DNA of 43,935 nucleotides from Oscillospiraceae bacterium (GTDB lineage: Bacteria > Bacillota > Clostridia > Oscillospirales > JAGBHD01): positions 1 through 43,935 of the forward strand of contig JAGBHD010000059.1 in NCBI GenBank assembly GCA_018110785.1, read 5' to 3'. Under the pieces are notes generated by a model. It saw nothing but the letters and a program-made list of their open reading frames with translations. It had not been told where the DNA came from and did no database searches. Each line of letters begins with the position of its first letter. Position 1 is the first letter of the stretch. Of the stretch, positions 1 to 43,935 are shown one piece after another. A program made the position numbers and the translations under genes.

Positions 1-951
1 CAAGCATCCATGCAAAAAATGCTTCAAAATGTTCATTATATTGGGAAGGTTGTTTGGAATCTGCGAAAAACAATTGAAATTGTTGAAGAAGGTGAAATTC
101 TAAAAACAAGACCAAAATCAAAAATTGGTGAATTTTTGGTCTATGAAGGCAGACATGAAGGCATTGTCCCACTTGAACTGTTTAATGCAGCGCAAGAAAA
201 AATGGGAAGAAATCACCGCGCAAAGCCAAAAACTAAAGTCAGAAATCCGCTTGCAAGCCTTCTGTGGTGTCAATGTGGAAGGGCAATGTCTTTGAGAACC
301 TACAAAAAAGATGGCAAAGAAAGAGCGCCTGCAAGATTGCTTTGTGATGGTCAAGCCCACTGTGGAACAGGTTCTTGTTTATATGAAGAAATGATTGAAA
401 GAATTGTTGATGTTTTGAAACAGTGCATTGAAGATTTTGAAATCCGCTTGCAGAATGATGAAGGCAATTCACTCAAACTTCATGCAAGGCTTGTAAAAAA
501 TCTTGAAAAGAAAATGAAAGACCTTCAGGCAAAAGAACTGGCGCAATGGGAACAGCAATCACATCCTGATCCATCACAAAGAATGCCAGCAGAAATTTTC
601 AAACAGTTGAATGAAAAACTGTTGAAGGAAAAAGAAGAAGTTCAACAGGCTTTGTGTGCGGCTTACGAATCTATGCCAGAACCAGTTGATTATGAAGAAA
701 AACTTGTAAAATTCAAAGATGCCCTTGAAGCATTGCAAAATCCTGATGTGGATGCAGCAACAAAAAACAGGCTGTTGAAAGCCTGTATTGAAAGAATTGA
801 CTATTCAAGGGAAAAGCCGCAAAGGATAAAAAGCCAACAAATAAAATATTATGATAAGGAATTAAAGAAAACGCGCCACAAATCACCATTGAAAACAGGC
901 GGAAACTGGACAAGCCCACCGATTGAAATTGATGTAAAACTGAAGGTGTAA
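1..951 (+). CDS. Large serine recombinase, C-terminal part (5' end outside window)
   Basis: The reading frame is open to the left edge (the codons before the first ATG at 10 read Q-A-S), so this is the C-terminal part of a longer protein. The visible 316 residues contain the end of the Recombinase domain (NVHYIGKVVWN and a GRHEGIVPLELF stretch), then a zinc-ribbon-like segment with CQCGRAM and two later cysteines (LLCDGQAHC), then a long charged coiled-coil of roughly residues 130-240. This order is typical of large serine integrases of phages and integrative elements. The catalytic resolvase domain must lie to the left. The gene converges on the truncated cotJC and stops about 25 bp before it, as expected for an integrase next to its own attachment site. 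Confidence 0.88.
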   Translation, partial: QASMQKMLQNVHYIGKVVWNLRKTIEIVEEGEILKTRPKSKIGEFLVYEGRHEGIVPLELFNAAQEKMGRNHRAKPKTKVRNPLASLLWCQCGRAMSLRTYKKDGKERAPARLLCDGQAHCGTGSCLYEEMIERIVDVLKQCIEDFEIRLQNDEGNSLKLHARLVKNLEKKMKDLQAKELAQWEQQSHPDPSQRMPAEIFKQLNEKLLKEKEEVQQALCAAYESMPEPVDYEEKLVKFKDALEALQNPDVDAATKNRLLKACIERIDYSREKPQRIKSQQIKYYDKELKKTRHKSPLKTGGNWTSPPIEIDVKLKV

Positions 952-985
952 TTTTTTTGCACCTTTCATTTCCATCATTGATGTG
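1..985. mobile_element. Right end of an integrated prophage or integrative element inside cotJC
   Basis: Inference from two directly visible facts: a serine recombinase gene ends at 951, and the cotJC reading frame entering from the right loses family similarity at about 975-990. Most of the element lies to the left of the window, so its size and cargo are unknown. The exact right boundary cannot be fixed without the other junction, because serine-integrase core identities are only a few bases long. Confidence 0.7.
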
Positions 986-1000
986 CAGGTTCCTCGGTTC
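970..1000. other. Candidate attachment-site junction (att) within cotJC codons
   Basis: Read leftward, the cotJC frame gives TDIGTEEPAHQ and then a stop. CotJC proteins normally read TDIGTEELAHLE here, so similarity is lost at about the histidine codon. The crossover is therefore probably within these roughly 30 bases. The placement is inferred. The partner junction to the left would be needed to define the shared core. Confidence 0.5.
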
Positions 1001-1184
1001 CAATGTCAGTAAGCAATCCTTTAACCTTCGAATCGGGGGCAGTGTATCGCTGACTTAAATAGCGAAGCGATGCCGCAGTTTCGCCGTCGGGACCGCCAAG
1101 CTGGCTTATAATAACCTTTGCCAAGGCGGGATTAGGATTTTTTATTTTAACCGGATATTGTAATTTTTTCTCATAAACCCACAT
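975..1184 (-). pseudogene. cotJC: Spore coat protein CotJC, N-terminal fragment interrupted by the element
   Basis: The 69-residue product begins MWVYEKKLQYP and contains KNPNPALAKVIISQLGGPDG, SLRYLSQRYT and LLTDIGTEE, which is the conserved start of CotJC, a manganese-catalase-family protein of the inner spore coat usually about 190 residues long. Only about the first third is present and the metal-binding four-helix body is missing. It starts 3 bp after the cotJB stop, in the usual cotJA-cotJB-cotJC order. The frame ends in PAHQ-stop where the recombinase-bearing DNA begins. Whether the gene is dead or is restored by excision during sporulation cannot be told from this window. Confidence 0.85.
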
Positions 1185-1187
1185 AGA

Positions 1188-1442
1188 TTAAGCCTCCGTT
1201 TCCCAAGGCCAAGGGCCGTCAACATAACTAAATCGGTCCTTATAACCCTCGTAGCCAACAGCGGTTATCGGACCATATTTTTCCTGATAATCTGCTAAGG
1301 CTTCTTTTCTTAATTTCTGATATTTCTTAAAGTATTCTAATGCTTCTCTGTTCTCAGGGTGGGTATCTAAAAAGAGATGCACCTCTTTGAGAACAAAATC
1401 AGCAATCTGCAAACGTTTTAAAAGTGTTTTTCTCTCGTTCAA
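1188..1442 (-). CDS. cotJB: Spore coat protein CotJB
   Basis: This 84-residue protein has the CotJB pattern: a short helical start, LFLDTHPENREALEYF, the YGPITA segment and the conserved C-terminus DGPWPWE. CotJB is a small protein of the inner spore coat encoded between CotJA and CotJC, and its exact role is unknown. The ATG overlaps the cotJA stop by 4 bp (ATGA type), implying translational coupling. The length matches the family and nothing suggests decay, although the next gene of the operon is interrupted. Confidence 0.9.
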   Translation of the reverse strand: MNERKTLLKRLQIADFVLKEVHLFLDTHPENREALEYFKKYQKLRKEALADYQEKYGPITAVGYEGYKDRFSYVDGPWPWETEA

Positions 1443-1675
1443 CAGTCATTCCTCCCCAAAAAAGGTTTGTCGAGTTCCTCGAAAATAGTGCCTCTTGTAA
1501 ATCCTATTTCGGACGAGTATATCTTCTGCCATTTCTGCTGAGGAACATACGCCATTGCTAAAGCACAGTCGCTCGACAGCTCGCAGCCTTCATCGCAAGC
1601 TTTCTCTCTGCGCTGAGGATAAGCTGTAGAAGCCGTTCTAACTTCCCAATTAAAAACTTGTCTTGAGTCCTTCAA
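1439..1675 (-). CDS. cotJA: Spore coat-associated protein CotJA
   Basis: The 78-residue product carries the CotJA signature LAMAYVPQQKWQKIYSSE followed by RGTIFEELDKPF. In Bacillus the cotJ operon is transcribed in the mother cell under sigma-E. The start is a TTG at 1675, chosen because AGAGGAG lies 8 bases upstream and no ATG is available. The N-terminus contains a cysteine-bearing segment (CDEGCELSSDC) before the conserved core. It is the first gene of a tight leftward operon with cotJB and the broken cotJC. Confidence 0.87.
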   Translation of the reverse strand: MKDSRQVFNWEVRTASTAYPQRREKACDEGCELSSDCALAMAYVPQQKWQKIYSSEIGFTRGTIFEELDKPFLGRNDC

Positions 1676-1713
1676 AAGAACTTCTCCTCTCTGAAAGAGC
1701 AGCCTTCCTATTC

Positions 1714-1754
1714 ATTCTATGCAAAGATGCGCTATGGCGCAACTGACAGTTGCG
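1714..1754 (-). promoter_or_regulatory. Possible cotJ promoter -10 and overlapping inverted repeats
   Basis: On the minus strand, CATAGAAT (1714-1721) lies about 40 bp upstream of cotJA and differs at one position from the sigma-E -10 consensus CATACAAT. No convincing ATA-type -35 is found at the right distance, so this is tentative. Just upstream are two overlapping inverted repeats: TGCGC-TATG-GCGCA (1728-1741) and CGCAACTG-A-CAGTTGCG (1738-1754). They share bases and could not form at the same time. Confidence 0.3.
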
Positions 1755-1827
1755 AAAGTTCCAGTTATGATTGCTTGTTTTATCCGCTAAATAATGCTAA
1801 TATACACTTAAAAGGAGGTTAACACTT

Positions 1828-2340
1828 ATGAGTTTATCTGAAAAAATTATATGTTGCAGAAAAAAAGCTATGCTCTCCCAAGAAGCTTTAGCAGAAAAGC
1901 TTGGTGTTTCCCGTCAAGCTGTCAGCAAATGGGAAACGGGAGAAAGCACACCCGACGCTTCAAACCTTTTAGCCTTGGCAAAAGCTCTGGGAACAACAGT
2001 CGATTGGCTTTTGTCTCCCGAAGAAGCCGAGCCTTTATCCCCAAAATCAGAAAATCTGTTGTCATTTATAAAAACTACAGCGCAGAAGTATGGTTGGCTC
2101 AGCAGTATCCCTCTTATATTGGGCGGTCTCTTCTTTTCTCTTCAGGGAATATTATTAAGATACTTTGCAACATCAGATTATAAAGATCTTCCCGATATTA
2201 TGTGGGAAACAATGAAAGACTCTGTTCTCAAAAACTCCCCTCTTTATCTTTTCGGAAATGTTCTTTTTGTCCTTGGAATAACCATCTCTGTAGCAGGCAT
2301 AATTCTTGCTATAGCCCTTAAAAGGCTATCTAAGAAATGA
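1828..2340 (+). CDS. XRE-family regulator with C-terminal membrane segments
   Basis: The first roughly 65 residues form a classic helix-turn-helix of the XRE family (SQEALAEKLGVSRQAVSKWETG, then a helix ending TVDWLLSPEE). The remaining part has two hydrophobic helices at about residues 94-112 and 140-164, followed by a basic tail (LKRLSKK). Membrane-tethered XRE proteins of this design are common in Firmicutes, but their targets are usually unknown. The ATG at 1828 is preceded by AAAAGGAGG. Its 3' end overlaps by 11 bp the end of the convergent small gene at 2330-2536. Confidence 0.85.
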   Translation: MSLSEKIICCRKKAMLSQEALAEKLGVSRQAVSKWETGESTPDASNLLALAKALGTTVDWLLSPEEAEPLSPKSENLLSFIKTTAQKYGWLSSIPLILGGLFFSLQGILLRYFATSDYKDLPDIMWETMKDSVLKNSPLYLFGNVLFVLGITISVAGIILAIALKRLSKK

Positions 2341-2536
2341 AATCCTCTAAAACATCGCATAAATGTATCGGATCGAGGGATAATTCATTGATAAGCGAAA
2401 CAAATTCCAATGCTCTATCCTTTTCCGTAAACGCATCAGGAATTTTTATTCCCGCCGATCTGCAAACTACAGCATATGCAAAATAAAATCCTATATAACG
2501 ATTAAAATACAGTTCTCTTTTTACCGAATAAATCAT
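2330..2536 (-). CDS. Small uncharacterised protein (68 aa) under repressor control
   Basis: The reading frame extends further upstream, but the supported start is the ATG at 2536, where GGGAGG sits 6 bases upstream. A strong promoter (TTGACA-17 bp-TATATT) lies at the right distance. The 68-residue product begins MIYSVKRELYFNRYIGFYFAYAV and ends with a DPIHLCDVLEDF helix. I do not recognise the family and see no motif that assigns a function. It is divergent from the XRE-S24 repressor gene at 2675, and a 17-bp operator overlaps its predicted transcription start, so repression by that protein is likely. Confidence 0.6.
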   Translation of the reverse strand: MIYSVKRELYFNRYIGFYFAYAVVCRSAGIKIPDAFTEKDRALEFVSLINELSLDPIHLCDVLEDFIS

Positions 2537-2552
2537 AGTATCCCTCCCGTCT

Positions 2553-2657
2553 GTGTCTTGTTTAGACACCCTAAATATATCAGAAGAAGCTCCTATTGTC
2601 AATGCTTTTCCAAAAAATAGTTGACTTTTAGGATACAACAGTGTATTATTAAGACAT
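2553..2657. promoter_or_regulatory. Divergent promoters with two matching operators
   Basis: Minus strand: -35 TTGACA (2597-2602), 17 bp, -10 TATATT (2574-2579), driving the 68-aa gene. Plus strand: -35 TTGACT (2621-2626), 17 bp, -10 TATTAT (2644-2649), driving the repressor. Operator 1 is GTGTCT-TGTTT-AGACAC (2553-2569), a perfect 6-bp-arm inverted repeat at the minus-strand start site. Operator 2 (2641-2657) matches it at 13 of 17 positions and covers the plus-strand -10. This layout is typical of an autoregulated phage-type repressor. Confidence 0.75.
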
Positions 2658-2674
2658 CAAAGGGTGTGATTTAT

Positions 2675-3268
2675 ATGAATATCGGAGATAAAATAAGAGC
2701 CGCTCGAATAAATAAAAATTTAACCCAAGAGGAGCTGGGCGCCCTATTGGGTATTCAAAAATCTGCCGTTGCAAAATATGAAAACGGTAGGGTTGTTAAT
2801 ATTAAAATGGGAACTTTGCAGAAAATCTGTGAAGTGCTGGATATGAAAGCCTCCGAACTGATTTATGAAACCCTCGAATCCGAATCAGAGCTTCTCTCCC
2901 GATATCCGCTTTTTAAAGATAAGTCTTCCTCTGAGCTTTTGGTATCAGACGGCAGCGCCCAGCTAACAAAAAAGGAAGACTATCTTATTATAACTATTAA
3001 AGACAACAGTATGGCAGATGACCGAATTTTGCCTGGAGATGCCGTTTTTATAAAAAAACAGTTCACCGTTAATAACGGTGAACTAGCCGCTGTTTCAATA
3101 AATAATCAAGAGCCTATTATCAGAAGATTTTTCTATTACCCGAAAGAGGACAAGCTCGTTCTCAGCGCAGGAAACCGATTGGCTGAGCCTTTGGTATTCT
3201 TAAACGACGCTATAAACAATGTTAAAATCATAGGCAAGGCTATTTCTTTTCAAAGCAGAATCATATAA
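2675..3268 (+). CDS. XRE-S24 repressor (LexA/CI-like), probably not self-cleaving
   Basis: The protein has 197 residues. Residues 1-64 are an XRE helix-turn-helix (LTQEELGALLGIQKSAVAKYENG). Residues about 100-190 are an S24 peptidase-like fold containing the DNSM motif with Ser112 and the PGDAVFIKK strand. The usual catalytic lysine position (consensus VKRF) reads IRRF, giving Arg150, and no Ala-Gly or Cys-Gly cleavage dipeptide is visible in the linker. The ATG at 2675 was chosen over an upstream in-frame codon because AAAGGGTG precedes it and the promoter elements lie just upstream. It probably represses itself and the divergent 68-aa gene. Confidence 0.85.
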   Translation: MNIGDKIRAARINKNLTQEELGALLGIQKSAVAKYENGRVVNIKMGTLQKICEVLDMKASELIYETLESESELLSRYPLFKDKSSSELLVSDGSAQLTKKEDYLIITIKDNSMADDRILPGDAVFIKKQFTVNNGELAAVSINNQEPIIRRFFYYPKEDKLVLSAGNRLAEPLVFLNDAINNVKIIGKAISFQSRII

Positions 3269-3315
3269 AATCCAAAATTTACGCGCCTGCGTACACATAA
3301 TGAAATATATTGATA

Positions 3316-3348
3316 TACAATCTCCTTAAAAATATTTTTAAGGAGATT
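3316..3348 (+). promoter_or_regulatory. 30-bp perfect palindrome covering the Shine-Dalgarno of the next gene
   Basis: Bases 3319-3348 are a perfect palindrome with arms AATCTCCTTAAAAAT and its reverse complement. The right arm contains AAGGAG, the ribosome binding site of the small XRE gene at 3354. As RNA it would form a hairpin hiding that site. As DNA it could be an operator. A possible -10 TACAAT (3316-3321) overlaps the left edge. If that is the real promoter, transcripts would start inside the palindrome and the operator reading is favoured. Confidence 0.55.
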
Positions 3349-3353
3349 TATTT

Positions 3354-3593
3354 ATGAATAAAGAAAGTGTAGCATTATCAATTAAACAATTTCTTGATAA
3401 TATAGTTTATCTTAGAAAAAAATCAGGGCTTTCAAAAAAAGAAATGACAAAAATTCTCGGTATCAGTATAGGAACTCTTAACAAGATAGAAAAAGGGGAC
3501 ATCCCGCCTTTATTGAAAGCTGAGATTGTTTTTAATGTTTCAGATTATTTTAATATATCAACAGAAGATCTGTTCCGTAAATTATCTGATTAA
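3354..3593 (+). CDS. Small XRE-family DNA-binding protein
   Basis: This 79-residue protein consists almost entirely of one helix-turn-helix of XRE type: YLRKKSGLSKKEMTKILGIS, then GTLNKIEKG, then a C-terminal helix (DYFNISTEDLF). It has no effector domain. Such single-domain proteins act as repressors or partners of other regulators in mobile elements. The ATG is preceded by AAGGAG, which is itself part of a 30-bp perfect palindrome. It lies 85 bp downstream of the XRE-S24 gene on the same strand and may be its own unit. Confidence 0.8.
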   Translation: MNKESVALSIKQFLDNIVYLRKKSGLSKKEMTKILGISIGTLNKIEKGDIPPLLKAEIVFNVSDYFNISTEDLFRKLSD

Positions 3594-3608
3594 GTCTTAG
3601 CTTTATTA

Positions 3609-3637
3609 TTGAATTATTTTACACTATATGATAAAAT
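3609..3637 (+). promoter_or_regulatory. Promoter of the small hydrophobic peptide transcript
   Basis: -35 TTGAAT (3609-3614), 17 bp, -10 TAAAAT (3632-3637). The predicted start at about 3644 coincides with the first base of the long inverted repeat at 3645, which places the whole repeat arm at the 5' end of the transcript. Confidence 0.6.
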
Positions 3638-3705
3638 AATATGTGAAATAAGGCATACCTAAACGGTAGGCGGTTGGCCCTCTTTGGTATAAAGGGGGTG
3701 ATGCT

Positions 3706-3777
3706 ATGGAGTATTATTTCCTTTTAGTTTTAATACTTATTGTAGCCACAGGTTACATAACGAGCATAAAAAAATAA
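3706..3777 (+). CDS. Putative type I toxin, 23-residue hydrophobic peptide
   Basis: The reading frame is 23 codons long: MEYYF, then a hydrophobic run rich in L, I and V, then GYITSIKK. It is one membrane-spanning helix with a basic tail, as in holin-like or type I toxin peptides. The ribosome binding site AAAGGGGGTGAT is an almost complete match to the 16S rRNA end, so this tiny frame is probably translated. Promoter, 5'-3' pairing arms and a convergent antisense RNA surround it. It does not closely resemble Fst or TxpA in sequence. Assignment rests on architecture, so function is inferred. Confidence 0.65.
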   Translation: MEYYFLLVLILIVATGYITSIKK

Positions 3778-3850
3778 CCGCCCAACCCTGCAAAAGTTAG
3801 CGGTTATTCGCAACATTTCAGGCCAACCGTCTATCGGTGTGCCTTATTTC
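3768..3850 (-). ncRNA. Putative antisense antitoxin RNA (about 80 nt)
   Basis: A minus-strand promoter (TTGACA at 3880-3885, 17 bp, TATATT at 3857-3862) predicts a start near 3850. An intrinsic terminator follows: stem AATAACCGC/GCGGTTATT (3773-3781 with 3800-3808) and, reading leftward, a run of at least six T. The RNA would be complementary to the end of the peptide gene and the 3' half of its transcript. Antitoxin RNAs overlapping the toxin 3' end are known, for example RatA with txpA. No protein is encoded. Confidence 0.6.
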
Positions 3851-3856
3851 ATCTAT

Positions 3857-3885
3857 AATATAGCACATTGTCCCCTTGTTGTCAA
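3857..3885 (-). promoter_or_regulatory. Strong antisense promoter
   Basis: TTGACA (3880-3885), exactly 17 bp, TATATT (3857-3862) on the minus strand. No protein gene lies immediately downstream on this strand. The next element is the terminator at 3773-3808, which supports a short RNA product. Confidence 0.7.
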
Positions 3886-3921
3886 GTCAATTCACATCAT
3901 CTATAAACTAAAAGTATATTT

Positions 3922-4299
3922 TTATCTTTTATTAACCCCAAGTATTCCGCCAATTATTCCTGAAACAAGGCAGATAATAAGCTTGAAGATAGCAACAAGA
4001 CCTATTTCCCCTATAACGGCAAAGGAAATTGCAAAAAGCAAAATATATGTAGCTCCGCCTGCTATAAGCCCGTTGATTATTCCGCGCGACCTGTTTATAG
4101 CTCCGCTCATAAATCCCGCGCCTACGCAACCAAGGGTTAATGCGATAGTAGAAAAGGCAGAAAAAAGCGAATGCGGCATATCAACATTCGCAGCTACCGC
4201 AGCGGTAATTGAGATAACAACCGTACTTATAATAAGCCCCAAAAGCACACTTAGCGCAGTTATTTTTATTTTCTTTAATATGCCTCCCGTTTCTTCCAT
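3922..4299 (-). CDS. TIGR04086-type membrane protein
   Basis: The 125-residue protein has four hydrophobic helices separated by short glycine-rich turns (for example GCVGAGFMSGAINRSRG and GIIGGILGVNKR). This fits the TIGR04086/YrzE-like family, whose members commonly sit next to yajC in Clostridia. Its biochemical role is unknown. The annotated ATG (4299) immediately follows the T-run of the yajC terminator and has no well-spaced ribosome binding site. A GGGAGG a few codons inside the frame could serve a slightly later non-ATG start, so the N-terminus is uncertain. Confidence 0.72.
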   Translation of the reverse strand: MEETGGILKKIKITALSVLLGLIISTVVISITAAVAANVDMPHSLFSAFSTIALTLGCVGAGFMSGAINRSRGIINGLIAGGATYILLFAISFAVIGEIGLVAIFKLIICLVSGIIGGILGVNKR

Positions 4300-4300
4300 A

Positions 4301-4354
4301 AAAAAACACCCGACTCCTCTCTTTTTACTAAAAGATATGAGGGATTCGGGTGTT
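4301..4354 (-). terminator. Terminator downstream of yajC
   Basis: On the minus strand, AACACCCGA (4346-4354) pairs with TCGGGTGTT (4305-4313), followed by further T. The 32-base loop can pair internally (CCCTC with GAGG-type segments). The T-run touches the start codon of the downstream membrane protein gene, so expression of that gene probably depends on read-through. Confidence 0.7.
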
Positions 4355-4365
4355 TTATGTTTTAT

Positions 4366-4701
4366 TTATGCATCGTGCTGAGTTTCGTTGCTCTGGATTG
4401 CCCAGCGCTTAATTCTTATCTTAGAGCGGTCGGAACCGGTTTCAATAACGATATGATCCTCTTTCAAGGAAACAACTCTGCCGATAATTCCGCCGATGGT
4501 AACTATCTCATCGCCAATCTCTAAGCTTTCTCTCATTTTTGCCGCTTCTTTTTCTTTTTTCTTCTGCGGACGAATGAGAATAAAATAGAAAGCAACAAAA
4601 ACTATAGCCATCATTATAAGCGAACCATACATCTCCCAGCCTGAAGCTGCCGGAGCTGTATCTGTTGCCGCTTCGCTTGCTAATAAAAACATATTAAGCA
4701 T
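4366..4701 (-). CDS. yajC: Preprotein translocase subunit YajC
   Basis: The 111-residue protein has one N-terminal membrane helix (residues about 26-42), the family motif FYFILIRPQKKKEKE directly after it, and the cytoplasmic beta domain with LEIGDEIVTIGGIIGRV. YajC associates with the SecDF-YajC complex that assists the SecYEG channel. The start at 4701 has GGAG about 8 bases upstream. An in-frame ATG three codons later is also possible. A terminator follows the gene. Confidence 0.93.
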   Translation of the reverse strand: MLNMFLLASEAATDTAPAASGWEMYGSLIMMAIVFVAFYFILIRPQKKKEKEAAKMRESLEIGDEIVTIGGIIGRVVSLKEDHIVIETGSDRSKIRIKRWAIQSNETQHDA

Positions 4702-4730
4702 ATTTTTTCTCCTTATATTTATTTATAAAT

Positions 4731-4754
4731 TCCGGCGGTCATAAGGCCGCCGGA
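4731..4754 (-). terminator. Hairpin between pckG and yajC
   Basis: TCCGGCGG (4731-4738) pairs perfectly with CCGCCGGA (4747-4754) around an 8-base loop. The downstream minus-strand bases are A/T rich but lack a clean T-run, so termination may be partial or factor-assisted. Confidence 0.55.
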
Positions 4755-4766
4755 GATTTTATAAGC

Positions 4767-6533
4767 TTATTTCAAGCGAATTTTAAGCTCTGCCAATTCG
4801 TCTTTGAGCTCCTCAGGTAAACGATCGCCGAATTTCTTATAGAATTCGCCGATTCCCTCGGTTTCCTCTGTCCAAAGCTCTTTATCAACATTAAGAAGAC
4901 CTTTGACAGTTTCAACATCAATATCAAGTCCCTCAACATTGATATCCTCTGCCTTAGGCTGATATCCTATCTGAGTCTTAACAGCATCTGCCTTTCCTTC
5001 GCAACGCTCTAATATCCACATAAGAACTCTCATATTGTCGCCGAATCCGGGCCAGATGAAGTGTCCCTCATCGTCGGTTCTGAACCAGTTAACATTGAAT
5101 ATCTTAGGAGCTTTATCGCCTAACTTTTTGCCCATTTCGATCCAATGTTTGAAATAGTCTCCCATATGATATCCGCAGAAAGGAAGCATAGCCATCGGAT
5201 CTCTGCGAACAACGCCAACTGCGCCCGATGCTGCAGCTGTTGTTTCGGAAGCCATTATGGAGCCTACAAATACGCCATGATTCCAATCAAAGGATTGGTA
5301 TACAAGCGGAGCGGTTTTAGCACGGCGGCCGCCGAATACGATTGCAGAAATCGGAACACCATTAGGACTGTTAAACTCTTTGGAAATGCAGGGGCAGTTC
5401 TCAGCAGGAGCTGTGAAGCGGCTGTTGGGATGAGCGCCCTTGCTTCCGTCGGTGTAATCCCATTTATTGCCCATCCAGTCGATAGCGTTAGCGGGGGGAT
5501 TCTTATCAAGACCTTCCCACCAAACGGTATTATCCGAAAGATTATGCGCAACGTTTGTAAAGATTGTATTTTTTCTTGTAGAAGCGAGCGCGTTGGGATT
5601 AGACTTCTCATTTGTTCCGGGAGCAACGCCGAAGAAGCCGTTCTCGGGGTTGATTGCCCAAAGTCTTCCATCTTCACCTATTCTGAGCCAAGCGATATCA
5701 TCGCCTACGCACCAAACCTTATATCCCTTTTTGCGATAAATTTCGGGGGGAATAAGCATAGCAAGGTTGGTTTTTCCGCAAGCAGAGGGGAAAGCTGCGC
5801 AGATATAGCGAACTTCGCCTTCGGGATTCTCGATTCCCAAAATAAGCATATGCTCTGCCATCCAGCCCTCGTTTTTACCCTGATATGAAGCAATTCTGAG
5901 AGCGAAGCATTTTTTACCTAAAAGAACGTTTCCGCCGTAAGCCGAGTTGATAGACCAAATGGTATTATCCTCGGGGAAATGGCAGATATAGCGGTTATTT
6001 TCATCGATATCAGCTTTAGAATGAAGACCTCTAACGAAATCGTTAGACTCGTCGCCGAGGTTTTCGAAAGCCTTAGCGCCCATTCTTGTCATAATATCCA
6101 TGTTCATAACAACATAGATAGAATCGGTAACCTCAACGCCTACTTTAGAAAACTTAGAGCCGATAGGTCCCATAGAATAAGGAATAACATACATTGTTCT
6201 TCCTTTCATAACTCCGTCATAAAGCTTAGAAAGGGTAGCATATGCTTCTTTAGGATCCCACCAGTTATTTGTAGGTCCGCAGTCTTCCTCCTTGCGAGAG
6301 CAAATAAATGTTCTGCCCTCAACGCGTGCAACGTCGTTAGGAAGAGTTCTGTGAAGATAGCAGCCCGGTAATTTTTCTGCATTAAGAACTTCCATTTCGC
6401 CGGTAGAAACAGCTTCAGCCTTTAAGGCTTCCATCTGCTCATCGCTTCCGTCGATCCAGACAACCTTGTCCGGCTTTGTGAGTGCGACCATTTCGTCAAC
6501 CCAGTTAAGTACATTTTTGTTGTTGGTTAGCAT
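4767..6533 (-). CDS. pckG: Phosphoenolpyruvate carboxykinase (GTP)
   Basis: This 588-residue enzyme interconverts oxaloacetate + GTP with PEP + CO2 + GDP in the cytosol, linking C4 acids and gluconeogenesis. In fermenters it often runs toward oxaloacetate. The GTP-type family is clear from FPSACGKTNLAML (the P-loop with its reactive cysteine, about residues 248-260), RRDPMAMLPFCGYHMGDY and WPGFGDNMRVLMWI. Length matches the family. The ATG at 6533 is preferred over an upstream in-frame GTG (6542) because AGAGGTG sits 8 bases before it. A promoter with a large inverted repeat lies upstream. Confidence 0.96.
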   Translation of the reverse strand: MLTNNKNVLNWVDEMVALTKPDKVVWIDGSDEQMEALKAEAVSTGEMEVLNAEKLPGCYLHRTLPNDVARVEGRTFICSRKEEDCGPTNNWWDPKEAYATLSKLYDGVMKGRTMYVIPYSMGPIGSKFSKVGVEVTDSIYVVMNMDIMTRMGAKAFENLGDESNDFVRGLHSKADIDENNRYICHFPEDNTIWSINSAYGGNVLLGKKCFALRIASYQGKNEGWMAEHMLILGIENPEGEVRYICAAFPSACGKTNLAMLIPPEIYRKKGYKVWCVGDDIAWLRIGEDGRLWAINPENGFFGVAPGTNEKSNPNALASTRKNTIFTNVAHNLSDNTVWWEGLDKNPPANAIDWMGNKWDYTDGSKGAHPNSRFTAPAENCPCISKEFNSPNGVPISAIVFGGRRAKTAPLVYQSFDWNHGVFVGSIMASETTAAASGAVGVVRRDPMAMLPFCGYHMGDYFKHWIEMGKKLGDKAPKIFNVNWFRTDDEGHFIWPGFGDNMRVLMWILERCEGKADAVKTQIGYQPKAEDINVEGLDIDVETVKGLLNVDKELWTEETEGIGEFYKKFGDRLPEELKDELAELKIRLK

Positions 6534-6589
6534 TCCACACACCTCTTATATTATAATTATTTTTTAAACAAACATCTTTGACAAATACA

Positions 6590-6627
6590 AATTTGCCTCA
6601 TATATCATTATAGGCAAATTCCGTCAA
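6590..6627 (-). promoter_or_regulatory. pckG promoter with a 9-bp-arm inverted repeat at the -10
   Basis: Minus strand: -35 TTGACG (6622-6627), 17 bp, -10 TATATG (6599-6604). The perfect inverted repeat AATTTGCCT (6590-6598), 13-bp spacer, AGGCAAATT (6612-6620) brackets the -10, an ideal place for a repressor. The regulator is unknown. A carbon-status regulator would make sense for this enzyme. Confidence 0.6.
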
Positions 6628-6681
6628 TAAATCAAGAGATTTACATAATTTTTGAAAATTTATCATAATTTATTTTTTGTG

Positions 6682-6711
6682 TTGACAAATGTTAGTTCAT
6701 TGTGCTATAAT
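6682..6711 (+). promoter_or_regulatory. Promoter of the tRNA gene
   Basis: TTGACA (6682-6687), 18 bp, TATAAT (6706-6711), a near-consensus vegetative promoter ending 27 bases before the tRNA. Confidence 0.8.
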
Positions 6712-6738
6712 TGCTGTTGTAATTTCAAAAGAGATTAC

Positions 6739-6815
6739 GGGCCTTTAGCTCAGTTGGTCAGAGCATCCGGCTCATAACCGGCAGGTCCTGGGTTCGAGTC
6801 CCCGAAGGCCCACCA
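6739..6815 (+). tRNA. tRNA with CAT anticodon (elongator Met, or Ile2)
   Basis: A full cloverleaf is visible: acceptor GGGCCTT/AAGGCCC (6739-6745 and 6805-6811), D arm GCTC/GAGC, anticodon loop CTCATAA with CAT at 6773-6775, T loop TTCGAGT, and an encoded CCA (6813-6815). The anticodon stem lacks the GGG/CCC of initiator tRNA, so it is an elongator Met tRNA or an Ile2 tRNA needing lysidine. Two stem mismatches are present: position 27 (T6766) against 43 (C6782), and 50 (T6789) against 64 (C6803). A G at each site would restore pairing. Confidence 0.88.
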
Positions 6816-6820
6816 AAAAA

Positions 6821-6849
6821 GAACACCCGTTTTTCGGGTGTTCTTTTTT
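6821..6849 (+). terminator. Terminator of the tRNA transcript
   Basis: Perfect stem GAACACCCG (6821-6829) and CGGGTGTTC (6835-6843) with a T loop and a T-run after it, starting six bases after the encoded CCA. Confidence 0.92.
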
Positions 6850-6850
6850 T

Positions 6851-7165
6851 GCCTTCGGGGACTCGAAGTGAGCTCCGAACGCTGCAAGTGAAACGCCGCA
6901 GGGTTCGGGAGAAAGCTCCGGTGGAGCTTTCGTTCGCGAAAAAAGAGTCCCCGCTAAAACACTATCAAACGAAAGGGCTTAAGTGGGCAATTAGGTTTTC
7001 GAGGGGACTCGAAACGAACTCCAATCGACGAGAAGCGGAGATTGGGAGAAGGCTTCGGGGAAGCCTTCGATAGATGAGAAAAGAGTCCCCGTTAAAATCA
7101 CTGTTGCTTGGCTCTGCTCGAACGGGCGAAAAGTTTTTGGGGGACTCGAAACGGACTCCGCGGAC
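6851..7165. repeat. Two full and one partial copy of a structured repeat unit
   Basis: This stretch has no gene. Unit 1 (6857-6952) and unit 2 (7003-7090) both start GGGGACTCGAA and end GAGTCCCCG, so their ends pair. Inside each are two further hairpins at matching places: stem CTCCGAAC/GTTCGGGAG in unit 1 corresponds to CTCCAATC/GATTGGGAG in unit 2, with the same bulged G. Hairpin GAAAGCTCC-GGT-GGAGCTTTC corresponds to GAAGGCTTC-GGG-GAAGCCTTC. A third, truncated copy begins at 7140. The left edge (6851-6867) is the exact reverse complement of part of the tRNA 3' end (6794-6810). Confidence 0.75.
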
Positions 7166-7192
7166 CTTTTGTTCTCTCTTTTTAAAAATCTG

Positions 7193-7228
7193 TTGACAAA
7201 AACAATACCTCGTGATACGATGTATTGT
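7193..7228 (+). promoter_or_regulatory. padR operon promoter and probable PadR operator
   Basis: -35 TTGACA (7193-7198), 17 bp, -10 TACGAT (7216-7221). The inverted repeat ACAATAC (7202-7208), 13 bp, GTATTGT (7222-7228) spans the spacer and -10, fitting autorepression by a PadR dimer. Confidence 0.65.
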
Positions 7229-7245
7229 GTAAGGGGAGGTATCGT

Positions 7246-7563
7246 ATGGATATTCAGTTAAAAAGAGGTCTTTTGGATATATGCGTGTTAGCGGCAATCA
7301 AAAGCGAAGACTCTTACGGTTATAAGATTATTAAAGATATGAAACCATATATCGAGCTTTCGGAATCAACCTTATATACTATCTTAAAACGTCTGGAATC
7401 AGGAGAAATGCTGACCGTCCGCACCGCTGAACACGACGGCAGACTCAGAAAATATTATCATATTACCGATAAGGGGCTCCGACGTATCGAAGATTTCAAG
7501 ACCGATTGGAAGGAAATCCTATCCATATACAGTTTTGTTATGAAGGAGGATATAGGGAAATGA
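7246..7563 (+). CDS. PadR-family transcriptional regulator
   Basis: This 105-residue winged-helix protein shows the PadR N-terminal pattern: MDIQLKRGLLDICVLAAI, SYGYKIIKDM, ESTLYTILKRLESGEMLT, then the wing (GRLRKYYHITDKGLRRI). The start at 7246 was chosen for GGGGAGG 6-7 bases upstream. The upstream extension of the frame would lie across the promoter. It is the first gene of a three-gene operon and overlaps the next gene by 4 bp (ATGA). In this common Firmicutes arrangement PadR represses its own operon, which encodes membrane and surface proteins. The inducer is unknown. Confidence 0.93.
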   Translation: MDIQLKRGLLDICVLAAIKSEDSYGYKIIKDMKPYIELSESTLYTILKRLESGEMLTVRTAEHDGRLRKYYHITDKGLRRIEDFKTDWKEILSIYSFVMKEDIGK

Positions 7564-8162
7564 ATAAGCAAGAATTTCTTAAGGAGTTGCGCAAAGGATT
7601 GTCAGGTCTCCCTCAGAACGACATAGAAGACCGTTTGAGTTTTTATGGCGAAATGATTGAAGACCAGATAGAAGAGGGACTGCGGGAAGAAGAAGCGGTA
7701 TCAAAGATAGGCTCCATCGAGGAAATTGTCAAAGCAGTAATCGCAGAAACACCTTTTGTAAAAATAGCAAAAGAAAGAATAAAACCAAACAGAAAACTCG
7801 GCGCTTGGGAAATCGTGCTTTTGGTGCTCGGCAGCCCAATATGGATTTCATTAGGCGTAGCCGCCGTCGCCGTGGTTTTCTCCCTATATGTTGCGTTATG
7901 GGCTGTAATAATTTCCTTCTGGGCTGTTTTCGCCGCTCTGGTCGGTTGCTCGTTTGGCGGAATAATATCAGGAATCATTTTCGCCCTAGGCGGCAATCTC
8001 TTCGCAGGAATCGCTATGATTGGCTCAGGAATTGTTTGTTTGGGGCTTTCGGTTTTTGCCTTCATAGGATGCAAGGCATTAAGCAAAGGCATTTTAAATC
8101 TCACAAAGAAAGCCACCGTTCGGATTAAAAGCCGCTTTATAAAAAAGGAGGGGGCAAAATGA
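7560..8162 (+). CDS. DUF1700 (HAAS) membrane protein
   Basis: The protein has about 200 residues. The N-terminal helical signalling segment MNKQEFLKELRKGLSGLP, with ERLSFYGE-like DRLSFYGEMI and SKIGSIEEIV, is the HAAS/DUF1700 module found next to PadR regulators. It is followed by several hydrophobic helices (about residues 83-180) and a basic tail. The ATG overlaps the padR stop. The last bases overlap the start of the DUF4097 gene, so the three genes are translationally coupled. The likely role is an envelope-stress or surface-sensing module. The specific signal is unknown. Confidence 0.88.
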   Translation: MNKQEFLKELRKGLSGLPQNDIEDRLSFYGEMIEDQIEEGLREEEAVSKIGSIEEIVKAVIAETPFVKIAKERIKPNRKLGAWEIVLLVLGSPIWISLGVAAVAVVFSLYVALWAVIISFWAVFAALVGCSFGGIISGIIFALGGNLFAGIAMIGSGIVCLGLSVFAFIGCKALSKGILNLTKKATVRIKSRFIKKEGAK

Positions 8163-9121
8163 AAAAAGAGCACAAAACATGGCTTTTTATCGGAGCCGCC
8201 CTTGTTGCGTTCGGAATTATTATCTTCGGGAGTGTAATGGCAGTATTTAAATGGGATTTCACTAAACTTCAAACAGTAAAATATGAAACAAATGATTATA
8301 ATATAACTGAAAATTATAAAAACATATCGATAGCGGTCGATACCGCCGATATCCTATTTGCCCCGTCAGAAAATGGAGAACACTCAGTAGTATTCTATGA
8401 GAAGGAAAAAGAAAAACATTCGGTTTCTGTAGTTAACGGCACTCTTGTAATTGAAAAGACAGATACAAGAAAATGGTTCGATTATTTAGAAATATCATTT
8501 ACCACACCCAAAATTACAGTATCTATCCCCGAAGGGGAATACGCTTCTCTCTTCATAAAATCAAGCACAGGTGATATAGAAATACCAAAAGATTTCTCTT
8601 TTCAAAATATCGATATTTCAGAAAGCACAGGGAATGTTCTGGTAAACGCTAACATCAAGCAATCTGCTAAAATTAAAACCACCACAGGAAACATCTCTTT
8701 TGAAAATGCGTCAACAGGTTCTATTGATCTTTCTGTTTCAACGGGTAAAATTACCGCAACAAATGTAGTATGTGAGGGCAACGCCAATATCCGTGTTTCA
8801 ACAGGAAAAGCCTATTTAAATAATATGAAATGTAAAAACCTTTCATCAGACGGAAACACAGGAGATATATATTTAACTAATGTAATCGCCGAAGAAATGT
8901 TTTCCATCGAAAGAAGCACGGGAGATATACACTTTGAAGCTTCCGACGCTGAAGAAATCTTTCTGAAAACCGATACGGGCGATGTCGTTGGCAGTTTGCT
9001 TACCGATAAAGTCTTTATCGCTCATACCGATACCGGCAGAGTAAAACTGCCAAAAACTACAGAAGGTGGCAAATGCGAAATCACTACCGATACAGGCGAT
9101 ATCAAACTCGAAATAAAATAA
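8159..9121 (+). CDS. DUF4097-family surface beta-repeat protein
   Basis: The 320-residue protein begins with a membrane anchor (residues about 7-30). The rest is made of regularly spaced strands marked by STGDI, STGNV, TTGNI, STGKI, NTGDI, STGDI, DTGDV and DTGDI, one about every 18-22 residues. This is the DUF4097 beta-helix-like fold found with PadR/DUF1700 genes. It should face outward as a sheet of stacked strands. The start overlaps the preceding gene by 4 bp. No catalytic motif is visible. A strong terminator ends the operon. Confidence 0.88.
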   Translation: MKKEHKTWLFIGAALVAFGIIIFGSVMAVFKWDFTKLQTVKYETNDYNITENYKNISIAVDTADILFAPSENGEHSVVFYEKEKEKHSVSVVNGTLVIEKTDTRKWFDYLEISFTTPKITVSIPEGEYASLFIKSSTGDIEIPKDFSFQNIDISESTGNVLVNANIKQSAKIKTTTGNISFENASTGSIDLSVSTGKITATNVVCEGNANIRVSTGKAYLNNMKCKNLSSDGNTGDIYLTNVIAEEMFSIERSTGDIHFEASDAEEIFLKTDTGDVVGSLLTDKVFIAHTDTGRVKLPKTTEGGKCEITTDTGDIKLEIK

Positions 9122-9126
9122 AAATT

Positions 9127-9156
9127 AAAAAGCCCTGCTTTTTAGCAGGGCTTTTT
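9127..9156. terminator. Bidirectional terminator
   Basis: AAAAAGCCCTGC (9127-9138) pairs with GCAGGGCTTTTT (9145-9156). The A-run and T-run allow it to serve both the DUF4097 operon and the leftward rpmB. Confidence 0.92.
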
Positions 9157-9168
9157 ATTCTTTTTAAG

Positions 9169-9354
9169 TTAAGCTCTCGTAATTTTATCAGACCGCAAAC
9201 AACGGGTGCAAACGTAAATGTGCTTCGGAGAACCATCTACTATTGCCTTAACACGTTTCACATTAGGCTTCCATGTTCTGTTGGAACGTCTGTGAGAGTG
9301 GGAAACTTTAATTCCAAAAGTTACACCTTTTCCGCAAATATCACACTTTGCCAT
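9169..9354 (-). CDS. rpmB: 50S ribosomal protein L28
   Basis: This 61-residue protein matches L28: MAKCDICGKGV, VSHSHRRSNRTWKPN and YVCTRCLRS. The CxxC pairs near both ends mark the zinc-binding form. It is a component of the large ribosomal subunit. The frame runs upstream, but ATG 9354 is the family start, and AGGAGGTG precedes it. Its neighbour rnr lies upstream on the same strand, ending about 100 bp away. Confidence 0.97.
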   Translation of the reverse strand: MAKCDICGKGVTFGIKVSHSHRRSNRTWKPNVKRVKAIVDGSPKHIYVCTRCLRSDKITRA

Positions 9355-9460
9355 GACTATTTTGCACCTCCTAAAAGTAATGAGCAACAATTATATTAAC
9401 AGATTTGTTTCAAAATATCAAGTCTTTTTTGAAAAAAACTCAAAATTTAACCTTATTTTT

Positions 9461-11521
9461 CTATTCTGAAAGGCAAAAATCGGTTTTACCCGCAAAAATA
9501 TCAGCTCCCGTTATCCTTATTTTAACCCTATCTCCTATCTTAAAGGACAAGGATTTATCCTCCGCTTCAAGCCGAATTCCGTCGATAAGCTTAAATCTTC
9601 CTAAATCCGAAACCGAAACGAAGCCCTCTAAGGTATTAGGCAGAAGCACAAAAAAGCCGCTGTTTAAAACTCCCGAAACTATACCCTCTGCCTCTTCTCC
9701 TATATGGGCGGAAGCATATTCTGCACGGTATTTATCATCAATATCCCTCTCTGCCGCAACCGCTCTTCTTTCTGTAAAAGAGCTTTGCTCTGCAGCATCG
9801 GCGGCAAAGATAGCATATTTTCGCGCCGAACTGTCAGAACCTTTTGACAAACAATCGGTCATTATTCGGTGAATAGCAAGGTCAGAATATCTCCTTATAG
9901 GAGAAGTAAAATGGGAATAAATATCCAAATTTAATCCGAAATGGCCGCAGTTTTCCTCGTCATATCGCGCCTTCGCCATGCTTCTCAGCATCTGTTTTTC
10001 TATAATAGGACCTATTTCCTTGTCCTTAACCAAATCGAATACATCTTTAAGTCCCTCATTTGTAGCAATGTTTAAATAAGGCGGCAGGGATACTCCCAAA
10101 AGGCGGAGGGTTTCTTTCAGCTCATCAGTTTTTTCGGGGTTGGGAGATTCGTGAACTCTGTATATAAAGGGAAGTCCGTTTTCTTTCGCAAACATTCCCG
10201 CGCATCGGTTAGCTATTATCATAAATTCCTCTATGATACATTCGCTAACCCCTCTATCCCTCGGAATTATGCCCGAAACCAATCCTTTTTGATCCATAAG
10301 AAAATAGCTTTCAGCTGTTTCAAAATCTATAACCTTTCGCTCGGCTCTTCTTTCGGCGAGGATTCTATAAAGTTTTTCCATTAAAACAAGCTGTTTTTTT
10401 ACAGCGGCATACTTTTTCTCTATACTTTCATCTGCTAAGCCCAGAAGTAGGTCATTTATCTCGCTGTAAACCCCCTTAACGGCAGAACAGATTATAGATT
10501 TATAAAATTTATAGCCCAATATGTCGCCTTTTTTATTGAGCTTTACTTCGCAGGTAAAGGCGAATCTGTCTTCCCCCTCAGAAAGCGAGCATATCCCGTT
10601 TGAAATTGTTTTCGGAAGCATCGGGATAACCTTGTCGGCATAATATATGCTGGTGCCTCTCTCAAAGGCTTCGTTATCAAGCGCTGTTCCCCGCTTTATA
10701 TAATGGGAAACATCGGCAATAGAAACCTTTAAGGCATATCCATCTTCGGTCTCTTCTAAATATATCGCGTCGTCAAGGTCTTTAGAGGAAGCCGAATCTA
10801 TTGTAAATATATTTTCGCTTCGAAGGTCTGTTCTTCCGTTTGTATAAATTTCCTCTTCTAACAAAGCATCCGCTTCCGATAATGCTTCGGCAGAAAATTC
10901 TGTCGGAATTTCGCTCTCTAATATATACATTTCGGCTGCCATTGCCGCAGAAACCGTGTTTCCGAAGTTTTCTTCTATTTTACCATAGATATCTCTGCCC
11001 TTGCGGCTTGTTACCTTAAAAAGGACCTTATCACCCTCTGAAACAGCTGACGAGCGCGAAATAAGAACAGGCATTTTGCCGAATTCCCGACAATAAATTA
11101 CCGCTCTTCCGAAATAACCTTTAACCTCGCCCGAAAAAAGCTTATCGCCAAACTTGGTTATTTTTACGACTCTCGCGCTATCGGTTTCTCCCTCGCCCGA
11201 AAGAGGATTTAATATTACCTTATCTCCCGTTATCGCACCGCCAAGATAACTGCCGGGAATAAAATATTCCTCTCCGCTGACGGTTTTTGCAAAAGCAAAA
11301 GTACCGTTCATTCTGTCGATAACTGCCGAAATGCCTTTTACTCGGGCAACTATAAAGTTTCCGTTTTTCTTTTTAAGGAATTTTTCTTCCTGTAAGGAAA
11401 TAAGCGCCAAAAAGAAAGCCGCTTTATCAGTTTTCCGAAATTTCATTCTTCCGAAAAGCGACTGCCCATTAAATTTCTTTATTCCGTTTTTCAGTATAAA
11501 TTCTTTTATTTTCTCTTTCAT
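9461..11521 (-). CDS. rnr: Ribonuclease R
   Basis: This 686-residue protein is a processive 3'-5' exoribonuclease for structured RNA. Domains in order: an N-terminal helix-turn-helix-like region, cold-shock domains, the RNB catalytic domain with TIDSASSKDLDDAI (residues about 240-253, metal-binding aspartates) and HFTSPIRRYSDLAIHR, then a C-terminal S1 domain (EGIVSGVLNSGFFVLLPN). It is slightly shorter than typical RNase R, with little of the basic C-terminal tail. GGAG sits 5 bases before the ATG. It lies downstream of secG, a common Gram-positive pairing linked in many genomes to smpB. Confidence 0.95.
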   Translation of the reverse strand: MKEKIKEFILKNGIKKFNGQSLFGRMKFRKTDKAAFFLALISLQEEKFLKKKNGNFIVARVKGISAVIDRMNGTFAFAKTVSGEEYFIPGSYLGGAITGDKVILNPLSGEGETDSARVVKITKFGDKLFSGEVKGYFGRAVIYCREFGKMPVLISRSSAVSEGDKVLFKVTSRKGRDIYGKIEENFGNTVSAAMAAEMYILESEIPTEFSAEALSEADALLEEEIYTNGRTDLRSENIFTIDSASSKDLDDAIYLEETEDGYALKVSIADVSHYIKRGTALDNEAFERGTSIYYADKVIPMLPKTISNGICSLSEGEDRFAFTCEVKLNKKGDILGYKFYKSIICSAVKGVYSEINDLLLGLADESIEKKYAAVKKQLVLMEKLYRILAERRAERKVIDFETAESYFLMDQKGLVSGIIPRDRGVSECIIEEFMIIANRCAGMFAKENGLPFIYRVHESPNPEKTDELKETLRLLGVSLPPYLNIATNEGLKDVFDLVKDKEIGPIIEKQMLRSMAKARYDEENCGHFGLNLDIYSHFTSPIRRYSDLAIHRIMTDCLSKGSDSSARKYAIFAADAAEQSSFTERRAVAAERDIDDKYRAEYASAHIGEEAEGIVSGVLNSGFFVLLPNTLEGFVSVSDLGRFKLIDGIRLEAEDKSLSFKIGDRVKIRITGADIFAGKTDFCLSE

Positions 11522-11532
11522 TTTTCTCCAAT

Positions 11533-11560
11533 AAAAAAGGACATCTCACAGGAGATGCCC
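11533..11560 (-). terminator. Terminator between secG and rnr
   Basis: On the minus strand, GGGCATCTC (11552-11560) pairs with GAGATGTCC (11539-11547), with one G-T pair and a 4-base loop, followed by six T. rnr is therefore expressed by read-through or its own promoter. Confidence 0.75.
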
Positions 11561-11570
11561 TTTCACAAAA

Positions 11571-11825
11571 TTATTTTTTGAAAAATACACCGAACAGGTT
11601 AACCGCCAATGCCAAAACGAAAAATGCGATTGCCGCAATTTTTGTAAAGAGAGCAAGACGAGCTTCCTTTGTTCTGTATTTATTCTTGCCATAGTAACTA
11701 TCCTGCGAAGCAGTTCCTGTTACAGAGCTTAAATTGTTTTTGTGTTCCTGCATCAAAACTGTAATAATTATGAAAATACTTGCTACGAGCAACAAAGCTC
11801 CTGCAATAATCTCGAATACACCCAT
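11571..11825 (-). CDS. secG: Preprotein translocase subunit SecG
   Basis: The 84-residue protein has two membrane helices (residues about 3-23 and 59-79) and the conserved middle VLMQEHKNNLSSVTG with a glycine/serine-rich loop. SecG is the small accessory subunit of the SecYEG channel. ATG 11825 was chosen over the upstream in-frame extension because GGAGG lies 10 bases before it and family members start with this type of sequence. A terminator separates it from rnr. Confidence 0.93.
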   Translation of the reverse strand: MGVFEIIAGALLLVASIFIIITVLMQEHKNNLSSVTGTASQDSYYGKNKYRTKEARLALFTKIAAIAFFVLALAVNLFGVFFKK

Positions 11826-11974
11826 TTTTATTTTTCCTCCGATTATATCTTTTAGCCACAATAGTATAACATAGTTATTTAAAAAATGCAATAGGCAAAA
11901 TTAAACGCGACAGAAAAACTTTTAAAGCCCCATTTTAAGTTAATATATAAAAGATTTCTTCAGTCGATCATTCC

Positions 11975-12004
11975 TTGACGAAACACGAGCTTATATGATA
12001 AAAT
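11975..12004 (+). promoter_or_regulatory. Probable promoter of the 12041 gene
   Basis: TTGACG (11975-11980), 18 bp, TAAAAT (11999-12004), about 37 bp before the start codon. Confidence 0.5.
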
Positions 12005-12040
12005 CAAATAAAATATATCGACCTGCACGAGGCAAACTTT

Positions 12041-12601
12041 ATGAAGTTTAATAAATCTCCTCTGCTTTTTGCGCCAATTCTCGGCGTTGTTATGATGTTT
12101 TGCTTGGGTATGATTTTTAGCGGTACTGTTTCTCTTTCTATGAACGGATTTGCCATTGACAAAGATGGTTATCTTTATGTAGGCAAAGAAAAAGAGATCG
12201 TTGTTTTTAACGAGGGAGAAATAGTACGTACCATCAGCCCTAAAACCTCACGCGGATATCAATTTACTATTTTGAACGGCGAAAAAATATTATTATCTAC
12301 TAGTTCAGTAGCATATACTATGGATTTGTCAGGCGAAGTATTGTCAAAAGAGGAAGATGAGAATATAAAAATTTACGACAAGTTACAGCGAGAAAAATCA
12401 TTTTTTACTGCCGAAGACGGCACAGAGTATCACTCAAGGCTTTATTGGGGCAGAACTCAAATTTGCCAAAACGATGAGGTTATATATGAAATGCCGTTAC
12501 TTGATTATATCGTTAGGGTTTTAATTGTCGTTGTTTTTATCGGATTAGGTGTGGTTCTTCTTACAACTTTTTATCCTATACTTAGAGAGAAAAAGCGATA
12601 G
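12041..12601 (+). CDS. Uncharacterised membrane protein with an extracytoplasmic beta-rich domain
   Basis: This 186-residue protein has a membrane helix near each end (residues about 9-30 and 150-172). Between them is a domain with FAIDKDGYLYVGKEKEIVVFNEG, reminiscent of NHL or propeller blades. I do not recognise a named family. Only a weak GAGG precedes the ATG, but a plausible promoter lies upstream. The next gene, a DUF5412-like protein, follows on the same strand after about 105 bp. No function is assigned. Confidence 0.65.
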   Translation: MKFNKSPLLFAPILGVVMMFCLGMIFSGTVSLSMNGFAIDKDGYLYVGKEKEIVVFNEGEIVRTISPKTSRGYQFTILNGEKILLSTSSVAYTMDLSGEVLSKEEDENIKIYDKLQREKSFFTAEDGTEYHSRLYWGRTQICQNDEVIYEMPLLDYIVRVLIVVVFIGLGVVLLTTFYPILREKKR

Positions 12602-12706
12602 TGAAAATTATAATTACGATAACACTGTAATCGTTAGAAGAAAACAATATATCTTTATTCAATCGGCGATACTTCTTATGCGACTGCAAGGAAAGGATGC
12701 AATTTA

Positions 12707-13066
12707 ATGAAAAAATCAGTAAGGCAAAACATTCCCTTCTTTATACTGCTTCTGGGCAGCATATTATTATACGCTTTGTTTCCGTACATTATTAAAGTTC
12801 TGTTTATAGGTGGACCCTCTTATGAACTATTAGAAGAAGTTCATTCGCCTGGTGAAACTTATATAGTTTCTGCCTACCGCGTAAATGCGGGGGCAACAAC
12901 TGATTATTCAGTAGAGGCGTATATAATGAAAAATAATAAAAAAGGCAAAAAAATATATTCCAAATATCATGAGCACGATGCCGAAATGTCTTGGATAAGC
13001 GATTCTCAAATCTCTATCAACGGCATCGTATTAGATTTATCTAAAGGCGAAACATATAAAGAATAA
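12707..13066 (+). CDS. DUF5412-like membrane-anchored protein
   Basis: This 119-residue protein has one N-terminal membrane helix (residues about 9-32). The outer part has VHSPGETYIVSAYRVNAGATTDYSVEAY, then EMSWISDSQISINGIVLDL. The pattern NAGATTDY plus a closing W-x-S/D-x-x-x-x-I-NG strand matches the DUF5412 family of small Firmicutes lipoprotein- or membrane-anchored proteins of unknown role. GGAAAGGA lies upstream of the ATG. The 105-bp gap before it holds only A/T-rich sequence with a weak hairpin. Confidence 0.7.
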   Translation: MKKSVRQNIPFFILLLGSILLYALFPYIIKVLFIGGPSYELLEEVHSPGETYIVSAYRVNAGATTDYSVEAYIMKNNKKGKKIYSKYHEHDAEMSWISDSQISINGIVLDLSKGETYKE

Positions 13067-13102
13067 AATATTTTCCACTAGCTACTACAAAATAAAAGAA
13101 AA

Positions 13103-13139
13103 ACAGGCTATCTCACTTTTGATTGGTGAGACAGCCTGT
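13103..13139. terminator. Bidirectional terminator between DUF5412 gene and fba
   Basis: ACAGGCTATCTCAC (13103-13116) pairs with GTGAGACAGCCTGT (13126-13139), with one mismatch. T-rich sequence follows in both directions. Confidence 0.88.
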
Positions 13140-13149
13140 AATTTTTTTA

Positions 13150-14016
13150 TTACTCTGCTTTGCCGATTGAGCCGAAAAGCTCCATTTTTTCTTTAACTGT
13201 TGCCTTAATTGCTTCAACACCGGGAGCAAGAAGCTTTCTGGGGTCAAAGCCCTTGCCTTCAAGGTCTTTGCCGGCTTCGATATATTTTCTTGTTGCTTCC
13301 TGGAACGCTAATTGGCATTCGGTATTAACATTGATCTTGGAAACACCTAAAGAGATAGCAGTCTTTATCATATCTGCGGGGATTCCTGTTCCGCCGTGTA
13401 AAACTAAAGGCATTGTTCCTGTTTTCTCCTGAATTTTTGCAAGAACATCAAAGTTAAGGCCTGCCCAGTTTGCAGGATATTTGCCATGAATATTTCCGAT
13501 ACCTGCAGCAAGCATTGTAACTCCGAGGTCTGCAATCATTTTGCATTCATCGGGATCTGCAACTTCTCCTGCGCCGACAACGCCGTCTTCCTCGCCGCCG
13601 ATAGAGCCAACCTCTGCTTCAACGGAAATTCCTTTAGCAGAAGCATCAGCGATTATCTGCTTTGTTTTTTCAATATTCTCTTCAATTGCATAATGGGAGC
13701 CATCAAACATAATTGAAGAAAATCCTGCGTTCATTGCTTTATAAGCGCCATCATAGCTGCCATGGTCGAGATGTAAGGCTACGGGAACTGTTATTCCGAG
13801 CTCTTCTATCATAGCCTTAACCATAGCGGCTACGGTTTTAAATCCGCACATATATTTTCCTGCACCCTCGGAAACACCCAAGATAACAGGAGAACGGAGC
13901 TCTTCAGCGGTTAAAAGAATCGCCTTGGTCCATTCAAGGTTGTTGATATTAAACTGTCCTACGGCATATTTGCCTGCTTTTGCTTTTTCGAGCATATCTT
14001 TTGCAGAAACCAGCAT
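13150..14016 (-). CDS. fba: Class II fructose-1,6-bisphosphate aldolase
   Basis: This 288-residue glycolytic enzyme cleaves fructose 1,6-bisphosphate into glyceraldehyde 3-phosphate and dihydroxyacetone phosphate using Zn2+. The motifs are VALHLDHGSYDG (zinc histidine and catalytic aspartate), VEAEVGSIGGEEDG, NIHGKYP (zinc) and VLHGGTGIP (zinc and phosphate binding). The ATG at 14016 is chosen because GGAGG is 8 bases upstream. An in-frame ATG five codons earlier (14031) would put that ribosome site inside the gene. It is a single-gene unit ending at a bidirectional terminator. Confidence 0.96.
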   Translation of the reverse strand: MLVSAKDMLEKAKAGKYAVGQFNINNLEWTKAILLTAEELRSPVILGVSEGAGKYMCGFKTVAAMVKAMIEELGITVPVALHLDHGSYDGAYKAMNAGFSSIMFDGSHYAIEENIEKTKQIIADASAKGISVEAEVGSIGGEEDGVVGAGEVADPDECKMIADLGVTMLAAGIGNIHGKYPANWAGLNFDVLAKIQEKTGTMPLVLHGGTGIPADMIKTAISLGVSKINVNTECQLAFQEATRKYIEAGKDLEGKGFDPRKLLAPGVEAIKATVKEKMELFGSIGKAE

Positions 14017-14118
14017 TTTAAAATCCTCCATTTAATTCATTATATCTATATTATAATCCCCTAAAGCGAAAAAATCAACACAAAACTGCCATTTTTTCTC
14101 TATTCTCCCCCACTTTGA

Positions 14119-14147
14119 TTGACTTTTTCAGCAGTAAATAGTATAAT
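14119..14147 (+). promoter_or_regulatory. Promoter of the glutamine synthetase gene
   Basis: TTGACT (14119-14124), 17 bp, TATAAT (14142-14147), ending 29 bp before the start codon. Confidence 0.8.
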
Positions 14148-14176
14148 AACAGCATATTATTCTAAAGGAGCGAATT

Positions 14177-16261
14177 ATGGAAATTCCGGAAATTTTCGGC
14201 GAACTCGTTTTTAACGATGCGGCTATGCAGAAATATTTAGGCGAGAAGGCCTACCTTGACCTTAAAAAGACAACCGAAAGCGGAGAAGCTCTCAGCAAAG
14301 AAACCGCTGCGGCTGTAGCTTCGGGAATGAAAAATTGGGCGCTTGATAACGGAGCTACCCATTTTACGCATTGGTTTCAGCCTATGACCGGCATTACCGC
14401 CGAGAAGCACGACGCTTTTTTATCCCCCGGCGAAAACGGCGCGGCTATAATGGAATTTTCTCATAAAGAGCTTATAAAGGGCGAGTCGGACGCTTCTTCT
14501 TTTCCCTCGGGCGGTCTTCGCGCAACATTTGAAGCAAGAGGCTATACCGCTTGGGATCCTACCTCTTATGCCTTTATAAAGGACCATACCCTTTGCATAC
14601 CTACCGCCTTTTGCTCATATATGGGAGAAGCTCTCGATGAAAAAACACCTCTTCTGCGTTCCTTGCGCGCTCTGAATTTTCAGGGCTTGAGGGTACTCAG
14701 AGCAATCGGAGATAATGAAACTAAAAAGGTTCTCCCTACCGTCGGCGCGGAGCAGGAATATTTTCTTATTGCCCGCGAGCTTTACGAGCAGAGAGAAGAT
14801 TTAATTATATGCGGCAGAACTCTTTTCGGCGCAAAACCGCCGAAAGGTCAAGAGCTTGATGACCATTACTACGGAGCTATCAAGCCCAAAATTTCCTCTT
14901 TTATGAAAGACCTTGACCGCGAGCTTTGGCGGCTTGGAATTTTCGCTAAAACCGAGCATAACGAAGCCGCCCCCGCGCAGCACGAATTAGCTCCTGTTTT
15001 TACAGGCGCTAATACCGCAACCGACCAAAATCAGCTTACAATGGAGATAATGAAAAAGGTTGCACTTCGCCACGGACTCGTATGTCTGCTTCACGAAAAA
15101 CCCTTTCAGGGGGTTAACGGAAGCGGCAAGCATAACAACTGGTCTATTTGTACCGATAGAGGCGAAAACCTCTTAAACCCCGGCAAATCTCCCGAGAATA
15201 ACGCGCGTTTTCTTCTTTTCTTCTCGGCGGTTTTAAAGGCAGTTGACTTGTATCAGGATCTTCTCAGGATTTCCGTTGCAACTGCGGGAAATGATTTCCG
15301 CCTTGGCGGCGATGAAGCTCCTCCCGCTATAATATCAGTTTTCGTTGGCGATGAGCTTGATGCAATATTAACCGCTATTGAAAACGATGCCGATTATCAC
15401 GGCAAAGGCAAAACCAAGATGCAGATAGGTGTTGATGAGCTGCCTGCTATTTCTAAGGATACTACCGATCGCAACAGAACAAGTCCTTTCGCATTTACCG
15501 GAAACAAATTCGAATTCCGTATGCCCGGCTCTTCCTCTTCTATTGCGGCTCCTAATACGATTATAAACACAATTGTTGCAGACGTTCTCTCGGATTTTGC
15601 CGACCGCTTGGAAAAGGCAGAAAACATTTCCGAGGAAATGCACACAATTATAAAGGAAACCGTTGTTTCCCACCGCCGAATTGTTTTCAACGGCAACAAC
15701 TACAGCCGCGCTTGGGAAAAGGAAGCCGAAAAGAGAGGGCTTTTAAATCTACCCTCGGCGGTTGACGCTCTTCCCTATTATCTTAAAAAGAAAAATATAG
15801 AGCTTTTCGAGCGCCACGGTATTTTTACAGCGCTTGAAGTTCATTCCCGCTACGAGATAGCATTAGAGGCTTACAGCAAGGATGTTAATATTGAGGCTTT
15901 AACCGCTGTTGACATGATACATCAGAGAATTCTTCCCGCCGCAAACCTCTATATGAAGGACCTTTCCGAGACCGCGGTTAACAAAAAGGCTGTTTCTAAA
16001 ACTATGCCGACAGGCTTTGAAGAAACTATGCTTAGAAGACTTTCTTCGCTTACCGCTACCCTCTTAAAGGAAACCGATTCCTTAAAAGCGCTGCTTTCTT
16101 CTTTACCCGAGGGAAATTCCCTTCCTACCGCAAGGTATTTAAGAGACCATGTGATTCCCACCCTCAACCGAGCAAGAACTGCGGCAGACGAGATAGAATC
16201 TCTTCTCGGAAGACAATACGCCCCCTTCCCGAGCTATGCAGAGATGCTCTTCAAAATCTAA
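14177..16261 (+). CDS. glnN: Glutamine synthetase type III
   Basis: This 694-residue enzyme makes glutamine from glutamate, ammonia and ATP. The great length, far above the roughly 450 residues of type I, and HFTHWFQPMTGITAEKHDAF near the start identify the GSIII class. Further signatures are TVGAEQEYFLI (metal-binding glutamates), NGSGKHNNWS, RLGGDEAPPAI, and NRTSPFAFTGNKFEFR. AAAGGAGCG precedes the ATG and a near-consensus promoter lies upstream. No PII gene or ammonium transporter lies alongside. A CCCTCGA-type hairpin with a T-run follows at about 16269-16296. Confidence 0.95.
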   Translation: MEIPEIFGELVFNDAAMQKYLGEKAYLDLKKTTESGEALSKETAAAVASGMKNWALDNGATHFTHWFQPMTGITAEKHDAFLSPGENGAAIMEFSHKELIKGESDASSFPSGGLRATFEARGYTAWDPTSYAFIKDHTLCIPTAFCSYMGEALDEKTPLLRSLRALNFQGLRVLRAIGDNETKKVLPTVGAEQEYFLIARELYEQREDLIICGRTLFGAKPPKGQELDDHYYGAIKPKISSFMKDLDRELWRLGIFAKTEHNEAAPAQHELAPVFTGANTATDQNQLTMEIMKKVALRHGLVCLLHEKPFQGVNGSGKHNNWSICTDRGENLLNPGKSPENNARFLLFFSAVLKAVDLYQDLLRISVATAGNDFRLGGDEAPPAIISVFVGDELDAILTAIENDADYHGKGKTKMQIGVDELPAISKDTTDRNRTSPFAFTGNKFEFRMPGSSSSIAAPNTIINTIVADVLSDFADRLEKAENISEEMHTIIKETVVSHRRIVFNGNNYSRAWEKEAEKRGLLNLPSAVDALPYYLKKKNIELFERHGIFTALEVHSRYEIALEAYSKDVNIEALTAVDMIHQRILPAANLYMKDLSETAVNKKAVSKTMPTGFEETMLRRLSSLTATLLKETDSLKALLSSLPEGNSLPTARYLRDHVIPTLNRARTAADEIESLLGRQYAPFPSYAEMLFKI

Positions 16262-16265
16262 AAAC

Positions 16266-16297
16266 CAAGCCCTCGATTTTCGGGGGTTTATTTTTTT
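16266..16297 (+). terminator. Terminator of the glutamine synthetase gene
   Basis: A hairpin around CCCTCGA and TCGGGGG, with a short loop, is followed by a T-rich run, directly after the stop codon. The stem is imperfect. Confidence 0.6.
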
Positions 16298-16348
16298 GCA
16301 AAGCTATGGTATATTTAAATAAAGAACTTTTAGAAATGAGGGAAAATT

Positions 16349-17032
16349 ATGAAAAAATCAAGCAAAATTTTATGGGGAATTATCCTTATAGCAGTAGGCG
16401 CTCTTATCGCGCTTAATTCCTTTGGCATTACAAACATCAACATTTTCTTCGATGGCTGGTGGACTCTCTTTATAATTATCCCTTGCCTTTTCGGACTTTT
16501 CTCCGAAAGAGAAAAAACGGGAAATATAATAGGTATCGCTATTGGTGTATTTCTTCTTCTCTGCTGTCAGAATATTTTAAGTTTTTCTTTGCTCTTTAAA
16601 TTAGTTATTCCCGTCGTTATTATAAGAATCGGTCTTAAACTCATATTGGGAAGCATCTCAGGCGATAAAAGCACAAAAATTATAAAAGAAATAAAAGAAA
16701 AGGGCGAAAAGCTTAAAGAGGGCTTTGCTATTTTCTCAGGACAGGACTTAAATTTTAACGGCGAGGCTTTTTCGGGCGCTGAGCTTACTGCCGTCTTCGG
16801 CGGAATTGAATGCGATCTGCGTGGCGCGCTTATCGAAAAGGACTCTGCTATAAAGGTTTTTGCTATCTTCGGCGGAATTGATATTTTAGTTCCCGAAAAT
16901 GTTAATGTTAAGGTTAATTCCACCTCAATTTTCGGAGGCGTTTCCAACAAAACCCACAAAAATTCAGACGAAAACGCTTCTACAATATATGTTAGCGGAA
17001 TCTGTATGTTTGGAGGAGTTGATATAAAATGA
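16349..17032 (+). CDS. LiaF-like membrane protein
   Basis: The 227-residue protein has an N-terminal set of about four membrane helices (residues 6-95) with the LiaI/LiaF-type opening KILWGIILIAVGALIALNSF. The C-terminal beta domain carries repeated FGG motifs (AVFGGIECDL, AIFGGIDIL, SIFGGV, MFGGVDIK). LiaF proteins are membrane-bound negative regulators of LiaSR-type cell-wall stress signalling. Here no histidine kinase or response regulator lies next to it. The stop overlaps the next start by 4 bp, so it works with the DUF4097 protein that follows. Confidence 0.83.
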   Translation: MKKSSKILWGIILIAVGALIALNSFGITNINIFFDGWWTLFIIIPCLFGLFSEREKTGNIIGIAIGVFLLLCCQNILSFSLLFKLVIPVVIIRIGLKLILGSISGDKSTKIIKEIKEKGEKLKEGFAIFSGQDLNFNGEAFSGAELTAVFGGIECDLRGALIEKDSAIKVFAIFGGIDILVPENVNVKVNSTSIFGGVSNKTHKNSDENASTIYVSGICMFGGVDIK

Positions 17033-17859
17033 AAGAATGGCAAAAGGCTGTAAAATATGTGGCTTTAGGCCTTGCGATATTTTTAAGCGTTAGCATTATC
17101 GGCGGAATATTGAGCGCTGTTGCGGCTTTCGGCGGAATCTTCGATTTTTTCAACGGCAACAAAGACCTTGTGGGAGATATTAAAAGCTATTCTGTTTCAA
17201 GCGACATTTCGGCGCTCGATATCGAAATCGGTGCGGCTGAGCTTAATATAAAAATCGGAGATAAATTCGATATTGAAAGCAACCTTAAAGACTTAAAGGT
17301 ACAAGAGAAAAACGGAAAACTCATTATTTCTCAAAAAGAGAGATGGTTTAACATCTCTTCTGAAGCGGCAGTCTTAAATATTTATATTCCCGAAAACACT
17401 GAATTCAAAACTGCCGATATCGCAACTGGCGCGGGAAAGGTAACTATCCAAAAGCTTCAGGCTGAGGAAATTGATTTGGAGCTTGGCGCAGGAGCCGTTA
17501 TAATAGAAAATCTTATTTCCCGAAGATCTGCCGATATTGACGGCGGCGCGGGCGCTCTTACCATAGAAGGCGGAGAAATTTATAATCTCGACTTAAATAT
17601 GGGTGTCGGGGATTTAAAACTAACGGGAAAGCTTTTGGGAGAAGCTGATCTTGATTATGGCATCGGCAAAACCGAGCTTAACCTAATCGGAAACGATTAT
17701 TACGATTATTCTGTTATTCTTAACAAAGGAATAGGTAAGACCACTATCAACGGCAATGCCATATCAGACGGTACTGTTTTTGGAAAAGGTAAAACCAAAA
17801 TCGAGATAGACGGCGGTATCGGAGAAAATGCTATTCTCTTTTTGGAATCAGCAGAATAA
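17029..17859 (+). CDS. DUF4097-like surface beta-repeat protein
   Basis: This 276-residue protein has one N-terminal membrane helix (residues about 10-38), then stacked strand repeats marked by GAAELNIKIG, GAGKVTIQ, GAGAVIIE, GAGALTIE, GVGDLKLT, GIGKTELN and GIGKTTIN. This is the same fold type as the protein at 8159, but with a glycine-x-glycine turn in place of T-G-D. The ATG overlaps the stop of the LiaF-like gene (ATGA). It probably forms an envelope module with it. The partner signal is not visible. Confidence 0.82.
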   Translation: MKEWQKAVKYVALGLAIFLSVSIIGGILSAVAAFGGIFDFFNGNKDLVGDIKSYSVSSDISALDIEIGAAELNIKIGDKFDIESNLKDLKVQEKNGKLIISQKERWFNISSEAAVLNIYIPENTEFKTADIATGAGKVTIQKLQAEEIDLELGAGAVIIENLISRRSADIDGGAGALTIEGGEIYNLDLNMGVGDLKLTGKLLGEADLDYGIGKTELNLIGNDYYDYSVILNKGIGKTTINGNAISDGTVFGKGKTKIEIDGGIGENAILFLESAE

Positions 17860-17878
17860 AAGTTTCGGGGGACATTTT

Positions 17879-18709
17879 ATGGGGTGGTTAGAAAGATTCA
17901 TTGAATCAACTGCATGGAAGATAGCGGAGCCTCAATCTTTTAGCCTATTTCATTTAATCTTAGTACTTATAGGCTTCCCTATCTGCATTTTTCTCGCAGT
18001 AAAACTCAGAAATTTAAGCGAAAAGGGCAACCGTATTCTTCTTTTCGGAGTTGGCGCTTATCTTATCATTTCCGAAATTTATAAGCAATTATTTTATTAT
18101 TTCCATGTTGGAGATAACAGCTATTGCTGGTGGATATTCCCCTTTCAGCTTTGCTCGGTACCTATGTATCTATGTATAATATCCTCGCTTGTAAAATCCG
18201 AAAAAATCCAAAAGGGTATGTTAAACTTTATGTTTACATATAATCTTCTCGGCGGATTTATGGCGTTTGTAGAGCCGTCAGGCGTTTTCGATGAGTATCT
18301 TACAATAACAATCCATTCAATTATTTGGCATTTCAGCCTCATTTTCATCGGAGTTTATTTAGGTTTATCTAAACATACAGGCAAAACTAAAAAAGATTTT
18401 ATCTCAGCAACCTACACTTTCTTAGCATTGTGCGCCCTCGCATTTTCGATAAATCTTATTTTCAGAGATGTGTCTGAGGGAGACGTTAATATGTTTTTCG
18501 TAGGTCCATCTAATTCCTCTCTTGCGGTTTTTAAACAGATTTCGGAGTATTGCGGCTGGTATGTAAGTACAATTCTTTATATCCCTTCTGTTTGCCTTGG
18601 CGCTTACCTTATTTTCTTGCTTTTCAAATTTATTACAAAAGAAAAAAACAAGCCCTTTGAAGAGAAAATTTTGTCTGATGAATCCATTCCAGAAAGTGTA
18701 ACCGTTTAA
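17879..18709 (+). CDS. YwaF/TIGR02206-type integral membrane protein
   Basis: The 276-residue protein has about seven membrane helices. Conserved features of the YwaF (TIGR02206) family are visible: LRNLSEKGNRILL, then YCWWIFPFQLCSVPMYLCI, where charged and polar residues sit in the membrane, and TITIHSIIWHFSLIFIGVY. The family is uncharacterised. The start at 17879 is chosen because the earlier in-frame codons lie inside the end of the preceding gene, and a G-rich ribosome site is just upstream. It follows the DUF4097 gene by 19 bp. Confidence 0.8.
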   Translation: MGWLERFIESTAWKIAEPQSFSLFHLILVLIGFPICIFLAVKLRNLSEKGNRILLFGVGAYLIISEIYKQLFYYFHVGDNSYCWWIFPFQLCSVPMYLCIISSLVKSEKIQKGMLNFMFTYNLLGGFMAFVEPSGVFDEYLTITIHSIIWHFSLIFIGVYLGLSKHTGKTKKDFISATYTFLALCALAFSINLIFRDVSEGDVNMFFVGPSNSSLAVFKQISEYCGWYVSTILYIPSVCLGAYLIFLLFKFITKEKNKPFEEKILSDESIPESVTV

Positions 18710-18768
18710 GTTTTGCTAAAAATCGGAAATTTATTGCAAAAATAATAATTGGCGGCAAGGAGATTGTT

Positions 18769-19632
18769 ATGACGGCAAGGAGGAAAAAGAAAATAATAGC
18801 GTTTACTGTAGCTTTAATCTTTCTATTAGCCCTCATCATATGGACAGCATGGGCAAATACGGCACTTGAACTTAACACTTTTACAATTACGAGCAAAAGG
18901 CTGCCAAATGCTTTTAACGGCTACCGCATCGCCCATATTTCTGATCTGCATAATACAGAGATAGGCGACGGTAACGAAAGGCTTCTTGAGTTATTAGAAA
19001 TTTCCAAGCCTGACATTATCGCTATTACGGGAGATATTGTTGACTCGCGTAATACTGATATTGATACCGCTTTGCTCTTTGCTAAAGAAGCTATAAAAAT
19101 TGCCCCGTGCTATTTTGTAACGGGAAATCACGAAGCCAGAGTTTTAGAGTATACTGCTCTCAAGGAAAATTTGACCGAATTGGGAATCGTTGTTCTCGAA
19201 GATGAGCGAATTGAAATTGAAAAATCAGGAGAAACTATTTCTTTCCTCGGCGTTGACGATCCATGTTTTCAGGCCGATTATTTGTTCGGCGATTCTGAGT
19301 CCGTTATGAAAAGCAAGTTGCAAAAGCTTACAAGCGAGAACAGCTCTTATACTATTTTGCTCTCCCATAGGCCCGAGCTGTTTGATGTTTATGCAGAAAG
19401 CGGGTTGGATTTGGTCCTCAGCGGTCATGCACACGGCGGCCAATTTAGATTGCCCTTTATCGGCGGCTTGGTAGCTCCTAATCAGGGTTTCTTCCCCAAG
19501 TATGATGCAGGAGTATACACAGAAGAAAATACACATATGATCGTAAGCCGAGGAATTGGAAACAGTATTCTTCCATTCCGTTTTAATAACCGACCTGAAG
19601 TTGTTTTGATAAACTTACAGCTTGAAGAATAA
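18769..19632 (+). CDS. Membrane-anchored metallophosphoesterase (YkuE-like)
   Basis: The 287-residue protein starts with a basic stretch and one membrane helix (residues about 8-28), followed by a calcineurin-like phosphoesterase domain. All metal-binding motifs are in order: AHISDLHN, ITGDIVDS, TGNHEA, LLSHRPELF and LSGHAHGGQFRLP. Relatives such as YkuE and YaeI act on membrane lipids or lipid-linked pyrophosphates, so a UDP-diacylglucosamine-like or undecaprenyl substrate is possible but unproven. AAGGAG precedes the ATG. It is probably co-transcribed with the next gene, 23 bp away. Confidence 0.92.
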   Translation: MTARRKKKIIAFTVALIFLLALIIWTAWANTALELNTFTITSKRLPNAFNGYRIAHISDLHNTEIGDGNERLLELLEISKPDIIAITGDIVDSRNTDIDTALLFAKEAIKIAPCYFVTGNHEARVLEYTALKENLTELGIVVLEDERIEIEKSGETISFLGVDDPCFQADYLFGDSESVMKSKLQKLTSENSSYTILLSHRPELFDVYAESGLDLVLSGHAHGGQFRLPFIGGLVAPNQGFFPKYDAGVYTEENTHMIVSRGIGNSILPFRFNNRPEVVLINLQLEE

Positions 19633-19655
19633 TAAGTAAGCATAGGAGTAATTAG

Positions 19656-20576
19656 TTGGAAAAAAATCAATGGAAATATAAAATCGGAAGCGGAAAAGCG
19701 CCGATAATTATATCCTTTATTATGCTATCTGTTTTCGGCGGACTTGCAATATGGTTATACAGCACCGAAAATGGCGCTTTTATCTTTGCAGGGCTGCTTT
19801 CGGTAGTAATGCTCATTATTACCATCGCAACTGTACACCGTTTTCTCTTTTATAAAGTCTTGATCGGTAAGGACGAATTTTATTATCAAACAAGCTCAAC
19901 AAACGGGAAACTGTATAAGTACACCGATGTTGATAAGGCTTGGACAAGCTCCGGCACCGCGCAAAACGGCGCGCATCAAGAATATTGCAACATATCGCTT
20001 TTAGACGGCACTATAATACGGTTTCCGTTTTATTATGCCGATTCAAATGCTGTAGAATATCTGATTAAAAAAGCTGAAAAGTCCGCCGCCAAGGAAACCG
20101 CCGTATTGAATGATGCAAAGGAATATCTTATTGACGGCAAGGTTTATGGCAAAACCAGAATCGTTATCGGCTTTATCTTGTTGGCAATTGTTGCGGTTTT
20201 AGATGCCGTTATCATTAAAATAGGCGGATTTATATATCTGCTTATTCCAAGTAGCTTTATGGCAATCTCCGTTTTGTGGCTTCTCATTGTTCGCTATCTC
20301 TATTTCAAGATAGAAATCGGTCAGACGGGTTTTTACTATCGTACAAATCCCTTTAACGGACAGCATTACGAATATAATGAGATTACACGCTGCCGAGAGA
20401 TAAAAAAGGTCGTTCGACACCGAGCTGCCGGACATAGCGGAAGCAGAACATATTACTTTTATTTTGAATTTACCGATATCAGAGGCAAGACACAGAAATT
20501 TCAGTTTGAAAAACCGATTCATGAGCGCGAAATCGCCGTTCTTGCAGAGCGCATTTCCAAAGCTATAACCCTTTAA
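19656..20576 (+). CDS. Internally duplicated membrane protein (two 2-TM plus PH-like halves)
   Basis: This 306-residue protein consists of two similar halves. Each has two membrane helices (about residues 16-66 and 170-212) followed by a beta-rich cytoplasmic part. The halves align as VLIGKDEFYYQTSSTNGKLYKY with IEIGQTGFYYRTNPFNGQHYEY, and each ends with a long helix (EYLIKKAEKSA, AVLAERISKAI). The beta parts resemble bacterial PH-like domains, but this is an inference. The start is TTG at 19656 with AGGAG 7 bases upstream. No ATG is available. A terminator follows. Confidence 0.75.
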   Translation: MEKNQWKYKIGSGKAPIIISFIMLSVFGGLAIWLYSTENGAFIFAGLLSVVMLIITIATVHRFLFYKVLIGKDEFYYQTSSTNGKLYKYTDVDKAWTSSGTAQNGAHQEYCNISLLDGTIIRFPFYYADSNAVEYLIKKAEKSAAKETAVLNDAKEYLIDGKVYGKTRIVIGFILLAIVAVLDAVIIKIGGFIYLLIPSSFMAISVLWLLIVRYLYFKIEIGQTGFYYRTNPFNGQHYEYNEITRCREIKKVVRHRAAGHSGSRTYYFYFEFTDIRGKTQKFQFEKPIHEREIAVLAERISKAITL

Positions 20577-20582
20577 AGCGCT

Positions 20583-20612
20583 AAAAGTCCGACCCATTAA
20601 GGTCGGACTTTT
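20583..20612. terminator. Bidirectional terminator
   Basis: AAAAGTCCGACC (20583-20594) pairs with GGTCGGACTTTT (20601-20612) around a 6-base loop, between two convergent genes. Confidence 0.93.
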
Positions 20613-21125
20613 TTATTCTGCTCTTTTGGCGCCGCAGTTTTCGCAATAAAGATTGTCGCCGAAGATTTTCTTGCCGCATTTAGGGCAAAGGCTCTTATCT
20701 TCTTTTTCTGCTTCAACCTCTTCTGTATCTTCCAAAACATTTTCTATCTCTTCTGTTTGAGGCTTGCCGCGGCAAAGAATTCCTATCAGTAAAATTGCCG
20801 CCGCGGTTAAAAATCCCGCTTCGCCCCAGTCGAAATTAACAAGTATACTCTCGCCCGAAATTATCGGGAAAACAGGGAGAAATTTAACTGTACCTAAAAG
20901 CATTTCGCTTAAAGACAGCGTTATTCCGAAAAAGGGTATTCCCGCCTTAAATCTATATACCGCAAAGGAAAATTCTTTCCCGAAAAGAGAAAAGCTCTCT
21001 TTGAAAATATATTCGCAAGGGACTTCCTCGCCCCAAAAAGAGAGGGCGAATCTCAGCGCTATTACACCTATTAAAACGGCAGCAAGAAATATCCCCGCTT
21101 TACCGAGCCTTCTCCGTTTCCTCAT
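20613..21125 (-). CDS. Membrane protein with C-terminal zinc ribbon
   Basis: This 170-residue protein has a basic N-terminus, a first membrane helix at about 9-31, a segment with further hydrophobic strands, and another helix at about 100-117. It ends with an acidic linker and a zinc ribbon (LCPKCGKKIFGDNLYCENCG). Such zinc-ribbon membrane proteins are widespread in Firmicutes and uncharacterised. The ATG overlaps the end of the TOPRIM gene by 26 bp. It is the last gene of the long alaS operon. Confidence 0.7.
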   Translation of the reverse strand: MRKRRRLGKAGIFLAAVLIGVIALRFALSFWGEEVPCEYIFKESFSLFGKEFSFAVYRFKAGIPFFGITLSLSEMLLGTVKFLPVFPIISGESILVNFDWGEAGFLTAAAILLIGILCRGKPQTEEIENVLEDTEEVEAEKEDKSLCPKCGKKIFGDNLYCENCGAKRAE

Positions 21126-21702
21126 TTTTATCTGTTATCCTTTCGGCAATCTCCAAAAACTCTTCGCGCGTATATACCGCGCTTACAATTTCACACATTC
21201 TTCCCGCGCTTAAATGCTCGGGAAGATTTAATTTTTTAAGAAGCTTCTTTCTGCGGATACTGCTGTTTTTTCCTCCCGAAAAACCTAAAAGGTATAAATC
21301 GACGGGCGATATTATATTCCCCCTCTTTTCCTCTGAGGAAATAGAGCTTAAAATATTTTCTAAAACACTTAAAGGCATTCCCTCAACGCCGAGCTTTCCC
21401 TCTTTCCCCGCTACTACTTTTCTTCGCTCTTTTCCGTAAATATCGGGAATATATAAATTGGTTATCTTTTCCTTTGGCAAAATCCCATTAAGGTATCCCC
21501 TTATTCTAAAGCCTGCGGCATCGGAATCGGTTAAAATAACAATACCGTTTTTTTCTGCAAGACGGCGAATTAGATTGGTTTTATCATCATTTTTCATAAC
21601 CGCAAAACCGTCGGTTGTGATAACAACTCCGTCTACTAACGAGGAAAGTTTTATTTTATCATACTTTCCTTCAACAATAATAACCTTATCGGTTTTAATC
21701 AT
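21100..21702 (-). CDS. TOPRIM-domain protein (RNase M5-like)
   Basis: The 200-residue protein has a TOPRIM fold at its N-terminus: VIIVEGKYDKIKL (catalytic glutamate) and ILTDSDAAGFRIRGYL (DxD). A C-terminal helical region includes SPVDLYLLGFSGG, characteristic of the DUF4093-type RNase M5 relatives in Clostridia. RNase M5 matures 5S rRNA in Bacillus. Here that role is only a possibility, because the family includes diverged members. The ATG overlaps the end of holA by 8 bp, implying coupling to a replication gene. Confidence 0.8.
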   Translation of the reverse strand: MIKTDKVIIVEGKYDKIKLSSLVDGVVITTDGFAVMKNDDKTNLIRRLAEKNGIVILTDSDAAGFRIRGYLNGILPKEKITNLYIPDIYGKERRKVVAGKEGKLGVEGMPLSVLENILSSISSEEKRGNIISPVDLYLLGFSGGKNSSIRRKKLLKKLNLPEHLSAGRMCEIVSAVYTREEFLEIAERITDKNEETEKAR

Positions 21703-22741
21703 TTTCTGTCCCCTTGATTATCCGAACTATCAGCTTTTCTAAAATCAATCTATCCTCGCTTTTGCCGCCCTTTAGTTCCTCTTCAGCATGGCTTATAAGG
21801 GAGAGCGCCGACTCTATTTCTTTTCGGGAATATCTCGAAAGCGATCGACGGGCATTGGAAAGAACGAAGCCGCGATTTTTATACCCTGCAAAATCAGCGA
21901 TTATATCCTTATCGGTTTTTTTAGCGGTATCTGCAGCAAGTACGATATACATATCAAAAAAGGATGAGCTTATAGCAGTTAAAATCTGCATCGGCTTTAC
22001 CTTCATAAACAAAAGATTATCCAGCTCTTTTAATGCCTTTTCGACGTTTTTAGCAACAACGAATTTTGCTAAATCATATCTCGAAGCATCAACAGATTTT
22101 GAGCATACCTCTTCTACATCTTTTTGGGTTATTTTCCCATTCTTGTTATAGGATATAAGCTTATTTATTTCGTTATTTATAAAGGCTATCTCGCCTGAAG
22201 AGTTTTCTACTACCCATCTTGCCGCCGAATTTTCGATATCAATCTTTTCTTTTGATAGAGCACTTATTAAATATTTGGTAAGCCAAGCTTCGTCTTTTAA
22301 GGAAAAATCAACCGTAAATCCATATTTGTTTATAAGCTCTATAAATTTTTTATCGGTTTTTCTTTCTTTTGGGGAAAGCTCCTCTGTTTGCTGATAAAAA
22401 ACTATAACCGAGCTTTCGGGAATATCAGAAAACAATTCTTCAAGCTCTTTAAAGGCTGAGTCTGAAAGCTGAGATGGCTTTAAATCGGTTATTTCCGTTA
22501 CCCTTTTATCCGAGAAAACGGGAAGGCGCTCTATTTCATCAGCTAAAACCTTAGCCGAAAAGCCTTTCCCCGAAATTTTCGTAAGGTTAAAGGTTTTGAA
22601 CTCATCGGGAACGATTCTGTTTACAAGTCTTTCTCTGTAAAGACCTTTTTGGTAAGCCTCTTCGCCGTAAAGAAGATAAAGCTTTCCATAGCTTCCGCCT
22701 TTTATCTGATTATAAAAATCTCTATCCGAAATTAAGCCCAA
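21695..22741 (-). CDS. holA: DNA polymerase III subunit delta
   Basis: This 348-residue clamp-loader subunit opens the sliding clamp during replication. Recognisable parts are the N-terminal GKLYLLYGEEAYQKG (degenerate P-loop region), the AAA+-like core with VIVFYQQTEELSPKERKTDK, and the C-terminal ISHAEEELKGGKSEDRLILEKLIV segment typical of HolA. The start is TTG at 22741 with AGAGGTG 7 bases upstream. It overlaps the end of comEC by 20 bp. The comEC-holA order is common in Firmicutes (often followed by rpsT). Confidence 0.93.
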   Translation of the reverse strand: MGLISDRDFYNQIKGGSYGKLYLLYGEEAYQKGLYRERLVNRIVPDEFKTFNLTKISGKGFSAKVLADEIERLPVFSDKRVTEITDLKPSQLSDSAFKELEELFSDIPESSVIVFYQQTEELSPKERKTDKKFIELINKYGFTVDFSLKDEAWLTKYLISALSKEKIDIENSAARWVVENSSGEIAFINNEINKLISYNKNGKITQKDVEEVCSKSVDASRYDLAKFVVAKNVEKALKELDNLLFMKVKPMQILTAISSSFFDMYIVLAADTAKKTDKDIIADFAGYKNRGFVLSNARRSLSRYSRKEIESALSLISHAEEELKGGKSEDRLILEKLIVRIIKGTEND

Positions 22742-24827
22742 GCCTTTTCACCTCTTTTATAAAAAGTTTTCCGCCTTTTTCTACGGCGCGGTAAATTTTG
22801 TTTTCTCCGTTTGATAATTCAAGTCCGTTATATCTATAATAAACCTTTTCGTTATATTTGGCAAGTACGAAAACACCGCTGTCGTTTTCAGCTTCTATTT
22901 TAGCATTATATTCTCCTTTTTCCGAAAGCTGAAGCTGTATTTCCAAACCGCCGCATAAAACTATAATATAATCTTCATCTATTATCCTAATCCCCTCTAA
23001 GGAGGTTTTAGCCGCTAAATTATAAGTTTCTCTTATTGCAAAAGCGGTTTCTTCGTTTGCCGCTAAAATGTTTTCTGCTTTTATCTCTTCTGCCAAAAAA
23101 GCTGCTGCATTTTTCTTGTATGTATTGTTTTCGCTAACATATATGTTCTTTATTTTGTTCTCGCCTTTTGCCGATAAAAACTGAGCCGCGGCACGCGCCG
23201 AGGATAAAGAGTCTGCGCCGAAAACCGAATAATTCCCATTACTTCCGCAGATATATGCTACATTCTCGCCGCTGTTTATTATATAAAAAGAGTCCTTACT
23301 ATTAAAACCGGATTCTATAGCGGAAAGAGAAGCCGATAAAACTATAAAAAGGCTTAGAATAAGGCATAATTTTTTCTTTTTTCTGCGGCGAATATCGCTT
23401 AAAATGAGCATTAAAAGAACAATAGCTAAGATTACTGCTATTCTTGTCCCGATATTAACCGCTTTTATTTCAGCAAATGAAAAGGCAGAGAAAATTTCGG
23501 CAAGGGAAAATATAATCTTTCCTATAAGCCGAAGCAAAAATGAAAGAAAATCTCCTATAAAAGAAATTCCTATAAGCTCTGCCGCCGAAAACAACAGTCC
23601 TATTGAAACAAAAGGCGTTATGAAAATATACAAAGCTAGGTTTGAAATCGGGGAAATTAAGTTTATTCGCCCAAAGCTTAGCATTATTATAGGCGCAGAA
23701 AATATTAGCGCTGAGAAAGATGGCAGAATAATTGTTAATACCGCCGCCAACCTTTTGCCGATTTTTTCTTCTCCTTCGAGGCGGGATAATATCTCGCCCG
23801 AATAGATTATGCCAAAGGTTGAAAAAGCCGACAGCAATAAGGAAATATCATATGCGGCAAAGGGGTTAAAGGCTAAAACCGCCAAAACCGCAAAGCCGAG
23901 AGAATTTAAGGAGTCGGGTTGACGAGAACCGAGATAGCCGAGATAATATAAAATAAGCATAATTCCTGCGCGAATTGCGGAAACCGAAAAGCCGGTCAGA
24001 ATTATATAGAAAACTATTCCGAAAATTGTTAAAACCGAGCATAAATGTCGCTTTCCTTTTAAAATAATAAGAAACAGAGAAAAAACCAGCGAAGCGGTTA
24101 TCGACATATGAAGTCCCGAAACATTGATTAAATGAGAGTATCCTGCCGCCGTTAAGAGCTCTTTATCTTCCGCTTTAAGCTTTTCTTTGTCGTTCAGCAA
24201 CACACCCGAAAGCAAATCGCCCTCTCTTTCGGGAAGCTTCGCGGAAACAGAAGCCGATATCTTATCTGAAAGAGAATATATCGGTCCTAAAATTTTATCT
24301 CTGCCTATTAACGAGGCCTTTTCTAAGGTTTCTCCGCTAAGATATATTCCTTTTCCGAAGCTATAAAGTTTATCGTTATAAAAAACAGTGTTTTCAGGTA
24401 TTTCTAAAACAGCCGAAACCTTTAATATATCTCCTCTTTTTAAGTCCTCGCCACTTTGCGAAAAAAGTCGAATTTTGCCTCTATGATCTTTGCCGTTTAT
24501 TGTATCTATTTTAAGAGTATATGTATACCCTTCCGAGGTTTTTTCTATATTCTCGGTTACTGTTCCGGCTAAGCTTACTTCCTTTCCGTCATACTCTTTG
24601 AGGGGTTTTATAATCGAAATATCGTTTATAATATAAATAGAAAACGCCGCAGCTAAAAAGAAGCAGTATACTGCTCCTTTCTTAGCCTGCGGCGATTTTA
24701 ATACAGAAAATATCATCGTTCCGATAACAGAAAGGAAAATCCCTGCAATTATCAGATACCAAGGAAGCAATGCAGAAAGCAGCATAGCGCTTAAAAAAGC
24801 TATTGCACCATGGAGCATTACCCGCAC
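22722..24827 (-). CDS. comEC: ComEC/Rec2-type DNA-uptake channel protein
   Basis: The 701-residue protein has an N-terminal OB-like domain (DUF4131, residues about 60-170), the Competence membrane domain with INVSGLHMSITASLVF and GFSVSAIRAGIMLILYYLGYL, and about ten membrane helices. Its C-terminal part occupies the place of the metallo-beta-lactamase nuclease domain, but no HxHxDH motif is visible. The segment where TH-x-D-H should be reads IYVSENNTYKKNAAAF. The start is GTG at 24827 with AGGAGG 8 bases upstream. ComEC moves single-stranded DNA across the membrane. No comEA lies adjacent. Confidence 0.9.
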   Translation of the reverse strand: MRVMLHGAIAFLSAMLLSALLPWYLIIAGIFLSVIGTMIFSVLKSPQAKKGAVYCFFLAAAFSIYIINDISIIKPLKEYDGKEVSLAGTVTENIEKTSEGYTYTLKIDTINGKDHRGKIRLFSQSGEDLKRGDILKVSAVLEIPENTVFYNDKLYSFGKGIYLSGETLEKASLIGRDKILGPIYSLSDKISASVSAKLPEREGDLLSGVLLNDKEKLKAEDKELLTAAGYSHLINVSGLHMSITASLVFSLFLIILKGKRHLCSVLTIFGIVFYIILTGFSVSAIRAGIMLILYYLGYLGSRQPDSLNSLGFAVLAVLAFNPFAAYDISLLLSAFSTFGIIYSGEILSRLEGEEKIGKRLAAVLTIILPSFSALIFSAPIIMLSFGRINLISPISNLALYIFITPFVSIGLLFSAAELIGISFIGDFLSFLLRLIGKIIFSLAEIFSAFSFAEIKAVNIGTRIAVILAIVLLMLILSDIRRRKKKKLCLILSLFIVLSASLSAIESGFNSKDSFYIINSGENVAYICGSNGNYSVFGADSLSSARAAAQFLSAKGENKIKNIYVSENNTYKKNAAAFLAEEIKAENILAANEETAFAIRETYNLAAKTSLEGIRIIDEDYIIVLCGGLEIQLQLSEKGEYNAKIEAENDSGVFVLAKYNEKVYYRYNGLELSNGENKIYRAVEKGGKLFIKEVKRLGLNFG

Positions 24828-24845
24828 TTTTCTTTCCTCCTGTTT

Positions 24846-25391
24846 TTATTTAAAAAATAACGGCAAATATTCGAGATAGATAATATCCTCCCTCTTTGCG
24901 GCATCTCCCTCTGCTAAAACTGTTGCTAAAGCGGCTTCTTCGCCTTTTGCTGCGGCAACTAACTTCTGCAAAGCAATAAGAGATTCTCCAGTTGAAATAA
25001 CATCGTCGACGATTAAAACCTTTTTTCCGCGCAATAAAGCCATATCATCATCGGATAAATAGAGCTTTTGCTCTCCTACGGTTGTAATCGACTTAACGGT
25101 TACCTCTGCGGGGTTTTTCATATAGAGCTTTTTGCCTTTACGGGCAACAAAATAATTTTTGCCCGACTGTCTTGACATTTCATAAGCCAGCGGAATTCCC
25201 TTTGATTCGGCAGTTAAAATAACATCGAATTCGGGAACTTTTTTTAAAAGCTCCTTTGCTACTGCAACGGTTAATTCAACATCTGAAAACATAATAAAGC
25301 CCGCAATATCAAGACTTTCGTTAACGGGGCATATAGGAAGATGTCTTTCTAACCCCGCTATTTTCATCGTATAATAACCTTTCTTTTCCAT
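24846..25391 (-). CDS. Purine-type phosphoribosyltransferase (adenine PRTase-like)
   Basis: This 181-residue type I phosphoribosyltransferase has the PRPP-binding motif VLIVDDVISTGESL, and an upstream conserved segment FDVILTAESKGIPLAYEMSRQ. Adenine and xanthine phosphoribosyltransferases share this layout, so it probably salvages a purine base into its nucleotide. The substrate cannot be read from the sequence. The start at 25391 has GGAG nearby. An in-frame ATG at 25367 is an alternative. It sits 11 bp after the HIT gene within the alaS operon. Confidence 0.83.
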   Translation of the reverse strand: MEKKGYYTMKIAGLERHLPICPVNESLDIAGFIMFSDVELTVAVAKELLKKVPEFDVILTAESKGIPLAYEMSRQSGKNYFVARKGKKLYMKNPAEVTVKSITTVGEQKLYLSDDDMALLRGKKVLIVDDVISTGESLIALQKLVAAAKGEEAALATVLAEGDAAKREDIIYLEYLPLFFK

Positions 25392-25402
25392 AACTTTTCT
25401 CC

Positions 25403-25738
25403 TTACATATCCTCGCTGAGTTCTTTTCCCGCGAGCAGATGGAAATGCAAATGGGGAACGCTCTGTCTGCCGTCGCGTCCGCAGTTCGTGACAACTCTGA
25501 AGCCGTTTTCGAGGTTTAACTCTTTTGCCAAATGAGCAACAGCATTAAAAACTGCGCCTGAAATATCCTCTCTTCCCGAAAGACAAGCAGAAGACTCTAT
25601 ATGTTCTTTGGGAACTATCAAGATATGGGTAGGAGCTTTAGGAGAAATATCGTTAAAAGCGATAAGCTTTTCGTTTTCATAAACCTTAGAGGAAGGTATT
25701 TCTCCTTTTATAATTTTACAAAAAATACAATCGTTCAT
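25403..25738 (-). CDS. HIT-family nucleotide-binding protein (Hint type)
   Basis: This 111-residue protein has the Hint layout: CIFCKIIKGEIPSSKVYEN at the start, DISPKAPTHILIVPKEHI in the middle, and the histidine triad HLHFHLLAG near the end. Hint proteins hydrolyse adenosine phosphoramidates, including lysyl- and alanyl-AMP-like adducts, which could fit its place 9 bp after alaS. That link is inference. AGGAGG lies 4 bases before the ATG. Length and motifs are complete. Confidence 0.93.
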   Translation of the reverse strand: MNDCIFCKIIKGEIPSSKVYENEKLIAFNDISPKAPTHILIVPKEHIESSACLSGREDISGAVFNAVAHLAKELNLENGFRVVTNCGRDGRQSVPHLHFHLLAGKELSEDM

Positions 25739-25747
25739 TCTTTCCTC

Positions 25748-28369
25748 CTATATAGAAGCTACAATACTTTTAAATTCAGCCGCAGCCGCTTCAATTCCGT
25801 TTTGATTTGTAAATCCTCCCATAGCGCTGTCGGGGCGTCCGCCGCCAGAACCGCCTACAGTAGATGCGAAGGCTTTAACTAATTTTCCTGCATTAGCCCC
25901 CTTTGCTACCGCATCTTTTCCGCAAACAACCAAGAGATTACCTTTTTCGCCGCCCGTACTTATTAAAAGCATAACGGATAATGAGTCCTTATCGCGAATT
26001 TTATCGCCCATTGTTCTTAAAACATCAACTGTAGCGCCCTTGAAAATACTATAGCCAACATTAAATTCTCCAACCTTTTCGGTTTTAATATCTGCCGACT
26101 GCATAGCTGCTATTTTGCCTCTTAATGTGTCAAGCTCTTTTGTAAGCTCTTTAATCTGAGCATTCATAGCATTCAATTTATCGGGTATCTCGGAAACAGA
26201 ATTAACCTTTAAGCCCTCTGCCGTTTTCTTTATAAGCTCATCTCTTTCGCCGATAAGCTCTAAAAGATTTCTTCCTGTTACACCCTCTATTCTTCTAACT
26301 CCTGCCGCAACAGAGGATTCTTTAACTATCTTGAAAAGTCCGATTTTAGCGGTTGAATCAATATGTGTTCCGCCGCAAAGCTCTACCGAGCGCTTGCCCG
26401 CCTTGCAAACGCGGACTCTGTCGCCGTACTTTTCGCCGAAAAGCGCCATAGCTCCCGTTTCTTTAGCTTCCTCTAAGCTCATTTCAGTAACGGTTACAGC
26501 GTCAGCGGCTAAAATCATTTCATTAACCTTTTCTTCTACTGCCTCTATTTCCTCGTCTGTCATAGCGCTGAAATGGGTAAAATCGAAACGGCAAATATCA
26601 TCGGACACATAAGAACCCGCCTGATGAACATGGTCGCCCAAGATTTCTCTTAATGCCGCCTGCAAGAGATGACAAGCGGTATGGTTTCTCATAATGGAAT
26701 ATCTGCGCTCTTTATCAACCTTAGCTATTACCTTATCGCCTACTTTAAGAGCATTTAATGCCATACCCTCGTGAACAATATGGCCCGTTTTAGTCTTTTT
26801 GCAATCGCTTACCATAAAGGAAGCGTTCTCGGCTTCAATAACGCCCGTATCGCCTATCTGTCCGCCCATTTCTGCATAGAAAGGAGTTTCCGAAAGAACG
26901 ATTGTTCCTATCTCGCCGTTTTCTATTCTTTCTTTAAGCTCTCCTGAAACAACGATCGCCTTAATGGTGGTTTCGGTTTCCAAAGTTTCATAGCCTGTAA
27001 AAGCTTCGCTTCCCGAAACACTCTGGAGAACATCTTCTTCCCAAGCAAAATCGCCCATAGCGGCTCTTGCATTTCTTGCTCTTTCTTTCTGCTCCTTCAT
27101 AGCGCTCTGGAATTCTTCTTCGGAAAGAGAAAGACCTTTTTCGGAAAGAATCTCCTCGATTAAATCAACGGGGAAACCGAAGGTATCATAAAGGCGGAAC
27201 GCCTCTTTGCCCGACATTACCTTTTCGCCCTTTGCTTCCATCTTCTTGATTTCTTCCTCTAAAAGCTCCATACCGCCCGATATGGTTTTCTGGAAACGCT
27301 CTTCTTCGGTTTTTATAATCTTAACGATATAATCTCTGTTTTCCTTTAATGCGGGATATGCAGTTTCATTTTCTTTAATAACGGTATCGCAAACCTTATA
27401 AAGGAAAGGCTCGTTTATGCCTAATAAAAGTCCGTGTCTTGCGGCGCGGCGCAAAAGTCTTCTTAAAACATAGCCTCTTCCCTCGTTCTGCGGCAAAATA
27501 CCGTCGCCTACCATAAAGGTTGTTGAGCGGATATGGTCGGTTATAACTCTGAGAGATATATCGGTTTTTTCATTTTCCTTATAGGTGACCCCTGCTATAG
27601 AGGATATATGCTTCATTATATTCTGAACGGTATCAACCTCGAAAAGGTTATCAACTCCCTGCAAGATGCAGGCAAGTCGCTCAAGGCCCATACCCGTATC
27701 AATATTGGGTTTTTCCAAAAGGGTATAGTTTCCTTCACCGTCCCCCTCAAACTGAGAGAAAACGAGGTTCCAGAACTCAACAAATCTGTCGCAATCGCAG
27801 CCAACTGCACAGGATTCCTTTCCGCAGCCTTTATCCTCGCCGCGGTCGAAATAAATCTCCGAACAAGGGCCGCAAGGACCTGCTCCGATTTCCCAGAAAT
27901 TATCCTCTTTTCCAAGACGAACTATTCTGTCAGGAGAAACTCCGACCTCTTTTGTCCATATATCAACGGTTTCATCATCCTCTTCATAAACAGAAACCCA
28001 TAGTCTGTCTAAGGGAAGCTTTATAACCTCAGTTATAAACTCCCAAGCCCAAGCTGTAGCCTCGTGTTTAAAATAATCGCCGAAAGAAAAGTTTCCGAGC
28101 ATTTCGAAATATGTTCCGTGTCGGCTGGTTTTTCCTACACGCTCAATATCAGGCGTTCTTATACATTTCTGACAGGTTGTAACTCTGCGGCGAGGCGGAG
28201 TTTCAAGCCCTAAAAACCATTTTTTCATCGGCGCCATACCTGAATTTATGAGCAAAAGGCTGTTATCCCCCTGCGGAAGCAGCGGAAAGCTTTGAAGTCT
28301 TAAATGCTCCTTTGTTTCATAAAAGGATAAAAATTTCTCTCTTACTTCGTTAAGTCCGGTCCATTCCAT
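25748..28369 (-). CDS. alaS: Alanyl-tRNA synthetase
   Basis: This 873-residue enzyme charges tRNA-Ala and edits mischarged Ser and Gly. Domains in order: class II catalytic core with GMAPMKKWFLG and RVTTCQKCIRT, tRNA-recognition region with GRGYVLRRLLRRA, editing domain with HTACHLLQAAL and CGGTHIDSTA (zinc histidines and cysteine), and a C-terminal DHHA1 domain with GGSGGGRPDSAMGG. Length is typical. GAGGAG precedes the ATG by 8 bases. A T-box leader lies directly upstream, so expression responds to uncharged tRNA-Ala. It is first in a leftward operon. Confidence 0.98.
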   Translation of the reverse strand: MEWTGLNEVREKFLSFYETKEHLRLQSFPLLPQGDNSLLLINSGMAPMKKWFLGLETPPRRRVTTCQKCIRTPDIERVGKTSRHGTYFEMLGNFSFGDYFKHEATAWAWEFITEVIKLPLDRLWVSVYEEDDETVDIWTKEVGVSPDRIVRLGKEDNFWEIGAGPCGPCSEIYFDRGEDKGCGKESCAVGCDCDRFVEFWNLVFSQFEGDGEGNYTLLEKPNIDTGMGLERLACILQGVDNLFEVDTVQNIMKHISSIAGVTYKENEKTDISLRVITDHIRSTTFMVGDGILPQNEGRGYVLRRLLRRAARHGLLLGINEPFLYKVCDTVIKENETAYPALKENRDYIVKIIKTEEERFQKTISGGMELLEEEIKKMEAKGEKVMSGKEAFRLYDTFGFPVDLIEEILSEKGLSLSEEEFQSAMKEQKERARNARAAMGDFAWEEDVLQSVSGSEAFTGYETLETETTIKAIVVSGELKERIENGEIGTIVLSETPFYAEMGGQIGDTGVIEAENASFMVSDCKKTKTGHIVHEGMALNALKVGDKVIAKVDKERRYSIMRNHTACHLLQAALREILGDHVHQAGSYVSDDICRFDFTHFSAMTDEEIEAVEEKVNEMILAADAVTVTEMSLEEAKETGAMALFGEKYGDRVRVCKAGKRSVELCGGTHIDSTAKIGLFKIVKESSVAAGVRRIEGVTGRNLLELIGERDELIKKTAEGLKVNSVSEIPDKLNAMNAQIKELTKELDTLRGKIAAMQSADIKTEKVGEFNVGYSIFKGATVDVLRTMGDKIRDKDSLSVMLLISTGGEKGNLLVVCGKDAVAKGANAGKLVKAFASTVGGSGGGRPDSAMGGFTNQNGIEAAAAEFKSIVASI

Positions 28370-28373
28370 TTTT

Positions 28374-28611
28374 CATTCTCCTCAAAAAAATATAAACCTC
28401 CGCCCCAAATAATGGGACGAAGGTTTCGCGGTACCACCCAAATTGCGGAAAACATTTCCGCCTCTCAATGCCCCTTAACGCGGGAAACGCCTTGTTTTGC
28501 AAGGAGCTAAAAGGACAGCGCCCGAATAAACAACCGCCAAGACTTGCACCAACCGTCTTTTCTCTGGCGCGGCTATAATTTTATGCGGGATTCCTTCTCA
28601 AAGCCTTTAAC
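28374..28611 (-). promoter_or_regulatory. T-box riboswitch leader of alaS
   Basis: The T-box sequence AATTTGGGTGGTACCGCGAA, continuing as ACC, is exact at 28422-28444 on the minus strand. It precedes a terminator whose stem is AAACCTTCGTCCC/GGGGCGGAGGTTT with a T-run at 28383-28390. Binding of uncharged tRNA to the T-box would give the antiterminator. The specifier in stem I should be an alanine codon. A GCT at 28517-28519 is a candidate, but I did not fold the leader to prove it. Confidence 0.93.
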
Positions 28612-28617
28612 AAGGTT

Positions 28618-28646
28618 ATTATATACTCTCTTTTTATTTTTGTCAA
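28618..28646 (-). promoter_or_regulatory. Promoter of the T-box/alaS operon
   Basis: TTGACA (28641-28646), 17 bp, TATAAT (28618-28623) on the minus strand, perfect consensus. The -35 overlaps the stop codon of the upstream penicillin-binding protein gene (28643-28645). Confidence 0.9.
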
Positions 28647-30241
28647 CTCTCCATATTAGCCAATTCATTACAGATATTTCTGAAAATCGGTCCACAGGTT
28701 GTGCTCCCCGAAACTCCGTCCTCACATAATACTACAATACTGTATTTCGGCGAGGCGGCAGGATAAAATCCGCAAAAAAGCGCATTTAAAATCTGATTTC
28801 CCCATTTGTCAAACTGTCCTGTTTCGGCAGAGCCTGTTTTCCCACCCGCGCTCCCTTTTTCAGGTAAGGCGGGCGAGCCTGTCCCGTTTTCAACGGCAGA
28901 TATCATAAACCCTTTAATTTTAGCTGCCGTTTCAGCTGAAAAGGCAGTAGTATAGGAGCCTCCCTCGGTAGCATTTAAAAGCTGAGTTCCGTCATCGCCC
29001 GTATATCCCTTTATAAGCTGAGGGGTTGGTCTTCTTCCCGAATTTACAACCGCTGAAACTGCCGCCGCTAACTGAACGGGGGTTGCTAAAAGAGAACCCT
29101 GACCAAAGCTTAAATTAGCAAGATCTCCTACTGTTTTTATATCAGCTTCTGTCGGAAGTGTTCCTGCTGATGTTGTAAATCCTTCTCCGAAATCGGTCGC
29201 TTCTCCGAAGCCCAGTTTCTCTGCCATCGTTACAATTTTCAAAAAACCAAGCCTTTGACCTAACTCTATAAAATAAGGGTTACAAGATTGCTCGATAGCC
29301 TCTTTCATACATAGCAGCCCATGCCCCTCGCTTTTATGGCAACGAAAAACTGTTCCCGAAAGTTCTTTTTCCCCCTCGCATAAAAAGCTTTCCTCCGCCG
29401 AAATTCCATTTTCCAGTGCCGCGGCACACATAGCGATTTTAAATGTTGAGCCAATGCTATATGCGCTAAAGGCTCTGTTTATAAAAGGACTGTTCGGGTC
29501 CTCCAACGCGGCGGACAGATTATTTATATCAAGCTTCGGAAAAGATGCAGCGGCTAAAATTTCGCCGCTGTATGGCTCCATAACAACTACTGCGCCTTTT
29601 TTTATTTTTTCTCCCTCTTTTTCTACAATTCTCTGTATCTCCTTATCAATAGTAAGCACTAACCCTGCGCCAACAGAGCCTGAGGTGTAGATTTCCGATG
29701 CCGTTCCTTCTAAAAAGCTTCCCATAGCATTAACGCTGTAGGAAATTTTAAGTCCACCGCCGTTTTCTATAAAATAATTATCAAAACATTTTTCAAGTCC
29801 GCTCATTCCCTTAAATGTAGAATCGGTATAACCTATTATATTGCTTGCAAGCTGATTTTCGGAGTATCTTTTATAATATTTAAAAACCTCTACCCCCGCC
29901 GCACCCGTAGGGTTGGTATCGGTTGTATATAAAAAAGGCTTACCCTCAGCTATCAGCGCCGATAGCTCTCTCGCCTTTTCCTTTGGGAAATATTCAAAAA
30001 ACCTCTCATCTGTCTGAGAGGGCAAAATGGCCGAGGCAAAGGCTTCTTCCTCGTTTACAAGTTTTTCAAAATTCCTATCATAAATATTCGCCCTCATAGA
30101 ATAGGCAGATAATGTATATGTGTTTTGTTCTTCGCCCGCTCCGATAAGACCATCTTCGCCCATTATATTCCAAACCCTTAAATAAAGCGCTGTTAAAATA
30201 ATGGATTCTACAATAAAAAAGCTTACTATCCTTTTTCCCAT
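28643..30241 (-). CDS. Class B penicillin-binding protein (peptidoglycan transpeptidase)
   Basis: The 532-residue protein has an N-terminal membrane anchor, a dimerisation region (YKRYSENQLASNIIGYTDST, GMSGLEKCFD), and a transpeptidase domain with all three active-site motifs: STFK (nucleophilic serine), SCN and KTGS. It crosslinks peptidoglycan at the outer face of the membrane. The short length and layout resemble PbpA/SpoVD-type proteins. Whether it serves elongation or sporulation cannot be told, as no FtsW/RodA partner lies beside it. ATG 30241 has AGGTG upstream and was chosen over an in-frame upstream GTG. Confidence 0.9.
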   Translation of the reverse strand: MGKRIVSFFIVESIILTALYLRVWNIMGEDGLIGAGEEQNTYTLSAYSMRANIYDRNFEKLVNEEEAFASAILPSQTDERFFEYFPKEKARELSALIAEGKPFLYTTDTNPTGAAGVEVFKYYKRYSENQLASNIIGYTDSTFKGMSGLEKCFDNYFIENGGGLKISYSVNAMGSFLEGTASEIYTSGSVGAGLVLTIDKEIQRIVEKEGEKIKKGAVVVMEPYSGEILAAASFPKLDINNLSAALEDPNSPFINRAFSAYSIGSTFKIAMCAAALENGISAEESFLCEGEKELSGTVFRCHKSEGHGLLCMKEAIEQSCNPYFIELGQRLGFLKIVTMAEKLGFGEATDFGEGFTTSAGTLPTEADIKTVGDLANLSFGQGSLLATPVQLAAAVSAVVNSGRRPTPQLIKGYTGDDGTQLLNATEGGSYTTAFSAETAAKIKGFMISAVENGTGSPALPEKGSAGGKTGSAETGQFDKWGNQILNALFCGFYPAASPKYSIVVLCEDGVSGSTTCGPIFRNICNELANMES

Positions 30242-30338
30242 ATAATTCACCTGTTTTATTTTGACCAAAATCCGAGAAAAATAAGCAAAAATTGCATAAA
30301 AATTAAAAAAAGTTATAAACTTATATTAGGTGATATTT

Positions 30339-30887
30339 TTGAAAAACCTGTATTCTAAAAAGCTGATTAAATTTTCCTTGTGGTCGGCGGTTTTTACCGC
30401 ATTAGTAGGTACGCTTTTGCATTTTGCCTTTAAATGGACCAACGGAAGTCTTTTTGCCGCACCATTTGCTGCGGTTAACGAGAGTACGTTCGAGCATTTA
30501 AAGCTCATCTTCTGGCCGTTTTTAATAACAACCATTATCGGCCTTTTTGTTTTTCCCGATAAAAAGCCCTCTTTTATAGCCTCGGCGGCGGTATCAGTTT
30601 TTTCGGGAATGGTTTCGATAATTGTTCTTTTCTATACCTATTCGGGGATTATAGGTCGGTTTTATTCGGCAGTAAATATTATTATCTTTCTCGTTTCGGT
30701 TGCTTTTTCTTATTACCTTCTTTATCTTTTTATGAAAAATAAAAGCTTTGATTTTCCCTTTTCGGGTGTTTTGGGAAGCCTCATCTTTATTCTTTTGATA
30801 GCCGTTTTGATAAGCTTTACCTTTCTTCCTCCGAAAATAGCTTTATTTCTGGACCCTTTAACTAAAAGCTATGGGCTTCCCATCTAA
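30339..30887 (+). CDS. DUF6512-like membrane protein
   Basis: This protein of about 182 residues has five or six hydrophobic helices. The conserved segment FAAVNESTFEHLKLIFWP near residue 45 is typical of the DUF6512 family of Clostridia. Its function is unknown. The start is probably TTG at 30339, where AGGTGAT sits 4 bases before. The frame can be opened with a GTG at 30330, which would place the ribosome site inside the gene. It is divergent from the penicillin-binding protein gene and ends at a strong terminator. Confidence 0.72.
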   Translation: MKNLYSKKLIKFSLWSAVFTALVGTLLHFAFKWTNGSLFAAPFAAVNESTFEHLKLIFWPFLITTIIGLFVFPDKKPSFIASAAVSVFSGMVSIIVLFYTYSGIIGRFYSAVNIIIFLVSVAFSYYLLYLFMKNKSFDFPFSGVLGSLIFILLIAVLISFTFLPPKIALFLDPLTKSYGLPI

Positions 30888-30890
30888 AAA

Positions 30891-30927
30891 CAAAGCGACA
30901 GCTGCCGGGGGAGCAGCTGTCGCTTTG
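30891..30927. terminator. Strong hairpin terminator
   Basis: CAAAGCGACAGCTG (30891-30904) and CAGCTGTCGCTTTG (30914-30927) pair perfectly over 14 bp. Flanking A/T sequence is present on both sides, but no long T-run. Confidence 0.75.
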
Positions 30928-30983
30928 TGTTAAAAAAGGGGGGTAAGGGGTTATTTATTTTAACAGGTTTTCCCGTTAAAACC

Positions 30984-31787
30984 TTATTGACCGACGGCTT
31001 TTGTTGCAGTTTCCATCGGGACTTTAATTTTGAATTCAACAAATTCTCCCGTTTGAGTTTTATTGAATTCAGCGGCAATTCCGGCGGCATGCATAACACC
31101 GACGGCTTTATTGATGGTATTTAAAAACAGCCTAACATCTTTAACGAAAATCAGCGGTTTTTTCCGCCGCGGTTTACTTATCATTCCTTCAATCAACTGT
31201 TCCGTCTGAGAAACATTAAGCTTTTTTCTTTTTATTTCCTCTATCGCCTTTATCCTGTCTTTAGAGGGTAGGCGAAGTATAGCTCTCGCGTGCCGTTCGG
31301 TAAGCCCTGCATCTAAAATAAGCTCTCGCTCGAAAACCGATAGGTTAAGAAGCCGAAGCTTATTTGCCAGCGCCGGCTGGGACATTGAAAGTCGTCGGGC
31401 GGCATCGCTTTGAGTCATTCCCCATTCGCTCATTAAAGCGCGAATGGCTAAAGCCTCTTCAAAGGGATTTAAATCTGAACGTTGGAGATTTTCAATTAGC
31501 GCAAGCTCTGCCGAAGAATCATCATCGACAGAAATTATAACAGCAGGGATTGTTTTAAGTCCCGCTTTTTTACTTGCTCTGAGTCTTCTTTCTCCCGCAA
31601 CCAACTCATATTCTCCTAAAACCTTTCTAACAGTTATTGGCTGGATAACTCCGTGAAGCCGAATGCTTTCGGCTAATGCCTCTAATTCGTTAGGATCAAA
31701 ATGAGTTCTCGGTTGATTGCGATTAGGATTTATTTTTTCAACATTCAAGGAATAAATTTTTCCAAAAACACCTGCGTTCTTTTTCAT
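30984..31787 (-). CDS. noc: Nucleoid occlusion / ParB-family protein
   Basis: This 267-residue ParB-type protein has the N-terminal CTPase/ParB domain (INPNRNQPRTHFD, GVIQPITVRK, VAGERRLRASKKAGL, ENLQRSDLNPFEEA), then a helix-turn-helix (MTQSDAARRLSMSQPALANKL) and a C-terminal dimerisation region. Its place directly after rsmG is the usual location of noc in Bacillus and many Firmicutes, which favours Noc over Spo0J. Noc binds chromosomal sites and blocks division over the nucleoid. GGAG is upstream of the ATG. No soj (parA) gene follows within the window. Confidence 0.85.
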   Translation of the reverse strand: MKKNAGVFGKIYSLNVEKINPNRNQPRTHFDPNELEALAESIRLHGVIQPITVRKVLGEYELVAGERRLRASKKAGLKTIPAVIISVDDDSSAELALIENLQRSDLNPFEEALAIRALMSEWGMTQSDAARRLSMSQPALANKLRLLNLSVFERELILDAGLTERHARAILRLPSKDRIKAIEEIKRKKLNVSQTEQLIEGMISKPRRKKPLIFVKDVRLFLNTINKAVGVMHAAGIAAEFNKTQTGEFVEFKIKVPMETATKAVGQ

Positions 31788-31920
31788 AAATTTTCTCCTT
31801 ATGAAATTCCCGCTTGTCCTTCCCTTTGACTATATCGTAGCACACTATTTTTCTAATTTAAAGAAAAACCGTTCGCCTAAATTTTGCCGCAAATCCTCTT
31901 TTTCCCCTTTCTTTTCCGCA

Positions 31921-32628
31921 TTAAAGCGGATTTTTTTTGATTTTCGCATACATTCTCGGATATTTTGCCGAAGTATGCGATATTTTTTTAACCAAAACTA
32001 TGTTTCTTTTTGCACCATCAGGCAATGTAAACTCTGAAATCTCTTCAAGTTGACCGCCGAGGAGCCTTATAGCATTCTTAGCGCCCTCTATTTCTTCGGA
32101 AATATCGGGGCCTTTAAGCGCCGCAAAAACTCCACCTACCTTTACTAAAGGCAAGCAAAGCTCCGAAAGCTCTCGCATTTCTTTAACGGCCCTTGCGGTT
32201 ACAACATCAAAATTTTCTCTGTATTCAGCATTTCTTCCCGCTTCCTCTGCCCTTATATGCCGCGCCTCAAATGGGAGCTTTATTTTTTCGCTGAGCTGAT
32301 TTAAAAATTCAACTCTTTTATTATTAGGCTCGATAGCATAAAGAGAAGCTTTATTGTTTGCTATTAAAAACGGAACGCTCGGAAATCCCGCGCCCGCGCC
32401 GACATCTGCTATAGATATATCTTTTTTATTTAAGACCTTTAATAAAAGCATACTATCCAAAAAATGCTTTACGGCAATTTCATTTTCATCGGTTATTGCG
32501 GTAAGATTTACCTTTTCGTTATATTCTCTTAAAAAATCGGAATAAACGGAAAATTTCTCTAAAGCCTCTTCGGAGAGTCCTATTTCGTACTGCGCTGAAA
32601 TTTCCTTTAAATATTCTTTATTAAACAA
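31921..32628 (-). CDS. rsmG: 16S rRNA (guanine-527-N7) methyltransferase RsmG
   Basis: The protein has about 235 residues. It binds S-adenosylmethionine with IADVGAGAGFPSVPFLIA and methylates G527 in the 530 loop of 16S rRNA. Other family motifs are YNEKVNLTAITDENEIAVKHFLDS and VVTARAVKEM. I prefer a TTG start at 32628, which has AGGTGAT 6 bases upstream. The upstream ATG (32646) would carry that ribosome site inside its first codons and has none of its own. The rsmG-noc pair is typical of the origin-proximal region. Confidence 0.93.
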   Translation of the reverse strand: MFNKEYLKEISAQYEIGLSEEALEKFSVYSDFLREYNEKVNLTAITDENEIAVKHFLDSMLLLKVLNKKDISIADVGAGAGFPSVPFLIANNKASLYAIEPNNKRVEFLNQLSEKIKLPFEARHIRAEEAGRNAEYRENFDVVTARAVKEMRELSELCLPLVKVGGVFAALKGPDISEEIEGAKNAIRLLGGQLEEISEFTLPDGAKRNIVLVKKISHTSAKYPRMYAKIKKNPL

Positions 32629-32701
32629 AGCTTTATCACCTCGCATATCAGTATATCATAAGGCGACTTGTTTGTCGAGCGGGCTTTCTTTTTAAAAACT
32701 A

Positions 32702-32730
32702 TTGAAAAGCTTTAACTTTTCCTTTATAAT
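32702..32730 (+). promoter_or_regulatory. Promoter of the 32763 gene
   Basis: TTGAAA (32702-32707), 17 bp, TATAAT (32725-32730), 32 bp upstream of the start codon. Confidence 0.75.
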
Positions 32731-32762
32731 ATATTTAAGTTTAAGAAAAGGAGCAAAAGGAA

Positions 32763-33554
32763 ATGACTCCCGAAAATAAAAAAGAAAAAAAGAAGCTGAA
32801 TATAAAGCTGCCGAAGATATCTTTAAAGAAAAAAGAAAAATCTTCTGAGCAAAAAAAACCAGCTCTTTCGCCTAAGGCAAAAAAGGCTTTAACCTCTTTG
32901 CTTGGCGGAGCCTTGGTTTTCTTTACGATAGTAGGAATTATTTCTACCTTCGTTGGAGCGGTTAATCTAACGAAAAACCTTCTTGACAACAGTTCTAAAA
33001 AGGAAAAATACCGCGAATTTTTAACCCCTGTTGTTATGCTGGACCCCGTTTATTTTGACAGTATTGCCAAATCGGGACAGTCTTTTTTAATTCAGTCCTC
33101 TCTTTGGCACCTCATATATACTAACGGGATTAACTATTATTCGACAGACGATATAGGAAGCATTATGATTCCCGCAAGCGATGCCGAGGTTGCAGCTGTG
33201 TCCCTTTTCGGAAATACCGTAGAGCTTGTTCATCAATCGGTTGGTGATATTACTAACCTTACAACCTATACAGAGGATACTAAATCATATCATCTTCCCT
33301 TATCGGCAGGGCTTAACTGCTATTCTCCTTTGATAGACAGCATCTCCAAATCGGGAGATACAGTAACCGTAACTGTAGGATACCTAGCTCCGACACCCGA
33401 CTGGGGCGACGATAGCCAGACCTTCTCTGTTCCCGATAAATTCGCTTATTATATCTTAAAGGACGACGGTGGCAAATTAAATTTAATTGCTATTAAAGAA
33501 ATGTCAACCGAAAATCAGGACGCGCTTATTGCAAAATATAAAGAAAAGAACTAA
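32763..33554 (+). CDS. Uncharacterised membrane-anchored protein
   Basis: The first 44 residues of this 263-residue protein are extremely rich in lysine (KKEKKKLNIKLPKISLKKKEK). A single membrane helix follows at about 47-72, then an outward-facing domain of about 190 residues with no familiar motif. The domain includes GYLAPTPDWGDDSQTFSV and ends in a lysine-rich tail. GGAG precedes the ATG and a good promoter lies upstream. It stands before the site-2 protease gene but is separated by a weak terminator. I cannot assign a function. Confidence 0.7.
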   Translation: MTPENKKEKKKLNIKLPKISLKKKEKSSEQKKPALSPKAKKALTSLLGGALVFFTIVGIISTFVGAVNLTKNLLDNSSKKEKYREFLTPVVMLDPVYFDSIAKSGQSFLIQSSLWHLIYTNGINYYSTDDIGSIMIPASDAEVAAVSLFGNTVELVHQSVGDITNLTTYTEDTKSYHLPLSAGLNCYSPLIDSISKSGDTVTVTVGYLAPTPDWGDDSQTFSVPDKFAYYILKDDGGKLNLIAIKEMSTENQDALIAKYKEKN

Positions 33555-33561
33555 AATTTTT

Positions 33562-33581
33562 CCCGCAGATTTCTCTGCGGG
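33562..33581 (+). terminator. Short terminator-like hairpin
   Basis: CCCGCAGA (33562-33569) pairs with TCTGCGGG (33574-33581). The following bases are only moderately T-rich, so termination may be weak. Confidence 0.55.
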
Positions 33582-33659
33582 AATTCTTGTATGAGCCTTG
33601 TTTTTTATCTTAAAATATAGTATAATTATTTATTATGCATGAAAGGTGCGTGTGTATAT

Positions 33660-34346
33660 ATGTCTTTGCTTTCAGGTGCTTTTGACCCGATAACAATTTT
33701 AATATCTGCCGTTGTTCTTTTAACCGCCTTTCCTATCCACGAATATGCCCACGGATACGCCGCCTATAAGCTTGGCGATGATACTGCCGCTATGCAAGGG
33801 CGCCTTTCTTTAAATCCTTTGGTGCATCTCGACCCTATAGGAACAGTTTGTATGCTTTTATTTGGCTTCGGTTGGGCAAAGCCCGTTCCCGTTAACCCCG
33901 TTCGCTTTAAAAAGGTTTCAATGAAAACAGGAATGGCAATAACCGCTTTTGCAGGTCCGTTATCAAATATTGTCCTTTCTTTTATTTCCTATATTATTTA
34001 TAAGATTTTATTGTATGTTTATTTAGCAGGAAATGAAGCGGCTTTTATTGATTTTCTTTTAACCGTTTTCTCTGTTATGACAAGCCTTAATATCGGTCTT
34101 GCGATTTTTAACCTTATCCCTATCCCCCCTTTAGACGGCTCGAGAATTCTTTTTGCTCTTTTGCCCGAGAGATATTATTTTAAGGTTATGCAATATGAAC
34201 GATATATTCGCTTAGGCCTTTTAGTATTGATATTTTTAGGCGTTTTGGATACACCTTTGGCGATTGTTCGGTCGTTCTTTTTTAACCTCTTTGATGTTTT
34301 ATCAAGACCTATTGATATAATTTTTAAAATGATTTATTCCTTTTAA
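33660..34346 (+). CDS. Site-2 protease family (M50) membrane metalloprotease
   Basis: This protein of about 228 residues is a short, PDZ-less M50 peptidase. The zinc-binding motif is FPIHEYAHGYAAYKLGD (HExxH), followed by the family motif SLNPLVHLDPIGT and the third ligand region IPPLDGSRI. It has five or six membrane helices. Such short members sit next to scpAB in many Clostridia, and their substrate is unknown. An upstream in-frame ATG (33639) is possible, but 33660 has AAAGGTG inside the preceding codons and better fits the family start. scpA begins 11 bp after the stop. Confidence 0.9.
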   Translation: MSLLSGAFDPITILISAVVLLTAFPIHEYAHGYAAYKLGDDTAAMQGRLSLNPLVHLDPIGTVCMLLFGFGWAKPVPVNPVRFKKVSMKTGMAITAFAGPLSNIVLSFISYIIYKILLYVYLAGNEAAFIDFLLTVFSVMTSLNIGLAIFNLIPIPPLDGSRILFALLPERYYFKVMQYERYIRLGLLVLIFLGVLDTPLAIVRSFFFNLFDVLSRPIDIIFKMIYSF

Positions 34347-34357
34347 AGGAGTGCAAA

Positions 34358-35074
34358 ATGGAACAGATATCCTATAAGCTTGCGGAATTTGAGGGACCTT
34401 TAGATTTGCTTTTGTTCCTCATTTCCAAACACAAACTGAATATCTATGATATCGAAATTTTCTCGCTTGTTGACCAATACATGGCGGCAATAAACGAAAT
34501 GAAAGAGGCTGATTTGGAAATTTCGAGCGCCTTTTTAGAGATGGCTTCCCGCTTAATTCATATCAAGACCGTTATGCTTCTCCCTAAGCATGAAGAGGGC
34601 GAGGAGCTAAAGAAGGAATTAGAGGGCCGACTTTTAGAATACAGCCTTTTAAAAACCGCCGCCGCTCAGCTTACTCCCAGATATAAAGGAAATGTGTTTT
34701 TTATCCGCGAGCCTATGGATATAGGGTTTGATAAGACCTACCACAGAGAGCACGATAAAAGCGAACTGCTTTTAGCCTTTTCCGATGCCTGCGGAAAGGC
34801 TCAGAGAAGACTTCCTCCCCCCGCGACCTCATTTAAAGGCATTGTTGCTCATAAAATCGTTTCGGTTTTTTCGAGAACAATTTTCGTTTTGAAAAATGTT
34901 TTAAAGCGCGGAAAGGTTTCCTTTAACGAGCTTTTTACAAGGCCTGATAGAAGCGAAAATGTTGCAACCTTTTTAGCTGTTTTAGAGCTTATTAAATCAA
35001 AAAAGCTACATATATCGGAAAATAATGAGATTTCCTTGAATGACAACGCTTATAAAAAGAAAAAATCTTCGTAA
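34358..35074 (+). CDS. scpA: Segregation and condensation protein A
   Basis: The 238-residue kleisin bridges SMC heads with ScpB in the condensin complex. The family start YKLAEFEGPLDLLLFLISKHKLNIYDI is clear, then FLEMASRLIHIKTVMLLP, and a C-terminal winged-helix region with LAVLELIKSKKLHI. AAAGGAG precedes the ATG. It is followed without a gap by scpB, so the two are translated together. The smc gene itself is not in the window. Confidence 0.96.
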   Translation: MEQISYKLAEFEGPLDLLLFLISKHKLNIYDIEIFSLVDQYMAAINEMKEADLEISSAFLEMASRLIHIKTVMLLPKHEEGEELKKELEGRLLEYSLLKTAAAQLTPRYKGNVFFIREPMDIGFDKTYHREHDKSELLLAFSDACGKAQRRLPPPATSFKGIVAHKIVSVFSRTIFVLKNVLKRGKVSFNELFTRPDRSENVATFLAVLELIKSKKLHISENNEISLNDNAYKKKKSS

Positions 35075-35086
35075 ATGGTGGTTAAA

Positions 35087-35683
35087 ATGGAACTTAAAAA
35101 ACTTGAATCTGCTATCATGTCTGTTCTCTTTGCCTGCGGCGAGCCTATAAGCGCTTCTCGCATAAGCGAGGCTGTTGGCGCCGATACGGGAACTATCGTT
35201 AAGCTTTTGCAGAACATAAAGGACCGATTGGAAGAAGACGGCAGCGGAATTATTCTTTTGCGCCTTTCAGATGATTATCAGCTTTCTACCAATCCCGATA
35301 ACGCGGAATATGTTAAAATTGCTCTTGACCGCAGAAGAAATGCCCCCTTATCGCGCGCGGCTATGGAGGTTCTTTCAATCATCGCTTATAATCAGCCCGT
35401 TACCAATAGCTTTATAGAGCAGGTGCGCGGTGTTTCCTCTAATGAGGTTGTTAGCGGCCTTTGCGAAAAAGGCTTGGTTGAGGAAGCAGGACGGCTTGAA
35501 GTTCCCGGCCGCCCCATCTGCTACAAAACAACCGCAAATTTTCTCCGTTGCTTCGGGCTCGAATCCTTAGCGGAGCTTCCGAGTGCCGAGGAGCTTCAGA
35601 AAATCCGCGATGATGAAAAGAAAGCCGATGTTGAGTCTATTCTTTTAAACAGCGATGAATACGGAGATAATATCAATGAATAA
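35087..35683 (+). CDS. scpB: Segregation and condensation protein B
   Basis: This protein of about 198 residues consists of two winged helices. It starts ESAIMSVLFACGEPIS and contains LSRAAMEVLSIIAYNQPVT, VSGLCEKGLVEEAGR and PGRPICYKTT, all hallmark ScpB motifs. It binds ScpA in the SMC-ScpAB complex. The ATG at 35087 is chosen for TGGTGG just upstream. An ATG at 35075, directly after the scpA stop, lacks a ribosome site. The stop overlaps the start of the next gene by 8 bp. Confidence 0.95.
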   Translation: MELKKLESAIMSVLFACGEPISASRISEAVGADTGTIVKLLQNIKDRLEEDGSGIILLRLSDDYQLSTNPDNAEYVKIALDRRRNAPLSRAAMEVLSIIAYNQPVTNSFIEQVRGVSSNEVVSGLCEKGLVEEAGRLEVPGRPICYKTTANFLRCFGLESLAELPSAEELQKIRDDEKKADVESILLNSDEYGDNINE

Positions 35684-36410
35684 AACCGTTTTTATTACGG
35701 GCGCTTCGGGCGGCATAGGAAAAGATATTGCAATCTCTTTTGGCAGAGCGGGCTGGCGGGTTGCTATAGGTTACTGCAAAAACAAGACCGCGGCTTTTGA
35801 AATCAGAGATATTTTAAGAGAAAACGATATCGATTCGGAAGCCTTTTTTATTGACCTTTCTGATTTTGAGAGCTTAAAAACAGCGGTAGCTTCCGTTTTA
35901 GCCAGATTCGGGCGCATAGATGCTCTTATAAATAATGCCGGAATTTCCCACTATGGGCTTTTTACAGATACAAAAAAAGAGGATTATTCCCTTGTTTTTG
36001 ATACCAATATCGGCGGTACTATGCTTTTAACAAAGGAAGTTCTCTTTGATATGCTGAAAAGAAAAGAGGGCGCTATCGTTAATATATCCTCCATCTGGGG
36101 AATATGCGGCGCCGCAGGTGAGGTTTTATATTCCGCTTCAAAAGCCGCAATTATCGGCTTTACAAAGGCTCTCGCAAAAGAAACCGCTTCAAGCGGCATC
36201 AGGGTAAACTGCGTTGCCCCCGGCGTTATAGATACTAATATGCTTTCCTCTTTTTCCGAGGAAGAAAAAACCGAGCTTATAGAAAAAACTCCTCTAAACC
36301 GCCTTGGAACAGGTCAGGACGTTGCAGAAGCTGTTTTGTTTTTATGCAGTACGAAATCCGACTTTATAACAGGTCAAATTTTAAGCCCTAACGGCGGATT
36401 TTTAATCTAA
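35676..36410 (+). CDS. Short-chain dehydrogenase/reductase (FabG-like)
   Basis: This 244-residue SDR enzyme has the NAD(P)-binding motif VFITGASGGIGKDIA, LINNAGIS, and the catalytic set (IVNISSIWG, then YSASKAAIIGFTKALAKE), with the closing LCSTKSDFITGQILSPNGG of the FabG group. The substrate is unknown. Its place after scpB suggests it is not the fatty-acid cluster FabG. ATG 35676 has ACGGAG upstream and overlaps the end of scpB. A strong terminator follows. Confidence 0.92.
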   Translation: MNKTVFITGASGGIGKDIAISFGRAGWRVAIGYCKNKTAAFEIRDILRENDIDSEAFFIDLSDFESLKTAVASVLARFGRIDALINNAGISHYGLFTDTKKEDYSLVFDTNIGGTMLLTKEVLFDMLKRKEGAIVNISSIWGICGAAGEVLYSASKAAIIGFTKALAKETASSGIRVNCVAPGVIDTNMLSSFSEEEKTELIEKTPLNRLGTGQDVAEAVLFLCSTKSDFITGQILSPNGGFLI

Positions 36411-36424
36411 CCAAAAAAATATTT

Positions 36425-36452
36425 AGCGGCACACTTTATAAAGTGTGCCGCT
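36425..36452. terminator. Bidirectional terminator
   Basis: AGCGGCACACTT (36425-36436), TATA loop, AAGTGTGCCGCT (36441-36452), perfect 12-bp stem between convergent genes. Confidence 0.9.
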
Positions 36453-36459
36453 GATATTT

Positions 36460-37707
36460 TTATATATCCATTACCGCGCCGATAAATATAGGAAGAGAAG
36501 TTGCGTTATCGATTATCATATAAACAAAAGGTCGGTCTAACTTTACATAGTTGGGCTTTGCCATTCCCATACGGTCAACCTCTACCGAAGTAACGGCGCC
36601 CGCCTTTGTTCCAAGCTCATCAACCGAGATAAAGGTTTTATGCAAAACATCGCCAATATAGAGGTTATCATCTTTCGATGAAAGTTTGCCCATTTTTGAA
36701 AAATCCGCCAAAGATTCATCAAAAGCGGTCGGTATTCCCAGAGCTTTTAATATACCGCTCATACCTATTTCATATTCATAGCTGAATTTAGGCATCGTTG
36801 CTTTTACCAATTCTTCTTTTGCATTATTTAAGATTTCTAGCAATCCCTCAGTTGTTTGCCCTTTGATATAATTATAAATTCCTATATCTTCATTCGGAAG
36901 CAAAGCCGCAAAGCTGTGTTTCCCGTCTTTATAATCCTTGATAAATCCAACTGATTTCCCGTCATCAAGATATTTATATTCCTCGGAATTCATCATCGGA
37001 ACTACGCTTTTTTTGCCCGATATAGAGCTAAATGTTCCGTCTCTTATATCCGACTTAGTATAAACATTTTCCCATTCGGCATCAAATACCAAGGCATTGA
37101 TAAGATACATCATTGTAAATTTATCTATTTCATCGACAATGCTATCTATCATTCCGTCGGTTTTTTCTTTCACCCAATCATTTATATCCTTTACCGTTTG
37201 TCCATCAAACGGAGCCTTGTAGGCATCTGCGCCATAATAATCGGCATTTGTCTGCAAAAAGTCTTTTTCAACTGTTAATATATCCTCAGTGTCTCTCCAC
37301 CATATAGAATTGGCTATTTCTAATTTACTCTTTTCCTCTGAGGGAAGAGATTTTACATAGCTGTAAAGATACTGATTTAGTTCTTCTATAGAAAGCTCTC
37401 CGCCGAGAAGCTTTTCCATTTCCATTTTAGTTTGCCCAACTGCTCCGTTTGCCGTCATACTTAGCGCAAGCTGAATAGAAAGAGGAGAAATAAGAACATT
37501 TTTATTTTCACTCTCTTTAGCAGAGGATTTAAAAAGCTCTAAAGCTAAGCGCATCTGCGAGTTTATAAAAGTCTCGTCTACTGCCTTTGAGGAAACCGAA
37601 TTCGCCTTAACCCCGCTCATTAAATCGGCGGCATACACCTTCTTGCAACCGCTAAGATTTATTATCATAACGCAAACTAATAACAAGCCCATTATTTTTC
37701 TTTTCAT
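36460..37707 (-). CDS. Serpin lipoprotein (secreted serine-protease inhibitor)
   Basis: The 415-residue protein begins with a lipoprotein signal peptide (lipobox LSGC, cysteine at about residue 21). The serpin fold shows NVLISPLSIQLALSMTANGA, YLINALVFDAEW and LDRPFVYMIID. The reactive-centre loop has an inhibitory-type hinge, GTKAGAVT (366-373), with small residues at P12-P10. Counting from P14 (Thr367) puts P1 at Met380 and P1' at Gly381. That suggests an elastase- or chymotrypsin-like target, anchored on the cell surface. AGAGGAG precedes the ATG. It follows a sigma factor and its membrane partner. Confidence 0.93.
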   Translation of the reverse strand: MKRKIMGLLLVCVMIINLSGCKKVYAADLMSGVKANSVSSKAVDETFINSQMRLALELFKSSAKESENKNVLISPLSIQLALSMTANGAVGQTKMEMEKLLGGELSIEELNQYLYSYVKSLPSEEKSKLEIANSIWWRDTEDILTVEKDFLQTNADYYGADAYKAPFDGQTVKDINDWVKEKTDGMIDSIVDEIDKFTMMYLINALVFDAEWENVYTKSDIRDGTFSSISGKKSVVPMMNSEEYKYLDDGKSVGFIKDYKDGKHSFAALLPNEDIGIYNYIKGQTTEGLLEILNNAKEELVKATMPKFSYEYEIGMSGILKALGIPTAFDESLADFSKMGKLSSKDDNLYIGDVLHKTFISVDELGTKAGAVTSVEVDRMGMAKPNYVKLDRPFVYMIIDNATSLPIFIGAVMDI

Positions 37708-37722
37708 AAAATCTTCTCCTCT

Positions 37723-38256
37723 CTATATTCCGATTATAGCCTTGAGCCTTTTTTCTTCGTTATCGCTTATATTATAAATGCTGTTGGTTTTTTTGTTGTA
37801 TAAAATTCCGCCGCCAAAGCGATAGGTTACCTTTTCTCCTGAAGAAAGATTAAAAACTATTTGGTATTGTCCTGTGGAAGAGGTATGCTGGTATGCAGCT
37901 ATTCCACTCAGCTCTGAATTTAAGCCCTGATAAACCGCTTCATTTTTTTCTAAAGAGGTAACTTCCTCAAAAAGCCTCTCTACTTCTTCTTTATCCTTAA
38001 AAAATTTAGTTTCCCCGATAAGCTTTACCTCAACAGATACTGCCTTAGAAATTAAAATGTCGCTTGTTTTTTCCTCTCCTCGTTTTTTATTGTCCTCTAA
38101 AATCATATCGGGCAATATAAAAGCTGAGGCAATGAGCGAGCAAATAATCATAGGTAAAATATAAAGTATTATTCTTTTTCGGGTTTTCGCCCTTTGGTTT
38201 ATTCTCTGTTTGCTTCGGCGAAAAATTTCTGCCTTTCGTTCTTCAAAGCTTCTCAT
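37723..38256 (-). CDS. Membrane protein coupled to an ECF sigma factor (putative anti-sigma)
   Basis: The 177-residue protein has a basic cytoplasmic N-terminus of about 28 residues (ERKAEIFRRSKQRINQRAKTRK), one membrane helix (about 30-50), and an outer domain with FNLSSGEKVTYRFGGGILYNKKTNSIYNI. Its ATG overlaps the stop of the sigma factor gene by 4 bp, the usual arrangement of anti-sigma factors. The short N-terminus lacks a recognisable zinc anti-sigma motif, so the role is inferred from position. The serpin gene starts 15 bp after its stop. Confidence 0.7.
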   Translation of the reverse strand: MRSFEERKAEIFRRSKQRINQRAKTRKRIILYILPMIICSLIASAFILPDMILEDNKKRGEEKTSDILISKAVSVEVKLIGETKFFKDKEEVERLFEEVTSLEKNEAVYQGLNSELSGIAAYQHTSSTGQYQIVFNLSSGEKVTYRFGGGILYNKKTNSIYNISDNEEKRLKAIIGI

Positions 38257-38804
38257 AGCAACATTTCTCCTTCCGCTCCAAGAATAGAGCGAAGCTCTTT
38301 TTTAGCGCGGTATAAAAGGTTATCTATTTGTTTTTTATTCTTTTTCATTACCTTTGCCGCCTCATCATAGCTTAGCTCTTCGAAATAAATAAGATGAATT
38401 ACAACTCGCATATCCCCCGAAAGCTTTTCTATAGCTTCGTTTACCATTCTTTTTCTCTCATCCGCTAAAAGAGCTTCCCAGAATTCATCTTTTTCAGAAG
38501 GTATTTCCTCTGCTTTCGAAAGGTCGGTAAAATAAATTATCTTTCTTCGTTTTATGTAGTTAAGCGCACGACTTCTGCCTATCATAAACAGATAGGTTTT
38601 AAGCTTCACCTTAAAATTATACCGATGCCGATGCACTAAAAGGTCGGAAAAGGTATCTATTGCGATATCTTCAGCGGCATAAATATCCTGCACATAACGG
38701 TCGATAAAAAAGACAAGCTTATCAAAAAGCTCATTCATTATTTCGTCAAAGGCAGTTTCATCGCCATTAAGGAAGCGGCGATAGCTACTTTCACCGTTAT
38801 CCAT
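38253..38804 (-). CDS. ECF-type RNA polymerase sigma factor
   Basis: This 183-residue protein has sigma-70 region 2 (DKLVFFIDRYVQDIYAAEDIAIDTF and the helix with YNFKVKLKTYLFMIGRSRALNYIKRR) and region 4 (LSGDMRVVIHLIYFEELSYDEAAKVM, followed by KKQIDNLLYRAKKELR). The ATG at 38804 was chosen over an upstream in-frame start for its AGGAGG 6 bases away. It is the first gene of a three-gene operon with a membrane protein and a serpin, implying that serpin production responds to an envelope or protease signal. Confidence 0.9.
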   Translation of the reverse strand: MDNGESSYRRFLNGDETAFDEIMNELFDKLVFFIDRYVQDIYAAEDIAIDTFSDLLVHRHRYNFKVKLKTYLFMIGRSRALNYIKRRKIIYFTDLSKAEEIPSEKDEFWEALLADERKRMVNEAIEKLSGDMRVVIHLIYFEELSYDEAAKVMKKNKKQIDNLLYRAKKELRSILGAEGEMLL

Positions 38805-38910
38805 ACGACCCCTCCTGACCTTCGGAAAATTATCCCTTCGCTTATTATACAATTAAGCGATATCTAATTCCTTATTTTATCATAAACTTTTTTAATTTAA
38901 AATACTACAA

Positions 38911-38956
38911 ATAAAAAACAGAGGAAGACAAATATTTGTCTTCCTCTGTTTTTTAT
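38911..38956. terminator. 46-bp perfect palindrome, bidirectional terminator
   Basis: The two 23-base halves (38911-38933 and 38934-38956) are exact reverse complements, with A-runs and T-runs at the ends. It terminates the rubrerythrin gene. Reading the other way, it lies upstream of the sigma-factor operon. Confidence 0.92.
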
Positions 38957-38959
38957 AGC

Positions 38960-39493
38960 TTAATAATTCTCTGCATTTACTTCGAAATAGCTCTTCGGAT
39001 GAGCGCATACGGGACAAATCTCGGGAGCTTTCTTGCCCATTACGAGATGTCCGCAGTTGCGGCAAACCCACATTGTTTCCTCTGCTTTTTCGAAAACCTT
39101 ATTCATCTGGACATTCTCTAAGAGCTTTAAATATCTCTCTTCGTGATGCTTTTCAACCTTTGCTACTGCGCGGAACTTAGCGGCGATAGCCTTAAAGCCC
39201 TCTTCCTCAGCCTCTTTAGCGAAGGTTTCATACATATCGGTCCACTCATAGTTTTCGCCTGCAGCTGCTGCCTTTAAATTTTCAGCAGTTGTTCCGAGCT
39301 CTCCGAGCTCCTTGAACCACATTTTAGCGTGTTCTTTCTCATTATTTGCAGTTTCTGTAAAGATTGCTGCTATCTGCTCATAGCCCTCTTTTTTTGCAAC
39401 CGAAGCAAAATATGTATATTTATTTCTTGCCTGGCTTTCTCCTGCAAATGCTGCCTGTAAATTTTTTTCGGTTTTTGTTCCCTTAAGATCCAT
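38960..39493 (-). CDS. rbr: Rubrerythrin
   Basis: This 177-residue non-haem iron protein reduces hydrogen peroxide in anaerobes. The N-terminal four-helix bundle carries the diiron ligands ([37 protein letters not shown]). The C-terminal rubredoxin domain has two CxxC pairs (WVCRNCGHL and EICPVCAHP). Length and motifs are complete. AAAAGGAG precedes the ATG. It lies 21 bp downstream of perR and is probably co-transcribed, giving peroxide-responsive expression. Confidence 0.97.
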
Positions 39494-39514
39494 AGTTTTT
39501 CTCCTTTTATGTTT

Positions 39515-39883
39515 TTAGAGCTTGCAATCAGAACAAACTCCATTTATTACTAAATCATAGCCTGTTGCCTTAAAATCTTCCGTTTCCCAATCTTCGGGTA
39601 AAAAGCTTATCTTAAACGGATGGTCATAAACCTTTCCGCAAACAGAGCATCTTGAATGGCTATGGTTGGATAGGTTAAAATCAAATCGGTCGGGCGCGTT
39701 TGCAACCGCGATTCTTTTTATAAGACCATCTTCAGATAGGTTGGCGAGATTTCTATAAACCGTTGCGCGGCTTACGGATGGGGCTTTTTTTATTACCTCC
39801 GCATAAATCTCGTCAGCCGAAGGGTGAGTCTTTAAGCTTTTAACCATATCGAGTATCATAGTTCGCTGTAAAGTGTTTCTCAT
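39515..39883 (-). CDS. perR: Fur-family peroxide-stress regulator PerR
   Basis: The 122-residue protein has the Fur-family winged helix (HPSADEIYAEVIKK, SRATVYRNLANLSEDGLIKRI), the metal-sensing region (RFDFNLSNHSHSRCSVCG) and a closing CSDC, giving the two CxxC pairs of the structural zinc site. Together with the adjacent rubrerythrin gene this favours PerR over Fur or Zur. PerR represses peroxide-defence genes until its Fe-bound form is oxidised by hydrogen peroxide. AAGGA lies 9 bases before the ATG. Confidence 0.9.
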   Translation of the reverse strand: MRNTLQRTMILDMVKSLKTHPSADEIYAEVIKKAPSVSRATVYRNLANLSEDGLIKRIAVANAPDRFDFNLSNHSHSRCSVCGKVYDHPFKISFLPEDWETEDFKATGYDLVINGVCSDCKL

Positions 39884-39908
39884 AATAATTATTCCTTAAT
39901 AGGATTTT

Positions 39909-39945
39909 GTATTATTAGTGTAACATATATTTTTATCTTTGTCAA
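39909..39945 (-). promoter_or_regulatory. perR promoter with possible Per box
   Basis: Minus strand: TTGACA (39940-39945), 17 bp, TACACT (39917-39922). A 15-base segment (39909-39923, TTACACTAATAATAC on the minus strand) matches 10 of 14 fixed positions of the Per box TTATAATNATTATAA and covers the -10, consistent with autorepression. Confidence is moderate because A/T-rich sequence gives chance matches. Confidence 0.55.
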
Positions 39946-39959
39946 CAGCTTTTAAAAAA

Positions 39960-40869
39960 TTATTTTAAGAAATCTTCGGGATATTTACCCGCCTCTTTCA
40001 TTTCTTTTATTTTAGCAACTACCTCGGGCTTATCCTCTTTATAGGTTACGCCGAACCATTTTTCATTTGATGTTAATATCTTAACCTTTGCTTCTCCTTT
40101 TTTGATAAGCTCATCAACGGTTTCGGGAATTAAAAACTCCTTTTTCAAATCGCCTTTCGGAATATTTCTCAAAAACTCAGGAAAGGACTTTTCTAAGTTT
40201 TCGAGATAGGCTTCCTTAAAAGCCCAACAATTCATAGAAACTATGCTGTTTTCGTCTATCGGCTTTCTTTCTCCGTTTTCATCTTCATATTCTGCGCCGA
40301 AATGGGTTTTATAAATCTTTTTGATTTCTTTAATATCCGAAAGGTAGCCGTTTTCCCCTACCGATACTCCGCGAGAAACGCTTCCGTTTTCTGTTAAGGT
40401 GTTTTTAAGAACAAAGCCTACCATTGCATAGGTGGTATCATCGTTACTGTCTTTCAAAAAAGTCGTAGGCTGTTTTAAGGGTATCAAGCCCATAATAATC
40501 GTCGGAATTGATAACAACAAAGGGGGCATCAACAATTCCCTTGCAGCAAAGAAGCGCATGGGCAGTTCCCAACGGCTTCTCTCTTCCCTCTTCAACAGCT
40601 GAGCCCTCTGGAATTTTATAAAGCTCTTGATAAACATATTTAACATTTGCATATTTAGAAACGCGGTCGCCTATAAAGGCTTTAAATTCCTCTTCGATTG
40701 CTTCTTTTATAATGAAGCAAATGTTTTTAAACCCAACCTTTAAAGCATCATATATAGAAAAATCTATAATTGCATGGCCTTCTGCATCTACGGGATCTAT
40801 CTGCTTTAAGCTTCCATAGCGACTTCCCATTCCCGCTGCAAGAATAACTAAATAGGGTTCTCTGTTCAT
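39960..40869 (-). pseudogene. Sugar-nucleotide nucleotidyltransferase with a one-base frameshift
   Basis: The N-terminal frame (40869 down to about 40462) reads YLVILAAGMGSRYGSLKQIDPV, a nucleotidyltransferase signature, and reaches INSDDYYGLDTLKTAYDF before running into a stop. The C-terminal part continues in the other frame from about 40455 (FLKDSNDDTTYAMVGFVLKNTL) to 39960. The change falls exactly at a run of six A on the plus strand (40456-40461). With five bases the frames join as AYDFLKDSND. The joined protein of about 300 residues resembles UTP-glucose-1-phosphate-type enzymes. The frameshift may be real or a sequencing error. Confidence 0.82.
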
Positions 40870-40873
40870 AAAA

Positions 40874-43075
40874 TTATCTCCTTACTTTTTTAAGATTATA
40901 AACTATAGCTTCAAAATCCGATTTCGGCTCAAAGGACATTCCTGCGAACATAAGCTCATCACCGCCGAATGTTCCGATTTTCTCTCCCGCTTCATTAGTT
41001 ACTTCATAGCGGGCCTTCTCATCAAGGCCTTGGAGCTTTACAACCGCTCTGAGTCTTGGGCGGTAAAGCTGCTGAACAAAGGTAACTCTCGCCTTTTTTA
41101 AATCCTCGCTTACAAACATCCATGCAGAATAGGGCTTATCAAAGGGGCTTTCCAACCTGTAAAAATCGCCTTTCTCTAAAAGATCGGCATTTTCGCGGTA
41201 GGATTTAACCTGCGATGCGATTTTCTCTCTATCGTTTTCAGGCAAATTCAAGGGATTAAGCTCATATCCGAAAGATGCGCTCATTGCAACTGCCGCGCGA
41301 GTTTCGAAAGGCGTCGTTCTATTTGTTTGATGATTGGGACAAGCGGATATATGAGCCGTCATACTTAGCGGCGGATAAATCATAGAGGTTCCATACTGAA
41401 TGCGAAGACGCTCTATAGCCTCGCTGTCATCACTTGTCCAAATCTGCGGACAGAAATAGAGATTTCCCATATCGAATCTTCCGCCGCCGCCTGCGCAACC
41501 CTCGATAATCAAATCGGGGAATTTCTCGGTTATGCTTCTTAAAAGTCTATAGAACTGCAAAATATAGCGGTGGAAAATTTCGGGCTGTTTTTCGGGGGGT
41601 AAGCTTGAGGAATAAGCATCGCTCATATTTCTGTTCATATCCCATTTAATATAAGAAATGCGGTTTTCGGACAATAACGAGATAAGGCGCTCTTCTAAAT
41701 AGTTATAAACGTCTTCTCTCGTTATATCTAAAATCAGCTGATTTCTTCCGCGGCAGAAAGGTCTTCCCGCCTTTTTTATAGCCCAATCAGGGTGGTTTCT
41801 GTAAAGCTCGCTTGTTTCCGAAATCATCTCGGGCTCAAGCCAAAGGCCAAACTGCATTCCCTGCTTTTCGCATTCTTCTATTAAGGGGGTAAGTCCTCTC
41901 GGGAGCTTCTGCTCTGCAACAAGCCAATCCCCTAAAGATGTATCATCATTATTTCGGCATTCTTTTTCGCTTCCAAACCAACCGTCGTCTAAAACAAAAG
42001 TATCAATGCCAAGTCCATTGCAGCTTCGGATTATTTCAAGGATTTTTTCCTCATTAAAATCAAAATATGTAGCCTCCCAGTTATTTACAACTATCGGGCG
42101 GTGCATATCTCTTCTTTTGGTATGTCCAAGCTTATTTCTTATAACATTATGGAAATTATGAGAAAGAGCGTTTAAACCTTTATCTGTATAGGTCATAACC
42201 GCCTCGGGAGTTGTAAAGCTCTCTCCGGGGGATAATGTCCATTTAAAATCGTCGGGGTGGATTCCGATTTGGGCTCTTGTTCTGCCGTAACCGTCAACTT
42301 CAGCTCTTGCGATGAAGTTTCCGCTATAGCAAAGCGCCATTCCATAGGCTTCGCCCTGCCTCTCATCGGTTTCGGGAGAAGCTAATATCATAGCGGGATT
42401 ATGGCTATGCCCCGAAGCGCCTCGGCGGCTACCTGTTGACTGAACTCCGTGGTGCAGACGGACTCTTTCTAACTGACATTCCTCTAAATGATAGCCATAA
42501 AAGGAAATCATATCATACTGAGAGGTTGGTAAATCTAAATTTAAGCTCAGCGCCCTTGTTATTATAACGGGCTCATTTGTTGTATTTTCAACTATCGTGT
42601 ATCTCGCTATAATGTCCTCTTTTTCGAAGATACAATAATAAAGCTTTATCTTAAGATTTGTCGTTTTATCTACAAGGGTTAAAACCAATGTATTGTCTCC
42701 GCCCGAAAGGCCGGGTAAATTTTCGGGCTCTATTGTTCCTTTTAAAATTTCGTAGGACTCATAAACGGTATCAACAAGTCGGCAACCATCTGAAAATTCT
42801 ACACCGAATGCCGCTTCGTGATAATCTCCGCTGCCGTACGCGGGGTATTCGGAGGGCATTTCGTTAAGGGAGTATTTGGAATTTACGTCGCCCTCGTGCT
42901 GAGGGGCGAAAACGGGGTCGGAATACCATAGATGCCGATAGTCCCCTTTTTCGGAGAGCTTTTTTCCGTAATGAAGATTTACTATGTAACCTGTTTTTGA
43001 AACATAAAAAATATAAGATGTTTTTTCTGTTGAAAGAACAAACTGTTTTATTCCTTCATTATAAAAAACTGCCAT
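40874..43075 (-). CDS. Alpha-galactosidase, glycoside hydrolase family 36
   Basis: This 733-residue cytoplasmic enzyme (no signal peptide) has the GH36 layout: an N-terminal beta-sandwich, a TIM barrel with NNWEATYFDFNEEKI and TFVLDDGWFG, the nucleophile in YIKWDMNRN, the acid/base aspartate in WTSDDSEAIERL, and a C-terminal beta domain. It releases alpha-linked galactose from melibiose, raffinose-family sugars or galactomannan fragments. AAAGGAG precedes the ATG. It lies 11 bp after manA and 4 bp before the nucleotidyltransferase gene, forming one sugar-use operon. No transporter is visible here. Confidence 0.95.
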   Translation of the reverse strand: MAVFYNEGIKQFVLSTEKTSYIFYVSKTGYIVNLHYGKKLSEKGDYRHLWYSDPVFAPQHEGDVNSKYSLNEMPSEYPAYGSGDYHEAAFGVEFSDGCRLVDTVYESYEILKGTIEPENLPGLSGGDNTLVLTLVDKTTNLKIKLYYCIFEKEDIIARYTIVENTTNEPVIITRALSLNLDLPTSQYDMISFYGYHLEECQLERVRLHHGVQSTGSRRGASGHSHNPAMILASPETDERQGEAYGMALCYSGNFIARAEVDGYGRTRAQIGIHPDDFKWTLSPGESFTTPEAVMTYTDKGLNALSHNFHNVIRNKLGHTKRRDMHRPIVVNNWEATYFDFNEEKILEIIRSCNGLGIDTFVLDDGWFGSEKECRNNDDTSLGDWLVAEQKLPRGLTPLIEECEKQGMQFGLWLEPEMISETSELYRNHPDWAIKKAGRPFCRGRNQLILDITREDVYNYLEERLISLLSENRISYIKWDMNRNMSDAYSSSLPPEKQPEIFHRYILQFYRLLRSITEKFPDLIIEGCAGGGGRFDMGNLYFCPQIWTSDDSEAIERLRIQYGTSMIYPPLSMTAHISACPNHQTNRTTPFETRAAVAMSASFGYELNPLNLPENDREKIASQVKSYRENADLLEKGDFYRLESPFDKPYSAWMFVSEDLKKARVTFVQQLYRPRLRAVVKLQGLDEKARYEVTNEAGEKIGTFGGDELMFAGMSFEPKSDFEAIVYNLKKVRR

Positions 43076-43086
43076 CTTTTTTCTCC

Positions 43087-43935
43087 TTAAACTTTACTTA
43101 TAAGAAGATTTGCTTCTCCCGATATTTTAGCGGTTATGGAAGCGGGAATAAAAAGGCTGTCGCCTTTTTTAAAGGGTATTTCCTCTTCCGCTTTTAAAAC
43201 GCCCTCTCCCTCAAGCACTACTACAGAAACAAAGCTATCCTTTTCCCCGATAGCTGTTTCGCCCGAAAGAAGCATTGTTTCCATTTTGAAAAACTCGCAA
43301 GACGCAAGAAGTCTTCTCTCGCCGAATTCGGTTTTTATAATCTCGCCGACAGCTCCGTATCCTATGGTCGGGGGGATAGTTTCGGTTACATCTACGGCTT
43401 TTTCGATATGAAGCTCTCTCGGCTTTCCGTCAGCGCCGAGTCTTCCATAGTCGGAAACGCGGTAGGTAGTATTTGAGTTTTGCTGAACTTCAGCAATTAA
43501 AATCCCCTCGCCTATAGCGTGAAGCGTTCCTGCAGGGATAAAGAAAAGGTCGCCTTTTTTAACGGGAACTTTGTTGCATACCTCTAAAAGGGTGTTATCC
43601 TCTATTCTGCGGCGAAACTCCTCTTTGGAGATTTCCTCTTTAAAGCCGTAAATCAAAGAGGCTCCCTCTTCGCAATCAACAACATACCAGGCTTCGGTTT
43701 TGCCGAATTCGCCCTCGTTTTTCAACGCATAGTCGTCTGCGGGGTGCACCTGAACCGAGAGCTTATCCTTTGCATCTATAAGCTTTATTAAAAGCGGAAA
43801 ATAAGGAAACTTCTCGGCTCTTTTTCCTATTGCTTCATTTCCCCAGAGCTTTAAAACCTCCGAAAGCTCTTTGCCTTTCATTTCGCCGTTTAAAACTGTA
43901 CTCTCGCCGTCCTTATGGCAAGAAAGCACCCAGGC
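43087..43935 (-). CDS. manA: Mannose-6-phosphate isomerase class I, partial (start outside window)
   Basis: The frame is open to the right edge (codons A-W before the first possible start), so the N-terminus is cut off. The visible part has the zinc-binding cupin motifs KLIDAKDKLSVQVHPADDYA and KTEAWYVVDC, then FFIPAGTLHAIGEGILIAEVQQNSNTTYRVSDYGR, typical of the short type I enzymes of Firmicutes. It interconverts mannose 6-phosphate and fructose 6-phosphate. As first visible gene of the operon with the alpha-galactosidase it fits use of galactomannan or similar polysaccharides. Confidence 0.93.
   Translation of the reverse strand, partial: AWVLSCHKDGESTVLNGEMKGKELSEVLKLWGNEAIGKRAEKFPYFPLLIKLIDAKDKLSVQVHPADDYALKNEGEFGKTEAWYVVDCEEGASLIYGFKEEISKEEFRRRIEDNTLLEVCNKVPVKKGDLFFIPAGTLHAIGEGILIAEVQQNSNTTYRVSDYGRLGADGKPRELHIEKAVDVTETIPPTIGYGAVGEIIKTEFGERRLLASCEFFKMETMLLSGETAIGEKDSFVSVVVLEGEGVLKAEEEIPFKKGDSLFIPASITAKISGEANLLISKV

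Follow-up and report, generated by a model that had tools for sequence, protein, structure and literature searches.

Organization of the locus

The window analyzed here, a 43,935-nt stretch of contig JAGBHD010000059.1 from an Oscillospiraceae bacterium, contains at positions 3609–3885, read on both strands, a compact cassette (240–280 bp as a whole) that is single-copy and chromosomal in its own genome. Its features are as follows, with terms such as toxin and antitoxin denoting candidates throughout.

3609..3637, plus strand: promoter of the toxin mRNA, TTGAAT-17-TAAAAT (9/12 consensus, TG before the -10)
3644..3850, plus strand: putative toxin mRNA, minimum extent (start from the -10 position; extent from arm covariation and plus-strand wobbles)
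3645..3679, plus strand: 5' leader arm with the conserved module GGCGGTT(A/G)GCC
3677..3699, plus strand: predicted local hairpin covering the ribosome-binding site, CCCUCUUU against AAAGGGGG (-11.9 kcal/mol; Shine-Dalgarno hairpin also from the alignment)
3691..3700, plus strand: Shine-Dalgarno sequence (SD) AAAGGGGGTG (from the sequence; duplex with the 16S 3' end -18.0 kcal/mol)
3706..3777, plus strand: 23-aa hydrophobic ORF, candidate toxin, MEYYFLLVLILIVATGYITSIKK and stop codon (frame conserved and pN<pS in homologues)
3773..3808, minus strand: antisense intrinsic terminator hairpin (9-bp stem 3808–3800/3781–3773; inner stem covaries)
about 3766..3850, minus strand: antisense RNA of ~84 nt, candidate antitoxin (from promoter, terminator and fold)
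3821..3850, plus strand: 3' arm of the toxin mRNA with the module GGC(T/C)AACCGTC, the complement of the antisense 5' leader
3857..3885, minus strand: antisense promoter, TTGACA-17-TATATT (11/12 consensus, TG before the -10)

The initial annotation had described a 23-residue hydrophobic peptide with a near-perfect ribosome site, enclosed by a long inverted repeat and by two inward promoters starting their RNAs at the same sequence, and each of these elements was recovered. The ATG of the ORF lies 5 nt beyond the end of AAAGGGGGTG, the repeat consists of two arm pairs at 3636–3659/3836–3859 (24 nt, 83%) and 3664–3679/3821–3836 (16 nt, 88%), and the predicted starts both fall at GAAATAAGGC, at ~3644/3645 on the plus strand and ~3850 on the minus strand. 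The minus-strand terminator proposed within the end of the peptide gene was also located; its stem, which includes the peptide stop codon (3775–3777), is followed by ATTTTTTTATG, that is, seven T. This hairpin is omitted by the consensus terminator scan, as its loop exceeds the length which that scan permits. Since the two lysine codons, AAA AAA, are complementary to the U-tract of the antisense terminator, they serve both genes. The further proposal that the antisense RNA pairs with the 3' half of the toxin mRNA held for the overlap with the mRNA 3' end and needed correction for the ORF, where the overlap is limited to the last codons. On the plus strand of the window, no intrinsic terminator was visible past the right arm and no U-tract follows the terminator hairpin.

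Two HTH genes lie directly ahead of the cassette, at 2621–3593, one coding for a repressor of the S24/LexA type and the second being small, an arrangement like that of prophage control regions. At positions 10–1184, the contig start truncates a large serine recombinase gene, of which the 3' end remains; 24 bp from this end is cotJC, broken off after 69 codons, and beyond it come cotJB and cotJA. The rest of the assembly contained no other Mn-catalase piece and no other serine recombinase. This region has the appearance of one boundary of an element that inserted into a sporulation gene.

Relatives and distribution

By DNA search, the element was matched in 13 of the 98 genomes searched from the same order, one of them its own. 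A gapped pattern of the hairpin and right arm matched 24 of 295 genomes at order level, where the reversed control matched 2, and 9 of 399 at phylum level, where the control matched 6; the latter value being near background, no prevalence was drawn from this pattern. With a stricter pattern, at least 117 stretches were retrieved from 84,980 species genomes and, among the matches listed, these were mostly from Lachnospiraceae, Oscillospiraceae/Ruminococcaceae and other Clostridia. Anaerotruncus sp. G3 and Hominisplanchenecus faecis were among the carriers of hairpin-pattern loci. One pattern match (G000:C3:3620) and those in Spirosoma, Moraxella, Hyphomonadaceae and Rikenellaceae had no SD-led small peptide and were set aside as chance-like. 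Seventeen viral contigs matched, one of which (L186) encodes a closely similar peptide, MEYLAFIVIILIVATGYITSIKK, together with the right arm and the antisense promoter; a blastn search of plasmids and phages returned no match. The neighbours of the group encoding 23-aa peptides were mixed and included an SPP1-type holin with a CHAP lysin, a serine recombinase and a tyrosine integrase. In some genomes, several cassettes with different peptides occurred close together (G091:C12 894925–925337, G086:C20, L047, L063 and L121).

Of 112 de-duplicated candidates selected by the antisense promoter, 50 had the leader module GGCGGTTAGCC as well as the 3'-arm module GGCTAACCGTC. Among 47 members selected by the arms only, the antisense promoter scored at least 10/12 in 41, compared with 7–9, and none above 9, in shuffled controls. 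The plus promoter of other members was on average weaker than the minus promoter.

Conservation of the peptide

Conservation of the peptide frame among homologous repeats had been set beforehand as a test of the annotation, which the relatives bore out. An SD-led ORF of 20–35 aa stopping in the hairpin was found in 45 of the 50 members, the encoded peptides being hydrophobic and mostly KK-ending. Frame 0 was open in 46/50, with a mean hydropathy of +1.29 versus -0.86 and 0.15 in the other frames. In the 23-aa group, with the consensus ME-Y...LIVATGYI-x-SIKK, pN was lower than pS in 102 of 105 pairs over codons 1–20, and these sequence comparisons indicate that the 23-aa peptides are under coding selection. 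The window peptide has a GRAVY of +1.32, one membrane helix and a charged C terminus with a KK end.

None of 18 members of the 23-aa group had a credible match above chance in Pfam or NCBIfam, and none showed the Fst peptide signature in these libraries. A search of solved-structure sequences gave weak matches to SecG helices only (E about 0.5), and PHROGs scattered weak matches only. Rfam contained no RNA family for 11 relatives or the window, whose only match at E<1 was a chance snoRNA. The view that the peptide, unlike Fst, belongs to an undescribed family is thus upheld as far as these libraries go, with no Pfam or NCBIfam model for the peptide family and no Rfam model for the RNA frame; the unlisted part is the peptide family, the kind of system being already known.

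Folding of the RNAs and covariation of the arms

The plus-strand RNA at 3644–3850 (207 nt) gave a predicted fold of -82.1 kcal/mol (z -7.4), a value equaled by 0/200 shuffles, and the antisense RNA (3850–3765) a fold z of -3.3. Across 44 members the mean fold z was -7.3, with every one below -2. The window plus RNA is predicted to be closed by both arms with the SD paired (unpaired probability 0.006), and the SD was predicted to be closed in all states folded. In 47 aligned divergent copies, the 16-pair core of the arms was 91% paired and showed 40 compensatory cells (shuffle mean 10, maximum 22), while pairing fell to 23–47% in slid-register controls. RNAalifold on 12 whole elements recovered the 5'–3' stem, the SD hairpin and the terminator, with paired substitutions in the inner stem; these pair changes among members were AAC/GTT, TGT/ACA, TTG/CAA, AAG/CTT and ACG/CGT. 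Recurrence across Clostridia together with arm covariation shows that the element is not due to chance, and the sealing of the mRNA 5' and 3' ends proposed in the initial annotation is in line with the fold and the covariation.

The folding strand was assessed from wobble pairs, as a G-U pair on one strand corresponds to a mismatched A-C on the opposite strand. Within the core, 99 G-U pairs were counted for the plus strand against 20 A-C, an excess to which two near-fixed columns contribute most (36 versus 20 without them); over the longer arms the counts were 192 and 70, and the plus strand was favoured in 40 members and the minus strand in 3, the copies being related so that these counts are not independent events. 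The plus duplex was more stable than its minus counterpart in 43/47. By sequence, the wobble pairs thus indicate that the toxin-mRNA strand is the one that folds. Folding of the arms on the plus strand in turn implies that the toxin mRNA probably extends past the antisense start and through the right arm, is sealed 5' to 3' and overlaps the entire antisense RNA. A first strand test was dropped because its members had been picked by plus-strand score and were therefore biased; the other arm tests replace it.

A MITE-like small mobile element, or a DNA cruciform or protein site, in either case with an incidental ORF, would likewise present inverted arms at the ends of a 200-bp body and a scatter across many genomes, at times with several copies in one. 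Such a reading is highly improbable, as neither transposition nor a cruciform requires arm covariation or plus-strand G-U pairs, the ORF is under coding selection, the element is present once in this genome, and no target-site duplication was seen by eye at its ends.

In all members, the leader segment GGCGGTTA is complementary also to TAACCGCC at the stop codon (modules 1:2), a pairing that is near-invariant, and a 3'-trimmed window mRNA is predicted to use this leader:TAACCGCC pairing. Covariation in the 47 copies neither supports nor rejects the pairing, which is considered here as a possibility. In most relatives (L003, L028, L069, L099, L135 and others), an additional CCCTCT/AGAGGG pair is located between the leader and the SD; the window copy does not have it. 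This pair permits two alternative hairpins ahead of the ribosome site, which may act as a co-transcriptional folding switch.

A shared RNA frame with differing peptides

Peptides of the Hol_Tox family (PF16935, putative holin-like toxin) were found in the same RNA frame, comprising the arms, the terminator hairpin at the stop codon and the antisense promoter. In PF16935 loci outside the order, clear arms were present in 3–4 of 14 matches with a generic aligner. The hairpin pattern was also seen in a copy with another payload, MTIDSLIAVISLVLTAFGLGYAIGSNNTKK. The RNA frame is common to the 23-aa group and Hol_Tox and the peptide is not: the 23-aa group fell below the cut-off of the PF16935 profile, and a profile comparison gave 12% identity with a probability of 67, a match too weak on short hydrophobic sequences for common descent to be claimed. 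One PF16935 locus (L202 1–218) is close to a tmRNA gene, a type of site often used for phage attachment.

As judged from these sequences, the RNA frame is better conserved than its peptide payload, and the best reading of the window locus is as one cassette of a widespread modular system. A frame better conserved than any single peptide could also be that of a regulatory RNA pair with no functional peptide, e.g. an attenuator or a trans-acting dual sRNA, but this is very unlikely given the SD-led, mostly KK-ending hydrophobic ORF in nine-tenths of the members with both arm modules. Variation of the payload has a precedent in bsrG/SR4 loci with BsrE/H toxins instead, where the RNA part is kept and the toxin exchanged (PMC6562991). 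In the open, non-subscription literature no description of the present RNA frame was found.

Comparison with known type I systems

The cassette has the sequence traits of type I systems, namely a small hydrophobic one-helix peptide with a charged C terminus and an overlapping antisense gene, along with a predicted toxin mRNA structure that hides the SD. By sequence overlap it fits the same convergent, 3'-overlapping class as bsrG/SR4, bsrE/SR5 and txpA/RatA of Bacillus subtilis prophages, from which it differs in its size of about 240–280 bp, an antisense leader that is a near copy of the toxin-mRNA leader, and a 23-aa peptide with an ATGYI motif and no model match. With par of pAD1 (Fst/RNA II) it shares two inward promoters, an SD-hiding stem-loop, a sequestered mRNA 5' end and, prospectively, a terminator-loop contact with a U-turn, whereas par has direct repeats, a bidirectional terminator and antitoxin pairing at the SD (PMC7472228), and the present cassette has inverted repeats, a clear terminator serving the antisense RNA and predicted pairing at the 3' end. 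Membership of the Fst/par family was rejected, given the lack of an Fst signature, of direct repeats DRa/DRb and of a bidirectional terminator. The convergent type I systems of Clostridioides difficile (CD2517.1-RCd8 and others) encode toxins of 50–53 aa, compared with 23 aa here, and the review of these systems does not use the term inverted repeat and hence describes no mirrored leader arms.

We consider the locus, with a probability of about 0.8, to belong to the Gram-positive convergent, 3'-overlapping class of type I toxin-antitoxin cassettes, transcription and toxicity being candidate properties. As a single chromosomal copy, it offers no direct indication of a role in addiction. An antisense-controlled small membrane protein other than a toxin, acting in regulation, envelope modification or prophage superinfection exclusion, is an unlikely alternative on present evidence: the frame carries many unrelated-looking peptides, ATGYI is conserved in the 23-aa group and may point to a specific partner, and some of the copies are carried by viral contigs or have phage lysis or integrase genes as neighbours, but the double control by a strong antisense RNA and a hidden SD and the lysine-tailed single helix are typical of type I toxins, and Hol_Tox, carried by the same frame, also has matches in Bacillus subtilis.

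Proposed mechanism

For the type I cassette, we infer the following scheme of transcription, displacement, RNase III decay and toxicity. The plus promoter would give the toxin mRNA, whose 5' leader would pair over ~30 bp with its own 3' end, and this closed form together with the SD hairpin would make for a stable mRNA with little translation. The minus promoter, the stronger of the two, would produce a short antisense RNA running from the 3' arm to the terminator in the last ORF codons. Its leader has nearly the same sequence as the mRNA leader, so that both would compete for the mRNA 3' arm, and the antisense RNA, a perfect complement of the mRNA 3' end, may displace the leader held there by conserved G-U wobbles. 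Predicted energies for antisense:3' arm and leader:3' arm were -58.9 versus -50.2 kcal/mol in the window and on average -62.7 versus -39.3 kcal/mol in 47 members, where the antisense pairing is perfect by construction and the informative part is that the wobbles are retained.

The terminator hairpin may provide the first loop–loop contact. A YUNR motif, as is usual for antisense loops, was present in the antisense terminator loop of 47/50 members versus 67% in shuffles. If antisense synthesis stopped, the stable mRNA would yield the single-helix membrane peptide with its lysine tail, leading to membrane damage. The antisense:mRNA duplex would be an RNase III substrate; in B. subtilis systems RNase III acts on such a duplex (PMC6562991).

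A broader and more tentative proposal, to which we give somewhat less than even odds, is the following: one antisense-RNA frame, conserved and with mirrored leaders, may serve many unrelated tiny membrane peptides swapped across Clostridia and the phages of these bacteria, with an antitoxin that would act by leader mimicry and win the 3' arm through the conserved wobbles of the mRNA.

Implications

Protein similarity is a poor guide to type I systems, as their peptides are tiny and fast-changing. Here the searchable conserved part is the RNA frame and not the peptide, and this frame may serve as a handle for cataloguing the small membrane peptides that lie hidden in large numbers in prophages and gut Clostridia. 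The pairing of a wobble-weakened leader against a perfect antisense RNA would, in addition, provide a testable rule for how such antitoxins win.
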